Position numbers and translations under genes: made by a program. From NCBI GenBank assembly GCA_030018495.1, contig JASEFS010000015.1, forward strand, positions 1-53,374: a stretch of 53,374 bases of DNA. Reading direction: 5' to 3'. The DNA is from Deltaproteobacteria bacterium. Lineage in GTDB: Bacteria; Desulfobacterota; Desulfobaccia; Desulfobaccales; 0-14-0-80-60-11. Within the stretch, counting starts at the first letter, position 1. Each line of letters opens with the position of its first letter. Shown piece by piece: positions 1 to 53,374 of the stretch. A model generated the notes under the pieces. The model was not told the DNA's origin, made no database searches, and saw only the letters and a program-made list of their open reading frames with translations.

Positions 1-47
1 AACTGCGAGGCCTTTTAAGGAAAACTTCCGTGATCATCGTTTTCCTT

Positions 48-73
48 CCTCTCCCCCATAAATGGGGGAGAGG
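48..73. repeat. Short palindromic dispersed repeat (C/G-tract hairpin)
   Basis: A perfect 12-base inverted repeat, CCTCTCCCCCAT and its complement separated by AA, followed by a G-rich tail (to about 91). A degenerate copy of the same family lies in the opposite orientation at the far end of the window (53299-53335). The surrounding leader, positions 1-374, contains only this element and the composite repeat at 235-303; I see no gene in it. Confidence 0.7.
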
Positions 74-234
74 ATTGAGGTGAGGGGGTTTTGAAATGTC
101 TTCTAGACTTTCCGGTCTGAGCGGATGGATTCACCGAAAAAGTTGTGATATCTTTGCCTTGGTGTCTTTGTCTGTCAAATTTGTTTTGGGGGAGGAGGGC
201 AGGGGCATAAACCTTTGCCCTCCGCAAACCGTCA

Positions 235-303
235 CCCCATATCGGGAGCACGGCTTCCAGCCTGTGTAAGCACGAGCAGGATGCCCATGCTCCCGATATG
301 GGG
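235..303. repeat. Composite repeat with 16-base inverted ends enclosing REP-like cores
   Basis: The ends CCCCATATCGGGAGCA (235-250) and its exact reverse complement (288-303) form a 16-base-pair stem. Inside are two diverged copies of the dispersed core seen elsewhere in the window (the type reading GGCTTCCAGCCTGTG and the type reading GCAGGATGCCCATGC). It lies about 70 bases upstream of the malic enzyme start and could form a long hairpin in a transcript, but it is most simply a small non-autonomous element. Confidence 0.65.
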
Positions 304-374
304 TTGAGAGTTAAAGCTATTTTGTGTTCCCGGTAACAAGCCTTTTGAGAGGAAAACTCCTGTAAGGAAAAGCT

Positions 375-2897
375 ATGCCTCCCGAATCCGATGCCTTGTC
401 TTATCGCCGCCGCTATCGAGGTTTGATCGGGGTCAAGAGCAAGATGCCCATCCGTGACATGTCCGTCATGAGCCGGATTTATACCCCCGGGGTAGGCGCG
501 GTGTGCCGGGAGATTGAGAAGAACCCGGTGGCCTCCTATAAGTACACCTGCCGGGGCAATTCCATCGCCCTGATCTCCGACGGCAGCCGCAGTTACGAAT
601 TCGGCAACGTCGGGGCGCCGGCGGTGCTCCCCAAGCTGGAGGCCAAAAGCGTCATTTACAAAACCTTCGCCAATGTAGATGCGGTGCCCATTGCTCTGAA
701 AACTCAGGATGCCGATGAGATCGTCGAAACAGTGCGCATTTTGGCGCCTTCCTTCGGCGGCATTTGCCTGGAAAGCATTTCGGCGCCCAAGTGTTTCAGC
801 ATTGAAAGCCGCGTCCGCAAAGCCGTGCGGGTGGCGGTGCTGCACCATGAATTTCACGCCGCCGGCATCATCGTCCTGGCGGCTCTTTATAACGCTCTCA
901 AAGTGGTGGGGAAGCGGTTTGAGGAAGTGCGCATCGTCATCAGCGGCGCCGGCGCCGCGGGCATCGGGGTGGCCAAGGGGCTCATTGTGGCCGGCAATAA
1001 TAATATTATCTTATGCGACCGCTACGGCACTTTGCGGGTGTACCGCATGGAGGGCATGAATTGGGCCAAAAGCGAAATCGCCCGCCTGGTCAGGAAGCAT
1101 GATTTCAAAGGGGGCCTGGCCGAGGCCATGAAAGGCGCGGACGTCTTCATCGGCATGTCCAACAAGGGCCTGGTCACCCGGGAGATGGTGGCCTCCATGG
1201 CCAAAGACCCCATCGTTTTCGCCCTGGCCCTGCCCGAACCGGAGATCAGCGAAGCTGAAGCCAAGGCGGGAGGCGCGGCGGTGGCGGCCACCGGTCAGGT
1301 GGAAGCCGAGAACCAGATCCGCTCCTCTCTGGTGACCCCCGGCTTTTTCCGGGGCTGCCTGGATGTAGGGGCGGAACGGGTCAATGTCCAGATGTACCTG
1401 GCTGCGGCCCAAGCCTTGGGGGCCATGATACCGGAGGACAAGCTGTCCCCCACAAATATCATTCCCCGCCAGATGGACTTTCACATCGGGCCGGTGGTGG
1501 CCGAAGCCGTGGCCCGGGCAGCCCAGGAAACCGGAGTGGCGCAAATCGGGCCACCGGATATGACCCCGAAAATGGTCCATGACCGCACTGAACGCTACAT
1601 TTATGAGGGCGAGCTGGCTTGGCTGCCGCAGGAAGGCCAGGACTACGGCAAGCTTTCCATCAACGAAGAAGCCCTGGAGCTGCACCGGCGTTACCAAGGG
1701 GTGATCCAGGTGTTCGCCAAGGTGCCCATCAAGGATGAGGTGATTTACCGGCGGCTTTACGCCCCCAACGCGGTAGCCGAAGTCATCCAGGAGATTCTCA
1801 AAGACCCCATGGCCGCGTACGATTACACCTGCAAGAACAACCTGGTGGCCATCGTCACGGACGGCAGCGCGGTGCTGGGATTCGGGAACCTGGGCCCCCG
1901 CGCCGCCCTGCCGGTGATGGAAGGCAAAGCGGTGCTCTTCAAGACCTTCGGCGGGGTGGAGGCCTTTCCCATCTGCATCAGCACTCAGGACACCGACATG
2001 GTCATTGATCTGGTGGAGAATATCGCCCCGACCTTCGGCGGCATCAACCTGGAGGACATCTCCAGTCCCCGTTGCTTCGACATCGAGCGCACCCTGGGGG
2101 AGCGTCTGGACATCCCGGTGTTCCATGACGACCAGCACGGCACCGCGGTGGTGGCCCTGGCAGGAATCCTCAACGCCTTAAAGATCGTGGGCCGGGATCT
2201 CGCTGACGCCAGGATCGTCTTCAACGGCGCCGGCGCTTCGGCCATCGCAGTGGCCAAGCTGCTGATACTGGCGGGCGCCCAAAACATCATCGTGTGCGAT
2301 ACCAAGGGCGTGGTCTACAAGGGCCGCCCCGTGGGCATGAACCGCATCAAGGAAGAGCTGGCGGAAATTACCAACCTGGAGGGAATGAAGGGCACTCTGG
2401 CGGATGCTCTCAAGGGGGCCGAGTTGTTTATCGGGCTTTCCGGCCCCAACGTGCTGACCAGGGATATGGTGAAAACCATGGCCCCTAACCCCATTGTTTT
2501 CGCCCTGGCCAACCCTGACCCGGAGATTCACCCGGACGAAGCCAAAGCCGGGGGCGCCGCGGTGGTGGCCACCGGCAGGAGCGATTTCCCCAACCAGGTG
2601 AACAATTGCCTGGCCTTTCCGGGGATTTTCCGGGGAGCCCTGGATATCCGCGCCAAAGGCATCAACGATTCCATGAACATGGCCGCGGCCCACGCCATCG
2701 CCAACCTGGTGGGGCAGGACCTGGAGCCGGGCTACATCCTGCCCGGGGCCATGGACTTCCGGGTGCCGCCCGCGGTGGCCGAGGCCGTGGCCCGGGCCGG
2801 CCTCGAAACCGGCATGGCCCGCCGCCGCATCGACCCCGAAAGCGTGGCCCGGCACACCCGGGAATTTATCTATGATGAGCGGCTGTCGCTGATTTAA
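375..2897 (+). CDS. Double-length malic enzyme (two tandem malic enzyme units, first one degenerate)
   Basis: Malic enzymes decarboxylate malate to pyruvate with reduction of NAD(P). This 840-residue protein has two complete malic enzyme units, about residues 1-415 and 425-840, each with an N-terminal malate-binding part and a Rossmann domain (GAGAAGIGVAK; GAGASAIAVAK). The second unit keeps the metal ligands (LEDI at 559-562, FHDDQHGTA at 583-591) and the ANPDPEI and NQVNN substrate motifs. The first has lost them: LESI at 132-135, LHHEFHAAG at 156-164, ALPEPEI and NQIRSS. Conversely, the first keeps the Tyr loop YTPGV (36-40), while the second reads YAPNAV (462-467). Ordinary bacterial short malic enzymes are about 400 residues. 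The ATG has an AAGGAA ribosome site. Activity presumably resides in the second half; the role of the first is inference. NAD versus NADP preference cannot be told. Confidence 0.9.
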   Translation: MPPESDALSYRRRYRGLIGVKSKMPIRDMSVMSRIYTPGVGAVCREIEKNPVASYKYTCRGNSIALISDGSRSYEFGNVGAPAVLPKLEAKSVIYKTFANVDAVPIALKTQDADEIVETVRILAPSFGGICLESISAPKCFSIESRVRKAVRVAVLHHEFHAAGIIVLAALYNALKVVGKRFEEVRIVISGAGAAGIGVAKGLIVAGNNNIILCDRYGTLRVYRMEGMNWAKSEIARLVRKHDFKGGLAEAMKGADVFIGMSNKGLVTREMVASMAKDPIVFALALPEPEISEAEAKAGGAAVAATGQVEAENQIRSSLVTPGFFRGCLDVGAERVNVQMYLAAAQALGAMIPEDKLSPTNIIPRQMDFHIGPVVAEAVARAAQETGVAQIGPPDMTPKMVHDRTERYIYEGELAWLPQEGQDYGKLSINEEALELHRRYQGVIQVFAKVPIKDEVIYRRLYAPNAVAEVIQEILKDPMAAYDYTCKNNLVAIVTDGSAVLGFGNLGPRAALPVMEGKAVLFKTFGGVEAFPICISTQDTDMVIDLVENIAPTFGGINLEDISSPRCFDIERTLGERLDIPVFHDDQHGTAVVALAGILNALKIVGRDLADARIVFNGAGASAIAVAKLLILAGAQNIIVCDTKGVVYKGRPVGMNRIKEELAEITNLEGMKGTLADALKGAELFIGLSGPNVLTRDMVKTMAPNPIVFALANPDPEIHPDEAKAGGAAVVATGRSDFPNQVNNCLAFPGIFRGALDIRAKGINDSMNMAAAHAIANLVGQDLEPGYILPGAMDFRVPPAVAEAVARAGLETGMARRRIDPESVARHTREFIYDERLSLI

Positions 2898-3141
2898 TGG
2901 GATAAGGGTGGATTATCTGAAGGGGCAGACCGCGTGTCGGTCCCTTTCGCTTGGGAGTGGACAAGGCCATTTTTTTTCGAAAAGTTCCCCAGGGCGGTCT
3001 TGATGTAGGGCGGGAAAGCGAAGCGCATCCCGCCTTGGGCATTAAGTTGGCACAAGTGAGGACACCTGTGCCACCGACCCTTTTCTTGGGTTTGAGAGAA
3101 CCAAAGCTCCTGAGTGACTGCCTGAAAGTCGTTGATCGATC

Positions 3142-3163
3142 GCACAGGCTGGAAAGCCTGTGC
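3142..3163. repeat. REP-like palindrome of the RAYT-associated family
   Basis: GCACAGGCTGGAAAGCCTGTGC is an inverted repeat (9-base arms around a short centre) followed by CACC. Related copies occur at 11054-11078, 21161-21189, 21714-21740, 21768-21793, 23729-23782 and 28743-28768. The family probably depends on the REP-associated transposase at 21138-21644. Confidence 0.75.
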
Positions 3164-3249
3164 CACCAAAATTTTCCTTTGTTCGCAAGTTGACTTGCAC
3201 TTTAAAACGACATTCAGTGCCAAGCTGAGCTCGGCTGGCAAAGAACCGT

Positions 3250-3275
3250 TTCCAAGCGGGAGCTTGGGAACGAGG
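3250..3275. repeat. Dispersed inverted repeat (TTCC AAGC / GCTTGGGAAC type)
   Basis: TTTCCAAGCGGGAGCTTGGGAACG is an imperfect palindrome. A near-identical copy (TTCCCAAGCAGGAGCTTGGGAA) lies just after the last Tad gene at 53268-53290. The function is unknown; it is a short dispersed repeat or transcription-end hairpin. Confidence 0.6.
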
Positions 3276-3282
3276 ATGAAAT

Positions 3283-3921
3283 TCATTTTGCCAGGTCAAA
3301 GGATACCGGCTGCTCGGGCTGAAAAAACAGGGGGTCGAACTGCACCTTGTCGGGGCTGGTCCACACCGGCGGCATGGGCGGGACCTCGCCGGGCCTGACC
3401 GGATGGCGGTCGCTTTTCCTGAGGAGCCTTAAAGACGGCCAAGCGCGCACGACCACGCGTTGTTCGTTGGGCAGGTAATAAGCCAGCATGTCGCCGTCCG
3501 GCGAAAAACTGGGGCTGCCGGAAACCCGGTCCATATCATGGGGCAGCCGGAAGGAATCCGTTTTCCCGGTCTTGGGGTCGTAAAAGAAAATGCGGGTAAG
3601 TTTGAGGCCCTCGGTGGGTAGAAAAACAACCCGGTCCCCGACGACCTGGGGCTCCATGTAGGACCAGTGGTCCAGAAGCTTCTGCGTCCCGTCCGGGTGC
3701 GTGACCTGCACCTGCCCCACAAAAAAGCTACCCGGCCCGGCCTCTTCCAGGGGCTTTTTATTGACCAGGCGGGCTTCCAGGCTTCCCTCCACCGCCAACA
3801 GGTCCGACGGTATGCTGATAATCGCCAGCGCCAGGAGCAGGGCCGGAAGAGCGCAAGCGGATCTTAACCCCTGTACCTTTCTTTTCACCGAAAACCGAAA
3901 ACCAAAAACCAAAAACCGCAT
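3283..3921 (-). CDS. Exported protein with TolB/WD40-like beta-propeller motif
   Basis: About 212 residues from the chosen ATG at 3921. The N-terminus has basic residues and then a hydrophobic stretch (ALPALLLALAIISIPSDLLA), which fits a secretion signal. The motif GSPSFSPDGDMLAYY is typical of one blade of a TolB/WD40-like propeller, but the protein is too short for a full propeller. The start is chosen because the ATG overlaps the stop of the upstream gene by one base (TAATG), indicating translational coupling. The first codons lie in a heptamer-like AAAACC repeat, giving an odd FLVFGFRF N-terminus. No specific function is recognised; it probably acts in the envelope. Confidence 0.6.
   Translation of the reverse strand: MRFLVFGFRFSVKRKVQGLRSACALPALLLALAIISIPSDLLAVEGSLEARLVNKKPLEEAGPGSFFVGQVQVTHPDGTQKLLDHWSYMEPQVVGDRVVFLPTEGLKLTRIFFYDPKTGKTDSFRLPHDMDRVSGSPSFSPDGDMLAYYLPNEQRVVVRAWPSLRLLRKSDRHPVRPGEVPPMPPVWTSPDKVQFDPLFFQPEQPVSFDLAK
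3888..3919. repeat. Heptamer-like low-complexity repeat at a gene start
   Basis: Successive units of the types AAAACCG and AAAAACC run through this stretch. The repeat covers the first codons of the exported propeller-like protein and so forms part of its N-terminus. Unit gain or loss would preserve the frame only in multiples of three units. Confidence 0.5.
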
Positions 3922-4121
3922 TACAGGCATGGCGGCTTTTCCTCCGTAAGTTTGTCGGGCCATGAGTAGGCGCAGTAATAGTAAAACGGCGCGTCGCAAT
4001 AGCACACCGTGGATTCTTCCCAGACGAGGTAGACGCAGCGCTCGCAGCAGCGGGGCAGCTCATCGGCGCAGGAAAAGGGCAGGCCGTAGAGACCGGCACG
4101 GAAGTCATCCAGGTTAAACAT
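3921..4121 (-). CDS. Cysteine-rich small protein, translationally coupled to the exported protein
   Basis: A 66-residue protein from ATG at 4121 (MFNLDDFRAG). It contains eight cysteines, including C-x6-CC-x2-C, a C-x-C pair and a C-terminal PPC, plus many aromatic residues (PFYYYCAYSWPDKL). There is no signal peptide or membrane segment. The Cys spacing suggests metal (Zn or Fe-S) binding. Its stop TAA overlaps the ATG of the next gene, so the two form a small operon. An upstream in-frame start at 4187 is possible but adds a low-complexity Cys/Arg segment. The function is unknown. Confidence 0.6.
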   Translation of the reverse strand: MFNLDDFRAGLYGLPFSCADELPRCCERCVYLVWEESTVCYCDAPFYYYCAYSWPDKLTEEKPPCL

Positions 4122-4249
4122 TTTGTTATTGTAGCATCGACAAATTTTCCGCTGCAAGCAAGATGGCGGCCGGCATCGGGAAATCACAAGGTATTTCAGG
4201 AAATCGGCCCAGGTTGCTCATGGTTGCGGAATAGCGTACAATTTCATCC

Positions 4250-4498
4250 ATGAAGCAGGTTTTTGGCTTTTCCCTCCGGTTCTTCATCGCCTTTGTGGCG
4301 GCCAAGCTCATCCTGGGGCACCTGCGGGCTGACACTCCGGGCCATCTGGTGGTGTTAACCTTGGCTTTCGTGGCAAATACCTATTTTTTTGATTTTTTGG
4401 AATACTATCACCAGGGTCGCTGGCGGCGCCAGCCGTCAAACCGCCAGAGCGATGCTCAGGCAAATGCCGAAGACGCCGCCTCCGATTCCACTTCGTAG
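4250..4498 (+). CDS. Small two-helix membrane protein, hypothetical
   Basis: 82 residues with two probable membrane segments (around residues 7-25 and 33-52) and a polar, Gln/Asp/Ser-rich C-terminal tail. It is divergent from the Cys-rich gene and has no clear Shine-Dalgarno sequence. No family is recognised. Coding bias looks plausible but the evidence is limited. Confidence 0.45.
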   Translation: MKQVFGFSLRFFIAFVAAKLILGHLRADTPGHLVVLTLAFVANTYFFDFLEYYHQGRWRRQPSNRQSDAQANAEDAASDSTS

Positions 4499-4612
4499 TC
4501 GACGTTCTTGTTTCCTACAAAAAAATCCGCCCGGACAACGGGTCCTTCATTCCTTGGGCCAAGGCTCTGAACGCCGAAGTTTTCCCCTCTGCATAATTGC
4601 CTCATTTTTCCC

Positions 4613-4640
4613 TTGACAGGCTTTTTCAGAACGTTGTAAA
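4613..4640 (+). promoter_or_regulatory. Sigma70-like promoter for the rsbRD-dsrMKJOP operon
   Basis: A perfect -35 box TTGACA (4613-4618), a 16-base spacer and TGTAAA (4635-4640) as -10, about 40 bases before the first gene. It is the best promoter match ahead of the dsr genes and would give a short leader. The assignment is from sequence pattern only. Confidence 0.55.
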
Positions 4641-4681
4641 AAGATTCACAAGCTAGGCCCTCCCTGGAAAAAATTTTGCCC

Positions 4682-5194
4682 ATGAAATTAACGCAATTAC
4701 TTACCCAAAAAAAGTCCGCCATCTTCGAGCGCTGGCTCGATATGATATTTTCCACCTACCCTCCTGAGACTTCAGCCTTTCTCAAAAAGGAAAAAGACCG
4801 GTTCAACAACCCTATGGCTTACCGCATTTATGAAGGGGCCAAAGGCTTGGTAAACGGCTTGGTGTTAGGCGCCACCGCCGAGGAAGTATCCGGCTATCTT
4901 GATGAAATCATCCGCATCAAGGCGATGCAGGATGTCGCTCCTTCTCAGGCCCTGGCCTTCATTTTTTTCCTGAAGACCGCCGTTCGGGAGGAGCTGCACC
5001 CGGAAATTCAGTCTGATGCCGCTCTGTCGGCCGAAGTAGTGGAGCTTGAATCACAGATTGACGGCATAGCCCTGCTCGGTTTTGACGTCTACCAGAAGCG
5101 GCGGGAAAAGCTCTGTGAAATCCGGGTGGACGAAGTCAAGCGAAGCGTCAGCGGACTGCTGCGCAAAGCGGGGGTGAATCTGAATAACTTGTAG
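4682..5194 (+). CDS. RsbRD N-terminal domain protein preceding dsrM
   Basis: About 170 residues from ATG 4682; a TTG two codons upstream is an alternative start. The sequence (KKSAIFERWLDMIFSTYPP, then an all-helical body) matches the RsbRD_N sensor-type domain, otherwise found at the N-terminus of stressosome RsbR-like proteins; no STAS domain follows. Proteins of this type are known just upstream of dsrMKJOP in sulfate reducers. It lies 52 bases before dsrM, behind the shared promoter, so it is probably co-transcribed. Its likely role is regulatory or assembly-related and is inferred from domain and position only. Confidence 0.75.
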   Translation: MKLTQLLTQKKSAIFERWLDMIFSTYPPETSAFLKKEKDRFNNPMAYRIYEGAKGLVNGLVLGATAEEVSGYLDEIIRIKAMQDVAPSQALAFIFFLKTAVREELHPEIQSDAALSAEVVELESQIDGIALLGFDVYQKRREKLCEIRVDEVKRSVSGLLRKAGVNLNNL

Positions 5195-5246
5195 CCGAAC
5201 GCCAACAGTTTATTTGTCAGGTCAACATCAAACGAGGTGACAGTAC

Positions 5247-6311
5247 ATGGATTTTTTTAAGCGTAATATCTTAGCGGCCCTGATTGCGGTCCTGGGACTT
5301 ATTGCCGTCGCCTACGTGGGGGTCAAGGGCAATCTGCAGCTCCTCTTCGGGGTGGTGATTCCTTATATGGCACTCCTCATTTTCTTTGAGGGGATTATCT
5401 ACCGCGTGATCAAATGGGCCCGCTCGCCGGTCCCCTTCCGCATCCCCACCACCGCCGGACAGCAAGAGTCCCTTCCCTGGCTGAAGCGCACTTTGGCGGA
5501 CAAGCTGGACAACCCCTCCACTTTCCCCTTTACCCTGGGCCGGATGGCTCTGGAAGTCCTGGCCTTCCGCTCTCTTTTCCGCAACACCCGGAGCGAATTG
5601 ATCGAGGCTCCCCAGCGGCCGGAAGGCGCCAAACTGGTGCATTGGTCCTACAAATGGCTGTGGCTGGGGGCCATCGCCTTCCACTACGCCTTCCTGGTGA
5701 TCGTTATCCGGCACCTGAGGTTCTTTACCGAACCCGTGCCCCACTTCATCAGCCTGCTGGGCGAGGTGGACGGCTTTGTGCAGTTCTTCATACCCACGGT
5801 CTACGTGAGCGGCGTGGTCCTGGTGCTGGCCGGCCTCTATCTCTTGGGGCGCAGAATCACCAATCCCAACCTGCGCTATATTTCTCTGGCCTCCGACTAC
5901 TTCCCCCTCTTTTTGATCATCGGCATCGGCACCACCGGCATCCTGATGCGGTATGTCTACCGGGTTGATATCCAGGCGGTGAAGCAGCTGGCCCTGGGGC
6001 TGGTGACCCTGCATCCGGTGGTACCGGCGGGCATCGGGGCTATTTTCTATGTTCACTTGTTCCTGGTCTGCGTGCTCCTGGCTTATTTCCCCTTCAGCAA
6101 ACTGCTGCACGCCCCTGGGCTGTTTATGAGCCCTACCCGGAACATGACCAGCAACAACCGGAAAGTCTTGCACGTCAATCCCTGGAATTACCCGGTGAAA
6201 TTCCATACCTATATGGAGCTGGAAGACCGGTATCGGGAAGCCATGTATGAAGCAGGCCTCCCGCTGGAAATCGAACCTGAAACTATGGAAACGGAAGGGG
6301 AGGAAGAATAA
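5247..6311 (+). CDS. dsrM: DsrM, membrane cytochrome b subunit of the DsrMKJOP complex
   Basis: 354 residues with about six membrane helices. It resembles the NarI/HdrE-type diheme cytochrome b that carries electrons between the menaquinone pool and DsrK in dissimilatory sulfate reducers. His residues in the helices (for example HWSYKW, FHYAF and TLHPV) are candidate heme ligands. A GAGGTGA ribosome site precedes the ATG. It is the first of five adjacent genes in the standard order M-K-J-O-P; the stop is followed immediately by the dsrK start, so the two are coupled. The acidic C-terminal tail (ETMETEGEEE) is characteristic of this operon, as dsrK ends similarly. Confidence 0.95.
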   Translation: MDFFKRNILAALIAVLGLIAVAYVGVKGNLQLLFGVVIPYMALLIFFEGIIYRVIKWARSPVPFRIPTTAGQQESLPWLKRTLADKLDNPSTFPFTLGRMALEVLAFRSLFRNTRSELIEAPQRPEGAKLVHWSYKWLWLGAIAFHYAFLVIVIRHLRFFTEPVPHFISLLGEVDGFVQFFIPTVYVSGVVLVLAGLYLLGRRITNPNLRYISLASDYFPLFLIIGIGTTGILMRYVYRVDIQAVKQLALGLVTLHPVVPAGIGAIFYVHLFLVCVLLAYFPFSKLLHAPGLFMSPTRNMTSNNRKVLHVNPWNYPVKFHTYMELEDRYREAMYEAGLPLEIEPETMETEGEEE

Positions 6312-7949
6312 ATGGCCAAACTCCCGACACCCGCAGAACTAGCTAAAGTCAGCTATTCTCCCCCCGCCAAGGGGTGGATGGAGATTAAACCGGATTTCCG
6401 CCCGGGCCAGTACGTCAATGCCGCGGACCCCAAATGGATGGAATGGATCGACTATCCTTATCCGCGGAAATGGTCCGTGCCGGATGAAGACTGGCAACTG
6501 CCGTCGAACTGGAAGGAAATCATTCTGGAGGGGATGGAGGACCGGCTGAATCGCTTCCGGTCGCTCAAAATTTTCTTTGACATCTGTGTGCGCTGCGGCG
6601 CCTGCGCGGACAAGTGCCACTTTTTCCTGGGCACCGGCGATCCCAAGAACATGCCGGTGCTGCGGGCCGAACTCCTGCGCAGCGTCTACAAGCGCTACTT
6701 CACCCGCATCGGCAAGGCCCTGGGCGACCTGGTAGGGGCCCGGGATCTGGACGAAAGCGTTATCAAAGAGTGGTTTTACTACCTGCACCAGTGCACCATC
6801 TGCCGGAGATGCTCGCTCTTCTGCCCCTACGGCATCGACATGGCCGAGATGACCCTCCTGGGCCGGGAAATGCTGGCCTCCATCGGCTTAAACATCGACT
6901 GGGCCCTGGCCTCGGTGGCCCAATGCTACGACAAGGGCAGCCATATCGGCGCCACCCCCCAGGCCTTCAAGGACATGATCGACTTTTTGGCCGAAGAAAA
7001 CGAGCGCATCACCGGCATCAGCACGCCCGTGTCCTATAACCGCAAAGGGGCCGAGATACTCTTTGTCACGCCTTCCGGCGACTATTTCGCCGACCCCGGC
7101 ACCTTTACCCTGATGGGCTATCTCCTGTTGTTCAAGTACCTCGACCTGGACTATACCTTCAGCACTTACGCGGCCGAGGGCGGCAACTTCGGCTGGTTCG
7201 TGTCCCACGAAATGGGCAAGCGCTTGAACACCAAGATTTACGAGGAGGCCAAGCGCCTGAAGGTCAAGTGGATTTTGGGCGGGGAGTGCGGTCACATGTG
7301 GCGGGTGTGCAACCAGTACATGACCACCTGGTGGGGCGAATCCCCGACTTTCCTGGAGGAGCCGGTATCACCCATCACCGGCACCAAATTCGAAAACGCC
7401 AAGGTGCACAAAATGGTGCACATCTCCGAGTTCACCGCGGACCTTATCAAGCACGGCAAGCTGAAGCTTGACCCTCAACGGAACGCGCACATCAAGCTGA
7501 CCTTCCATGATTCCTGCAACACCGCCCGGGGCATGGGCATTTTCGAGGAGCCTCGCTACATTATCAATAACGTGCTTCCCGAAGGCCATTTCTTTGAAAT
7601 GCCGCCCAACACCATCCGGGAAAAGACTTTCTGCTGCGGCTCTTCCAGCGGCATCAATGCCAACGAAAACATGGAGGCCCGCATGCAAGGCGGCTTCCCT
7701 CGGGCCAACGCGGTGCGCTATGTGCATGAAAAGTACGGCGTTAACCACCTGGGGTGTATTTGCGCCCTGGACCGGGCCACGCTGCCCACGCTCCTGCAAT
7801 ACTGGGTCCCGGAAGTGGATGTCACCGGCATCACCGAGCTGGTGGGCAACGCCCTGGTATTCGAGGACGAAATCGAGCGTACCACCGATTTGCGCGACCG
7901 CGACCTGGTGGGATTCGGAGAAGAAGAGGGCGCGGAGGAAGAGGAATAA
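6312..7949 (+). CDS. dsrK: DsrK, HdrD-like iron-sulfur subunit
   Basis: 545 residues. DsrK is the cytoplasmic catalytic Fe-S subunit of DsrMKJOP and is thought to reduce the DsrC trisulfide formed during sulfite reduction. Visible motifs are two ferredoxin clusters (CVRCGACADKC near residue 95 and CTICRRCSLFCPYG near 160) and C-terminal CCG-type motifs (HDSCNTARGMG, then FCCGSSSG), as in heterodisulfide reductase HdrD. It starts directly after the dsrM stop, with a strong GGGGAGGAAG ribosome site inside the end of dsrM. The Glu-rich C-terminus encodes the ribosome site for dsrJ. Confidence 0.95.
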   Translation: MAKLPTPAELAKVSYSPPAKGWMEIKPDFRPGQYVNAADPKWMEWIDYPYPRKWSVPDEDWQLPSNWKEIILEGMEDRLNRFRSLKIFFDICVRCGACADKCHFFLGTGDPKNMPVLRAELLRSVYKRYFTRIGKALGDLVGARDLDESVIKEWFYYLHQCTICRRCSLFCPYGIDMAEMTLLGREMLASIGLNIDWALASVAQCYDKGSHIGATPQAFKDMIDFLAEENERITGISTPVSYNRKGAEILFVTPSGDYFADPGTFTLMGYLLLFKYLDLDYTFSTYAAEGGNFGWFVSHEMGKRLNTKIYEEAKRLKVKWILGGECGHMWRVCNQYMTTWWGESPTFLEEPVSPITGTKFENAKVHKMVHISEFTADLIKHGKLKLDPQRNAHIKLTFHDSCNTARGMGIFEEPRYIINNVLPEGHFFEMPPNTIREKTFCCGSSSGINANENMEARMQGGFPRANAVRYVHEKYGVNHLGCICALDRATLPTLLQYWVPEVDVTGITELVGNALVFEDEIERTTDLRDRDLVGFGEEEGAEEEE

Positions 7950-8429
7950 ATGGCTGACTACAAGAACGAATTCGGCTGGTTTGCAGAGAAGCCCAAGGTT
8001 GAAAAGAAGATCTACGATCGGAACAAGGTTGCCATCGGCATAGTGGTTTTCCTCGTGATCTTCACCATCGCCTTCTGGAAAAATCTGGGCAAGGCCGTCC
8101 CGCCGCCCAAGCCTGCGCTCGAGACTGCGGCCATCATAAAGCTGCCGGAAAAGGAGCGCACCTGCGTGGAGGATGTGGAGTTCATGCGGCAGCGGCATAT
8201 GCGTCTCCTGGTTGACTGGCGTGAGCAGGTGATTCGGGATGGAGAGCGCTATTGGACGAATTCCAAGGGCGAAAAGTACCTCGCAAGTCTCTCCAACACC
8301 TGCATGGAGTGTCATACCAACAAGACTCAGTTCTGCGATCAATGCCACAACTACGTAGCGGTTGTGCCGAATTGTTGGGGCTGCCACCTCACCAAGGAGG
8401 AGCAGGTGGCTAAGGCGGAGGCTAAGTGA
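7950..8429 (+). CDS. dsrJ: DsrJ, periplasmic triheme cytochrome c
   Basis: 159 residues. One N-terminal membrane anchor (about residues 31-48, VAIGIVVFLVIFTIAFW) is followed by a periplasmic part with exactly three CxxCH heme sites: CMECH, CDQCH and CWGCH, clustered in the last 50 residues. This matches DsrJ, whose hemes have unusual ligation in characterised complexes. The stop TGA overlaps the ATG of dsrO, indicating translational coupling. Confidence 0.95.
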   Translation: MADYKNEFGWFAEKPKVEKKIYDRNKVAIGIVVFLVIFTIAFWKNLGKAVPPPKPALETAAIIKLPEKERTCVEDVEFMRQRHMRLLVDWREQVIRDGERYWTNSKGEKYLASLSNTCMECHTNKTQFCDQCHNYVAVVPNCWGCHLTKEEQVAKAEAK

Positions 8430-9241
8430 TGGGAATCAACAGACGCGATTTTATAAAACTGGCCGGCCTTTCCGCCCTCTTGGGGCTGGGAGGCAAATCG
8501 GCGTTCGAACTGGTGCTGCCGGGTGAAGTGGAAGCCGCGGAAAAGGCCAAACCCGCGGCGGAGGGAATAACGCGCTGGGCCATGGTGGTGGACATGCGCA
8601 AAATGAACGATCAGATTGCCGCCAAGTGCATCGAAGCCTGCCACTCCATCCACAATGTCCCGAACTATATCGATCCCCCGGATCCCAAGCTGGCGCTGCC
8701 TGACCCTCTGAAGCAGCGCTGGCAGATCAAGTGGATCTGGACCGATTTATATGAGCATGCCTTCCCGGGGATGGAACAAGACGTCCTGTGGGAGAAGCTA
8801 CATGCCATGAATTTCCTTTTGCTGTGCAACCATTGCAATAATCCCCCGTGCGTCCGGGTATGCCCCACCAAGGCCACCTATCAGCGGCCTGACGGCATCG
8901 TCATGATGGACATGCACCGCTGCATCGGCTGCCGCTTCTGCATGGCCGGGTGCCCGTATGGCGTGCGGAGCTTCAACTGGCGCGACCCGCGGCCCTACAT
9001 TGCCAAGATCAATGAAGATTATCCCACCCGGGAGATCGGCGTTGTGGAAAAATGCCTGTTCTGCAATGAAAGGCTGGCACAAGGGCTGCAGCCCGCCTGC
9101 GTGGAAGCTTCCGGCGGGGCCCTCACCTTCGGCAACCTGGCTGATGCCAAGTCCAAGGTGAGGGAAGTCCTGAAAGAGCATTTCACCATCCGGCGCAAAC
9201 CACACCTCGGGACCAACCCCCAGGTCTATTACATCGTGTGA
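8429..9241 (+). CDS. dsrO: DsrO, periplasmic ferredoxin-like subunit with Tat signal
   Basis: About 270 residues. The N-terminus has a twin-arginine signal (INRRDFIKLAGLSALLGL), placing it outside the membrane. The body carries the Cys motifs of a multi-[4Fe-4S] ferredoxin subunit (CNHCNNPPCVRVCP, CIGCRFCMAGCPYG, CLFCNERL plus CVEAS), as in the iron-sulfur partner subunits of NrfD-type complexes. I prefer ATG 8429, which shares a base with the dsrJ stop and has GGAGG upstream; GTG 8426 is an alternative. It should pair with DsrP. Confidence 0.94.
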   Translation: MGINRRDFIKLAGLSALLGLGGKSAFELVLPGEVEAAEKAKPAAEGITRWAMVVDMRKMNDQIAAKCIEACHSIHNVPNYIDPPDPKLALPDPLKQRWQIKWIWTDLYEHAFPGMEQDVLWEKLHAMNFLLLCNHCNNPPCVRVCPTKATYQRPDGIVMMDMHRCIGCRFCMAGCPYGVRSFNWRDPRPYIAKINEDYPTREIGVVEKCLFCNERLAQGLQPACVEASGGALTFGNLADAKSKVREVLKEHFTIRRKPHLGTNPQVYYIV

Positions 9242-9248
9242 GGTTATC

Positions 9249-10406
9249 ATGCTTGAGAAAGCACTGGTTGGAACAAAGAGATACTACACCCTGCTGGGGG
9301 TCCTGCTGGCCCTGATTGGCATAGGTTTCGCGACCTACCTCTGGCAGCTGAAATTCGGTCTGGGAATCACCGGCATGAGCCGGGACGTGTCCTGGGGATT
9401 CTACATCGCCCAGTTGACCTATCTGGTCGGCGTGGCGGCCTCCGCGGTCATGGTAGTCCTGCCTTACTACCTGCACAATTACAAAGCCTTCGGCCGCATC
9501 ACCGTGTTGGGGGAATTTTTGGCCGTGGCCGCGGTGACCATGTGCCTGCTGTTCGTCATCGTGGACCTGGGCCGGCCCGACCGGCTGTTCAACATCATCA
9601 AGTACCCCACTCCCAATTCCGTACTGTTCTGGGACATGATCGTCCTGAACACCTACCTGTTCCTTAATATTGTGGTGGGGTGGATGGTGCTGGAAAGCGA
9701 GCGCAACGACGTGGCGCCGCCCAAGTGGGTGAAGCCCCTGATTTACCTGTCCATCCCCTGGGCGCCCAGCATTCACACGGTGACGGCATTTCTCTACGCC
9801 GGGTTGCCGGGCCGGGGCTACTGGCTCACCGCCATCATGGCTCCCCGGTTTCTGTCTTCGGCCTTTGCCGCGGGTCCGGCCCTGCTTATCCTCCTGGCCC
9901 TTCTGGTGCGCAAATATTCCAAATTCGACCCGGGCCGGGAGCAGATTCAGACCCTGGCCAAGATTGTTTCTTACGCCATCCTGGTGAATGTGTTCTTCTT
10001 CTTCTGCGAAGTTTTCACCGTGTTCTACAGTCAGATTCCCGAACACATGCAGCATTTTAAATACCTGTTCGCCGGCCTGCACGGCTTCGGGAAGCTGGTG
10101 CCCTGGATGTGGTTCTCCATGGTGGGGATGATCACCGCGGCCATCCTCATGGTCTTCCCCAAAATCCGGCAGAACGAAACCACCCTGGCCCTGGTTTGCG
10201 GGCTCATCGTCATCACCACCTGGATCGACAAAGGCCTGGGCCTCATGACCGGCGGTTTCGTGCCCAACCCCCTGGACCGCATCACCGAGTACTGGCCCAC
10301 CACCCCCGAACTGCTCATTTCCATCGGCGTGTTCGCCATCGGCGGCCTGATTCTCACGGTGCTTTACAAGGTGGCCGTGTCCGTCAAAGAGGAGATCAAG
10401 GCCTGA
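9249..10406 (+). CDS. dsrP: DsrP, NrfD-like membrane subunit
   Basis: 385 residues with eight to ten hydrophobic segments and no Cys motifs, as in NrfD/PsrC-type quinone-interacting membrane proteins. It is the last gene of the dsrMKJOP operon, seven bases after dsrO. With DsrJ and DsrO it forms the periplasm-facing module proposed to exchange electrons with menaquinone. A hairpin lies about 20 bases after the stop. Confidence 0.94.
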   Translation: MLEKALVGTKRYYTLLGVLLALIGIGFATYLWQLKFGLGITGMSRDVSWGFYIAQLTYLVGVAASAVMVVLPYYLHNYKAFGRITVLGEFLAVAAVTMCLLFVIVDLGRPDRLFNIIKYPTPNSVLFWDMIVLNTYLFLNIVVGWMVLESERNDVAPPKWVKPLIYLSIPWAPSIHTVTAFLYAGLPGRGYWLTAIMAPRFLSSAFAAGPALLILLALLVRKYSKFDPGREQIQTLAKIVSYAILVNVFFFFCEVFTVFYSQIPEHMQHFKYLFAGLHGFGKLVPWMWFSMVGMITAAILMVFPKIRQNETTLALVCGLIVITTWIDKGLGLMTGGFVPNPLDRITEYWPTTPELLISIGVFAIGGLILTVLYKVAVSVKEEIKA

Positions 10407-10428
10407 TAAGGCGCTTGTTGATATAGAG

Positions 10429-10462
10429 CCATGGGTGGGATGCCAAGGCGCCTCACCCATGG
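10429..10462 (+). terminator. Hairpin after the dsr operon
   Basis: CCATGGGTG (10429-10437) and its exact complement CACCCATGG (10454-10462) flank a 16-base loop. There is no T-run, so this may be a 3'-end stabilising or pausing structure rather than a classical intrinsic terminator. Confidence 0.45.
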
Positions 10463-10546
10463 ATTCCCGCTGTTAAATACTGCTGGTTGTGATATTCTCT
10501 AGACGCGTGCCAAGCCATACACCCAGCTGATACGGGAGGTTCCTCC

Positions 10547-11017
10547 ATGGAAGTGAAAACCATCCTCTGGCCCACCGACTTATCCAAAAATTCCCTCAAA
10601 GCCGCCAGGCATGTGGTCTCTTTGGCCAACAAGTATCAGGCCAGAGTTATAATGCTATACGTCGGCACCGATCTCACCACCATGCTGCCATACGGGGGAA
10701 AATATCCCAGCGAAGACTACCTCAAGCATTTTCAGGAGTGGGAGCTCGGCCAGGCCAGGAAGGAGATGGAAACCGTGTGCGGCAAGGACCTGAAGGCCTG
10801 CCCCATGCTGGAGGTCAAGCTGGTGCAGGGCGACCCCGCCGAAGAGATTCTCAAGATGGCCGACGGGGAAAAGGCGGACATGATCGTCATCACCACGCAC
10901 GGCCGCGGCTACGGCGAACTGGACGCCAAGACTCCGGATTTCGGCAGCACCGTGGCCAAGGTCATCCGGGGCGCCAAGGTGCCCATCCACTTGGTGAACC
11001 CGTTTATGGAGCCTTAA
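10547..11017 (+). CDS. Universal stress protein (UspA family)
   Basis: 156 residues, one Usp domain. The start VKTILWPTDLSKNSLKA, the central acidic QGDPAEEILKMA and the C-terminal MIVITTHGRG...FGSTVAKVI are typical of the family; the G-x9-GS part of the ATP-binding loop is present (GELDAKTPDFGS), but the glycine usually three residues before it is replaced. Usp proteins bind ATP or act as stress-linked dimers; no precise role can be given. It has a GGGAGG ribosome site and its own downstream terminator, so it is probably monocistronic. Confidence 0.9.
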   Translation: MEVKTILWPTDLSKNSLKAARHVVSLANKYQARVIMLYVGTDLTTMLPYGGKYPSEDYLKHFQEWELGQARKEMETVCGKDLKACPMLEVKLVQGDPAEEILKMADGEKADMIVITTHGRGYGELDAKTPDFGSTVAKVIRGAKVPIHLVNPFMEP

Positions 11018-11053
11018 AGCTTTTACAAATGCTGTTTATATTGAAAGAATGGC

Positions 11054-11085
11054 AGCACAGGCTTTTCCGGCCTGTGCTTTTATTT
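11054..11085 (+). terminator. Intrinsic terminator built from a REP-like palindrome
   Basis: AGCACAGGC (11054-11062) and GCCTGTGCT (11070-11078) form a 9-base-pair stem with loop TTTTCCG, followed by a T-rich tail. The stem has the core sequence of the dispersed REP-like family, so a repeat copy appears to serve as terminator of the uspA gene. Confidence 0.8.
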
Positions 11086-11095
11086 TGAAGCGGCA

Positions 11096-11830
11096 TCAGC
11101 CTGCCTTGCCGGCTTTATGACCGGTGAGATATTCTGAAAAGGCTTGGGCATCCTCCCACATGCTCATGTTGTTGAACATGACGTAAACTTCTTCCCGACC
11201 CTGCACCAGCGCGGCCAGTTCAGCCAAATCCTGCTCCGTGTACCTATAGCGGTAGCCGGTTTTGCCGTGGAGCCGGAAGTAAGCCAGGGGGCCGGGGTAG
11301 GGCGGGCCGGCAAACGGGTCCACCACCGGCACCAGGGCTAATTCTTCGCAAAGCCGCTGAACTTCCTCCCTGGGCCACTCGCCCCGGGGCTCCCAGGCCA
11401 TCACGAAATTGTGACGATTGAGTTCTCCAAAAAACCGCCGCAGATTTTTTATATGTTCCGGAGAAGGGTCGAATTTGGCCGGACACTGGAAGACGATGAC
11501 GCGGGCCTCCAGGGCCCCGGCGATCTCCCGGGTGGCGTTCCAGGCTTCCCTGACCACCGGCGTCGGCTTAAATGCCCCCGCCTGCTGCCGCTCGGCCTCG
11601 GTAAGGGCCTTCTTCAGCCTCCGGTAAGTGGGGCTGGCGGCCTCATGGGTGATGAGCTGCCAGGCCTTGAGGGTGAATTCGAACCCGGGCGGGGCAAGCT
11701 CCCGCCAGCGCCGGGCCGTCTCCGGCCTGGGGGGCTGATAGAAAGTCTGCTGCACCTCCACGACCTTGAAGCGGGCCAGGTACTGCTTTTTACCCACAGG
11801 AAAACCGCAGCAGCCTATTTTCACTTTCAT
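11096..11830 (-). CDS. DUF72 (YecE-like) protein
   Basis: 244 residues of the DUF72 TIM-barrel-like family: MKVKIGCCGFPVGKKQYLARF at the start, then FYQPPRPETARRW, FQCPAKFDPSPEHI, MAWEPRGEW and YVMFNNMSMWEDA. The biochemical role of DUF72 is not established. It is convergent with uspA and divergent from the rhodanese gene. The ribosome site before ATG 11830 is weak. Confidence 0.88.
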   Translation of the reverse strand: MKVKIGCCGFPVGKKQYLARFKVVEVQQTFYQPPRPETARRWRELAPPGFEFTLKAWQLITHEAASPTYRRLKKALTEAERQQAGAFKPTPVVREAWNATREIAGALEARVIVFQCPAKFDPSPEHIKNLRRFFGELNRHNFVMAWEPRGEWPREEVQRLCEELALVPVVDPFAGPPYPGPLAYFRLHGKTGYRYRYTEQDLAELAALVQGREEVYVMFNNMSMWEDAQAFSEYLTGHKAGKAG

Positions 11831-11973
11831 TCCAACACACTCGGGGATTTTTTCAAGGTCTACACCCGGAAGGCGCTTTTTGGCAAGAAAGAGATTGAAA
11901 TTCTCCCGGCGATGGTATTTCCTAAGATAAGTGAGCTGAAGAATAAATTTTCAACCTCTACAAAATATCGCTG

Positions 11974-12438
11974 ATGAAAAAGGCTTTCCTGTTCCTGCTT
12001 GTCTTCCTGGCAGTCTGGGATGCAGGCTGGGCGCTGGTGGGGGTTAAACCGCTGTTTCCTTGGCAGCTTGAGGAGGAATACCGCCGGGGGAACCCTGACC
12101 TGGTGCTCCTGGACGTGCGCTCTTCCGCGGAATTCAACTGGCTTCACCTGGCGGGCGCCTACCATGTGCCGCTTCACCGGCTCAGCGCGGCAAATCTTGA
12201 GGTTTCCCCCAAAAAAACCGTGGTGGTGATCTGCCTGACCGGGCACCGCTCCTCACTGGCGGCCTGGCGCCTGCAAAAACACGGCTACCAGAACGTTTAC
12301 AACCTCACGTGGGGCCTGGCCGGCTGGGAGGCTTATAAATTTATTACCAACCTTCAGGTCCAACCGGAAGAGGCGGCCCCGGCAAAGCAGCGGGCCGGGT
12401 TTCCAATCCTGATGAGTTTTATGCTGTCGGAAGCTTGA
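11974..12438 (+). CDS. Exported rhodanese-domain protein
   Basis: 154 residues. A signal peptide (FLFLLVFLAVWDAGWA) is followed by one rhodanese domain (LLDVRSSAEFNWLHLAGAYHVP, VVICLTGHRSSLAAWRL) with the active-site Cys in CLTGHRS. It would act in the periplasm as a sulfur carrier or sulfurtransferase; the substrate is unknown. There is no clear Shine-Dalgarno sequence. A strong hairpin follows at 12535-12575. Confidence 0.88.
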   Translation: MKKAFLFLLVFLAVWDAGWALVGVKPLFPWQLEEEYRRGNPDLVLLDVRSSAEFNWLHLAGAYHVPLHRLSAANLEVSPKKTVVVICLTGHRSSLAAWRLQKHGYQNVYNLTWGLAGWEAYKFITNLQVQPEEAAPAKQRAGFPILMSFMLSEA

Positions 12439-12534
12439 AGCCGCGTCTGGGATAAGATGGCGGAAGGCTTTTGAAGTAAGGGCTTTTATCGATTCGGTTA
12501 TGAACTGCTCTTCCAACCTGCCAAACCTAATGGT

Positions 12535-12575
12535 CAAGGGAGGGGCTGAAGCTTCGACAGGCGGCCCCTCCCTTG
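12535..12575. terminator. Strong hairpin between convergent genes
   Basis: CAAGGGAGGGGC (12535-12546) pairs perfectly with GCCCCTCCCTTG (12564-12575) around a 17-base loop that itself contains GAAGCTTC. It sits between the converging rhodanese and repeat-protein genes and can act on either strand, although no long T-run follows. Confidence 0.55.
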
Positions 12576-12596
12576 GATCCCCCTAAGCCCTAAGGG

Positions 12597-13568
12597 CTAT
12601 TCACCACTCGCTCTCCTGAAGCCATTAAAATTGAATCTTCCTGAAGTGGATTGGGTTTGAGACATAGAAGCATTCCCTGAACCATCGATTTGGCCAAGAC
12701 CGGTCCGCGTGACAGTCTGGCCCGATGGAGTGGCAGGATTCTGAAAAAAGCCCGACGAGTTGTCGGAAGATTGGGTGCGTCCCCGGCGCCCTGCACGATC
12801 CGAAGAAGAACCGGTATTTTGCTGACTTACATTGGTAGGCGGTTGTCCCTGATCCTGGTTATCATTCCGTCCATAGCCGCTCCGGTTCCGGTCCCATTGG
12901 CGCTGCTGGCCGTCCCAACCTGAGGTATTGCGGCGAGACTGTTCCCACTGACGGTTTTGCCCATCCCGCCCATAGGCGCTCCTTTGCTGATCCCATTGAC
13001 GCTGCTGGGCGTCCCACCCGGCGGCATGGCGATAAGGGTGATCCCACCGGCGGTTTTGGTCGTGCCAGCCATAGGTGTTCCGATGATGTTCCCACGGGCG
13101 GCGATGTCCATCCCAGCCGAAGTCGCGCTGATAGGGATGATCCCACCGGCGGTTTTGGTCATGCCAGCCATAGGCGTTCCGGTGATGTTCCCACGGGCGG
13201 TGATGTCCATCCCAGCCGAAGTCGCGGTGAGGCTGATGCCACTGACGGTTTTGGCCGTGCCAACCATAAGCATTGCCGCGGGGCTGGTCCCAGCGATGCG
13301 GCTGCTGCTTGTGCCAGCCGTAGGCATTGCCTTGAGGCTGATGCCACTGGCGGTTTTGCCCTTGCCAGCCGTAGGCTTGGCCGCGCGGCTGGGTCCAGCG
13401 ATGCGCCTGCCGGTTCCAGCCGCCATTATTAACACGCGGCTGGGACGCGAAATGACGATTCTGCCGATGACCGAAGGAACCCTTGGGTTCGGCTTGGGCG
13501 CTTAGAGTGCCCAGGGCCAGAACCAGGGGCATTGTGAAAATAACGGGCCACCATCTTGCCGGTCTCAT
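12597..13568 (-). CDS. Exported tandem-repeat protein rich in Trp, His, Arg, Gln
   Basis: 323 residues. The signal peptide (VIFTMPLVLALGTLSAQA) is followed from about residue 49 to 240 by some eleven imperfect repeats of 15-18 residues with the pattern xYGWxxQNRxWxxP (for example AYGWHGQNRQWHQP and FGWDGHHRPWEHHR). The C-terminal 80 residues are Ser/Thr/Gln/Gly-rich and unrepeated. AAGGAGGA gives a strong ribosome site. No known family is recognised. The regular Trp and His spacing could suit metal, heme, nucleic acid or glycan binding, but this is speculation. The neighbour at 13642-14004 has a matching signal peptide. Confidence 0.75.
   Translation of the reverse strand: MRPARWWPVIFTMPLVLALGTLSAQAEPKGSFGHRQNRHFASQPRVNNGGWNRQAHRWTQPRGQAYGWQGQNRQWHQPQGNAYGWHKQQPHRWDQPRGNAYGWHGQNRQWHQPHRDFGWDGHHRPWEHHRNAYGWHDQNRRWDHPYQRDFGWDGHRRPWEHHRNTYGWHDQNRRWDHPYRHAAGWDAQQRQWDQQRSAYGRDGQNRQWEQSRRNTSGWDGQQRQWDRNRSGYGRNDNQDQGQPPTNVSQQNTGSSSDRAGRRGRTQSSDNSSGFFQNPATPSGQTVTRTGLGQIDGSGNASMSQTQSTSGRFNFNGFRRASGE
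12848..13424 (-). repeat. In-frame tandem repeat, about 45-54 base units
   Basis: DNA counterpart of the protein repeats. Units such as CGGTTTTGGTCGTGCCAGCC recur with variation (near 13051, 13151, 13241 and 13351). Unit lengths differ by multiples of three, so the frame is kept, which indicates selection for the repeat protein. Confidence 0.8.
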
Positions 13569-13641
13569 TTTTAAAATCCTCCTTTTATTTGCCTCAATTC
13601 AGAGGGCCGTCCTGGTGAAGGGTTGATAATTTGGGAGTTCT

Positions 13642-14004
13642 TCAAAAATTCCAGTCGTCAAAGAAGCCCGGGGTTGCGGATTGATAATAGAATGGCTGGG
13701 GTTGCGAATAAGGGATTTCGACCATAGGGGTGGCGGGTGTCACGTAGACTACCTGCGGCGGTCCGACATGGCGCACATAATGGCGATGATATGATCCCCT
13801 CCATGAGCTCCGGTAGTATTTATGGTGACGGTCAAAGCCATGACGCCTTGGGCCATCCCATCCACAACCGTCGCCATGGTAGTGGCTGTGATATTTCGGG
13901 TGATGCTTGCCGTGAGAAGATCGCCGGGCCTGGGCGCTCAGGGGGTTTAAAGCCAATATAAGGCCCATCATCAGGATGACGCTCAACCATCTTTTCAGGT
14001 TCAT
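13642..14004 (-). CDS. Small exported His/Tyr-rich protein
   Basis: 120 residues. The signal peptide (LSVILMMGLILALNPLSAQA) resembles that of the following repeat protein (RW..VI..M.L.LAL..LSAQA in both). The mature part has a His/Tyr/Arg-rich half (GKHHPKYHSHYHGDGCGWDG, HRHYVRHVG) and a Pro/Gln/Tyr-rich tail. GGGAGGGG is the ribosome site. It is 73 bases upstream of the repeat protein on the same strand, so they probably share a transcript. No known function. Confidence 0.65.
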   Translation of the reverse strand: MNLKRWLSVILMMGLILALNPLSAQARRSSHGKHHPKYHSHYHGDGCGWDGPRRHGFDRHHKYYRSSWRGSYHRHYVRHVGPPQVVYVTPATPMVEIPYSQPQPFYYQSATPGFFDDWNF

Positions 14005-14363
14005 TTCCCCTCCCTTTTGATTGCCAGGATTTGTTAATTTAGAAAATGATCGGATGGGAAGAGTTAAGAGAGTTGTTGCAGATGCTCATTTTGACCATAT
14101 GAAAATGGTCAATTCGTGCAGGACAGTTTCTAAATGTCTTATAAAATCACAGAAATATTAGTTAGTTTCCGGCAATCGAAGGAAATGCGCAGGGAGGGTT
14201 GGTCGGGGAAGTTTAAAATCCTGGAAAAGAGTAACAGGGCAACCTGAAAAGTGTCGAAACAGAGTCGGGCAGGTTGGTTTATCTGCCGTTCCCTGCCATG
14301 CGAGCTTGCTTTTAGCCTCGGCTCAGCCGGAGTGAATATCCGGTAATTACGGACCGGCCTTCT
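14005..14363. other. Intergenic spacer with one palindrome
   Basis: Apart from the palindrome at 14091-14112 nothing is recognised. It should hold the promoter for the exported His-rich gene pair, but no convincing -35/-10 pair was found. Confidence 0.5.
14091..14112. promoter_or_regulatory. Perfect 8-base inverted repeat upstream of the exported His-rich gene pair
   Basis: TTGACCAT (14091-14098) and ATGGTCAA (14105-14112) separated by ATGAAA. It lies 87 bases upstream of the start at 14004 and has no T-run, so it is more likely an operator than a terminator. The regulator is unknown. Confidence 0.4.
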
Positions 14364-14555
14364 TCAGTGGAAATCCAGTTCATCCTTTTCCAGGATGAAA
14401 ACCGCCGTCTGTTCCAGGCCGCAGCAAGAAAAGACGGCTTCCCAATGGGCGAAGTAGGTCTCCGAGCCGCGGTTGTGAGGCTGAACTTCCTGCCAGGCGC
14501 CGCATGTGGCGCATTTAGCGAAATATCGGCCGTCTTCCACCCGGCTTGTCGTCAT
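14364..14555 (-). CDS. Small zinc-ribbon-like protein
   Basis: 63 residues from ATG 14555, chosen because AAAGGA lies eight bases upstream. It has C-x2-C (KCATCGAW) and a CC pair (FSCCGL), a pattern compatible with a zinc site, then an acidic C-terminus. No family is recognised. A longer in-frame extension to 14717 lacks support. Confidence 0.5.
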   Translation of the reverse strand: MTTSRVEDGRYFAKCATCGAWQEVQPHNRGSETYFAHWEAVFSCCGLEQTAVFILEKDELDFH

Positions 14556-14899
14556 GCCTGCAATCCTTTCAATATGATATCGGCAGACGGGGTTCGCGAA
14601 CCGCCACCTACGCGGGGCTCGTTTGACTCTGGCTTTTTGGGTTATTCCAGGGACGCAATTACTCCATGACGGATAACCCGAAGAACATTCGCAAAAGCTG
14701 CTTTCCGAGGCCGGCAAGGGCGAAAGCGCCGAGTCCGGATGGCTTTTGTCTTGATTCTCCCAAAACCTGGCTTATCTTAAAAGAAAAATTATGCGGACGC
14801 GGCTAAATCCCGCGGCATCCGGCTGACAGCATTATCGTCTCACCTTTTGGGGTCTTCGCAAGCCCCCGGCAATCAGGCAAAGACTCCGGTCAGGAAACA
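14556..14899. other. Intergenic spacer, nothing recognised
   Basis: Divergent spacer between the zinc-ribbon mini-protein and the metallo-hydrolase gene. GC-rich segments near 14791-14890 could fold, but I could not match them to a known riboswitch or RNA family. Confidence 0.4.
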
Positions 14900-15973
14900 G
14901 TGAGCGGGATTATTTTCGGCTTGATATGGTTTATAGTTCCCATCGCCGCCCTGTTCGCGGCCTCTCAATCCGGGCAGGCGCTGCGGGTGGAGAAGAGATT
15001 GCCGCCCCATCATGCCGCTGAAGGCTTTCGCAATGTCTATATCTCACAGGATGGGCGCTTTTGGGATTTTTGGCGCTGGAAGCTCGGCCTGGGTCCCGAA
15101 GAAGAGTCGGCGCTGCCCCCCGAGGAGGTCCCGCCGTACGAGCCGCGGCTGGCGACTCCCGATCTGAATCAATTGCACCACCCTGACCCGCAGAAAATCC
15201 AGGTTACCTGGATCGGACATGCCACCTTTCTCATCCAGACGGCCGGAGTGAACCTCCTCACCGACCCGATGTTCAGCGACCGGGCTTCGCCCCTGAGCTT
15301 TGCCGGTCCCAAGCGTCTGGTGCCTCCCGGAGTGGCCTTTGAAAGCCTGCCGCCCATACATGCCGCGTTGATCAGCCACAATCACTATGATCATCTTGAT
15401 CTGAACACCGTCACCGGACTGGGAAAGACAGTTAAATTTTTCGTGCCCCTGGGGCTGGCGCAATGGTTCAGGGATAGCGACCTCCCACAGGTGCAGGAGC
15501 TGGATTGGTGGCAAACTGCGTCCCTGGGGGACCTGCGTCTGCATTGCGTTCCGGCCCAGCATTTTTCCATGCGCACCCTTTTTAACCGCGATCGGTCTCT
15601 TTGGTGCGGCTGGGTCCTGGAGACTCCGGCCGGGAAGATCTATTTCAGCGGCGATACCGGCTATTCCCCGCATTTCAAGGAGATCGGCAAACGTCTGGGA
15701 CCCATGCGCCTGTCCCTGATCCATATCGGCGGCTACCAGCCCCGCTGGTTTATGCGCCCCATGCACATCAACCCTGAGGAAGCAGTGTCCGTTCACCGGG
15801 ACGTGCGCTCCCAGAAATCCATCGGCATGCACTGGGGCACCTTTGCCCTGACTGATGAACCGCCGGGCGAACCGCCCCTTTTCCTGGAAAAGGTACTGAG
15901 CCGGGCTGAAATCCCCCGCGACCGGTTTGTGGTGTTGAGCTTTGGAGAAACCAAGGTATTCGCAAAAAAATGA
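14900..15973 (+). CDS. Metallo-beta-lactamase-fold hydrolase (NAPE-PLD/UlaG-like), membrane-anchored
   Basis: 357 residues with a GTG start preceded by AGGAAA. An N-terminal hydrophobic segment (IIFGLIWFIVPIAALFAASQSG) is followed by the metallo-beta-lactamase fold: WIGHATFLIQ, DPMFSDRASPLSFAGPKR, metal motif HNHYDHLD near residue 160, FSGDTGY and a late MHWGTFAL. These are the features of the N-acyl-phosphatidylethanolamine phospholipase D-like branch, suggesting a phospholipid-like substrate at the membrane. The substrate is not provable from sequence. Confidence 0.85.
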   Translation: MSGIIFGLIWFIVPIAALFAASQSGQALRVEKRLPPHHAAEGFRNVYISQDGRFWDFWRWKLGLGPEEESALPPEEVPPYEPRLATPDLNQLHHPDPQKIQVTWIGHATFLIQTAGVNLLTDPMFSDRASPLSFAGPKRLVPPGVAFESLPPIHAALISHNHYDHLDLNTVTGLGKTVKFFVPLGLAQWFRDSDLPQVQELDWWQTASLGDLRLHCVPAQHFSMRTLFNRDRSLWCGWVLETPAGKIYFSGDTGYSPHFKEIGKRLGPMRLSLIHIGGYQPRWFMRPMHINPEEAVSVHRDVRSQKSIGMHWGTFALTDEPPGEPPLFLEKVLSRAEIPRDRFVVLSFGETKVFAKK

Positions 15974-16041
15974 TCAAGTTCAAGCGAGGTCTAATTCCGG
16001 CCGGGCTGACCGGCCCTTGATTCCATGAAAGGAGTTGTGAG

Positions 16042-17187
16042 ATGGCTGAAACAGAAGCTGGTTCTATTCGCGGAATTACTCTCTTTAAAATCGGCGGTAT
16101 AAGACTCAGTCTGGATATTTCCTGGTTCATCATTTTCGCCTTGGTGCTCCTGGCCCTCTCAGCCGGATATTTCCCGCGGCATTTTCCAGGCAGGGAACCC
16201 CAGACTTATTGGCTGGCAGGCTTTGTGGCCACCTTCCTGTTTTTCGCCTCGGTGGTGATTCACGAATTGTCCCATTCGTTCATGGCCATCCGTTCCGGCA
16301 TCGACATTCCGGAAATCACCCTCTTCGTTTTCGGCGGGGTGTCGCGCATCACGCAGGAACCTCAGGACCCGGTAACGGAGCTGAAAATCGCGGTGGTGGG
16401 GCCGCTGGCCAGCTTTGCCCTGGCTGTATTCTTTTGGGTGCTCAAAGCCCTTTCCCGGGGTTTCGAGCCGTCCATGCTCGTGGCGGTGTTCGGCTATCTC
16501 GCCTGGATCAATCTGGCTCTGGGTATTTTCAATCTGATGCCCGGCTTTCCCCTGGACGGGGGGCGCATCTTTCGGGCCATCTGGTGGTGGAAATCCGGCT
16601 CCCTCACCCGGGCCACCAAAATCGCCACTGACATCGGCAAGGGCTTCGCGGTGGCCCTGATGATCCTGGGGGCCCTGCAAATCTTTGCCGGCGCCCTGAT
16701 CGGCGGCCTGTGGCTGGTCTTCATCGGCATGTTCTTGAGGGGCATGTCCGCGCAGGGCTATGAAGAGGTGGTGATTCGCAAGGCCCTGGAAGGGGTGCGG
16801 GTGGAAGAGGTGATGGTGCGGGAGGTGGTGACCGTGCCTGCCGACCTCAGCGTCGCCGAACTGGTGAATGATTATTTTTTGCAATACACCTACCGGGGAT
16901 TTCCGGTAGTCGGCAATGGCCGCGTCCTGGGAGTAGTATCTCTGGCCGCGGTGAAGGATGTTCCCCGGGAAGATCAGCAAACCACCCGGGTGGACCGGAT
17001 CATGACCCCCAAGAGCGACCGCATGGTCGTGTCTGCCGACCTCTCCCTGGCCGACGCCCTGGTCAAGATGTCCAAGGAAGGGGTGGAGCAGCTCCTGGTA
17101 ATGGAGCAGGACCGTCTTTTGGGCATCATCACCAAAACCGGCCTCTTGCGGTTCGTGCAGATCAAACAGGTGTTGGGGGGCGAATAG
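16042..17187 (+). CDS. Site-2 protease family metalloprotease with C-terminal CBS pair
   Basis: 381 residues. The membrane part contains the zinc motif HELSH (residues 74-78) and the second motif NLMPGFPLDGGR near 165-175, typical of M50 (SpoIVFB-type) intramembrane proteases. Two CBS domains occupy about residues 250-375 (VMVREVVTVPADLSVAEL; IMTPKSDRMVVSADLSL), suggesting control by adenine nucleotides. AAGGAG precedes the ATG. Its substrate is unknown. It is followed after 51 bases by a DUF4389 gene, possibly in the same operon. Confidence 0.9.
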   Translation: MAETEAGSIRGITLFKIGGIRLSLDISWFIIFALVLLALSAGYFPRHFPGREPQTYWLAGFVATFLFFASVVIHELSHSFMAIRSGIDIPEITLFVFGGVSRITQEPQDPVTELKIAVVGPLASFALAVFFWVLKALSRGFEPSMLVAVFGYLAWINLALGIFNLMPGFPLDGGRIFRAIWWWKSGSLTRATKIATDIGKGFAVALMILGALQIFAGALIGGLWLVFIGMFLRGMSAQGYEEVVIRKALEGVRVEEVMVREVVTVPADLSVAELVNDYFLQYTYRGFPVVGNGRVLGVVSLAAVKDVPREDQQTTRVDRIMTPKSDRMVVSADLSLADALVKMSKEGVEQLLVMEQDRLLGIITKTGLLRFVQIKQVLGGE

Positions 17188-17238
17188 ACGCCGGCAACCC
17201 ATGGAAAGCAATATCACCGAGCTTCAAGGAGACACCTT

Positions 17239-17553
17239 ATGAATGAAACTGCGTCGGCCGAAAATGGTGCGTCTCGCGGGAAGATAGCCATACGCCTGCT
17301 GTTTACCTTGCTCTTTGCAATGGCTTTGGAACTGGTCAAGGCGGCCCTTTATCTCTCGGTAATTTTCCAATATGTTTATCTTCTTATCACCAAAACCCAC
17401 TGTGAGCCGGTGCGGAACTTCGGCAACCTGGCGGCTGCCTACGGCTATCGCCTGATGCGCTATCTGACTTTAAACGACAACCCGCGGCCTTTTCCTTTTA
17501 AGGAATTTCCCCAGGCCCTGGAAGCGCCCGAAGAGGAGATTACGTTTCCCTGA
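17239..17553 (+). CDS. DUF4389 membrane protein
   Basis: 104 residues with one or two membrane segments (IAIRLLFTLLFAMALELVKAALYLSVIFQYVYLL) followed by a conserved-looking GNLAAAYGYRLMRYLTL. This matches DUF4389, whose function is unknown. AAGGAG lies before the ATG. Probably downstream partner of the site-2 protease. Confidence 0.75.
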   Translation: MNETASAENGASRGKIAIRLLFTLLFAMALELVKAALYLSVIFQYVYLLITKTHCEPVRNFGNLAAAYGYRLMRYLTLNDNPRPFPFKEFPQALEAPEEEITFP

Positions 17554-17657
17554 ACGCCGCACGGCCCCTGGTCCTGCAAAGAACATGGGGTGGCTGCTGT
17601 TGGCAGGGTACTTGAAAAAATATATACTCTGGCCAGGAAGTAGGGCGGTGGACACCC

Positions 17658-19922
17658 TTGGTTTCCAATAAGGCTTATCTGCACAGGAACAGATTGGAGG
17701 ATCTGAAACCCGGGGACCACCTTTGCTTCTTTTTCCAAAGCGAAGCCGAGCACTTTGCCGTCATGACCCCTTATCTGGCCTTGGGGCTGGCCGCCGGAGA
17801 GCAAGTCGTCTATCTCACCGACCAGCACAAGTCCAAAATTATCCTGGGCTACCTCAAGAAATACGGCCTCAAGCCTGAATCATACCTGGAACGCGGGCAG
17901 CTTAAGGTGCTCGATGCCGCGTCCTTCTATTTGAAAGACGGCTTGTTTGATCCGGACGCCACGCTGGCCCGGCTGCGGTTGCAGGCCGAACAGGCCCTGA
18001 CCGAAGGCTACCCGGCCCTGCGCCTTACCGGCGAAATGACCTGGGCCCTCAAGGGCTATCTGGGTTCGGAACGCCTGGTGGAATATGAAGCCAAATTGAA
18101 TGATTTCTTTCCGGGCAGTTGTTGTCTGGCCATTTGCCAATACGACCGGCGCCAATTTGATCCGATGCTGCTCATGGACATTCTGGCGACTCATTCCAAA
18201 GTCATAGTCGGCAAAGAAATCCTTAATAATGTTTATTACCTGCCGCCGGGGGAATTTTTGAGCCCTCGGGCCAAAGAAGCCAAGCTCTCGCATTTTTTGG
18301 ACAATCTGGCCGAGCGCCAGCGGGCTGAAGCGACCCTGGCCCGCCAGACCCACGAACTTACCGAACGCCTCAAGGAACTGAATTGTCTTTTGAATATCAC
18401 GGAGCTCATTGAGCGCCCCGGCCTTTCCCTTAATGAGGTTCTCCAGCAAATTGTCGAATTCCTGCCGTCGGCCTGCCAGCATTCCCAAATCATTGCGGCC
18501 CGGCTTCTTCTGGGGAAAAAGGAATTTAAGACAAGCAATTTTTGCAAATCTCCCTGGAGTATCGCAAGCGACCTTTATGTTCAGGGAAAACCCGCCGGGC
18601 GACTGGAAATCTGCTGCCTGGAAGCCCGCCCCGATGCCGATGAAGGCCCTTTCCTGATCGAAGAAAGGCAGCTTTTGAATGCCGTCGCCCGATTGGCGGG
18701 GCGCATCGCTGAACGCCTTCAGGCGGAAGAAAACTTAAGGCAGTCTGAAATCAAGTACCGCACCTTGGTGGAACATATCCCCGCCATCACCTACATCGCG
18801 GAGCTGGATCCGTCCAGCACCACCACCTATGTCAGCCCCCAGGTGGAGGCCATCCTGGGGCTGTCGCCCGCAGATTATCAGGCAGATCCGGATATCTGGC
18901 AAAAGCAGCTTCACCCCGATGACCGGGAGCGGGTGCTGGCGGAACTTGCCAGATCGCATGCCACAGGCAACCCTTTCAGCGCCGAATACAGAATGCTTGC
19001 CCGGGACGGACGGGTGGTATGGTTTAGGGACGAAGCCTGGATCGTCAAGGACGCGGCGGGAAAGCCCCTCTTTCTGGAAGGGGTGATGCTGGACATCACG
19101 GAGCGCCGCCAGGCCGAGTTGGCTTTAAGAGAACACAAGGAACAGCTTGAAAAGGTTATTGAAGAACGCACCGTGGAGCTCAGGAGGGCCAATCTCAAGC
19201 TCCAGCAGGAGATCAAAGAGCGCCGGCTCATCGAAGAGGCCCTGGAAAAAGGCGCGGAAAAAATCAAGATCTTTGCCTACTCGGTCATTCATGATTTGAA
19301 GAATCCCGCCATCGGCATTTATGGGGTGAGCAACCTCCTGAAGAAGCACTACGGCGATCTGCTGGACGACCGGGGGAGGAAGTATTGCGACCAGATTATG
19401 CGGGCCTCGGAGCAGATCGCCACCCTGCTCAAGAAGATTAATGCTTATATTGTCACCAAAGAAGCTCCCCTTAACATCAAGAGCATCGACCTGAAAGAGA
19501 TAATCCAGCTCATCAAGGACGAGTTCGCCGAACAGTTGGAGCTTCGGCAAATCAAGTGGACGGAGCCCAAGAATATCGGCGAAATCCAGGCGGACGGTCT
19601 TTATATCCTGCGGGCCCTGCGGAATCTGGTAGACAATGCCCTGAAATACGGCGGGGAAAAGCTCAGCGAGATCACCCTGGGATATGAAGCCAACGACCGA
19701 TATCATATCCTGTCTGTGCAAGACAACGGGGTCGGCCTCAAACTGGCGGACCCGGAAAAGATCTTCACCGCGTTCCAGCGCCACGAAACCTCCGAAGGGG
19801 TGGAGGGCTCGGGCCTGGGCTTGGCCATCGTCAAAGAAATTGCCGAACGGCACAAGGGCAGGGTCTGGGTCGACTCCAAACCGGACCGGGGCACGACGTT
19901 TTTTTTATCCATTGCTCGATGA
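17658..19922 (+). CDS. MEDS-domain sensor histidine kinase with PAS domain
   Basis: 754 residues starting at TTG, since no ATG occurs before residue 36 inside the first domain. Order: MEDS sensory domain (about 15-180; GDHLCFFFQSEAE, TGEMTWAL), short coiled coil, GAF-like region (about 245-360), PAS (about 365-490; DITERRQAE), coiled coil, HisKA with phospho-acceptor in SVIHDLKNPAIG (His about 545) and HATPase (LRNLVDNALKYGG, DNGVGL, GSGLGLAIVKEI). MEDS domains are known from methanogen and methylotroph sensors such as DcmR; the ligand is unknown. No response regulator is adjacent, so it is an orphan kinase. A strong terminator follows at 20087-20124. Confidence 0.85.
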   Translation: MVSNKAYLHRNRLEDLKPGDHLCFFFQSEAEHFAVMTPYLALGLAAGEQVVYLTDQHKSKIILGYLKKYGLKPESYLERGQLKVLDAASFYLKDGLFDPDATLARLRLQAEQALTEGYPALRLTGEMTWALKGYLGSERLVEYEAKLNDFFPGSCCLAICQYDRRQFDPMLLMDILATHSKVIVGKEILNNVYYLPPGEFLSPRAKEAKLSHFLDNLAERQRAEATLARQTHELTERLKELNCLLNITELIERPGLSLNEVLQQIVEFLPSACQHSQIIAARLLLGKKEFKTSNFCKSPWSIASDLYVQGKPAGRLEICCLEARPDADEGPFLIEERQLLNAVARLAGRIAERLQAEENLRQSEIKYRTLVEHIPAITYIAELDPSSTTTYVSPQVEAILGLSPADYQADPDIWQKQLHPDDRERVLAELARSHATGNPFSAEYRMLARDGRVVWFRDEAWIVKDAAGKPLFLEGVMLDITERRQAELALREHKEQLEKVIEERTVELRRANLKLQQEIKERRLIEEALEKGAEKIKIFAYSVIHDLKNPAIGIYGVSNLLKKHYGDLLDDRGRKYCDQIMRASEQIATLLKKINAYIVTKEAPLNIKSIDLKEIIQLIKDEFAEQLELRQIKWTEPKNIGEIQADGLYILRALRNLVDNALKYGGEKLSEITLGYEANDRYHILSVQDNGVGLKLADPEKIFTAFQRHETSEGVEGSGLGLAIVKEIAERHKGRVWVDSKPDRGTTFFLSIAR

Positions 19923-20086
19923 GGGGTTTTGGCCGGAGACCGCGCCGGCCTTTAGACCCGGCCCCAGCAGCTTTTTTCTGCCTCCGGCATTTAGCTATTT
20001 TGCTTGACGGTTTCAATGCAATCTGTTACTAAATCATCAAGAAGCACGTCAAAAAATCGTAGGGCCGCACGTCCTGAGATGATCAA

Positions 20087-20124
20087 AAATCGGTAGGGTG
20101 TGTAGCACCCTGCCGATTTTTTTT
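20087..20124 (+). terminator. Strong intrinsic terminator
   Basis: AAATCGGTAGGGTG (20087-20100) pairs perfectly with CACCCTGCCGATTT (20106-20119), allowing one G-T, around the loop TGTAG, followed by a run of eight T. It ends transcription from the sensor kinase, or attenuates transcription into the cold-shock gene 66 bases downstream. Confidence 0.85.
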
Positions 20125-20189
20125 GGCGACGCTCGAGGATTCCGCCTTGGGCGAACCTCACCAACAATTTTCAAGGAGTATTGCAAGGA

Positions 20190-20393
20190 ATGAAAGAAAC
20201 AGGCAGAGTCAAATGGTTTAATGATGCGAAGGGTTATGGTTTTATCTCCCGGGACAACGGCCCGGACGTATTCGTGCATCATAGCGCTATCCAGGGGGAC
20301 GGCTTCCGCACCCTGGAGGAAAACCAGGAAGTGGAATTTGAGGTAGTTCAGGGGGCCAAAGGACCTCAGGCCCAGAACGTCGTTAAACTGTAG
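20190..20393 (+). CDS. Cold-shock domain protein (CspA family)
   Basis: 67 residues, one cold-shock domain with RNP1 (KGYGFISRD) and RNP2 (VFVHHSAI). CSD proteins bind single-stranded RNA and DNA and act as RNA chaperones. ATG 20190 is chosen over an upstream TTG because it gives the standard [11 protein letters not shown] start; AAGGAG lies 11 bases upstream. A hairpin follows directly, and the next gene also encodes an RNA-binding protein. Confidence 0.95.
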
Positions 20394-20402
20394 GACTGCA
20401 CC

Positions 20403-20458
20403 TTTGGAAAGTGGAGCCGCCGAGGCCCCGCCTGGGACCCGGGGTTGCCACTTCCAAA
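20403..20458 (+). other. Hairpin-forming segment between two RNA-binding protein genes
   Basis: TTTGGAA-A-GTGG (20403-20414) pairs with CCAC-TTCCAAA (20448-20458), 11 pairs with one bulged A, enclosing a very GC-rich interior. It begins nine bases after the cold-shock gene stop. It may be a terminator without T-run, an mRNA-stabilising structure, or part of the leader of the RRM gene. Confidence 0.5.
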
Positions 20459-20649
20459 CCGCCTGTCGGGAGTCCCGGTTCCGCCTTTTCCGGCAGACGC
20501 AGTAAAAGTTTCCCATCAGGAAAGCCTGTGCTGGTCAGGCGCCTGATGCACCCAGAAAACGAGGCAGTTGCGCCAGCCTGGCCATGCCAGAGCAATCGTT
20601 GCCTTGACGCCAGTTCCCGGAAATGGAAAAGGCGAGACCAGGAGACCCA

Positions 20650-21000
20650 ATGACGAATAAATTATTTGTAGGCAATTTGGCCCACGAAATGACCGAGAAG
20701 GAGTTGCAGGAGCTTTTTGCGGAAGTGGGCCCGGTGGTCTCCGCCAAGATCATCACGGACCGTATGACCGGCCTGCCCCGGGGGTTCGGCTTTGTGGAAA
20801 TGGAGACCAAAGGGGATGCCCAGCGGGCTATTTCCATGCTCAACGGCAAGGAGGTTCATGGCCGCACCCTGGCCGTGAACGAAGCCCGGCCCCAGCAGAA
20901 GCGGACCGGCTTCGGCGCCGGCCGCGGAGGCGGCGGCGGCCGGGGCGGCGGGTTTGGCGGCGGCGGCCGCGGCGGCGGCCGCGGCGGCTTCCGGAGATAG
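20650..21000 (+). CDS. Glycine-rich RRM RNA-binding protein
   Basis: 116 residues from ATG 20650 with AGGAG before it. A single RRM occupies about residues 3-80, with RNP2 KLFVGNL and RNP1 RGFGFVEM, followed by a Gly/Arg tail of about 30 residues (RGG-like). Such proteins, best known in cyanobacteria and proteobacteria, bind single-stranded RNA and are often cold-induced. Position after the cold-shock gene fits a shared cold-response function. A terminator follows at 21046-21080. An in-frame ATG at 20623 is an alternative without a good ribosome site. Confidence 0.92.
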   Translation: MTNKLFVGNLAHEMTEKELQELFAEVGPVVSAKIITDRMTGLPRGFGFVEMETKGDAQRAISMLNGKEVHGRTLAVNEARPQQKRTGFGAGRGGGGGRGGGFGGGGRGGGRGGFRR

Positions 21001-21045
21001 CTCCGGCCGCCGAATCAGCCGCACCATTTCGCAAGCACCCACCCG

Positions 21046-21080
21046 AACCGGCAGGGTCAACCGACCTTGCCGGTTTTTTT
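21046..21080 (+). terminator. Intrinsic terminator after the RRM gene
   Basis: AACCGGCAGGGTC (21046-21058) pairs with GACCTTGCCGGTT (21063-21075; one G-T pair), loop AACC, followed by a run of T to 21080. Confidence 0.88.
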
Positions 21081-21137
21081 AGGTTAAGGTATTGTTATAA
21101 AAGGGGAAGATCCAAGACAGGCGTCGCATAACACTGG

Positions 21138-21644
21138 ATGAAAAGAGGAAAGAGCAAAGCCGGGAGCACAGGCATCTTGCCTGTGCACACCAGGCGCCGT
21201 CTGCCGCACTGGGAGATAGGCGGCTCCACCTATTTCATCACATTCGGAACCCGAGAGGCTGAACTATCTGCAGGAGCTCGAGATATTGTCCTTGATGCCT
21301 GCCGGCATTTTGATGGAATTAGGTACCAATTATGGGCAGCTACTATTATGCCAGACCACGTGCATTTGCTTTTGACTCCGATGCAGAAAAGTCACAATGA
21401 ATGGTTTTCCTTGTCTTCGATTCTGCATTCCATCAAGTCGTTCACCGCAAAGGAAATCAACCGGCGGTTGAATCGTCGCGGTCCCCTTTGGATGGAAGAG
21501 TCTTTCGACCGCATCATTCGCGGGGAGCAGGAATTTATTGAAAACTGGCAGTACATCAGAAACAACCCGGTGAAACGGGGGTTGTGCCTGACACCGGAGG
21601 AATGGCCCTGGCTTTACGAAAGCTCGTCCAGGGATTTTATTTAA
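21138..21644 (+). CDS. REP-associated tyrosine transposase (RAYT, Y1_Tnp/IS200-like)
   Basis: 168 residues. Features are the early RRRLPHWEIGGSTYFITF, the HUH motif MPDHVHLLL, the C-terminal IRNNPVKRGL and WPWLYESS, and Tyr in the NWQYIRNNP segment as the likely nucleophile. These define RAYT proteins, single-copy domesticated relatives of IS200/IS605 transposases that act on REP palindromes. Repeats of the matching family lie inside its own 5' coding end (21161-21189, encoding GSTGILPV) and directly downstream (21714-21896). No passenger genes or terminal inverted repeats of an intact insertion sequence are seen. Confidence 0.9.
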   Translation: MKRGKSKAGSTGILPVHTRRRLPHWEIGGSTYFITFGTREAELSAGARDIVLDACRHFDGIRYQLWAATIMPDHVHLLLTPMQKSHNEWFSLSSILHSIKSFTAKEINRRLNRRGPLWMEESFDRIIRGEQEFIENWQYIRNNPVKRGLCLTPEEWPWLYESSSRDFI

Positions 21645-21713
21645 GAGCTTTTGCTTACTACATTCTTTCCAGGGGGCTAGGCCTTGGCGAACTTGAGATT
21701 TTTTTCCCCTTAG

Positions 21714-21896
21714 CGGGAGCTCAGGCTTCCAGCCTGTGCCGGAAGGTGCAAAGGTGAGACAAAAAGAACACAGGCAAGATGCCTGTGTTCCCGATGAATG
21801 AATGATTGTCCGTTCTTGAAGACGGCAAGATGCCCGTGCTACCGATTAAGCAATATTCTTCCCCGGACTCGGCACGGGGTTCCAGCCCGTGGTAAT
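21714..21896. repeat. Cluster of REP-like palindromes downstream of the RAYT gene
   Basis: At least four cores: GGGAGCTCAGGCTTCCAGCC region at 21714-21740, ACACAGGCAAGATGCCTGTGTT at 21768-21790, CGGCAAGATGCCCGTG at 21823-21838, and CACGGGGTTCCAGCCCGTGG at 21873-21892. Two centre types alternate, TTCCA and AAGAT, and neighbouring copies face each other as in bacterial interspersed mosaic arrays. The whole gap 21645-21931 before lepA consists mainly of this cluster. Confidence 0.75.
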
Positions 21897-21931
21897 TGAT
21901 GAATAAAGTAAAAATATATATTTTTTAAAAT

Positions 21932-23725
21932 ATGCCCAACATCCGCAACTTCAGCATTATCGCCCATATTGACCATGGCAAGTCCACCCTGGCGGACCGG
22001 CTTATCCAGGCCACCATATTGGTTCCGGAGCGGCTGGTGCGCGACCAGATGCTGGACACCATGGACCTGGAACGCGAGCGGGGAATTACCATAAAAAGCA
22101 ACACCATCACCCTCCCCTACGTCGCGGCCGACGGCCGGGAATACGAACTAAATCTTATCGACACGCCGGGCCACGTGGACTTCTCCTACGAGGTTTCCCG
22201 AGCCCTGGCCTCCTGCGAAGGGGTGCTGCTCCTCGTCGACGCCTCCCAGGGGGTGGAGGCCCAGACCCTGGCCAACCTCTACCTGGCCATGGAGCACGAT
22301 CTGGAAATCATCCCGGTGATCAATAAGATCGACCTGCCGCAGGCCGACATCGAGGGGGTCAAGGAACAGATCAGGCAGGAGTTGGGGCTGGACCCCGAAG
22401 GGGCCATCCTGTGCTCCGCCAAGGAGGGGATCGGCATCGAGACCCTGCTCGAAGCCATCGTCCGGCGCATTCCGCCGCCCGCGGGCAGCCCGGACGCGCC
22501 CCTTTCCGCCCTCATCTTTGACGCCAACTACGACAGCTTCCGGGGGAGTGTGGTGAGCTTGCGGGTGTTCGAGGGCCGGGTCAAGCCCGGCGATCTCATC
22601 CGCTTCATGTCCACCGGCAACGTCTACAAGGTGGAGGAGGTGGGGATCTTCAGCCTGGCCCGCCTGCCCCAGCCGGAACTCGGTGCGGGCGACGTGGGCT
22701 ATCTCATGGCCAATATCAAGACGGTCCGGGACACCAGGATCGGCGACACCGTCACCTTGGACGCCAACCCGGCGCGCCAGGCTCTTCCCGGCTTTAAAGA
22801 GCCCAAGCCGGTGGTGTTTGCCTCCATTTATCCCTTAAGCAACGACGACTACCAGGCCCTGGCCGATGCCCTGGAAAAATACCAGCTTAACGACGCGGCC
22901 ATTGTCTTTCAGAAAGACTCGTCCGCGGCGCTGGGACAGGGCTTCCGCTGCGGCTTCCTGGGCCTGTTGCACCTGGAGATCGTTCAGGAGCGCCTGGCCC
23001 GGGAGTTCGGTCAATCCCTGATAATGACCGTGCCCGGGGTGCGCTACGAGTTTATCCTCACCGACGGCCAGATGGTGGCGGTGGACAACCCCCAACACTA
23101 TCCTGATCCCGCCAAAATCCAACAAACCGCGGAGCCCTACATTCGGGCCGCCATCATGGTGCCGGAGCGCTTTGTGGGCGCGGTGATGAAGCTGTGCACC
23201 GAACGCCGGGGTGAAAATCCCCACTTCTCCAACCCCTTGCCCGGGCGGGTGGAGCTGCGCTACGACCTGCCGCTGGCCGAAGTCATCATCGATTTCTACG
23301 ACAAGCTCAAAAGCGTCACGCAGGGGTACGGCTCCTTCGACTACGACCTCATCGGCTACCGGGAAAGCGACCTGGTGAAGCTGGACATCCTGCTGAACGG
23401 CGAAAAAGTGGACGCCCTGTCCATGATCGTGCACCGCCGCCGGGCGCGGGAATGGGCCGTGAGGGTGTGCGAACGGCTCAAGGAGGAAATTCCCCGGCAG
23501 CAGTTCAAGATCGCCATCCAGGGGGCCATCGGCGGCAAAATCATCGCCCGGGAGACCATCAGCGCGTTCCGCAAGGACGTCACCGCCAAGTGCTACGGCG
23601 GCGACATCACCCGGAAAAGAAAGCTTCTGGAAAAGCAGAAAGAAGGCAAAAAGCGCATGAAGATGGTGGGCCAGGTCACCATCCCCCAAAGTGCGTTTGT
23701 GGCCGTGCTGAAGTCGGGAGAATGA
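21932..23725 (+). CDS. lepA: Elongation factor 4 (LepA), back-translocating GTPase
   Basis: 597 residues, the usual length. GTPase motifs are [24 protein letters not shown] and NKIDLPQAD; the C-terminus carries the LepA-specific domain ([25 protein letters not shown]). LepA acts on stalled or mis-translocated ribosomes. The 5' side is AT-rich (AAAATATATATTTTTTAAA) with no Shine-Dalgarno sequence. The gene sits between two repeat clusters. Confidence 0.97.
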
Positions 23726-23728
23726 GCC

Positions 23729-23782
23729 GGGAGCACAGGCTTTCCAGCCTGTGCCCCCAGGCAAGATGCCTGTTCTCCCGCT
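23729..23782. repeat. Pair of REP-like palindromes after lepA
   Basis: CGGGAGCACAGGCTTTCC..GCCTGTGCC is followed immediately by AGGCAAGATGCCTG and TCTCCCG. The two centre types form one mosaic unit whose ends, CGGGAG and CTCCCG, are complementary. It may also act as a 3'-end hairpin of the lepA transcript. Confidence 0.75.
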
Positions 23783-23886
23783 ACGCGAGAGGAATAAGGC
23801 GCCATAGCGGTTTGCAGCACACCTGAGGCAGTTAAAATAGCGATCATCAGCCGCTAATAAAGAAAAAAGTCAGGCAATATTTAAGG

Positions 23887-24996
23887 ATGAATTCACCTCT
23901 ATCCGGCCTTTACGTCCACGTGCCGTTTTGCCGCACCAAATGCCCGTATTGCGATTTCTATTCTGTAACTGACTTGGGCCTGATGGACACCTGGCTCAAG
24001 GCCGTGGCCGCGGAGGTGCAGTTCTACCGGAATGATTTCCCCGTCTGTGATTCTCTTTATCTGGGGGGAGGCACTCCCAGCCTTCTTGACGAGGACCGGC
24101 TCGGCCCCCTCATGGAGGTGCTGCAAGGAGAAATAAAATTCACCCCGGACGCCGAAGTCACCCTGGAGGCCAACCCCGACGACCTCACCCCGGCGCGGCT
24201 CTCCTTTTACCGCGGCTTGGGCGTCAACCGCCTGAGCCTGGGTGTGCAATCCTTCGACGAGTCCGAACTGCGCCTCCTGGGCCGCCGCCACACGGCCCGG
24301 CAGGCCGAGGAAGCTGTAGCTATGGCCCGACAGGCCGGTTTTGCCAACCTCAGCCTGGACCTCATGTATGCCCTGCCGGGGCAGACTTTGGCCGGTTGGG
24401 AGCGAACCCTGCAAATCGCGCTGGCCTGCCGGCCGGAGCACCTGTCATGCTACCAGTTGACCCTGGAGCCCGGCACCGCACTGGGGCGCAAATACGGCCA
24501 GGCGGGAAAAACTTTATTTAATGAAGATGCGGAGCGGGAATTTTTCCTTTTTACCAGCGGCTATCTGGAAGGGGAGGGGTATCTGCATTACGAAATTTCC
24601 AACTTCGCCCGGGGGGAGAGCCGCGTCTGCCGCCACAATTTGAAATACTGGCGCCGCCGGCGGTATCTGGGCCTGGGGCCGGGGGCCCATTCCTTCGACG
24701 GCCGGAGGCGCTGGTGGAACCACCGTTCGGTAGTCCGCTACTGTGAGCTATTGACGGCCGGGAAGCCGCCAATGGCAGGTAGCGAGCTGCTCACGCCGGA
24801 GCAGGTGCGGCTGGAGCGCCTGCTGCTCGGGTTCAGGATGCGGGACGGGGTGGAGCTGGAGAGCCTGGCAGGCCGGGAAGAGGACTTGGCGAATCTGGCC
24901 TCCCGGGGCTGGCTGAGGGTGGAAGGAGGCCGCGCCAGGCCCACCATCCAGGGCTTCCTGGTGGCCGACCGCCTGCCCCTGTGTTTCAGCGATTAA
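23887..24996 (+). CDS. hemW: HemW-like radical SAM protein (heme chaperone family)
   Basis: 369 residues. The motif CRTKCPYCDF (C-x3-C-x2-C) near the N-terminus binds the radical SAM [4Fe-4S] cluster; YLGGGTPSLL, EANPDD and LGVQSFDESELRLLGRRH follow, and a HemN C-terminal domain covers about 290-365. The three-Cys motif followed by Asp-Phe is the HemW type, linked to heme insertion rather than coproporphyrinogen oxidation. Several c- and b-type cytochromes nearby make a heme role plausible. Confidence 0.9.
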   Translation: MNSPLSGLYVHVPFCRTKCPYCDFYSVTDLGLMDTWLKAVAAEVQFYRNDFPVCDSLYLGGGTPSLLDEDRLGPLMEVLQGEIKFTPDAEVTLEANPDDLTPARLSFYRGLGVNRLSLGVQSFDESELRLLGRRHTARQAEEAVAMARQAGFANLSLDLMYALPGQTLAGWERTLQIALACRPEHLSCYQLTLEPGTALGRKYGQAGKTLFNEDAEREFFLFTSGYLEGEGYLHYEISNFARGESRVCRHNLKYWRRRRYLGLGPGAHSFDGRRRWWNHRSVVRYCELLTAGKPPMAGSELLTPEQVRLERLLLGFRMRDGVELESLAGREEDLANLASRGWLRVEGGRARPTIQGFLVADRLPLCFSD

Positions 24997-25002
24997 GCCG
25001 CG

Positions 25003-25020
25003 GCGGGCACAAAGGCCCGC
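25003..25020 (+). terminator. Weak hairpin after hemW
   Basis: GCGGGC (25003-25008) and GCCCGC (25015-25020) with loop ACAAAG, in the gap between convergent genes. No long T-run directly follows. Confidence 0.35.
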
Positions 25021-25038
25021 TCCACCGGATTTTCCACC

Positions 25039-25428
25039 TTAAAGCTTTTTTTCCCTGATCTCGGCCACTAAGTCGGGAGCAACCGGAGGCGCCTGGTTGC
25101 CCCAGGCCTGGCGGACATAGCTCACGATCGCGGCCACTTCCCGGTCATTGAAGGTGTCTTTCCAGGCGGGCATCAGTCCCAGCCGGCCCTGGCGGCCGTT
25201 CAACACGGTGCCGACCACCGGCGCCGGGTCCCCTAAGACAAATGGGTTGCCTTTCAGGGCCGGAAATTTGTCCGGCAGGCCTTCGCCGTTGGTGCGGTGG
25301 CAGGCCGCGCAGGTGTCGTTGAACTTCCCCTGCCCCAGCTTAATAAGGTCCCCCGGCTCCTGGCCCCGGACAGGCAGAGAGGCAGCCAGAAGGCATAAGA
25401 AAATAACGATCGCCAGAACGATTCTCAT
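25039..25428 (-). CDS. Periplasmic monoheme class I cytochrome c
   Basis: 129 residues. A signal peptide (VLAIVIFLCLLAASLPVRG) is followed by one heme motif CAACH near residue 41 and a later Met in GLMPAWKD as likely axial ligand. The ending REVAAIVSYVRQAWGN is the usual C-terminal helix. It is a small soluble electron carrier. AGAGGAAG precedes the ATG. It lies downstream of nrfHA on the same strand, but a terminator (25562-25600) and repeats separate them. Confidence 0.92.
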   Translation of the reverse strand: MRIVLAIVIFLCLLAASLPVRGQEPGDLIKLGQGKFNDTCAACHRTNGEGLPDKFPALKGNPFVLGDPAPVVGTVLNGRQGRLGLMPAWKDTFNDREVAAIVSYVRQAWGNQAPPVAPDLVAEIREKKL

Positions 25429-25470
25429 ATCTTCACTTCCTCTGATACCAATGGATTCAAAAGGTATTAT

Positions 25471-25517
25471 TAGGGGCGCAATTTATTGCGCCCTAAAGGG
25501 CGTGATAAATCACGCCC
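25471..25517. repeat. Two adjacent palindromes, GGGCGCAA/GGGCGTGA type
   Basis: GGGCGCAATTTATTGCGCCC is a palindrome and is followed by AAGGGCGTGATAAATCACGC. Both are hairpins with AT-rich centres and similar stems, of a separate dispersed family from the RAYT-linked one. They fill the gap upstream of the cytochrome c gene. Confidence 0.7.
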
Positions 25518-25561
25518 CTACGATTGTTGCCTTCGGATTGCGACTTGGCATGAAAAGCGCA

Positions 25562-25600
25562 AAGCCGGGAAAGGGTCCGGTTAAACCGCCTTCCCGGCTT
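25562..25600 (-). terminator. Terminator of nrfHA
   Basis: AAGCCGGGAA (25562-25571) and TTCCCGGCTT (25591-25600) form a perfect 10-base-pair stem; the loop contains a smaller CGGTTAAACCG hairpin. It lies 41 bases after the nrfA stop. The T-run on the minus strand is weak. Confidence 0.6.
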
Positions 25601-25640
25601 ATTGATTTTGTTTATAATGGTTATTTTCCGGAAGCGGCCG

Positions 25641-27140
25641 TCACTTCCCCATGGCTGCGGGGGAGATGATCATATCCTGGACCGAGAAGGGGTCCTTGAA
25701 CTCAAGTTCCGGCCGGAAATTCAGCGGCTTCACGCCCCGCTTGTTGAGATATTTGGCCAGCTCCAGGTTCACTTCCGCGGGCACCTCCACCCCGGCCTTG
25801 GTCAGGGCCTGGCGCAGCAGGGCCTCGCTTTTGGCGGCCATGGCCACGGCGTCGCCGCAAATCCGCCCGGCTTCGGTGGGGTTGTGGAAGCCCACGGAGT
25901 TTTCGGCGCCGATGAAGTTCACCCGGTAAAAAGCCTCCAGATAATAATCTTTGGCCTTGTCATAAAGCCCTTTGTCTATGGTCTTGCCTTCCGCCTGAGC
26001 CTTGTGGGCCATCTCGAAGAGCTTGGCCGCGGTGGCCGTGGCATAGCCGGCCCGGTTCATGAGGGACACGGTGCGGTCCTGAATGGCGATGACCCGGTCC
26101 CTGAGCCACTGGGTGGTTTCGGCGTGGCACTGCGTGCAGGCATGCAGGTCCTTTTTCATGGGGCTGGTCACATCATGGTCGGACACCTTGTTGGCCCCGA
26201 TGCGGACATAGGGCATGTGGCAGTCGGCGCAGGCCGCGCCCGCCTTCCAGTGGGTGCCGCCCCGGCTGAAAAATTCATACTCCGGGTGGCGGATAAAGGC
26301 CAGCTTGAAGCCGGTGACGCTCTGCTTCCACTCTCCCACCTTAGGGTCGTTCTTGATGAGCTTGATAATGTTTTCGACGGAGATGTCCCCTTCCTTGCTG
26401 CCCTCATAAGGGAAGAAGAGGCCCACGGACTGCATTTTTTCGTCTTTGGGGATGTTGTAGGTGACGTGGCATTGGGCGCAAACCAGGCTCCGCATCTGCT
26501 GGCGGCTGGCCTCCTCCCATTTGACCCCCATCAGGGGAAAGGACCTCTGGGCCACCGGGTGGGTGATCTTGAGAGCCATGGTTTTGTTATCATGGCAATC
26601 CACACAGGACACTCCGGTCTTCTGAAAGTCCACCGGAATCTTGGCATGAACGTCAAGATACGGCAGGCGGAAATAATCCACCCCCATCTCCTTCTCCAGC
26701 TTGGGGGCAAAAAGGGATTTGCAGCTCAGGCAGACGCCCCCGGCCTTGAGGCGGGAAGGATCGATCTCCAACTGGTCAATGAGCATGTAATGATGCCCCC
26801 GGGGCTCGTTGTACTCGATGCCGAAGCCCCAGCCGTTAAACAAAAGTGCCATGTAGGGGAATTCGCTCAGCTTGTCATAGACTACCAGATCGGTGTCCCA
26901 GCCCTTTTTATATTTACTCTTGCTGGCCGGCTTGGGATCTTTGGTTTTTTTCCACAGGTCGTATTCCAGAGGGTAGGCCTGGCCCCAAACCGCGGGGTCG
27001 TATTCCCCGTCGGGGATGCTCACCGGCTTCACGGGCTCCGTCTTCGGGGGAGAGCAGGCGCAAAGGAAAAAAGCCATACCTGTAACAACCACAGTCACAA
27101 GAATTAAAAACAGCGCTCTCGTTTTCATAATCTTATCCAT
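25641..27140 (-). CDS. nrfA: NrfA, pentaheme cytochrome c nitrite reductase
   Basis: 499 residues. It reduces nitrite to ammonium with six electrons in the periplasm. Five heme sites are visible: CLSCK (137-141, the Lys-ligated active-site heme), CVDCH (179), CAQCH (221), CADCH and CTQCH. The Tyr in CAQCHVTY and the His in MKKDLHACTQCH region fit catalytic and axial residues. The N-terminus has a lipoprotein-type signal (FFLCACSPP), so it is probably tethered. ATG at 27128 is an equally good start. It follows nrfH on the same strand. Confidence 0.96.
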   Translation of the reverse strand: MDKIMKTRALFLILVTVVVTGMAFFLCACSPPKTEPVKPVSIPDGEYDPAVWGQAYPLEYDLWKKTKDPKPASKSKYKKGWDTDLVVYDKLSEFPYMALLFNGWGFGIEYNEPRGHHYMLIDQLEIDPSRLKAGGVCLSCKSLFAPKLEKEMGVDYFRLPYLDVHAKIPVDFQKTGVSCVDCHDNKTMALKITHPVAQRSFPLMGVKWEEASRQQMRSLVCAQCHVTYNIPKDEKMQSVGLFFPYEGSKEGDISVENIIKLIKNDPKVGEWKQSVTGFKLAFIRHPEYEFFSRGGTHWKAGAACADCHMPYVRIGANKVSDHDVTSPMKKDLHACTQCHAETTQWLRDRVIAIQDRTVSLMNRAGYATATAAKLFEMAHKAQAEGKTIDKGLYDKAKDYYLEAFYRVNFIGAENSVGFHNPTEAGRICGDAVAMAAKSEALLRQALTKAGVEVPAEVNLELAKYLNKRGVKPLNFRPELEFKDPFSVQDMIISPAAMGK

Positions 27141-27240
27141 CCATGAGGTTTTAAAATAGATTTCAAAAACTGGCGATTTCCCCGCAAAGGCGCGTGCCGG
27201 TGGAACGCCTGGCTGGAGAAGCAGCGATAAAAATCATGAA

Positions 27241-27711
27241 CTAATCCTGTGTCCAGGTTAAAATGACCCCGGTTCCCCGGTGGGTCACTTTGCGGTGGCA
27301 CTCCCAGCAGCGCCGCTCCTCGCTGATCCGGGCCATGATTTCCTGATGGCAGCGCTGGCAGTTTTCCTGAACAAAGCCTGCGCCGCGGTCTGAGATTTTT
27401 ATGGTGTCGGAAACCCGGCCCGTATGAAAGGCCAGGAAATCCTTGGCGCCGTCGATGGCTTTCCAGGTCAGGTGACGGGCCTTGGTATCGTTGGGCAAGT
27501 GGCAGTCAACGCATTTTATTTGGGCATGGGCGCCGGAGTGGAACCAGGATTCATATTCGGTTTCCATCACGTGGCAGCTGCCGCAGAATTCAGGGCTTTC
27601 AGTTTTGGCGTAAAGTCCGGGGGGGCCGAAGGCCAGGAACATTCCGAAAATTCCGGCGACGGCCAGGATGATGACGAGAACGAGGATTGGCCGGCCTGCT
27701 GATCCGCTCAT
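27241..27711 (-). CDS. nrfH: NrfH, tetraheme membrane cytochrome c (quinol dehydrogenase)
   Basis: 156 residues from ATG 27711, chosen because AGGAGC lies just upstream and the membrane anchor begins directly after. One membrane segment (ILVLVIILAVAGIFGMFLAF) is followed by four heme motifs: CGSCHVM (with the Met characteristic of NrfH), CVDCH, CQRCH and CWECH. NrfH oxidises menaquinol and feeds electrons to NrfA. The pair nrfHA is 100 bases apart and presumably one transcript. In sulfate reducers it both respires and detoxifies nitrite. Confidence 0.95.
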   Translation of the reverse strand: MSGSAGRPILVLVIILAVAGIFGMFLAFGPPGLYAKTESPEFCGSCHVMETEYESWFHSGAHAQIKCVDCHLPNDTKARHLTWKAIDGAKDFLAFHTGRVSDTIKISDRGAGFVQENCQRCHQEIMARISEERRCWECHRKVTHRGTGVILTWTQD

Positions 27712-27783
27712 GGCTGCTCCTGGACCTCGAAATGGTTGGGGTTTGTGCACTTGGGATCGGCCTTGTAAGGTAATCAGCCTTAA

Positions 27784-27807
27784 CAGGTTTGTCAACCTGC
27801 TGTCAAA
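27784..27807 (-). promoter_or_regulatory. Putative nrfH promoter region with overlapping palindrome
   Basis: On the minus strand two TTGACA boxes occur as a direct repeat (TTGACAGCAGGTTGACA). The second lies 17 bases from a weak -10 (TACCTT). The 16-base palindrome CAGGTT-TGTC-AACCTG (27784-27799) overlaps the second box. This is a plausible promoter and operator about 75 bases upstream of nrfH. Confidence 0.4.
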
Positions 27808-27898
27808 AAGAAAAACCGGTTTCAAATGTGATAAAAGAGCAATCAAGCCGGGTTCGCCCCGGCAATAAAGGAGAAAAGACCACAAGGTGAAGCACGCG

Positions 27899-28414
27899 AT
27901 GCACGACATTTTCTGGCGAATCTTGGCGCTCTTGGCGGCCATCCTGGCCCTGGCCGGCTCTCTTGGCTGCGGAGTGCGGCAATTGGCCCGGGGGGAGATC
28001 GAAGCACCCAGGGTTGAGTTTAGGGGGGTTGTTCCGGGGATGCCCTCTCAGGAGGGCTTGCCGTTTAAATGCCTCCTGGCCCTGGAGAACCCGAATCAGC
28101 AAGCTTTGGACGTTTTGGGCTACGACTACGAACTCTGGCTGGAAAATCAGAGCGTGGCCCAGGGCGCCAGCAGCGAGAGAATCTATCTGCCGCCCCAGGG
28201 AAAAACCGAGGTGGAATTTCCGGTATTCGTCAAGCTGCCCGCGGTGCTAAGCGTGGCGCCCGCGGCTTTGAACCGCCGGCGGGTCAATTACCAGATCGGC
28301 GGCGGTTTCAGGCTGGCCTCGGTCATGGGCGGGCTGTTCAGGGTGCCGTTCCGGTTCCGGGGGCAGACCACCCTGGATGAAGGCATGGAACTGATGCGGC
28401 TTTATGTGAAGTAA
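27899..28414 (+). CDS. LEA type 2 family lipoprotein
   Basis: About 171 residues. The signal peptide ends with a lipobox-like LAGSLGCG. The mature part (APRVEFRGVVPGMPSQEGLPFKC, LENPNQQALDVLGYDYEL, FPVFVKL) is a LEA type 2 / WHy-like beta domain, a family of bacterial envelope proteins of unclear function. ATG 27899 has AAGGTGA eight bases upstream; GTG 27887 is an alternative. It is divergent from nrfHA and ends at a strong hairpin. Confidence 0.75.
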   Translation: MHDIFWRILALLAAILALAGSLGCGVRQLARGEIEAPRVEFRGVVPGMPSQEGLPFKCLLALENPNQQALDVLGYDYELWLENQSVAQGASSERIYLPPQGKTEVEFPVFVKLPAVLSVAPAALNRRRVNYQIGGGFRLASVMGGLFRVPFRFRGQTTLDEGMELMRLYVK

Positions 28415-28428
28415 GAACGGGTCAAGCA

Positions 28429-28454
28429 AAGGGCGGGGATTTAATCCCGCCCTT
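28429..28454. terminator. Terminator hairpin between convergent genes
   Basis: AAGGGCGGG (28429-28437) and CCCGCCCTT (28446-28454), loop GATTTAAT, followed by AAATTT on the plus strand. It can serve the lipoprotein gene and, in the reverse sense, the small gene at 28474-28707. Confidence 0.65.
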
Positions 28455-28473
28455 AAATTTAGAAACCAGTCTC

Positions 28474-28707
28474 TTATTTTTTCAGCATTACCAGGGCCCG
28501 GTAGGGTTCCTCGGCTCGGAGCGGGAAGTCCAGGACCAGATCGCCCGGATAGCCCTGGGTATCCCGGCTCACCACCTGAAAGTCGCCTTTGGCCAGGTGC
28601 TCATTCAGCATTTGAAGCGCTTCGGCGTCGTATTCCTCTGACATTTCAATCTGATTGGTGGGAGTGTAAGACACAGCCCAAGCCCTCGCTGCTACCATTT
28701 CAGCCAT
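28474..28707 (-). CDS. Small soluble protein, hypothetical
   Basis: 77 residues from ATG 28707, chosen for GGGAG upstream; an apparent extension to 28770 is encoded by a REP-like repeat and is probably not translated. The sequence (MSEEYDAEALQMLNEHLAKG, VVSRDTQGYPGDLVLDFPL) has no signal peptide or membrane segment. No family is recognised. Confidence 0.5.
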   Translation of the reverse strand: MAEMVAARAWAVSYTPTNQIEMSEEYDAEALQMLNEHLAKGDFQVVSRDTQGYPGDLVLDFPLRAEEPYRALVMLKK

Positions 28708-28742
28708 TGCTTTCTCCCTGAGTTCAAAAGCAGAGTCTTTTT

Positions 28743-28768
28743 GCACAGGCTGGAAAGCCGGTGCCACC
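28743..28768. repeat. REP-like palindrome of the RAYT-associated family
   Basis: GCACAGGCTGGAAAGCCGGTGCCACC, nearly identical to the copy at 3142-3167, with one stem mismatch. Confidence 0.7.
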
Positions 28769-28834
28769 ATTTTTTGGAAGGAAGAATTATCCGGGACAGT
28801 GAATTATCAATAACAGGTGACGCTTGTTCACAAG

Positions 28835-29389
28835 CTAAGAGGTTGATGCAGCTCTGTCAAGGCGGCTTGAGCTTTTTGGCCATTCAGCGATCACCATCGC
28901 CCGAAAGCCTCGCACGAGAGTTTGCCGAGTCGGCTCAGCCAAATTTGCCACAGGCTTTACCATCTCCGTGGCGCCCTGGCGCCAGCCGCGTCCCCGGCCC
29001 GATCCCCGGCCTCTATCCTCCACCTGCGGGGAGAACAAAAAAGGAAAGTAGATGAGGATTAGACAGACGATAATAAATATCCACAAGGCAATGCTTCGGG
29101 TTTTAGGATTGGGGATCACGCGCTGGAACAGCCCCACGATTATGGACCAGTGCAGGTAGATATGCAGCGCCAGGAATGCCAGCATGGTCAGGGCCAAATA
29201 AAAATGGATGTCACCCCACTGGTGCCGGTCCAGGCCGAACAGATATAAATCCACTCTGCGCCCGTAGGCGACTTGGGCCTCCCGGCCGGGCAGCAGGATA
29301 TAGTTCATGAGAAGGCCGATGCCCGCAATGGCCGCCAGAAGCACAAACATGATTATGTCGATGATGAAATTGAGTTTCGGTCTGTCCAT
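28835..29389 (-). CDS. DUF4405 membrane protein, probable cytochrome b-like
   Basis: 184 residues. About three membrane segments (IIMFVLLAAIAGIGLLMNYI; FYLALTMLAFLALHIYLHW; IALWIFIIVCLILIYFPFLF) with His residues in HQWGDIHFY and ALHIYLHW that could ligate heme, as in the DUF4405 family. The C-terminal 60 residues are polar, Arg/Gly-rich and low in similarity to the family, and may be an extension over repeat-derived DNA. It lies just downstream of the giant kinase on the same strand. Confidence 0.75.
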   Translation of the reverse strand: MDRPKLNFIIDIIMFVLLAAIAGIGLLMNYILLPGREAQVAYGRRVDLYLFGLDRHQWGDIHFYLALTMLAFLALHIYLHWSIIVGLFQRVIPNPKTRSIALWIFIIVCLILIYFPFLFSPQVEDRGRGSGRGRGWRQGATEMVKPVANLAEPTRQTLVRGFRAMVIAEWPKSSSRLDRAASTS

Positions 29390-29436
29390 GACATTTCCCC
29401 AGGTTTAACCCCTGAAATTCCGGAGTTCGATAAGGT

Positions 29437-32400
29437 CTACCAGACCACAGGGAATTCTTCGGTCTTTTTCAACGGCACGGTAATGGTGATCCGGGTCCCT
29501 TTCCCCGGGGCCGAGTCCACGTCCAGGATTCCTCCCAAGTGGCTCAGACGCTCCCTGATGCTGAAAAGGCCGAATCCGCCAGCGGCCCCGCCGGACGGGG
29601 AGAGCTTTTCATCCACTTCAAAGCCGATGCCGTCGTCTGCCAGCCGGATGTGCAAGTCATCCCTTTCCCTGATAAAGGAAATTTCGGCATGCCGGGCCTC
29701 AGCATGTTTGACAATATTGGTCAGCAGTTCCCGCACCAGGCGGAAGAGGAGAACCCTCGCCCCCTCAGTGAGGGGATTGGGCTGACCGTCATGAATGACA
29801 TTGATGGCAATGTCATGCTGCTTTTGGAATTGCTCGGCCAGCCATTCCACCGCTTCTTCCAGGCCCATTTCGTAAAGAATAGGCAGGCTGAGTTCAAAGG
29901 TCAAATTTCTCGTGGAGCGGATAGCCTGCTCCAGAAAATGCCGCACTTCATTGGCCTGTTTTAGCATGGACGGGGATGAGATTCCCTGCTGCAAGCCTCC
30001 CAACTTGATTTTGGCCAGAGCCAGGGTCTGGCCGATTTCATCGTGGAGGAACTCAGCCAGGCGGCGGCGCTCCCGCTCTTCGGTCAAAGAAAGTTCAGAA
30101 GCCAAGGACCTCAAGTTTTCCTGGTATTGAGAAAGCTCCGCCTCCGCCTGTTTTTCCCGGGTGATATCCTGAATCATAGCCAGAGAATAGACCGGAAGGC
30201 CATCCTGTCCCCGGATCAGGGTGACATGCAGATGGCTCCATCTGAGATCGCCGTCTCTTCTGAAAAAACGCAGATAAAGGTTGTAGTCTTCCCGTTTGCC
30301 TGCCATGAGCTCCTGAAACATGGCCTGGCTTCTGGGTTCATCGTCCGGATGAGTGAGCATTCCCAAGGTCATGGAACGCAATTCTTCCCGGCTGTAACCT
30401 AACATGCGGCATAAGGCCGGATTGCTCTCCAAAAAAAGCCCCTGGGCATTTCTCAGACAAATGCCGACCGGAGCCCCCTCGAATATCCTCCTGAGCCGCA
30501 CCTCGCTCTCAGCCAGCGCCTGTTTGGCCCTGGCGTATTCGTCAATCTTTTCCAAAAGCTGTTCATTGGCCCGGGTCAAAGCCTCGGTGCGTTCCGCCAC
30601 CAGCTTTTCCAGATGCTCTTTATAGGTTTTCAGCGCCTCTTCCGCCTCTTTGCGGGCCGTTATGTCCAGCACGAAGCCCACGATTTCCAGAGGCTGGCCT
30701 TCGGCATCCCGGATCAGCTTGGATTCGTCCTGCATCCAGCGATAGGTGCCGTCCTTGTGGCGGAAGCGGTAATCAAGGCTGACATAGCCTTCCTCAAAAA
30801 GCTTGCGGATAAACCCCTTGACCTGCGGGATGGCCTCCGGGTGGGCGTGTTTCTTCCAAAATTCGGGATCCTGTAAGCATTCCGCGGGTTCGTAGCCTAG
30901 CAAAAGCCTGATGTTATCGCTCACAAAAGTGGGGGCATAATCGCCCTCGGCCTTGCGGCTGTAAATCACCGCGGGGGCAGAAGAGAGGAGGAATTGGAGC
31001 CGTTCCTTGGCAGCCTCCAGGTCCTTTTCCATTTCTTTTTGCCGGGTGATATCGAAAAATACCCCGCTGAAGTGGTCAAAGTTGCCCTCGGCATCGCACA
31101 TGGGTTGGCCCCTGGCCTGAATCCAGCGAACTTTGCCTGAGCTGTCCCGGATTTGATACTCTCGGACATACGATGTGCCGGCGGCCAGCGTTTGTTGGAG
31201 CGCTTCTTTTAAAGGCGGTATATCTTCGGGAACCACGACATCGTACCACTTGCGCCGCCGGGAATCGAAATCCGCTTTGGGGTAGCCGGTAAGTTCCTGG
31301 ATTTTGTCGTCAAAGAAATCAATAGACGAGTCGGGGTAGCATTTAAAGACCACAGCGGGGATATTCTGCACCAGCAGGCGGTATTCCGCTTCGCTGGCCC
31401 TTAAGGCCGCCTCCGCCTGCTTGCGCTCGGTAATCTCCCAGGCGGTTTCCACCGAACCGATGATGCGGCCGCCCGGCTCTTTTACCGGGGTCCCGGAGAT
31501 CAGCCAGATTCTACCCTCCGGATCCACCATCTCCCGGCTCTGCACCTCTCCCGAGGCCAGGCATAAGACAACCGGGCAGGATTCACAGGGCTCACTGCGG
31601 CCGTGCCAAATTTCGTAGCAATGGCGCCCGATGAGTTCTTCCAGAAGAGTTTTGACCGATTCTGCGGCAGCCCGGTTAGCCCACTTCAGACGCATGTCCA
31701 GGTCCTGAAAAACTACTAGTTCGGAAACAGCATTGAGAACCAGGGCTTTTTCCGCTTCCGCGGCCATCAGGCGTTCTTCCGCCTGCTTGCGGGCGGTGAT
31801 GTCCTCCGCGATGCCCACGATGCGTTCGATTTCGCCGTTTTCCCCTTTAACCGCAAAGCCCCGGTCCGACACCCAGCGGACCGAGCCGTCGGGGCGGACA
31901 ATGCGGTATTCCCGGGGCTCTCCGCCGCCGGTCTTCAGGATTTGCCAGAAAGATTTCAGGGCATACTCGCGGTCATCAGGGTGGATGCTCCGGAGCCACA
32001 TGGTGGGATCAGCAAGCGCAGCTTGCACCGGATGCCCCCAAATCCGTTCATAGGCCGGGCTGGCGTAAAGCAGTTTGCGTTTGCGCCAATCAAAAATCCA
32101 AAATTCTTCCCGGATGGTTTCGGCCAGTTCCCTGAAGCGCGTCTCGCTCCGGCGCAACGCCTCTTCGGCGCGCTGGCGTTCGGTGATGTCCCGCACCAAG
32201 GTGATAAAACGGGCTTCCGGCGCCTGCGGGTCGCCTTTGGCCGCAATGGACAGCTCGAACCAATCCGAACCTGAAGGGGTCTTCAGGCGATAGACGGCGC
32301 CCCGGTGACTTCCCTGGGACGCAGCCTCGGCCAAGGCCTGCTTGATAACCCTGACAACTTCCTCGGGCAGTATCTCTTGAATGGGCCTGCCCAAAAATTC

Positions 32401-33828
32401 TTCTGGAGGCACATAGAGCAAATCCGGCCGGGGGGTTCGATATTCATAGATGCGGCCTTCCCGGTCCACTTCGAAGAGAATATCGGGCAGGGCGTTCAGA
32501 GTGGCTTCCAGATGGTTGAGAGAATCTTCCAGGGCCCTGGCCGCCTGCTTGCGCTCGGTGATGTCCCGGAGTCCGACGATTCTGGCCTTGCGTCCATGGA
32601 AAGTGCAGGGAGCGCCAAAGGACTCGATTTGGATAATCTGGCCGTCCCGGCGCCGCAGTTCCAGCTCGAAATGACCTGTCTGGCCGGTGCGGATATATTC
32701 AAGAATGCGCTCTTGCGAATCGGGAGTGAACAGCTCAATGGCCTGCATGGAGAGCAGCTCGGAGGAAGAGTAGCCGGTAATATCTGCCAGGCGCTGGTTC
32801 AGATCGACCATGCGGAAATCTTCATGAACAAAAATGCCGTCAAAACCCTGCTCAACCAGAATGCGAAACCGGTCTTCACTTTCCTGGCGCGCCGCTTCCG
32901 CCTGCTGGCGTTCAGTAATATCATGCACAATGGAATAAAGCAGTTGTTTGCCGTGCACCTCCACGAGGCCGCTGAATACTTCAACATCACGGATGGCGCC
33001 GTCGGCCAGCCTATGGCGAAAACAGAAAACTTGAGATTCCCGGCTTGTGGCCCGCTGCATTTCCCGGAAAACCTGGTCGGCAGGCAATGTGTTGATGTCG
33101 GTGATTTTTTTCCGGGTGAGTTCGTCCCGGCTCAGGCCGTAGAACGAGCAGGCGGCCGGATTGGCATCAACGATATCGGCGGTCTCCGGATCAATGAGAA
33201 GCATGACCGCGTGACTGTTGGCAAAGAGGCTGGTGTAGCGCTGCTCCGACTCTCTGAGCGCGGCTTCGGTTTTTTGGCGCTCCCTGATTTCCTTTTGCAG
33301 TTCCGCGTTGGCCAGGGAGAGTTCCAAAGTGCGCTCTTGCACCCGCTTTTCCAGTTCGTCGCGGGATTGCTGTAACAAGATTTCCGCCTGCTTGCGTGCC
33401 GTAATATCATCGTAAAGCAGCAAAAGGTGGGTTTTCCCCTGCGCCTTATAAGTTCTGAAACGGCAGTCCAGCCAGACCTCTTTGCCGAAAGTGGATGCCA
33501 CATGAATTTCACGGCGCTCCTCCCGGTTGGTGGCCATGGCCTTTTTGGCCGTGGCCAGAAGACCGGATTCCTGCCAGGATTTAAGGTGGTGAATATTTTG
33601 TTTGAGAACATCCTCGCGGCTTCCCCCGATGATGCGGCCCGCGGCTTCATTGGCCAGGATGCATTGCCCTTGCTCGTCGTAAGCCGTAATGCCGAGAGTG
33701 GCGGTATTTACAATGGTTTGATTGAAGGCCAGTGCTTCTGACAGGCGCTTTTCCAAATGCCTGATCTGCCGGCGCAGATTCTGTAATTCCTCTGAAACCT
33801 GGCCTTGTTCAGAGCTCTTGATTTTCAT
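29437..33828 (-). CDS. Giant orphan histidine kinase with nine PAS domains (NarL-type kinase core)
   Basis: 1463 residues. Nine PAS/PAC units follow one another, each ending in a DITxRKQAE-like linker (about residues 140, 302, 421, 546, 675, 798, 935, 1072 and 1238). A HisKA_3 domain (EERERRRLAEFLHDEIGQTL) and HATPase (LVRELLTNIVKHAEARH, DDGIGF, GFGLFSIRERLSHLGG) end the protein. There are no membrane segments, so sensing is cytoplasmic. PAS 6 has four close Cys (C737, C748, C751, C756; SEPCESCPVVLC), which could bind a metal or cluster. HisKA_3 kinases normally pair with NarL-type regulators, but the nearest regulator (36526-37875) is NtrC-type. The signals are unknown. Confidence 0.93.
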   Translation of the reverse strand: MKIKSSEQGQVSEELQNLRRQIRHLEKRLSEALAFNQTIVNTATLGITAYDEQGQCILANEAAGRIIGGSREDVLKQNIHHLKSWQESGLLATAKKAMATNREERREIHVASTFGKEVWLDCRFRTYKAQGKTHLLLLYDDITARKQAEILLQQSRDELEKRVQERTLELSLANAELQKEIRERQKTEAALRESEQRYTSLFANSHAVMLLIDPETADIVDANPAACSFYGLSRDELTRKKITDINTLPADQVFREMQRATSRESQVFCFRHRLADGAIRDVEVFSGLVEVHGKQLLYSIVHDITERQQAEAARQESEDRFRILVEQGFDGIFVHEDFRMVDLNQRLADITGYSSSELLSMQAIELFTPDSQERILEYIRTGQTGHFELELRRRDGQIIQIESFGAPCTFHGRKARIVGLRDITERKQAARALEDSLNHLEATLNALPDILFEVDREGRIYEYRTPRPDLLYVPPEEFLGRPIQEILPEEVVRVIKQALAEAASQGSHRGAVYRLKTPSGSDWFELSIAAKGDPQAPEARFITLVRDITERQRAEEALRRSETRFRELAETIREEFWIFDWRKRKLLYASPAYERIWGHPVQAALADPTMWLRSIHPDDREYALKSFWQILKTGGGEPREYRIVRPDGSVRWVSDRGFAVKGENGEIERIVGIAEDITARKQAEERLMAAEAEKALVLNAVSELVVFQDLDMRLKWANRAAAESVKTLLEELIGRHCYEIWHGRSEPCESCPVVLCLASGEVQSREMVDPEGRIWLISGTPVKEPGGRIIGSVETAWEITERKQAEAALRASEAEYRLLVQNIPAVVFKCYPDSSIDFFDDKIQELTGYPKADFDSRRRKWYDVVVPEDIPPLKEALQQTLAAGTSYVREYQIRDSSGKVRWIQARGQPMCDAEGNFDHFSGVFFDITRQKEMEKDLEAAKERLQFLLSSAPAVIYSRKAEGDYAPTFVSDNIRLLLGYEPAECLQDPEFWKKHAHPEAIPQVKGFIRKLFEEGYVSLDYRFRHKDGTYRWMQDESKLIRDAEGQPLEIVGFVLDITARKEAEEALKTYKEHLEKLVAERTEALTRANEQLLEKIDEYARAKQALAESEVRLRRIFEGAPVGICLRNAQGLFLESNPALCRMLGYSREELRSMTLGMLTHPDDEPRSQAMFQELMAGKREDYNLYLRFFRRDGDLRWSHLHVTLIRGQDGLPVYSLAMIQDITREKQAEAELSQYQENLRSLASELSLTEERERRRLAEFLHDEIGQTLALAKIKLGGLQQGISSPSMLKQANEVRHFLEQAIRSTRNLTFELSLPILYEMGLEEAVEWLAEQFQKQHDIAINVIHDGQPNPLTEGARVLLFRLVRELLTNIVKHAEARHAEISFIRERDDLHIRLADDGIGFEVDEKLSPSGGAAGGFGLFSIRERLSHLGGILDVDSAPGKGTRITITVPLKKTEEFPVVW

Positions 33829-34142
33829 AGCTGGTCCCCGCTGCGCCGACTTACCTGATCAGGGTTCGCAGTGATCCGGGTGAAGAAGAAAGAAGATTGG
33901 AAAAAAGCCTGAGAATTAAAATTTAGGACGAAAATCGGGAGTTTTTTACTCATACCTGTGCTGGTGGCTAGGCGAAGCGCCGCCGGTCAGCGCGGCTTGG
34001 GCAAATTTGCACATGCGCTTAATATTTTAATCTTTTTTTTGCATTACTGTAAAAAATTTTGATTAGAAAAAGAGTGCCATAAGAAGATAATTGCGAACTG
34101 CGGCGATATTAAAGTTTTTTTACTTGAGAAGGGAGTGAATTG
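33829..34142. other. AT-rich intergenic spacer, probable promoter region
   Basis: 314 bases between two minus-strand genes. The half near 34020-34140 is markedly AT-rich with runs of T and A. No definite promoter, RNA or gene could be assigned. Confidence 0.4.
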
Positions 34143-36383
34143 TCAGATTTGGTGACTTTTGATCAACAGGGCGGCGGCCCAGGCATGCAGGGCCCCCAAG
34201 CCGAATAGAGCCGGCAGAATTCCCCATACCGGGACGATAATGAGACTCATCCCTAGTGTACCCAGCGTCGCGCCCAGCAGGTCCACGGCATAAAACAGGC
34301 CGCCTGCCGGCGCGGCATCGGGAAGCGCCTGACGCCGGAGAGAGGCGCTGAGAGAAAAGATGCCCCCGCCCATGAACCCGGCCAGAGCCAGGAAGCCGAT
34401 GAATCCTCCCTGCAGCACAATCTCCGGCAAAGCCAGCCAGGGAGTTCTGGAGATGGCCCAAAGAATGCCTGCCAAAAACAGGGGCAATGCTGCCAAGCCG
34501 CCTTGCAAGGCTGCCAGGCGTCTGGTCAGGAAAAAAGAGGCGCCGCGTTGCCGCGCTCCCCAGGCTCCTCCGGCCCATAAACCCGCCATAAACGCGGCGA
34601 TCAGCAAGCCGAGCTGCCGGTAGAGGTAGCCCAGGTAAACCTGGTAGAGAATCAAAACCGCTACCTCCAGGGCCATGGTTCCCAGACCCATTAGTAAAAC
34701 CTGAATCAGGGAGTGCAGCCCGGCCCGTTTTTGGGGTATGGCCCAGGTGAGGGCGAGAGCCAGGCCGATTGCCAGCCAGACCGCGAACCAGGGCAGACTT
34801 TTCAAAGCAGCAAGAACGCCGGAAAGCGGCAATCCTTCCCGGGCGCTGGTGAGCAGCAGGTCATAAAAATAGCCTTTAGGGTGAAAATCGGTATTAACCT
34901 CCACCGGCTGCCGCTCCAAAACCGCCCTTAAGTATTGCTGCCTGGAAGGGGCCAGGTCCGTAAGCATATAATATTCCCGCACGTAGCGCAGGTCCAGGCG
35001 GCGTTCCTTCAGGCGCGCCGTCAGCACCTCCGGGTCCGCCGCCAAAACTCCTTGGCTGAGGGAACCGAAGAACCGCACTTGTTCACCGGGAAACACCAGC
35101 ACTTGCGGGAAGACCTGGTTGAGCGTGTGGCAGCCCAGGGCCAGATACGCGGCCCGCGGCGGACTGAGGCTGACAGTGCCGCCGCCGCTCAGGGCAAAGC
35201 TGAAAATCCCCTGGGGTTTCAGGCGCCGGGCCGCGATCTGAAAGAACTCCCGGCTATAAAAGCGGTTCAATTGGGCGCTGCCGGGCTCGGGCAGGTTCAG
35301 CAGAATAACATCATAGCGGTGTTTGCTTGAGGCCAAAAAGCGGCGGGCATCCTGGTAAAAAACCGCGACCCGTGAATCCCCGGCAAGATGGCGGGCGGCT
35401 TCCGGCACAAGCCTGGCGGCCAGGCGCACCAGCTCCGGGTCGAGCTCCACGTAATGGAGTTGCTTGACGCTTGGATGCTTCAGGACTTCCGGTATCAGAC
35501 CGGCAACGCCGCCGCCCAGGAGCAGGACCTGTTCAGGCCGGGGATGCTCCAAAAGAGCCAAGTGCACGGCATGTTCCGCGGACGCGGGGTCCGGATGGGT
35601 GAAGTGCCACACCTGGTTGGCGAAAAAGCTGAGCTGTTCCTTCTCCCGCGTGGCGGTAAGCAGGGCATAGGGGCTGTCCACGGTGGCGACGATTTGGCGG
35701 CCGGGCCACTGCCACCCCCGGGACCGCATATCCAGTTGCGAAGCCAGCAATAGAGCGATCCCGAGAACTATAGCTCCAAAAAGAAGTTTTCCTTGCCGGG
35801 TTAAAAGTGCGGCGGCCACCGCCAAAATCAAGCCCGCGCCCAAGGCGAGGGACAGATTGGCGAACTGGCCCATGAGCACGATCTGCAACAGGCCGATGCC
35901 CGCCGCGGCGCCGAGGGCCTCGGTGGCGTAAGTGCGGCCGACCGCGGCCTCTGGTTGAAACATGCTTTGGACCTGACAGGCAAAAGGGAAGAAGCAGCCG
36001 GACGCCAGGCCGAAGGGGGCCAGGACCACAAAAAACGTCCATAGCGCGGCGCCCGGCCCCGGAGCCTGACCGGCCGGAAAACCCAAGAGCGCGGGCAGCA
36101 GCCGCACCCCCAAAATGGTGCCGGGCAGGAGCAGCCCTAACAGGCAAAGCAGCGTCCCCAGGGAATTCAGGCGGGGGAAGAACCTGGCAGCCAGCCGGCC
36201 CCCGCCGAGACTGCCCAGACCGGTCCAAAAGAGCCAGGACCACAAGCCCAGGGCCAGTTTCAGCTCCTGCCCCTGGCAGATTACCAGAAGCTCCCTCAGG
36301 ATAAGGATTTGCCCGGTCAGAGTCCCGGCCCCGTAGGCCAGGATCAGACCCCGCAGCAAACTTGTCTGGGGCCGCGTACGCAT
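34143..36383 (-). CDS. Polytopic membrane protein with embedded spermidine-synthase-like domain
   Basis: About 746 residues from ATG 36383; GTG 36425 would add 14. Roughly seven membrane helices, a soluble SAM-dependent methyltransferase fold (VLLLGGGVAGLIPEVLKHP, LHYVELDPELVRLA) and another seven to eight helices. The fold is that of spermidine synthase, but GGGDGG has become GGGVAG and the catalytic Asp region of the second motif reads YDVILLNLPEP, without the usual Asp residues. Aminopropyl transfer to putrescine is therefore unlikely. Such fusions are widespread but their substrate is unknown. Confidence 0.8.
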   Translation of the reverse strand: MRTRPQTSLLRGLILAYGAGTLTGQILILRELLVICQGQELKLALGLWSWLFWTGLGSLGGGRLAARFFPRLNSLGTLLCLLGLLLPGTILGVRLLPALLGFPAGQAPGPGAALWTFFVVLAPFGLASGCFFPFACQVQSMFQPEAAVGRTYATEALGAAAGIGLLQIVLMGQFANLSLALGAGLILAVAAALLTRQGKLLFGAIVLGIALLLASQLDMRSRGWQWPGRQIVATVDSPYALLTATREKEQLSFFANQVWHFTHPDPASAEHAVHLALLEHPRPEQVLLLGGGVAGLIPEVLKHPSVKQLHYVELDPELVRLAARLVPEAARHLAGDSRVAVFYQDARRFLASSKHRYDVILLNLPEPGSAQLNRFYSREFFQIAARRLKPQGIFSFALSGGGTVSLSPPRAAYLALGCHTLNQVFPQVLVFPGEQVRFFGSLSQGVLAADPEVLTARLKERRLDLRYVREYYMLTDLAPSRQQYLRAVLERQPVEVNTDFHPKGYFYDLLLTSAREGLPLSGVLAALKSLPWFAVWLAIGLALALTWAIPQKRAGLHSLIQVLLMGLGTMALEVAVLILYQVYLGYLYRQLGLLIAAFMAGLWAGGAWGARQRGASFFLTRRLAALQGGLAALPLFLAGILWAISRTPWLALPEIVLQGGFIGFLALAGFMGGGIFSLSASLRRQALPDAAPAGGLFYAVDLLGATLGTLGMSLIIVPVWGILPALFGLGALHAWAAALLIKSHQI

Positions 36384-36446
36384 TTCAGCCTTGCAAGAAG
36401 GCATACCCAGGTTTAGGGTAGACACCGGACCAGGGCCGTAAACTTT

Positions 36447-36472
36447 AAGGGCGACCTGCGCGTCGCCCTTTT
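36447..36472 (-). terminator. Hairpin terminator between regulator and membrane protein genes
   Basis: AAGGGCGAC (36447-36455) and GTCGCCCTT (36462-36470) with a six-base loop. It lies about 55 bases after the NtrC-type gene and before the start of the next gene on the same strand. Confidence 0.6.
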
Positions 36473-36525
36473 AGCTCCGGAAGATTGGCACCTTCCGTTC
36501 AGAAAAACTTTTTGAAATTTGGACC

Positions 36526-37875
36526 CTAAACTCCAATATTGTAGCGTTTCAGTTTTTCCCGCAAGGTCTTGCGGTCTATGCCCAAGGCTCTGGCGGCTTC
36601 GCTCTTGTTTTGGGCAAATTTGTCGAGAACCCTGAGGATGTGCTCTCTTTCCAGGTCCTTGAGGGCCACCGGCTGACTTTCGGCGGGAGAAAAAGTGAAG
36701 AGGCCGGCGTAGACCAGGTCCGAAGGCTCCAGCATGGGGCCGTTGCTCAATACCACCAAACGCTCCATGGTGTTTTCCAGTTCCCGCACATTGCCGGGCC
36801 AGTCGTGCTTGATGATGAGCTCCATGGCCTCCGGCGAAATCCCCTGAATCGGCTTGCGCAGCCGGTTGGTGTATCTTTCCAGAAAATGCTGGGCCAAAAG
36901 AGGGATGTCGCTCTTGCGTTCCCTGAGCGGCGGCATCTGAATGCTGACCACATTGAGACGGTAGAAGAGGTCCCCCCGGAAGCTGGCGTCTTTGATGGCT
37001 TGGGCCAGGTCTTTGTTGGTGGCGGCAATAATGCGCACATCCACGCTGATCACCCGGTGGCTGCCCACTTTGGAGATCTTGCGCTCCTCTACGGCCCGGA
37101 GCAGCTTGGCCTGCACTTCCAGGCTGATGTTGCTGATCTCGTCGAAAAAGAGGGTGCCGTGTTGGGCCAACTCGAATTTGCCGATCTTATTGGCATCCGC
37201 GCCGGTGAAGGCCCCTTTGACGTGGCCGAACAGCTCGCTTTCGAACAAGGTCTCCACCAGGGTGCCGCAGTCCACGGTGATAAAAGGCCGGCGGGCCCGG
37301 GCGCTCAACTGGTGAATCCGCTGGGCCACCAAGCCCTTGCCGGTACCGGATTCGCCGGTGATGAGGACGGTGCTGTCGGTAGCGGCCACCCGTTTGACCA
37401 TCTCCATTACCCGGGCCATGGACTCGCTCTGGTACACGACGGTGGCCAGGCCGTCTTTGGATTTTAACGCCTGCCGCAGATAAATATTTTCCAGGTTGAG
37501 GCGGCGCTTCTCCAGAGCCCGGGCCACCAGGTATCTCAGGTCGTCCGGCGCGAAAGGTTTGGAAAGGAAGTGAAAGGCCCCGGATTTAATGGACTCCACC
37601 GCCGAAGGAATGGTGCCGTAGCCGCTGATGATGATGACTTCACTGTTCGTGTCCATGGCCTTGATGCGCTTCAAGGCTTCCAGGCCGTCGATGTCAGGCA
37701 TCACCAGGTCCAGCAGAATAACGTCGAAGGAGGCCCGCTCCAGCAGCGCCAGGGCCTCCCGGGCACTGGCGGCCATTTCCACCTGGAAGCCCTGGCGCGC
37801 CAGGATTTGATAGCAGGCTTCACGCAGGGCCTTGTCGTCGTCAATCACCAAAATCTGGGCCGTCAAATCAGTCAT
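36526..37875 (-). CDS. NtrC-family sigma54-dependent response regulator
   Basis: 449 residues. Order: receiver domain (1-120; ILVIDDDKALREA, phospho-Asp in DVILLDLVMPDIDG), AAA+ sigma54 activator domain (about 140-375; Walker A GESGTGKG, ELFGHVKGAFTGAD loop that contacts sigma54, Walker B GTLFFDEI) and Fis-type helix-turn-helix (KSEAARALGIDRKTLREKLK). Upon phosphorylation it should activate sigma54 promoters. AAGGGA precedes the ATG. No histidine kinase of the matching HisKA type is adjacent; the MEDS kinase (17658-19922) is one candidate partner. Confidence 0.94.
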   Translation of the reverse strand: MTDLTAQILVIDDDKALREACYQILARQGFQVEMAASAREALALLERASFDVILLDLVMPDIDGLEALKRIKAMDTNSEVIIISGYGTIPSAVESIKSGAFHFLSKPFAPDDLRYLVARALEKRRLNLENIYLRQALKSKDGLATVVYQSESMARVMEMVKRVAATDSTVLITGESGTGKGLVAQRIHQLSARARRPFITVDCGTLVETLFESELFGHVKGAFTGADANKIGKFELAQHGTLFFDEISNISLEVQAKLLRAVEERKISKVGSHRVISVDVRIIAATNKDLAQAIKDASFRGDLFYRLNVVSIQMPPLRERKSDIPLLAQHFLERYTNRLRKPIQGISPEAMELIIKHDWPGNVRELENTMERLVVLSNGPMLEPSDLVYAGLFTFSPAESQPVALKDLEREHILRVLDKFAQNKSEAARALGIDRKTLREKLKRYNIGV

Positions 37876-38058
37876 GTTCCCTTGTACTTCAACTTCCTGT
37901 TATCTTTAAATTTCTTAAAGTTTAGTAACAATGCTTTTACCTGTCAAGGACAAGGGAAATGTCTCTGTTATCTAACCAAGCATTTTATAAGGAAAAAATC
38001 TTTTGAAAGCCCGGCTTGCAGTAATATAAAGAAGACAAACTGTTAACGGAGGGCGCTT

Positions 38059-38679
38059 ATGAGGAAAAAACCGGCAGAATCAAACATCAGTCCGCCTCGC
38101 CCCCCACTGACTGATGACGATATTTACGAGGCTATGAAGAAAATTCCGGGATACCTGGACATCACCCCCGGGGATTTCAAAGAAGTGTACCGGCTGGCCT
38201 ATGAGCACGCCCTGGAACGCCTCACCACGTCGGTGCAGGTCAGGGATATCATGGCCCGTCAGGTGGTGTCGGTAAGTGCGGACGCGCCTTTGGCCGAAGT
38301 GGCCGAGGTCATGGGGCGAAACGGCGTCTCGGGGGTGCCGGTGGTGGACGCCGGAGGCAAGGTGGTGGGCGTCATTTCCGAAAAGGACTTTTTGGTGCGC
38401 ATGGGTGTGAAAAGCCCTAAAAATTTTATGAGCGTGGTGGCGGAATGTCTCCAGGTCAGGAAATGTGTGGCTTTGCCCATGCGCAGCCAACGGGCCGCGG
38501 ATATCATGAGCAAGCCCGCGGTGACTGTGGGAGCCGATACGCCGCTTAATGCCGTGTCCCGGATTCTGGTGGACAAGGGCATCAACCGGGTGCCGGTGGT
38601 GGACTCCGAGGGCCGGCTCATCGGCCTCGTCTCCCGGGCGGACATCGTCAAGGCCGCCCGGCAGGGGACCGCGCCATGA
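38059..38679 (+). CDS. CBS-domain pair protein
   Basis: 206 residues. A helical N-terminus (about 20-60) precedes two CBS domains (about 65-120 and 148-200; VRDIMARQVVSVSADAPL, GVPVVDAGGKVVGVISEKDF, ADIMSKPAVTVGADTPL, RVPVVDSEGRLIGLVSRADIV). CBS pairs bind adenosine nucleotides and regulate a partner. Its stop overlaps the start of the HPP membrane gene, so it probably regulates that protein. Confidence 0.88.
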   Translation: MRKKPAESNISPPRPPLTDDDIYEAMKKIPGYLDITPGDFKEVYRLAYEHALERLTTSVQVRDIMARQVVSVSADAPLAEVAEVMGRNGVSGVPVVDAGGKVVGVISEKDFLVRMGVKSPKNFMSVVAECLQVRKCVALPMRSQRAADIMSKPAVTVGADTPLNAVSRILVDKGINRVPVVDSEGRLIGLVSRADIVKAARQGTAP

Positions 38680-39218
38680 TGGCTCGGTATTTCCGCAAGA
38701 TGGCCGGAACCGCCAAAAGCCCGCCCGGCGTGAGTCTGGCTGAAATAGTCTGGTCCTGGGTCGGCGCCTTCCTGGGCATCGGCGCGGTGGCATATCTCAA
38801 TTATCGATTTCTGGAAGGCACGCCGCTGCTCCTGATCATCGGCTCCTTCGGGGCCTCGGCGGTGCTGATTTACGGGGCCACCAAAAGCCCTTTGGCCCAG
38901 CCCCGCAACCTTATCGGGGGTCATATCATCTCGGCCCTGATCGGGGTGGCTGCCTTTAAGCTCCTGCACTCCCATTTGTGGCTGGCCGCGGCGGTGGCGG
39001 TGGCTACCAGCATCGCGCTGATGCATGCCACCAAAACCCTGCATCCCCCCGGAGGCGCCACGGCCCTGATCGCGGTCATCAGCGGCGAGAAAGTTGCCAA
39101 CCTGGGTTTCTTTTATGCGGTAATGCCGGTGGGAGCCGGAGCCGCAATCTTGCTCATCGTGGCCCTCATCGTCAACAACCTGGCCCCGGAGCGGAAATAT
39201 CCCGAGTTCTGGTGGTAG
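38676..39218 (+). CDS. HPP family membrane protein
   Basis: 180 residues with about five membrane segments and the family signature LHPPGGATAL. The HPP family includes proteins reported as nitrite transporters in chloroplasts and a cyanobacterium. In many bacteria HPP and CBS domains are fused in one chain, but here they are two genes overlapping by four bases (ATGA), with CBS first. Given nrfHA about 11 kb away, nitrite handling is a hypothesis only. Confidence 0.85.
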   Translation: MMARYFRKMAGTAKSPPGVSLAEIVWSWVGAFLGIGAVAYLNYRFLEGTPLLLIIGSFGASAVLIYGATKSPLAQPRNLIGGHIISALIGVAAFKLLHSHLWLAAAVAVATSIALMHATKTLHPPGGATALIAVISGEKVANLGFFYAVMPVGAGAAILLIVALIVNNLAPERKYPEFWW

Positions 39219-39374
39219 CGGACCTGGCTGATTTTCCCCTCAATTCAGGAAAAATGAGATAGTATTGAATATCTCTGTGCAGGGGGAAGATTTTCGCAAG
39301 CCGGTCCTGGAGGCGAAACAGGTTTTAAGTCCTTTTCCCCTTCGAGGGCGATTTCACGACCATATTAATAAATA

Positions 39375-40094
39375 ATGTCCGTCAACCTGTTTATCCCTTG
39401 CTTTATTGATCAACTTGCCCCTGAAATCGGCGGGTCGCTGGCCGACTTGCTGACTTGCCTGGAGGTCCCCTGGGAGTACCCCGGGGACCAGACCTGCTGC
39501 GGCCAGTTCGCTTTGACGGTTGGCGATTTTCCCACGGCCCGCCGGCTCATGCGCCATTTTATGAGAGTCTTCGCTGAAGCCGAAGCCATCGTGTGCCCCA
39601 GCGCTTCCTGCACCCTGATGGTGCGGCGCTGTTATCCAAAACTGGCCGAAAGCCTTGAGGAGAAGCGGCTGGCTGAGAAGGTTGCCGCCCGCACCCTGGA
39701 GCTGAGCGAATGGCTGGCGGCGCAAGGGCCTTTGCCCTGGACGCCGATTTTCAGCGGCGACCTGGTCTTGCATCATTCCTGCAAAGCCCGGCAGTTGGGA
39801 ACCCTGGCCGGCGCCTCCCGGCTGCTGGCTCAGGTCCAAGGGTTGACCATCAAGGAGGTTTCGCCGTATTATCCCTGTTGCGGTTTCGGCGGGGCCTTCA
39901 AATATCAGCACCCGGACATCGCCCAAACCATAGGCGAAGCTTATCTGGAAGCGGTTCAAGAGACCGGCGCCCGCGGCGTGGTATCTCTCGATTATAGCTG
40001 TTTGATGCATTTGCGTTCGGTGGCCGCGGTTTGTGGCTTGAACCTGAACTTTTTTCATCTGGCGGAACTGGTCCTGCCTCCCCGGAATCGGTAA
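39375..40094 (+). CDS. CCG-domain Fe-S protein, LutA/YkgE-like
   Basis: 239 residues with two cysteine-rich CCG domains (PGDQTCCGQF, CPSASCTLM; LHHSCKARQLG, YYPCCGFGG, DYSCLMHL). It matches LutA/YkgE, a subunit of the LutABC L-lactate oxidation system, and is related to HdrB-type proteins. No lutB or lutC gene is adjacent, so it may serve another oxidoreductase. No clear ribosome site before the ATG. Confidence 0.85.
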   Translation: MSVNLFIPCFIDQLAPEIGGSLADLLTCLEVPWEYPGDQTCCGQFALTVGDFPTARRLMRHFMRVFAEAEAIVCPSASCTLMVRRCYPKLAESLEEKRLAEKVAARTLELSEWLAAQGPLPWTPIFSGDLVLHHSCKARQLGTLAGASRLLAQVQGLTIKEVSPYYPCCGFGGAFKYQHPDIAQTIGEAYLEAVQETGARGVVSLDYSCLMHLRSVAAVCGLNLNFFHLAELVLPPRNR

Positions 40095-40156
40095 GTTCTT
40101 TTGCAGGCGGCGCACAACGCACCGGCAGCAGGCCCCATTATGGAAAGGAGCAAGGC

Positions 40157-41020
40157 ATGAGAAGACTTCTTGCTGGTTTTGGCGTTCTGGCGGTTTTGTG
40201 CATGATCGGCGGATCTTTTTCGGAGGCGGCCGGGGCAGAGCCCCAGGAGAAAATCGGGTCCTATTACCTGAACCGGGGGATTAGATATCTGGCCCGGGAC
40301 GACTACGAGGCCGCGGCGGCCGATCTGACCCAGGCCATTGCCCGGAATCCCGAATCAGCGGAGGCCTATTTTAACCGCGGGGTGGCCTACCGCCATATGA
40401 ACCGGCTGCCGGAGGCCCTGGCCGACCTAAACAAAGCTTTGGCCTTGAACCCGAAAATGGCCGAGGCCTATCTCAGCCGCGGAGTGGTTTACAGCGATCA
40501 AGGGGAAAATGATCTGGCTCTGGTGGATTACACCCGGGCCATCAATCTGAAAGCCGACCTGGGCCTGGCGTATTTCAACCGGGGCATTGTCCACCTGCGC
40601 CAAGGGAATTACACCCAGGCCGTGGCGGATTTCGACCAGGCGCTGAAAATAAATCCTGATAAAGCCGAGGTGTATGTCAACCGGGGGGTCGCCCATAAAC
40701 AATTAGGCCGGAGTGACCGGGCCTTGGCGGATTACGATCAGGCCTTACGCCTCAACCCCCAATTGGCCGAAGCTTATCTTAACCGCGGCCTGGTTTACGG
40801 GCAAAAAGGCGATTATAATCGAGCTGTCGCCGACTTTGACAAGGCACTAAAAATAAATCCCAAATCGGTGGAAGCCTACCAGAGCCGGGCCGTAGCCTAT
40901 TATTCCAAAAAGGATTACGCCAAAGCCTGGGAGGATGTCCAAAGCGCCAGAGACCTGGGCGGGGAATTCCCGCCGGAATTCCTGCAAGCCCTAAGGACAG
41001 CCTCAGGCCGGGAAAACTGA
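40157..41020 (+). CDS. Exported TPR protein with seven repeats
   Basis: 287 residues from ATG 40157, chosen because GAAAGGAG lies upstream and a signal peptide follows (LLAGFGVLAVLCMIGGSFSEAAGA). Seven tetratricopeptide repeats (pattern AEAYxNRGxxYxxxGxxxxAxxDxxxAxxxNP) fill the rest. TPR solenoids bind partner proteins; it acts in the periplasm or at the membrane. It is followed by a good terminator. Confidence 0.9.
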   Translation: MRRLLAGFGVLAVLCMIGGSFSEAAGAEPQEKIGSYYLNRGIRYLARDDYEAAAADLTQAIARNPESAEAYFNRGVAYRHMNRLPEALADLNKALALNPKMAEAYLSRGVVYSDQGENDLALVDYTRAINLKADLGLAYFNRGIVHLRQGNYTQAVADFDQALKINPDKAEVYVNRGVAHKQLGRSDRALADYDQALRLNPQLAEAYLNRGLVYGQKGDYNRAVADFDKALKINPKSVEAYQSRAVAYYSKKDYAKAWEDVQSARDLGGEFPPEFLQALRTASGREN

Positions 41021-41059
41021 CCGACCGGAATTTGATTTCCCAAACGCCTTTTAACACAG

Positions 41060-41090
41060 ACCCAGGGGAAAACCCTGGGTTCGTTTTTTT
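41060..41090 (+). terminator. Intrinsic terminator after the TPR gene
   Basis: ACCCAGGG (41060-41067), loop GAAAA, CCCTGGGT (41073-41080), then TCG and a run of seven T. Confidence 0.88.
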
Positions 41091-41141
41091 AGATGCTTAA
41101 AAATTAACTGAGGACGGATTTTTGCTTCATTTTTTGTCTGC

Positions 41142-41183
41142 TTGACTTAGGTCAGAGCGCGGCCTGCGGCGATTGTTTATATT
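41142..41183 (+). promoter_or_regulatory. Fnr/HcpR-type site centred at -41.5 of a putative promoter
   Basis: TTGAC-TTAG-GTCAG (41142-41155) matches nine of ten positions of the TTGACnnnnGTCAA pattern described for HcpR regulators of sulfate reducers. A -10 box TATATT lies at 41178-41183; a start at about 41190 places the palindrome centre at -41.5, the class II activator position. It precedes the ferredoxin operon. Confidence 0.55.
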
Positions 41184-41238
41184 GCAATTAAAGAGTGGTT
41201 GAATCAGCCACGCTGACAATGACGCTGAGGGAAAAATT

Positions 41239-41979
41239 ATGGCTAAGCGGCAAATCATCAAAATCGACCAGGAAAAGTGTGACGGCTGCGGTATGTGTGT
41301 GCCGTCCTGCGCTGAGGGGGCCATTGAGATCGTGGACGGCAAGGCTCAACTGGTGGCCGAGAAGTTCTGCGACGGCTTGGGCGCCTGTCTGGGCGAATGC
41401 CCCCAGGGCGCGCTGACCATAGAGGAGCGGGAGGCGGAGGAGTTCACCGGGCCGGCCCCGGGCTCGCCCGCAGCCCTGGAACATGGAACCCATGAGGCCC
41501 CTGAGGCCGCCGCGGCCGAGGAGCCGGTTTTCGTCTGCCCCGGCAGCCAGATGCGCCAGTTCGAGCGCGCCGGCACGCCGGAGGGCGGGCCGTCGGCCCT
41601 GACTCACTGGCCGGTGAAGCTCAGGCTGGTGGCCCCTAAAGCGCCCTTCCTCAAAGGGGCCGACCTGCTGGTGGCCGCGGATTGCGCCGCGTTCGCCGCC
41701 GGGGACTTCCATGCCAAATATCTGGCGGGCCGGGCCGTGGTTTGCGGCTGCCCCAAGTTCGAAGACCTGGAGGAAAGCACGACCAAGCTGACCGCCATCC
41801 TCAAGGAAAACGACATCCAAGGCATCACCATCGTCAACATGGAGGTGCCCTGCTGTCAGGGATTGGTGCAGGCGGTGCGCCAGGCCATGGTCGCCGCGGG
41901 GAAGGTCCTGCCGGTGAGCATTTGCACCCTGGGGGCCGCGGGTCAGGTGGTGCAGCAGCAGAAGATCAAAGGGAAATGA
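41239..41979 (+). CDS. Ferredoxin-domain protein (FrdX-like)
   Basis: 246 residues. The N-terminal region has one full [4Fe-4S] motif (CDGCGMCVPSC) and an incomplete second one (CDGLGACLGEC), where a Cys is replaced by Leu. Later Cys pairs (VFVCPGS, VCGCPKF, VPCCQG) suggest further metal binding. Such proteins accompany hcp in HcpR regulons of sulfate reducers and are linked to nitrosative stress; no hcp gene is in this window. It precedes the next gene by nine bases, forming an operon. Confidence 0.8.
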   Translation: MAKRQIIKIDQEKCDGCGMCVPSCAEGAIEIVDGKAQLVAEKFCDGLGACLGECPQGALTIEEREAEEFTGPAPGSPAALEHGTHEAPEAAAAEEPVFVCPGSQMRQFERAGTPEGGPSALTHWPVKLRLVAPKAPFLKGADLLVAADCAAFAAGDFHAKYLAGRAVVCGCPKFEDLEESTTKLTAILKENDIQGITIVNMEVPCCQGLVQAVRQAMVAAGKVLPVSICTLGAAGQVVQQQKIKGK

Positions 41980-41988
41980 GGCGAGATT

Positions 41989-42606
41989 ATGGAACAGATC
42001 AAGTGTCCCGGTCAGGATACCCGCCACTGGAAGCCGGGAGATATCTTTACGGCTGAATGCCCCAAGTGCGGGGCGGAGATCGAATTTTTCAAGGACGACA
42101 CCCGGCGGCGCTGCGCCTGGTGCGGCCACCTTTTCTACAATCCCAAGATCGAGCTGGGCTGCGCCGAGTGGTGCCAGTACGCGGACAAGTGCGTCCCCGA
42201 CCTGGTGAAGGAAAAGCAGGCCATGCAGTCCTTCAAGGAAATCCTGCTGACAAAGGTCAAGGATATCCTGGCGGGGGACGCGGCAGGCCGGGAGCGCCTG
42301 GACCAGGCGGTCAAATATGCCGCCGAACTGCTCAAGGCAGAGGGCGGCGACCCCAAGGTGGTGTTCGCCGCGGTGATCCTCAAGCCGGTGAGTTTGTCGC
42401 AAGCCAGGGAGCTCTTGGCGGAATTGGAGACCGAGCCGGAGATTGCAGCCGACGTCATCAGCATCCTGGACGGCTCGGCCCCGGAGAAAGATGCCAACGC
42501 CCGGCTGGTTCAGGATGTCCTTACCCTGGTGGCGGCCAAACCTGAGGAAGGCAGGCAATTTGCCACCCGCACGGCCCAGCGCCTGGCCGCGGCGGCGGTG
42601 TCTTAA
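41989..42606 (+). CDS. Zinc-ribbon protein with HD-like helical domain lacking HD residues
   Basis: 205 residues. The N-terminus has two rubredoxin-like knuckles (ECPKCGAE and RCAWCGHL), followed by GCAEWCQYADKC. The C-terminal helical part (AVKYAAELLKAEGGDPKVVFAAVILKP) resembles HD-domain proteins, in which the segment normally reads AALLHDIG; here AAVILKPV lacks both His and Asp, so hydrolase activity is unlikely. GAGGCGAG lies before the ATG. It is co-transcribed with the ferredoxin gene and may be an electron-transfer or scaffold partner. Confidence 0.7.
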   Translation: MEQIKCPGQDTRHWKPGDIFTAECPKCGAEIEFFKDDTRRRCAWCGHLFYNPKIELGCAEWCQYADKCVPDLVKEKQAMQSFKEILLTKVKDILAGDAAGRERLDQAVKYAAELLKAEGGDPKVVFAAVILKPVSLSQARELLAELETEPEIAADVISILDGSAPEKDANARLVQDVLTLVAAKPEEGRQFATRTAQRLAAAAVS

Positions 42607-42753
42607 TCCAGGGCTCAACCGGCAGGCCGGCCCCATTTTACTCCTCCAAGGAGGCGCGGGCCGGTCTGCTTAAGCTTCTCTTGCACTCCCTCCGCTGGCC
42701 TCCTGCTTGAAAAAGTAGCATTCCCCGGCAAAAAATATTTATACTTTCAGGTC

Positions 42754-43779
42754 ATGAAAGCCGCTCTGCCTCCTCCGGAAAAGATTGAGAAGTGCCTTAT
42801 CTGGCATAACGGCGCACTGGGAGATTTATTGCTGGCGGGCCCGGCCCTCCAGGCTCTCAGGCGCGGCTACCGGAAAAGCCGCGTTATCGGGGTGGGACAG
42901 CCGGGACTCTGGAATCTTCTTAAGGAAACTTTAAGGGTGGAGACCGTCTGGGACGGCGGCGCGGGCCTGTGGGCGCCGCTTTTCTCCCCCTCCGGGCCGC
43001 TGCCGGAGGTTCTCGTTGAGCGACTTTCAGGGGTTTCCCTGGCCCTGGTGTTCAGCCCCAAACCTAACCAGGATTTTCTGAAGAGGCTCGGACAGGCGGG
43101 CGTCAGTGAAGCGTTCTGGGCGCCGTCTTTCCCCCAGAACGGCCAGGAGCCGGTGCGGCTGCTCCAGGCCGGGCATTTGCAAAGGCTCGGGTTTTGCTAT
43201 GACCCGGAACCCTTCTACCTCACCCTGGATACCGCTCCGGATGAATTGTCGCCGGTTATTCCTGCGGACCAACCCCTGCTGACGGTCGCGCCGGGGAGCG
43301 GCAACCCCCGGAAAAACTGGCCCTTATCTCATTACTACGAGGTGACCCGGGCCCTGGCCTGGGAGTACGGCCTGCACGTGGTGTGGCTCGCCGGGCCGGC
43401 GGAAGCGGCGTGGCTGCCTTATCTGCAGGGGCTGGCCGAGTCGCAGGGGCACAGCCTGCTGGTGAATCGGCCCCTAACCGAAGCAGCCCGGCTTTTGGCC
43501 CGCACGCACCTCTATATCGGCGGCGACAGCGGCATCACCCACCTGGCCGCGGCGGCCAAAGCGCGCCGGGTGCTGACGCTCTTCGGCCCCACCAATCCTA
43601 AAATTTGGGCGCCGTTCGGCCACCAGGTCGAAGTATTGACGGAGCAGAGAGATCCCGCTCCGGGCATAGATGCGCGGATTTCTGGAGCGGCTTCCGGTTT
43701 GATAAATCTTTCGATTCAGGAAGTTATGAAAGCTGCGGCGCGGCTGCTTGAGGAAAGCGGCATATTAAAAAGAAATTAA
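42754..43779 (+). CDS. Glycosyltransferase family 9 (ADP-heptose:LPS heptosyltransferase-like)
   Basis: 341 residues. N-terminal IWHNGALGDLLLAGPALQALRR and C-terminal TVAPGSGNPRKNWP, YIGGDSGITHLAAAAKARRVLTLFGPTNPKIW are typical GT9 signatures. These enzymes add heptose to lipopolysaccharide core in the cytoplasm. It is single, without other LPS genes nearby. The ribosome site (AGGTC) is weak. Confidence 0.88.
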   Translation: MKAALPPPEKIEKCLIWHNGALGDLLLAGPALQALRRGYRKSRVIGVGQPGLWNLLKETLRVETVWDGGAGLWAPLFSPSGPLPEVLVERLSGVSLALVFSPKPNQDFLKRLGQAGVSEAFWAPSFPQNGQEPVRLLQAGHLQRLGFCYDPEPFYLTLDTAPDELSPVIPADQPLLTVAPGSGNPRKNWPLSHYYEVTRALAWEYGLHVVWLAGPAEAAWLPYLQGLAESQGHSLLVNRPLTEAARLLARTHLYIGGDSGITHLAAAAKARRVLTLFGPTNPKIWAPFGHQVEVLTEQRDPAPGIDARISGAASGLINLSIQEVMKAAARLLEESGILKRN

Positions 43780-43944
43780 ATCTTGAAATCTGATCGAAAA
43801 TTTTTGGGGTTTTTATTCATTCCGGTAGATATCAGTATAAATATTTTGACCGGGAGCGAAAGGGGTAAGATTTTTTTGCCTGCGCTTATTGCACCCAAAC
43901 AAGGGGAATCGAAGTCTTATCAGGGAATACGGTATAATTTTTTG

Positions 43945-44134
43945 TACTTTTAGGAGGTCGTCCTTCAGTTGGGATGTTTGCTCTTCCCCGTGAAACCGCG
44001 CTCTTAGCCGGATTTCCCCCCCTTGGCACTATTTCTGCATATTAATTAAATCAAAAGGTTACCCCCGAAAATCCCATACCATTTTCTCCTTTCTCCAGAT
44101 GGCCGGGCTTCCCCCTCCCGGCCATTATATTTTT
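43945..44134 (+). ncRNA. Candidate small RNA of about 190 bases (unclassified)
   Basis: Bounded by a TATAAT box at 43933-43938 and the terminator at 44099-44134. No -35 box fits well, so activation or read-through from the glycosyltransferase gene is possible. A 23-codon frame inside (starting MFALPRETALL) has AGGAGG about 16 bases upstream, too far for normal initiation. Call made from boundaries only. Confidence 0.3.
44099..44134 (+). terminator. Intrinsic terminator upstream of the nagZ 3' end
   Basis: ATGGCCGGG (44099-44107) and CCCGGCCAT (44117-44125) form a perfect 9-base-pair stem followed by TATATTTTT. The T-rich tail is on the plus strand only. Confidence 0.8.
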
Positions 44135-44170
44135 GGCCTTTGGCACGCTCTAATTCAATCCTTCGTATTT

Positions 44171-45202
44171 TCAAGCGAGCCTGAAAAAATCTTTCACCTC
44201 CTGCCGGGATACTTGGGAAGGCTTGAGCCGCTCTCTTAATCGGCCAAGTCTCCGGGCGGCTTCCTCTCCCCTGTGCAACAGTTCCTCATCCGCGGCCAGG
44301 AGCTCCGCGGCTTTCCAGGCCGCGTCCACCTTCTGGCAGATTAACAGGAGGTCGGCCCCCGCGGCCAGGGCCTCCCGGGCTGCCTGGGGCACAGGGGAGC
44401 GGCCGGCGATGGCCCCCATTTCCAGATCATCGGTCATGACCACCCCGGCAAAGCCCAGGTTCTGCCGGAGCCAGGTCTGGATGGCCACGGGGGAGAGGGT
44501 GCCGGGACGCGTGTCCCACTCCGGGACCTGAAGGTGGGCCGTCATGATTGCCGGCACTCCCGCAACTATGGCCCGGCGGAAAGGGATAAGATCGATTTTT
44601 CGGGCCGGGTCCTTTCCCTGGGCCTCAGGAAGCTCCACATGGGAGTCCCGCAGGGTGTCCCCCAAACCCGGAAAGTGCTTGGCCACCGGCAAGACCCCTC
44701 CTGCGGCATAGCCCCTGATGGCGGCCTCGCCGTAAGCTGCCACCAATTCCGGAACAGAGCCGTAGGAGCGCTCATAGAGCGGACACTCCGGCCCCCGGGC
44801 CACGTCCAGGACCGGGGCCAGGTTCATGTTGATCCCCACCACCGCCAATTCCCGTGCAGTCTGCCGGGCCAGCCTCTCCACCTCTTGGGGTGTAGCCGTC
44901 AGACCCAATTCCCGGGCCTTGGGGATAATGGTGAAGGGCTCCCGCAAACGCTGGACTGGGCCCCCCTCCTGATCAACGGCGATAAGCAGCGGCTTGCCGG
45001 CGGCGGCCAGAGCTTCCTGCTGCAGGTTTTGCGTCAGCTCCCAAACCTGCTCGGGTCCTTCCAGATTGCGGGCGAACAGGATGATGCCGCCGACCCGGAG
45101 GTCCCGGACAAGCTCCCGGGCTACGGGGTCGAGCCGGGGGCCGGGCAGGCCCACCATGAGCAATTGCCCGAAAGCCGGGAGTCCGGGGGAGAATGCGGGC
45201 AT
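44171..45202 (-). CDS. nagZ: Beta-N-acetylhexosaminidase NagZ (GH3)
   Basis: 343 residues, the usual size. Motifs: AVDQEGGPVQRL, NMNLAPVLDV, the catalytic loop KHFPGLGDTLRDSHVELP (acid/base His in DSH) and nucleophile Asp in MTDDLEMGA. The common KHFPGHG is KHFPGLG here, an unusual change beside the active site. NagZ removes GlcNAc from muropeptides in cell-wall recycling. No signal peptide, consistent with cytoplasm. AAGGAG precedes the ATG. Confidence 0.93.
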   Translation of the reverse strand: MPAFSPGLPAFGQLLMVGLPGPRLDPVARELVRDLRVGGIILFARNLEGPEQVWELTQNLQQEALAAAGKPLLIAVDQEGGPVQRLREPFTIIPKARELGLTATPQEVERLARQTARELAVVGINMNLAPVLDVARGPECPLYERSYGSVPELVAAYGEAAIRGYAAGGVLPVAKHFPGLGDTLRDSHVELPEAQGKDPARKIDLIPFRRAIVAGVPAIMTAHLQVPEWDTRPGTLSPVAIQTWLRQNLGFAGVVMTDDLEMGAIAGRSPVPQAAREALAAGADLLLICQKVDAAWKAAELLAADEELLHRGEEAARRLGRLRERLKPSQVSRQEVKDFFRLA

Positions 45203-45259
45203 GGGGGGCTCCTTTTCATCGTGAAGTCCTCCCTATTGTACCCCATCATGGAGTGAATA

Positions 45260-45289
45260 GTTCAAGGTTCGAGGTTCAAAGTTCAAGGT
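45260..45289. repeat. Heptamer tandem repeat (GTTCAAR type)
   Basis: TTCAAGG-TTCGAGG-TTCAAAG-TTCAAGG, four imperfect seven-base units in the gap between nagZ and the AAA ATPase gene. Such arrays are dispersed low-complexity repeats; function unknown. Confidence 0.6.
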
Positions 45290-45379
45290 AAAAGAACAAG
45301 GCGGCTATCCCCGCCGTCAGGTTGGTCCTTATCAATCCCGAAGAAAACCAGAGCCCAGAATCTAAACCTCAAGTCCTTC

Positions 45380-46729
45380 TTAATTGACGAAATAAATCCG
45401 GCAGGCTCGGTCAAGATTTTCCTTGGTGAGGCTCGGGGGAAGTTGATGGAAATTGCAATAGTCCAGGATTTGCTCCAGCAGGTCCCGGGGATGGCAGGCA
45501 TCCATGGAGCGCTCGCCGTTGTAATGCTTGTCCAGGAGATATTGCACGGTGTCGTGATCAAACTCCAGCTGGTAGTGATGGCACATAAGGCGGAAAATTT
45601 CGATGAACTGCTCCCGGCTGACGTGGCCGATCTTGACCTTGGAGCGGATGCGGCGCAAAAAGGCGTCGTCCACCAGGGTGCGGGGTTCCAGGTTGGTGGC
45701 GAAAACCAGAAACTGGTCAAAGGGGATGGCGAATTTCTGGCCGGTGTGGAGGCAGAGGAAATCCTGACGGTTCTCCAGGGGGATGATCCAGCGGTTCAGG
45801 AGTTCCTGGGGGGAAATCTGCTGGCGGCCGAAGTCGTCCACAATGAAAAGACCGTTGTTGGCCTTGAGCTGCAACGGGGCTTCGTAATATTTCAAGGAAG
45901 GGTTGTAAGACAAGTCCAGCATGCCCAGAGTCAATTCCCCGCCGACGATGACCGTGGGGCGGCGGCAGCGCACCCAGCGGCGGTCGCCGGCCTCGGTTAT
46001 GCCTTCGCCGCCGTGGGGCTGGTGGCTGATTTCATCAAACACCCTAAGGACATTGCCTTCCACATACAGGGCATAAGGCACCAGAATGGCGTCGTCCCAG
46101 ATCTCGCCCAGCCGCAAAGCGATGGTGGTTTTGCCGTTGCCGGGGGGGCCGTAGAGGAAGAGGGGTTTGCCGCTTACCGCGGCCGGGCCGAGCTGCTCCA
46201 CCAAATCCGGGCCCAGCACCAGACCATGAAAGGCCTGCCGCAGGCGAGTCGGCGTCACCCGGGTCAGACGGATGCTCTGCCGGCTGACCTGCTCCCAGTA
46301 ATCATCCAAACTCACCGGCGCCGGACCAACGTACGCGTCATATTCCAGGAGATTGGCGGCCCGGCGTTTGCCGCTTTCGGTGAGCGCGAAGCGGTTGGTG
46401 AGACTTAAAGGGTTGGCCGCAGGCTTCAGGGCATCAGGCCCCCGGACCTCGACGTAGCGCTCTTTTCTTAAATAATCCAATAGCTGATTGAGGATGGTGG
46501 TGGAGAGCTTGATGCGTTCGCCCAGCTCCGACAAATAGAAGACATCCAAGTAGAAGCAATGCTTGAGGGTCAGGTTGGCCAGAAAGATTTCCGGCAACCC
46601 CAATTCCTGAAGCGACTGGGGCAAGGCGCGTTCGGGACCCGCGGCCGCTGATTTTTCCCCAGCTTTGGATGCGTATTCCAGCATGGCGGCAAATCTCCGT
46701 ACTTGGTCTTCTTCCGGGGGACTAAACAC
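45380..46729 (-). CDS. AAA ATPase with N-terminal winged-helix-like region
   Basis: 449 residues from GTG 46729; ATG 46684 (GGAG upstream) is an alternative. Residues about 55-130 look like a winged helix (STTILNQLLDYLRKERYVEV, NRFALTESGKRRA). The AAA core has Walker A LYGPPGNGKTT, Walker B LFIVDDFGRQ, sensor-1-like FLVFATNLEP and FLRRIRSKV, which may supply arginine fingers. It is divergent from the Tad pilus operon and shares its long upstream region, suggesting a role in its regulation or assembly. No substrate is known. Confidence 0.75.
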   Translation of the reverse strand: MFSPPEEDQVRRFAAMLEYASKAGEKSAAAGPERALPQSLQELGLPEIFLANLTLKHCFYLDVFYLSELGERIKLSTTILNQLLDYLRKERYVEVRGPDALKPAANPLSLTNRFALTESGKRRAANLLEYDAYVGPAPVSLDDYWEQVSRQSIRLTRVTPTRLRQAFHGLVLGPDLVEQLGPAAVSGKPLFLYGPPGNGKTTIALRLGEIWDDAILVPYALYVEGNVLRVFDEISHQPHGGEGITEAGDRRWVRCRRPTVIVGGELTLGMLDLSYNPSLKYYEAPLQLKANNGLFIVDDFGRQQISPQELLNRWIIPLENRQDFLCLHTGQKFAIPFDQFLVFATNLEPRTLVDDAFLRRIRSKVKIGHVSREQFIEIFRLMCHHYQLEFDHDTVQYLLDKHYNGERSMDACHPRDLLEQILDYCNFHQLPPSLTKENLDRACRIYFVN

Positions 46730-46842
46730 GGATCGGGTGATGCGGCTTAAAACTTTAAGGTGATTTTGGCTGTCGCCATCAGCAGCGGGGCAAATTTAAA
46801 GTCGCCTGCACAAGTGCCGATAAAGGGAGTGTAAGGAAATTT
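46730..46842. other. Divergent upstream region of the AAA ATPase and Tad operon
   Basis: Should contain the promoters for both directions and the start of the riboswitch leader. I found no confident -35/-10 pair. Confidence 0.4.
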
Positions 46843-46938
46843 GTCCACCGAGAACGGCGAACTAATCCGAAAGGGTAGGGCGCAAAATCACCGGCCTAAG
46901 GCCTGCCCGGCTACGGCGGCGGGATTGCCGAAGTGGAC
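46843..46938 (+). promoter_or_regulatory. GEMM-I (cyclic di-GMP-I class) riboswitch aptamer
   Basis: P1 is formed by GTCCAC (46843-46848) and GTGGAC (46933-46938). Inside are the family hallmarks in order: AACGGCGAACT, hairpin with GNRA loop (ATCCGAAAGGGT), the conserved GGCGCAAAATCACCGGCCTA with its tetraloop receptor, and the second arm CCCGGCTACGGCGGCGGGAT ending TTGCCG. By alignment from memory to the Vibrio Vc2 aptamer, the base equivalent to G20 is G, which favours c-di-GMP over cyclic GMP-AMP. It lies 181 bases before the flp gene on the same strand. Confidence 0.88.
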
Positions 46939-47119
46939 GCCAAGAAAAGACAACCCAGACCGCGATTAAGGGGAAGCCTTTGGTGAACTCGGTGGACCGT
47001 CGGGGAAGCCCCGGAACGGCTAAGCTGGCGCGAAGGAGGTGAAAAGGCGAGAGCTGGACCCGTTCGGGAATTAGGCAGCTTCCTGCCGCAACATCAACCA
47101 ACCCAAGAGGAGTGGAGAC
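46939..47119 (+). promoter_or_regulatory. Leader between riboswitch and flp, expression platform not resolved
   Basis: 181 bases with high folding potential (for example CGGGG-AAG-CCCCG near 47000 and GGCAG-CTTC-CTGCC at 47074-47087) but no T-run that would mark an intrinsic terminator. The flp ribosome site AGAGGAG is at its end. Control may act on translation, Rho or RNA stability, or a second RNA element may be present. Confidence 0.5.
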
Positions 47120-47326
47120 ATGAAAGATCTGTTCACCAAGGCAAAAATGTTTTTCCGGGAAGAAGAGGGCGCCAGCGCCGTGGAATACGGCCTGCTGGTG
47201 GCGGGCATCGCGGTGGTGGTCATGGCGTCCATCTATCTCATCGGCACCAACCTGAACACCAAGTTTAGCGATGTCGCCAGCCAACTGAGCAGCGGAGGCG
47301 GCGGAGGCGGCGGCGAAGGCGGCTAA
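47120..47326 (+). CDS. flp: Flp/Fap pilin, Tad pilus major subunit
   Basis: 68 residues. A short charged leader (MKDLFTKAKMFFREEE) is followed by GASAVEYGLLVAGIAVVVMA, the class IVb Flp signature with the conserved Glu-Tyr after the cleavage Gly, and then a short body ending in a Gly-rich tail. It is exported, processed by a prepilin peptidase and polymerised. First gene after the riboswitch leader; AGAGGAGTGGAG precedes the ATG. Only one pilin copy is seen. Confidence 0.92.
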   Translation: MKDLFTKAKMFFREEEGASAVEYGLLVAGIAVVVMASIYLIGTNLNTKFSDVASQLSSGGGGGGGEGG

Positions 47327-47466
47327 TAAGCCGCAACAATTTGGCTGAAGACCCGGATCCGGCCCATGGGCGGGGTCCGGGATCGGGGGAGCAGGCCCCG
47401 GCGGCGCTTCAATGCCTGGGCCTGCCTTCCGTCAGAATTTAAAACCCTCAGAAAAGGCGAACACTG

Positions 47467-47883
47467 GTGGCGGGGCTGAAGGTTTTAGGAAATCAAAAAG
47501 GCGTGGCGCTGGTGGAGATGGCCTTGGTGGCGCCCATTTTTGTGGTCGTGCTGTTCGGCCTCCTGGAGTTCGGCTACATCATCTACTCCAAGCAGGTGCT
47601 GGCCAACGCCAGCCGGGAGGGGGCAAGGCTCGGGGTGGTGCTGAGCAATCCGCGCAAAACCCAGGCCGAAATCGAGGAGCAGGTGCAGAAGTATTTGGAA
47701 AAATCCGGGTTCGACCCGACGGAAGTGACGGTGACTTATCCCAGCGGCCTCCCGGGAGCCAGCGGCGACCCTTTTGCGGTGCGATTGGACTACGCGTACA
47801 ACTTCAAGGTCTTGCCCAAATTTATTCAAAGCCTGACCGGTTCCCTGGGGTTGACGGCGGAAGCGGTAATGCTCATGGAGTGA
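47467..47883 (+). CDS. tadE: TadE-like pseudopilin
   Basis: 138 residues, GTG start with AAAGGCGA upstream. The N-terminus (QKGVALVEMALVAPIFVVVL..LLEFG) is the TadE/TadG signature; the remainder is periplasmic. TadE is a minor pseudopilin needed for pilus biogenesis. It lies 140 bases after flp; the next gene begins seven bases after its stop. Confidence 0.9.
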   Translation: MAGLKVLGNQKGVALVEMALVAPIFVVVLFGLLEFGYIIYSKQVLANASREGARLGVVLSNPRKTQAEIEEQVQKYLEKSGFDPTEVTVTYPSGLPGASGDPFAVRLDYAYNFKVLPKFIQSLTGSLGLTAEAVMLME

Positions 47884-47890
47884 GGAAACT

Positions 47891-48745
47891 ATGCGGAGAT
47901 TGCCCCCCTGGTTCTGGTTGGTACTGGCTCTGGTGTTCGGCACCACGGCCACTTTTATGGCGTTGGGCTGGCTTCGGGGCCAGTCTCAAAAACGGACGCA
48001 GGTGACCATTCCGACGAGCCCGATAGTGGTGGCGGCCAAAGACATTGATCCAGCCATGGCCCTGGACCAGGACCAGGTGGTGGTGCGCCATTGGCCTCGG
48101 GAGAACTGCCCGAAAGGGAGCTTTTCCCGGGTGGAGGACGTGGTGGGGCGGGTGACCGCCTACTCCTTCGGGGCCGGCGAACCGGTTTTGGAGACCAAAT
48201 TGGCTCCCAAGGGAGTATCCCCGGGGCTTACCGCGCTGCTCACCCCGGAGAAGCGGGCCATGACGGTGAAGGTTGACGAAGCCTCCGGGGTGGCCGGATT
48301 CCTGAGCCCCGAGAACCGGGTGGACGTGGTGGTGACCATCGACAAGGGAGAATTCAACAAAGACCCGGTTTCCAAGGTGGTCCTCCAGAATTTGCGGGTT
48401 CTGGGCACCGGCCAGCGCATCGAGAAGCGGCCGGGGGATAAACCGCAGGTGGTGCCCACGGTGACCCTGGAGGTGTCGCCGGAGGAAGGCGAACGTCTGG
48501 CCCTGGCGGGTCGGGAAGGGCATATTTCCCTGGCGCTCAGAAACTCCAACAACCAGGACGTTATCCAGACAAGCGGGGTGAAGACCGCCACCCTCATCGA
48601 AGGACTGCCTATGGCCCGGAACTTTAACGGCAACGGCAATCTTCGCACCATTGTAGAAGTAATACGGGGACCATACATCAAAGACCCGAAAAAAAACAAG
48701 GTGGAACCCGATAAAAAGTCCCAGGAGTTTGAGTCCTGCCGCTAG
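47891..48745 (+). CDS. cpaB: Flp pilus assembly protein CpaB (RcpC)
   Basis: 284 residues. A membrane anchor (WFWLVLALVFGTTATFMALGW) is followed by a SAF-type domain (PIVVAAKDIDPAMALDQDQV, GEPVLETKLAPKG) and the CpaB C-terminal domain (MTVKVDEASGVAGFLSPENRVDVVVTI). CpaB is periplasmic and normally stabilises the secretin CpaC. In most clusters cpaC follows directly; here the next gene is tadZ. Confidence 0.92.
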   Translation: MRRLPPWFWLVLALVFGTTATFMALGWLRGQSQKRTQVTIPTSPIVVAAKDIDPAMALDQDQVVVRHWPRENCPKGSFSRVEDVVGRVTAYSFGAGEPVLETKLAPKGVSPGLTALLTPEKRAMTVKVDEASGVAGFLSPENRVDVVVTIDKGEFNKDPVSKVVLQNLRVLGTGQRIEKRPGDKPQVVPTVTLEVSPEEGERLALAGREGHISLALRNSNNQDVIQTSGVKTATLIEGLPMARNFNGNGNLRTIVEVIRGPYIKDPKKNKVEPDKKSQEFESCR

Positions 48746-48807
48746 AGCGGCGGTGATTCTGATGCGCAGCATCTGCGGCCGATCCAACCCCAGGATGGAA
48801 CAAGGAG

Positions 48808-49980
48808 ATGGCCATCAATTTTTCCCTCTATTACCGCACCCCGGAAAACTGCGATTATCTCAAGAAGGTTATCACCTCGTCCCGTCAGGGGAAACTGGTG
48901 GAAGCCAAGCCGTTGGCGGAGCTTCCCGAAATGGTCAACTCCGGGGCCAATGCCGTCTTCCTGGAATACGAAAACGATGATCCGGATTTGGACCAGTGGA
49001 TCAAGAAAACCGCGGCTGACCACCGCAATCCCCCAATCTTTCTCTACCTTCAGGAAATAACCACCGAGCAGCTCTGGAAGGCTTTGCGCCTGGGAGTCAA
49101 GGAGTGCTTTGTTTTTCCCATCCGGCCTGAGGAATTCCAGGAAGCGCTGGACCGGCTGCCGGTTTTTCCCATCGAGCCCGGCGCCGGCGACCCCACCCGG
49201 GTGGTGGCGCTGCTGGGCTGCAAAGGCGGCGTGGGCACTACTTTCATGGCCGTCAACGCCGCGTATCTGCTGGCCCAGGAAGACAAAGGCCAGGTGCTGG
49301 CCGCGGATTTGGATTTGCGCTACGGCCAGATGGTTTATTTCTTCGACGCCAAGCCGCAATACACCATTGTGGAAGTTATTGAAAACGCAGACCATTTGGA
49401 CCATTCCTATTTGCAGAGCCTGTTTTACCAGTATGACAAAAACCTGCAGCTGATGCCTGCGCCTTTGCGTTTGGAAGATGCCGAGATAGTGACGCCGGAG
49501 CAGTTGGAAAAAGTCATAAGCTATTTGAAAAAATTGCGGGCTTTCCGAACTATTGTGATGGACGTCGGGCATCAGGTTGATGAAGTTGCCCTCAAATCCC
49601 TGGAATTGGCTGACGACGTCGTTTTGGTGACGAACCAAATGATCCCGGCCTTGTCCAATGCCAAAAAATTACTGGAGGTCTTGCAGTTGGTGGGTCTGGA
49701 GAATTTAAACCTGCAAATCTGGCTGAATGCCTGGCAAAAGCACGGCGATCTGTCGCTTAATGACGTTGCCGGCTTTTTGGGGCGAGAAGTCGCCGGCGCG
49801 GTGCAGTTTGACCTCAAGGAATCGACCCGCAGCATCAACGAGGGGGTGCCCCTCGCCAAACTGGCTCCCAACCTGGGGGTCTGCCGGGATTTGCAGATTT
49901 TTGCCGCCAGATTGGGGGGAAAAAACGGTCAGGACAAAAAAGCCTCGCGCTGGGGATTGCTAAATCTCTTCAGGAGGTAG
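48808..49980 (+). CDS. tadZ: TadZ/CpaE, MinD-like ATPase of the Tad system
   Basis: 390 residues. The N-terminal 130 residues are receiver-like but atypical; then a deviant Walker A ALLGCKGGVGTTFMAVNAA and MinD/ParA-type motifs (DLDLRYGQMVYFF, VMDVGHQVDEV). TadZ localises the pilus machine, often at a pole. AAGGAG abuts the ATG, leaving little spacing, so initiation may be inefficient. Confidence 0.92.
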   Translation: MAINFSLYYRTPENCDYLKKVITSSRQGKLVEAKPLAELPEMVNSGANAVFLEYENDDPDLDQWIKKTAADHRNPPIFLYLQEITTEQLWKALRLGVKECFVFPIRPEEFQEALDRLPVFPIEPGAGDPTRVVALLGCKGGVGTTFMAVNAAYLLAQEDKGQVLAADLDLRYGQMVYFFDAKPQYTIVEVIENADHLDHSYLQSLFYQYDKNLQLMPAPLRLEDAEIVTPEQLEKVISYLKKLRAFRTIVMDVGHQVDEVALKSLELADDVVLVTNQMIPALSNAKKLLEVLQLVGLENLNLQIWLNAWQKHGDLSLNDVAGFLGREVAGAVQFDLKESTRSINEGVPLAKLAPNLGVCRDLQIFAARLGGKNGQDKKASRWGLLNLFRR

Positions 49981-49987
49981 GGCATAA

Positions 49988-51337
49988 ATGAGCATAATGG
50001 CTCGCATCCGGGAACGCACGGCCGCGGAGCGCAGCGCGCCGGCACCCTCCCGCGCCGCGGATCACAAGAAAGAAAACTCGTTTCATGAATTAAAGGTCAA
50101 AATTCACTTCCGTCTTCTCAACCTGCTGGATCTCACCCGGCTGGCCGAAGCCGAGGAGAGCGTCCTCCAGGAAGACCTGCGTCGGGGCATCGAGATCATC
50201 CTGGCGGAGGAGAATTTGGCCCTGACCTTGCCGGAGCGGGAGCGGCTGTGCAAGGAGATCCGCGATGAAATCCTGGGGTACGGTCCGCTGGAGCCTTTGC
50301 TTCATGACCACGACATCGGCGACATCCTGGTCAACTGCTTTGACCAGGTTTACGTGGAGCGCCGGGGCAAGCTGGAGCGGAGTCCCATAAGATTCACGGA
50401 CAACTCCCATCTGCTGAAAATCATAGAAAAAATCGCCACCGGGGTGGGCCGCCGGGTGGATGAGTCCTGTCCCATGGTGGACGCCCGGCTGCCTGACGGC
50501 TCCCGGGTCAACGCCATTATTCCACCCCTGGCCCTGGACGGGCCCAGCCTGTCCATCCGCAAATTCGCCAAGGACCCCATCAGGGTAAACCATCTGGTGG
50601 AATTCGGCTCCATCACCCCGGAAATCGCCCAGGTCATGGAAGCCATAGTCCAGGCCCGCCTCAACATCCTCATCTCCGGCGGCACGGGCACCGGCAAGAC
50701 CACCTTTTTAAATGTTTTGTCCAGCTTCATCCCTAACGATGAGCGCATCATCACCATCGAGGATTCGGCGGAATTGCAGTTGCAGCAGGAGCACATCGTG
50801 CGTCTGGAGACCCGGCCCCCCAACCTGGAGGGCATGGGGGAGATCACCCAGCGGGACCTGGTGCGCAACGCCCTGCGCATGCGGCCGGACCGCGTCATCC
50901 TGGGGGAAGTGCGGCAGGGCGAGGCTCTGGACATGCTCCAGGCCATGAACACCGGGCATGACGGGTCGCTTGCCACCATTCACGCCAACTCCCCCAGGGA
51001 CGCCTTGACCCGCCTGGAAACCATGGTCTCCATGGCCGGCCTGAACATCCCGGACAAGGCCATCCGCCACCAAATCGCTTCGGCCATTGATGTGGTCATT
51101 CAGCTGGCCCGCTTGAGCGACGGCAGCCGCAAGTGCATGGGAATCCATGAAATTGTGGGCATGGAAGGCGACATGATCACCATGCAGGAGATCTTCGCCT
51201 ACAAGATGATGGGGCTGACGGACGACCGCAAGGTCAGGGGCAAGTTCATCACCACCGGCATCCGGCCCAAGTTCATGGCCCGCCTGGAAGCCATGGGCAT
51301 CAACCTGCCGGCCAACGTGTTTAGGGAAAGTCTTTAA
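49988..51337 (+). CDS. tadA: TadA/CpaF, secretion ATPase
   Basis: 449 residues. Motifs: [16 protein letters not shown] (Walker A), [31 protein letters not shown] split over the Asp box and Walker B, and [17 protein letters not shown] (His box), as in type II/IV secretion ATPases of the CpaF branch. It powers pilus assembly. AGGAGG is upstream and the start is seven bases after the tadZ stop. Confidence 0.95.
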
Positions 51338-51342
51338 AAGCT

Positions 51343-52335
51343 ATGGATAGGCTGCTGGCTTTAACCCAGGGAATTCCCAATCTGCTGATCATCTTTACTT
51401 TTCTTTTCTTTCTGTGCCTGGTGGAAGGGATCTTCCTGGTGTTCTGCAATGCCGACCGGCAGCATAAGAAAAGATTGCAAAAACGCCTTAAGTATTTGGA
51501 AGGACTGGAGAAACGGCTTACGCAGGAGTCCCTTCTCAAGGCCGAAGTTTTCGGCAGCCAGCCCTGGCTGCGCCAGGCCTTGAAAAAAATTCGCCGCCTG
51601 GAGCAGATTCAGACCTTGCTCTTGCAAGCGGACGTGAACCTGCCCCTGGGGATGATGCTCCTCTTGTGGCTCCTGTCCGGCGCCGTGGGATTGAGTCTGG
51701 GTTTCTTTCGCTTCGGCCCTCCCGGCGGATTGCTGGGTTTCCTCCTGGGAATGTTTTTGCCTTATAAAATTCTGAAAATGAAAAAGAAGCATCGCAACAA
51801 GAAATTTGAGAAGCAATTGCCCGAGGCCCTGGATCTGTTGGCCCGGGGTCTGAAAGCGGGTCATGCTTTTGCCGCGGGCTTGCAGATGGTGGGTGAGGAG
51901 ATGCCCAACCCCATAGGCCTGGAGTTTTTCAAGACCTTCAAGGAATACAACCACGGCATGGATATGAGCACCGCGCTCCTGAATCTCTGCCACCGCATGG
52001 ACCTGAAAGAACTCAGATTCTTTACCACTGCGGTGCTGATACAAAGGGAAACCGGCGGCAACCTCACGGAAATTCTGGAGAAGATCGCCGGTCTTATCCG
52101 GGAGCGCTTTAAGCTGCGCAATCAGATCAAAGCCCTTACCGCAGAAGGGCGGCTGTCAGGCTGGATCCTCATCCTGATGCCGCCCGCCCTGTTCCTGGTG
52201 ATGCTGAGACTCAACCCCGAATATACGCTGATGCTGGTGAACCACAAAACCGGGCGCATGATGGCCATGACCGCCATGTTCTTCCAGATGCTGGGCATGC
52301 TCACCATCCGCAAGATCGTCAATATCAAGGTCTAA
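51343..52335 (+). CDS. tadB: TadB, inner-membrane platform protein
   Basis: 330 residues. A T2SSF domain with membrane segments near the start, middle and end (LLLWLLSGAVGLSLGFF; LSGWILILMPPALFLVML) and the motif LPEALDLLARGLKAGHAF. It forms, with TadC, the platform at the base of the Tad pilus. Six bases after tadA. Confidence 0.93.
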   Translation: MDRLLALTQGIPNLLIIFTFLFFLCLVEGIFLVFCNADRQHKKRLQKRLKYLEGLEKRLTQESLLKAEVFGSQPWLRQALKKIRRLEQIQTLLLQADVNLPLGMMLLLWLLSGAVGLSLGFFRFGPPGGLLGFLLGMFLPYKILKMKKKHRNKKFEKQLPEALDLLARGLKAGHAFAAGLQMVGEEMPNPIGLEFFKTFKEYNHGMDMSTALLNLCHRMDLKELRFFTTAVLIQRETGGNLTEILEKIAGLIRERFKLRNQIKALTAEGRLSGWILILMPPALFLVMLRLNPEYTLMLVNHKTGRMMAMTAMFFQMLGMLTIRKIVNIKV

Positions 52336-52344
52336 GGATCAGCC

Positions 52345-53256
52345 ATGGTTTTTTATGCCCTGCTTTTCGGTCTGTCGGCCACCAGCGTTATAATTTTCCT
52401 GGGCCTGCTCTATCAGAAATACAGTTCCCGGGCGCGGCGGCGCCTCAAGACCGAAAGCAAGCCGGAAATCGTTTTGACCCAGAAAGAAAAGCCCAAGGAA
52501 TACCTGCCTTCTGCGCTGGTGGAGAAGTGCGAGGAAAAGCTGGGCATCCACAGAAGCGGCACCAAGGTCAAGGAACTGAAAAAGACGCTGGTTCAGGCCG
52601 GCATCTACAGCGACCGGGCGGTGTCCATGTTTTTCGGGGCCAAGCTGGGCTTGGCCCTGGGGCTGCCCATCCTGTCCATGCCGCTGATACTCGGCAAAGT
52701 TCTGCCGGGCGCCCTGAAGGCCCCGGTTATTATGGGGCTCCTGGCGGTGGGATATTTTTTCCCCACCTTCATCCTGAATCGCCTGGTTGAGGCGCGCCAA
52801 AAGAAAATTACCGAGGGGCTGCCGGACGCCCTGGACCTTCTGGTGGTCTGTGTCGAAGCCGGCCAGGGACTCAACGCCGCGTTGAAAAGGGTGGCGGAGG
52901 ACCTGAAACTGTCCAACCCGGCCCTGTCCAAAGAGCTGGGCCTGGTTAACCTGGAGATCAACGCCGGCCTGGAGCGGGAGACCGCCCTGCGCAATCTGGC
53001 GGAGCGGACCGGGGTTGAAGATGTCTCTTCTCTGTGCTCCATGCTGATCCAAAGCGACCGTTTCGGCACCAGCATGGCCCAAGCTTTGAAGGTTCAATCC
53101 GAAATGCTGCGCACCACCCGGCGGCAGCGGCTGGAAGAACTGGCCGCCAAAACCCCCGTGAAGCTGGTCTTCCCCTTGCTCCTGTTCATTTTCCCGGCAC
53201 TGATGGTGGTCATCATCGGCCCCGCGGCCATCCGCATTATGGAAAACCTGAAATAA
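52345..53256 (+). CDS. tadC: TadC, inner-membrane platform protein
   Basis: 303 residues. T2SSF domain with GLPDALDLLVVCVEAGQGLNAAL and the C-terminal KTPVKLVFPLLLFIFPALMVVII, typical of TadC. It closes the visible Tad operon; repeats follow directly. Confidence 0.93.
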   Translation: MVFYALLFGLSATSVIIFLGLLYQKYSSRARRRLKTESKPEIVLTQKEKPKEYLPSALVEKCEEKLGIHRSGTKVKELKKTLVQAGIYSDRAVSMFFGAKLGLALGLPILSMPLILGKVLPGALKAPVIMGLLAVGYFFPTFILNRLVEARQKKITEGLPDALDLLVVCVEAGQGLNAALKRVAEDLKLSNPALSKELGLVNLEINAGLERETALRNLAERTGVEDVSSLCSMLIQSDRFGTSMAQALKVQSEMLRTTRRQRLEELAAKTPVKLVFPLLLFIFPALMVVIIGPAAIRIMENLK

Positions 53257-53374
53257 ATAAAGGGGGGTTCCCAAGCAGGAGCTTGGGAACCAGGTTTCCC
53301 CCTCACCCCGACCCTCTCACCGATGGGGAGAGGGCAAAAAAAGCCTGTTCAATAAGAAAAATACATTGTTGCAG
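53257..53374. repeat. Repeat cluster at the end of the window
   Basis: TTCCCAAGCAGGAGCTTGGG (53268-53287) is a second copy of the repeat at 3250-3275. It is followed by CCCCTCACCCCGACCCTCTC...GGGGAGAGGG (53299-53335), a copy of the family at 48-91 in the opposite orientation. No gene is seen. Confidence 0.7.

Follow-up and report, generated by a model that had tools for sequence, protein, structure and literature searches.

What might an RNA that senses a second messenger be doing at the head of an operon for Tad pili, which are major organelles of surface attachment? We came to this question through the first 53,374 nucleotides of a contig from a member of the Desulfobaccales (Deltaproteobacteria bacterium, JASEFS010000015.1), which were analysed as a whole and are called the window here. 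A sequence-only reading had proposed that a GEMM-I aptamer with a six-pair P1, a GNRA cap, the typical core and a TTGCCG end controls an entire Tad operon, and that it links sessile growth to the messenger. The first part of this proposal holds, the second would hold at most indirectly and the third probably not.

When the whole window was scanned against Rfam with cmscan at gathering thresholds, only one match was returned. This was RF01051 (c-di-GMP-I) at 46846-46932 on the plus strand, with 64.8 bits (gathering threshold 35) and E 1.8e-10, spanning model positions 1-87 of 87, not truncated. A permissive Rfam scan of the leader again gave this aptamer as the sole riboswitch match (E 2.3e-12). 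RF01786 (c-di-GMP-II), the other model that had been suggested for an Infernal search, had no match in either scan. The sequence is as it had been described: P1 consists of six pairs between GUCCAC (46843-46848) and GUGGAC (46933-46938), and a GAAA-capped hairpin, the GGCGCAAAA..GGCCUA core and the TTGCCG 3' end are all present. In the RF01051 alignment model position 11 is a G. We take this position to correspond to G20 of Vc2, which contacts G-alpha and parts c-di-GMP from cGAMP types, so that c-di-GMP, not cGAMP, is the expected ligand. GEMM-Ib, the 3',3'-cGAMP riboswitch of Geobacter, has the same fold and Rfam family, but carries A where the window RNA carries G. The element is a c-di-GMP-I (GEMM-I) riboswitch aptamer of the known family, of the GGC class, with c-di-GMP as its predicted ligand. 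Its folding energy is unremarkable (z -1.14) and alone would not pick it out, nor is the fold of the whole leader exceptionally stable (z -0.82); what identifies it is the covariance model, together with its conservation among relatives.

The aptamer shares its strand with flp, whose ATG lies 187 nt downstream, and the genes that follow are those that had been named, all co-directional on the plus strand and confirmed by Pfam. They are flp itself (47120-47326; Flp/Fap pilin, Flp_Fap, PF04964, E 4e-14) with its Shine-Dalgarno GAGGAG (47107-47112), tadE (47467-47883; PF07811), cpaB/rcpC (47891-48745; PF16976, PF08666), tadZ (48808-49980; PF13614), tadA (49988-51337; T2SSE, PF00437), tadB (51343-52335) and tadC (52345-53256), the last two T2SSF proteins (PF00482). 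The tadZ assignment rests on a generic AAA_31 ATPase match and on position. No secretin (CpaC/RcpA) was seen in the cpaB-tadZ interval. Past the window end, at about 53717-57916 of the same contig (G000 contig C10; L093:7718-11916), genes for MotB, MotA and CheZ adjoin tadC and are convergent to the Tad operon. On the other side, divergent from the Tad leader, 45380-46729 (minus strand) encodes a 449-aa protein with a P-loop-like GPPGNGKTT motif and no Pfam match.

Where does the transcript start? At 46797-46823 (plus strand) there is a sigma-28 (FliA)-type promoter, TAAA(GT)-N15-GCCGATAA, which agrees exactly with the expected TAAA -35 and GCCGATAA -10 about 15-16 nt apart. It is the sole exact match in the window, where 0.02 would be expected. 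The whole genome has 7 exact motifs versus 0 in a reversed control; besides the one at the Tad leader, those with clear targets precede a flagellin gene and a TadE gene. A fliA gene is also present. A sigma-70 promoter was sought for the window leader and none was found.

The arrangement is not peculiar to this genome, which has two c-di-GMP-I aptamers and two GGDEF domains. Across 22 genomes of this family of uncultured bacteria there are 81 c-di-GMP-I matches, in 21 of them. A comparison of related tad leaders had been suggested too; intersecting the RF01051 matches with Flp pilin genes yields 19 flp-linked aptamers in 18 of the 22 genomes and in seven genera, with 147-200 nt between aptamer and flp start. 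Each of the 19 is preceded by a GCCGATAA-type -10 (at least 7/8 matching) with a TAAA-type -35 (at least 3/4 matching) 14-16 nt upstream, and in each, 18-23 nt separate the end of the element from the aptamer. Depending on the base that follows the ligand-selecting G, the family's aptamers are of two classes, 39 of the GG class and 42 others. Of the 39, 26 satisfy a strict sigma-28 test, as against none of the 42 (Fisher p 7e-12), while a TTGAC element precedes 31 of the 42. The latter (found, for example, in G002 and G003) are a separate class, AAGCCAAAC..CGGAAAG, with a GEMM-Ib-like core but G at the ligand position; with their TTGAC-type promoters they often stand before genes for secreted proteins that, judged by eye, resemble PEP-CTERM proteins. 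Two genomes of a second Desulfobaccales family carry the unit of promoter and aptamer ahead of an operon that begins with a TadE gene, flp lying about 1.7 kb further downstream. In a sister species (G005, leader L112) the flp leader keeps the sigma-28 promoter and the orphan Shine-Dalgarno described below but has no aptamer match. A degenerate aptamer was ruled out there, as RF01051 does not match even at E 10, and this leader looks like a natural case of riboswitch loss.

FliA scores above cut-off in 20 of the 22 family genomes. Flagellin and FliG are both absent from the same four genera, two of which retain the sigma-28/aptamer/flp unit; the genomes with fliA but neither flagellin nor FliG are G001-G004, G010, G011, G019 and G020. 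In G002, fliA adjoins an flhG-like gene (L262). In the two genera that retain the unit, FliA appears to serve other genes.

If the aptamer does regulate, its P1 should compete with some other structure. The P1 5' strand (strand A) indeed has two possible partners, the P1 3' strand (6 bp) or, extended to 46852 as GUCCACCGAG, a segment B2 at 46988-46997, CUCGGUGGAC, with which it forms a perfect helix of 10 bp. None of 200 shuffles matched this A:B2 helix in the window leader. Over the 19 leaders its score is 391, against a mean of 295 and a maximum of 326 in 200 shuffles, and compensatory forms are found across the family (GTCCACCGAG/CTCGGTGGAC, TCCACGCC/GGCGTGGA, CATCG/CGATG). P1 thus competes with an alternative pairing that is conserved with covariation, and the window leader has the highest-scoring alternative helix of all 19. 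The adjoining segment B1, CUUUGGUGAAC (46978-46988), can form 11 bp, one of them G-U, with flp codons 4-8 (47131-47141; segment C; p=0.005). The family score for B1:C is 373, above all 200 shuffles (mean 279, maximum 314), and a change of GAGC to GAAC in the leader accompanies a change of the flp codon CTC to TTC; counting against this evidence, the partner of B1 sits in conserved pilin codons. In two other lineages the B1 segment pairs beside the flp Shine-Dalgarno instead. Neither of these pairings, nor the sigma-28 promoter, had been part of the sequence-only reading.

Constrained folding of the window leader gives two near-isoenergetic states (-115.9 vs -117.6 kcal/mol). The energy needed to open the flp start is 17.5 kcal/mol in the P1 state versus 9.8 in the alternative one. 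The direction is the same in 13 of the 19 leaders (Wilcoxon p 0.04), which are related sequences, so that such tests overstate independence. The remaining six, including most of those from the two flagella-less genera, do not fold in this direction. No intrinsic terminator lies 3' of the aptamer on the plus strand of the window leader, which rules it out as the expression platform.

The second c-di-GMP-I aptamer of the same genome (L092, contig C23, 88032-88114) follows a sigma-28-like promoter and precedes a gene for a protein without a Pfam match. Its ribosome-binding site lies within a hairpin, a potential competitor of the 3' strand of the aptamer. There CGGCAGCCC would pair either with that strand or with the ribosome-binding-site strand GGGCTGCCG, and the element can be read as occluding the site when ligand is bound.

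The conserved pairings, the closure of the flp start in the P1 state, the lack of a terminator and the similar reading of the second aptamer favor a translational OFF switch. In the absence of c-di-GMP, the P1 5' strand (46843-46852) would pair with B2 (46988-46997); this would tie up the B1-B2 segment, and the flp start would stay open. Upon binding of c-di-GMP, P1 would close (46843-46848 with 46933-46938) and free the B segment, whereupon B1 would pair with flp codons 4-8 and block initiation of translation. Combined with the predicted FliA promoter, this would restrict pili to times of low c-di-GMP and an active FliA programme. We consider such a switch on a sigma-28-transcribed Tad leader the best-supported mechanism, and our confidence in promoter and switch taken together is moderate. 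If correct, the proposed link between c-di-GMP and sessile growth is probably inverted, because the promoter belongs to a flagellar sigma factor and the modelling favors c-di-GMP as an OFF signal. The aptamer does precede the tad cluster; in the absence of an intrinsic terminator and with a platform that would act on flp translation, effects on tadE-tadC would be indirect, via polarity or mRNA decay. The main weakness of the OFF model is that its long-range pairings cross. A:B2 and B1:C share a single nucleotide (46988), and the folding was nested, with pseudoknots outside its reach. The two helices could therefore coexist as a joint pseudoknot, in which case there would be no switch by this route.

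Several other suggestions can be made regarding what the aptamer does. If it were an ON switch, c-di-GMP would open flp expression on a poised FliA-made transcript and pili would appear on surface contact; the freed B segment might, for instance, block an inhibitory structure further downstream, or ribosomes might be recruited via an orphan Shine-Dalgarno. The latter, a perfect Shine-Dalgarno sequence, AAGGAGGTGA (47033-47042, plus strand), has no start codon at normal spacing. Its core GGAGGTG is kept 78-113 nt upstream of flp in 17 of the 19 leaders, and the OFF model leaves it unexplained; it may be a ribosome standby site. A leader peptide after it was ruled out by eye for want of that start codon. 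A second structured RNA was likewise ruled out, as the 187 nt before flp gave no Rfam match up to E 10, and so was a phage origin of the leader (no match). c-di-GMP usually promotes adhesion, and the six leaders that do not fold in the OFF direction would likewise suit an ON switch. Against it, the flp start of the window leader is 7.7 kcal/mol harder to open in the P1 state, complementarity of B1 to the region of the flp start recurs in several lineages, and the second aptamer too is readable as occluding when bound. We regard an ON switch as possible but unlikely.

Another potential role would be at the level of transcription, with the ligand governing Rho-dependent or other factor-dependent termination and hence the whole operon. 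The length of the leader (187 nt beyond the aptamer) and its strong hairpin around 46997-47019 would suit this, as would the related family f2, where a hairpin with a T-rich tail comes after an aptamer that precedes a TadE-led operon. The plus strand, however, has no intrinsic terminator, and the conserved pairing downstream involves the region of the flp start, which makes us doubt this role. That the aptamer is decaying or non-responsive, as an unusual G at model position 14 (GGCGAAC; in only two of the 39 GG-class family aptamers, both in the window genome) and its loss in the sister species might suggest, seems very improbable for a full-length match with an intact core and the best alternative helix of all 19 leaders, the more so as that G would face C at position 35 and could pair with it.

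Returning to the translational OFF switch and its promoter, one may ask how far the combination extends. A DNA pattern joining the sigma-28 -10 to a GG-class aptamer occurs at least 118 times in the species genomes of GTDB. Among the matches listed, exact TAAA at the right spacing occurs in 43 of the 79 loci with enough upstream sequence, compared to a local background of 1.7%. These matches come from Desulfobacterota, Armatimonadota, Atribacterota, Actinomycetota, Betaproteobacteria, Nitrospirota and Bacillota, and among the genes downstream of them are those for type IV pilins, the anti-sigma-28 factor FlgM, ParA-type ATPases, flagellar rod/hook proteins and DUF1631. In 10 of 80 sigma-28-GEMM loci listed flp lies downstream, nine of them in members of the Desulfobaccales family. 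As a target, flp is essentially confined to the family studied, among the matches listed. Outside the order, a single Nitrospinota locus among them (L168) was considered for a GEMM-flp linkage and rejected, with flp about 700 nt off and no good -35. In three Armatimonadota loci (L141, L163, L216) a sigma-28 promoter and c-di-GMP-I aptamer precede flgM, where feedback of c-di-GMP on FliA itself would be possible.

It is well known that c-di-GMP-I riboswitches can precede genes for motility and adhesion. With Vc2 of Vibrio cholerae and Cd1 of Clostridioides difficile (RF01051) the window element shares aptamer sequence and structure, the ligand-selecting G, a position in the 5' leader and the motility/adhesion theme. 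It differs from the known cases in its target, a Tad operon, in its sigma-28-type promoter and in a proposed platform that would sequester early flp codons, where the known comparison is terminator formation. In C. difficile, every functional class I switch is an OFF switch (PMC6366702). In Bdellovibrio, FliA control of the TAD operon has been experimentally shown (PMC5430801), so there too a Tad/flp operon is under a flagellar sigma factor; that paper does not contain the word riboswitch, and in the Desulfobaccales family fliA also persists in flagella-less genera. The Bdellovibrio merRNA (PMC3627812) is likewise a c-di-GMP riboswitch within a FliA-dominated attack-phase regulon. Unlike the window aptamer, which heads the Tad operon, it is an abundant RNA that stands alone, without a gene downstream, and it is not marked there as FliA-promoted. 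Neither a c-di-GMP riboswitch with a Tad operon nor a general sigma-28/GEMM pairing was found in the literature searched, which covered mainly open-access papers; the original GEMM gene list of Weinberg 2007, outside it, may already mention Flp genes. Judged by that literature, a FliA promoter joined to a c-di-GMP-I riboswitch and a Tad operon is new, as is the proposed platform; the aptamer itself is known.

We think it about evenly balanced whether a dual FliA/c-di-GMP-I lock on Tad pili is ancestral in the Desulfobaccales and survives the loss of flagella, with FliA turned into a pilus/adhesion sigma factor, as one case of a FliA-promoter/GEMM-I pairing that spans several phyla and includes the FlgM gene. 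That pairing, together with the retention of fliA and of these pilus promoters in organisms without flagella, suggests a general regulatory module, and the flagella-less genera themselves suggest a concrete case of repurposing of a flagellar sigma factor. If the proposed control of the Tad operon is right, a single leader combines the inputs of motility sigma factor and second messenger, and the swim-to-stick decision becomes testable on one RNA. Pilus production in these bacteria appears to be gated by both the swimming programme and the 'settle down' signal.
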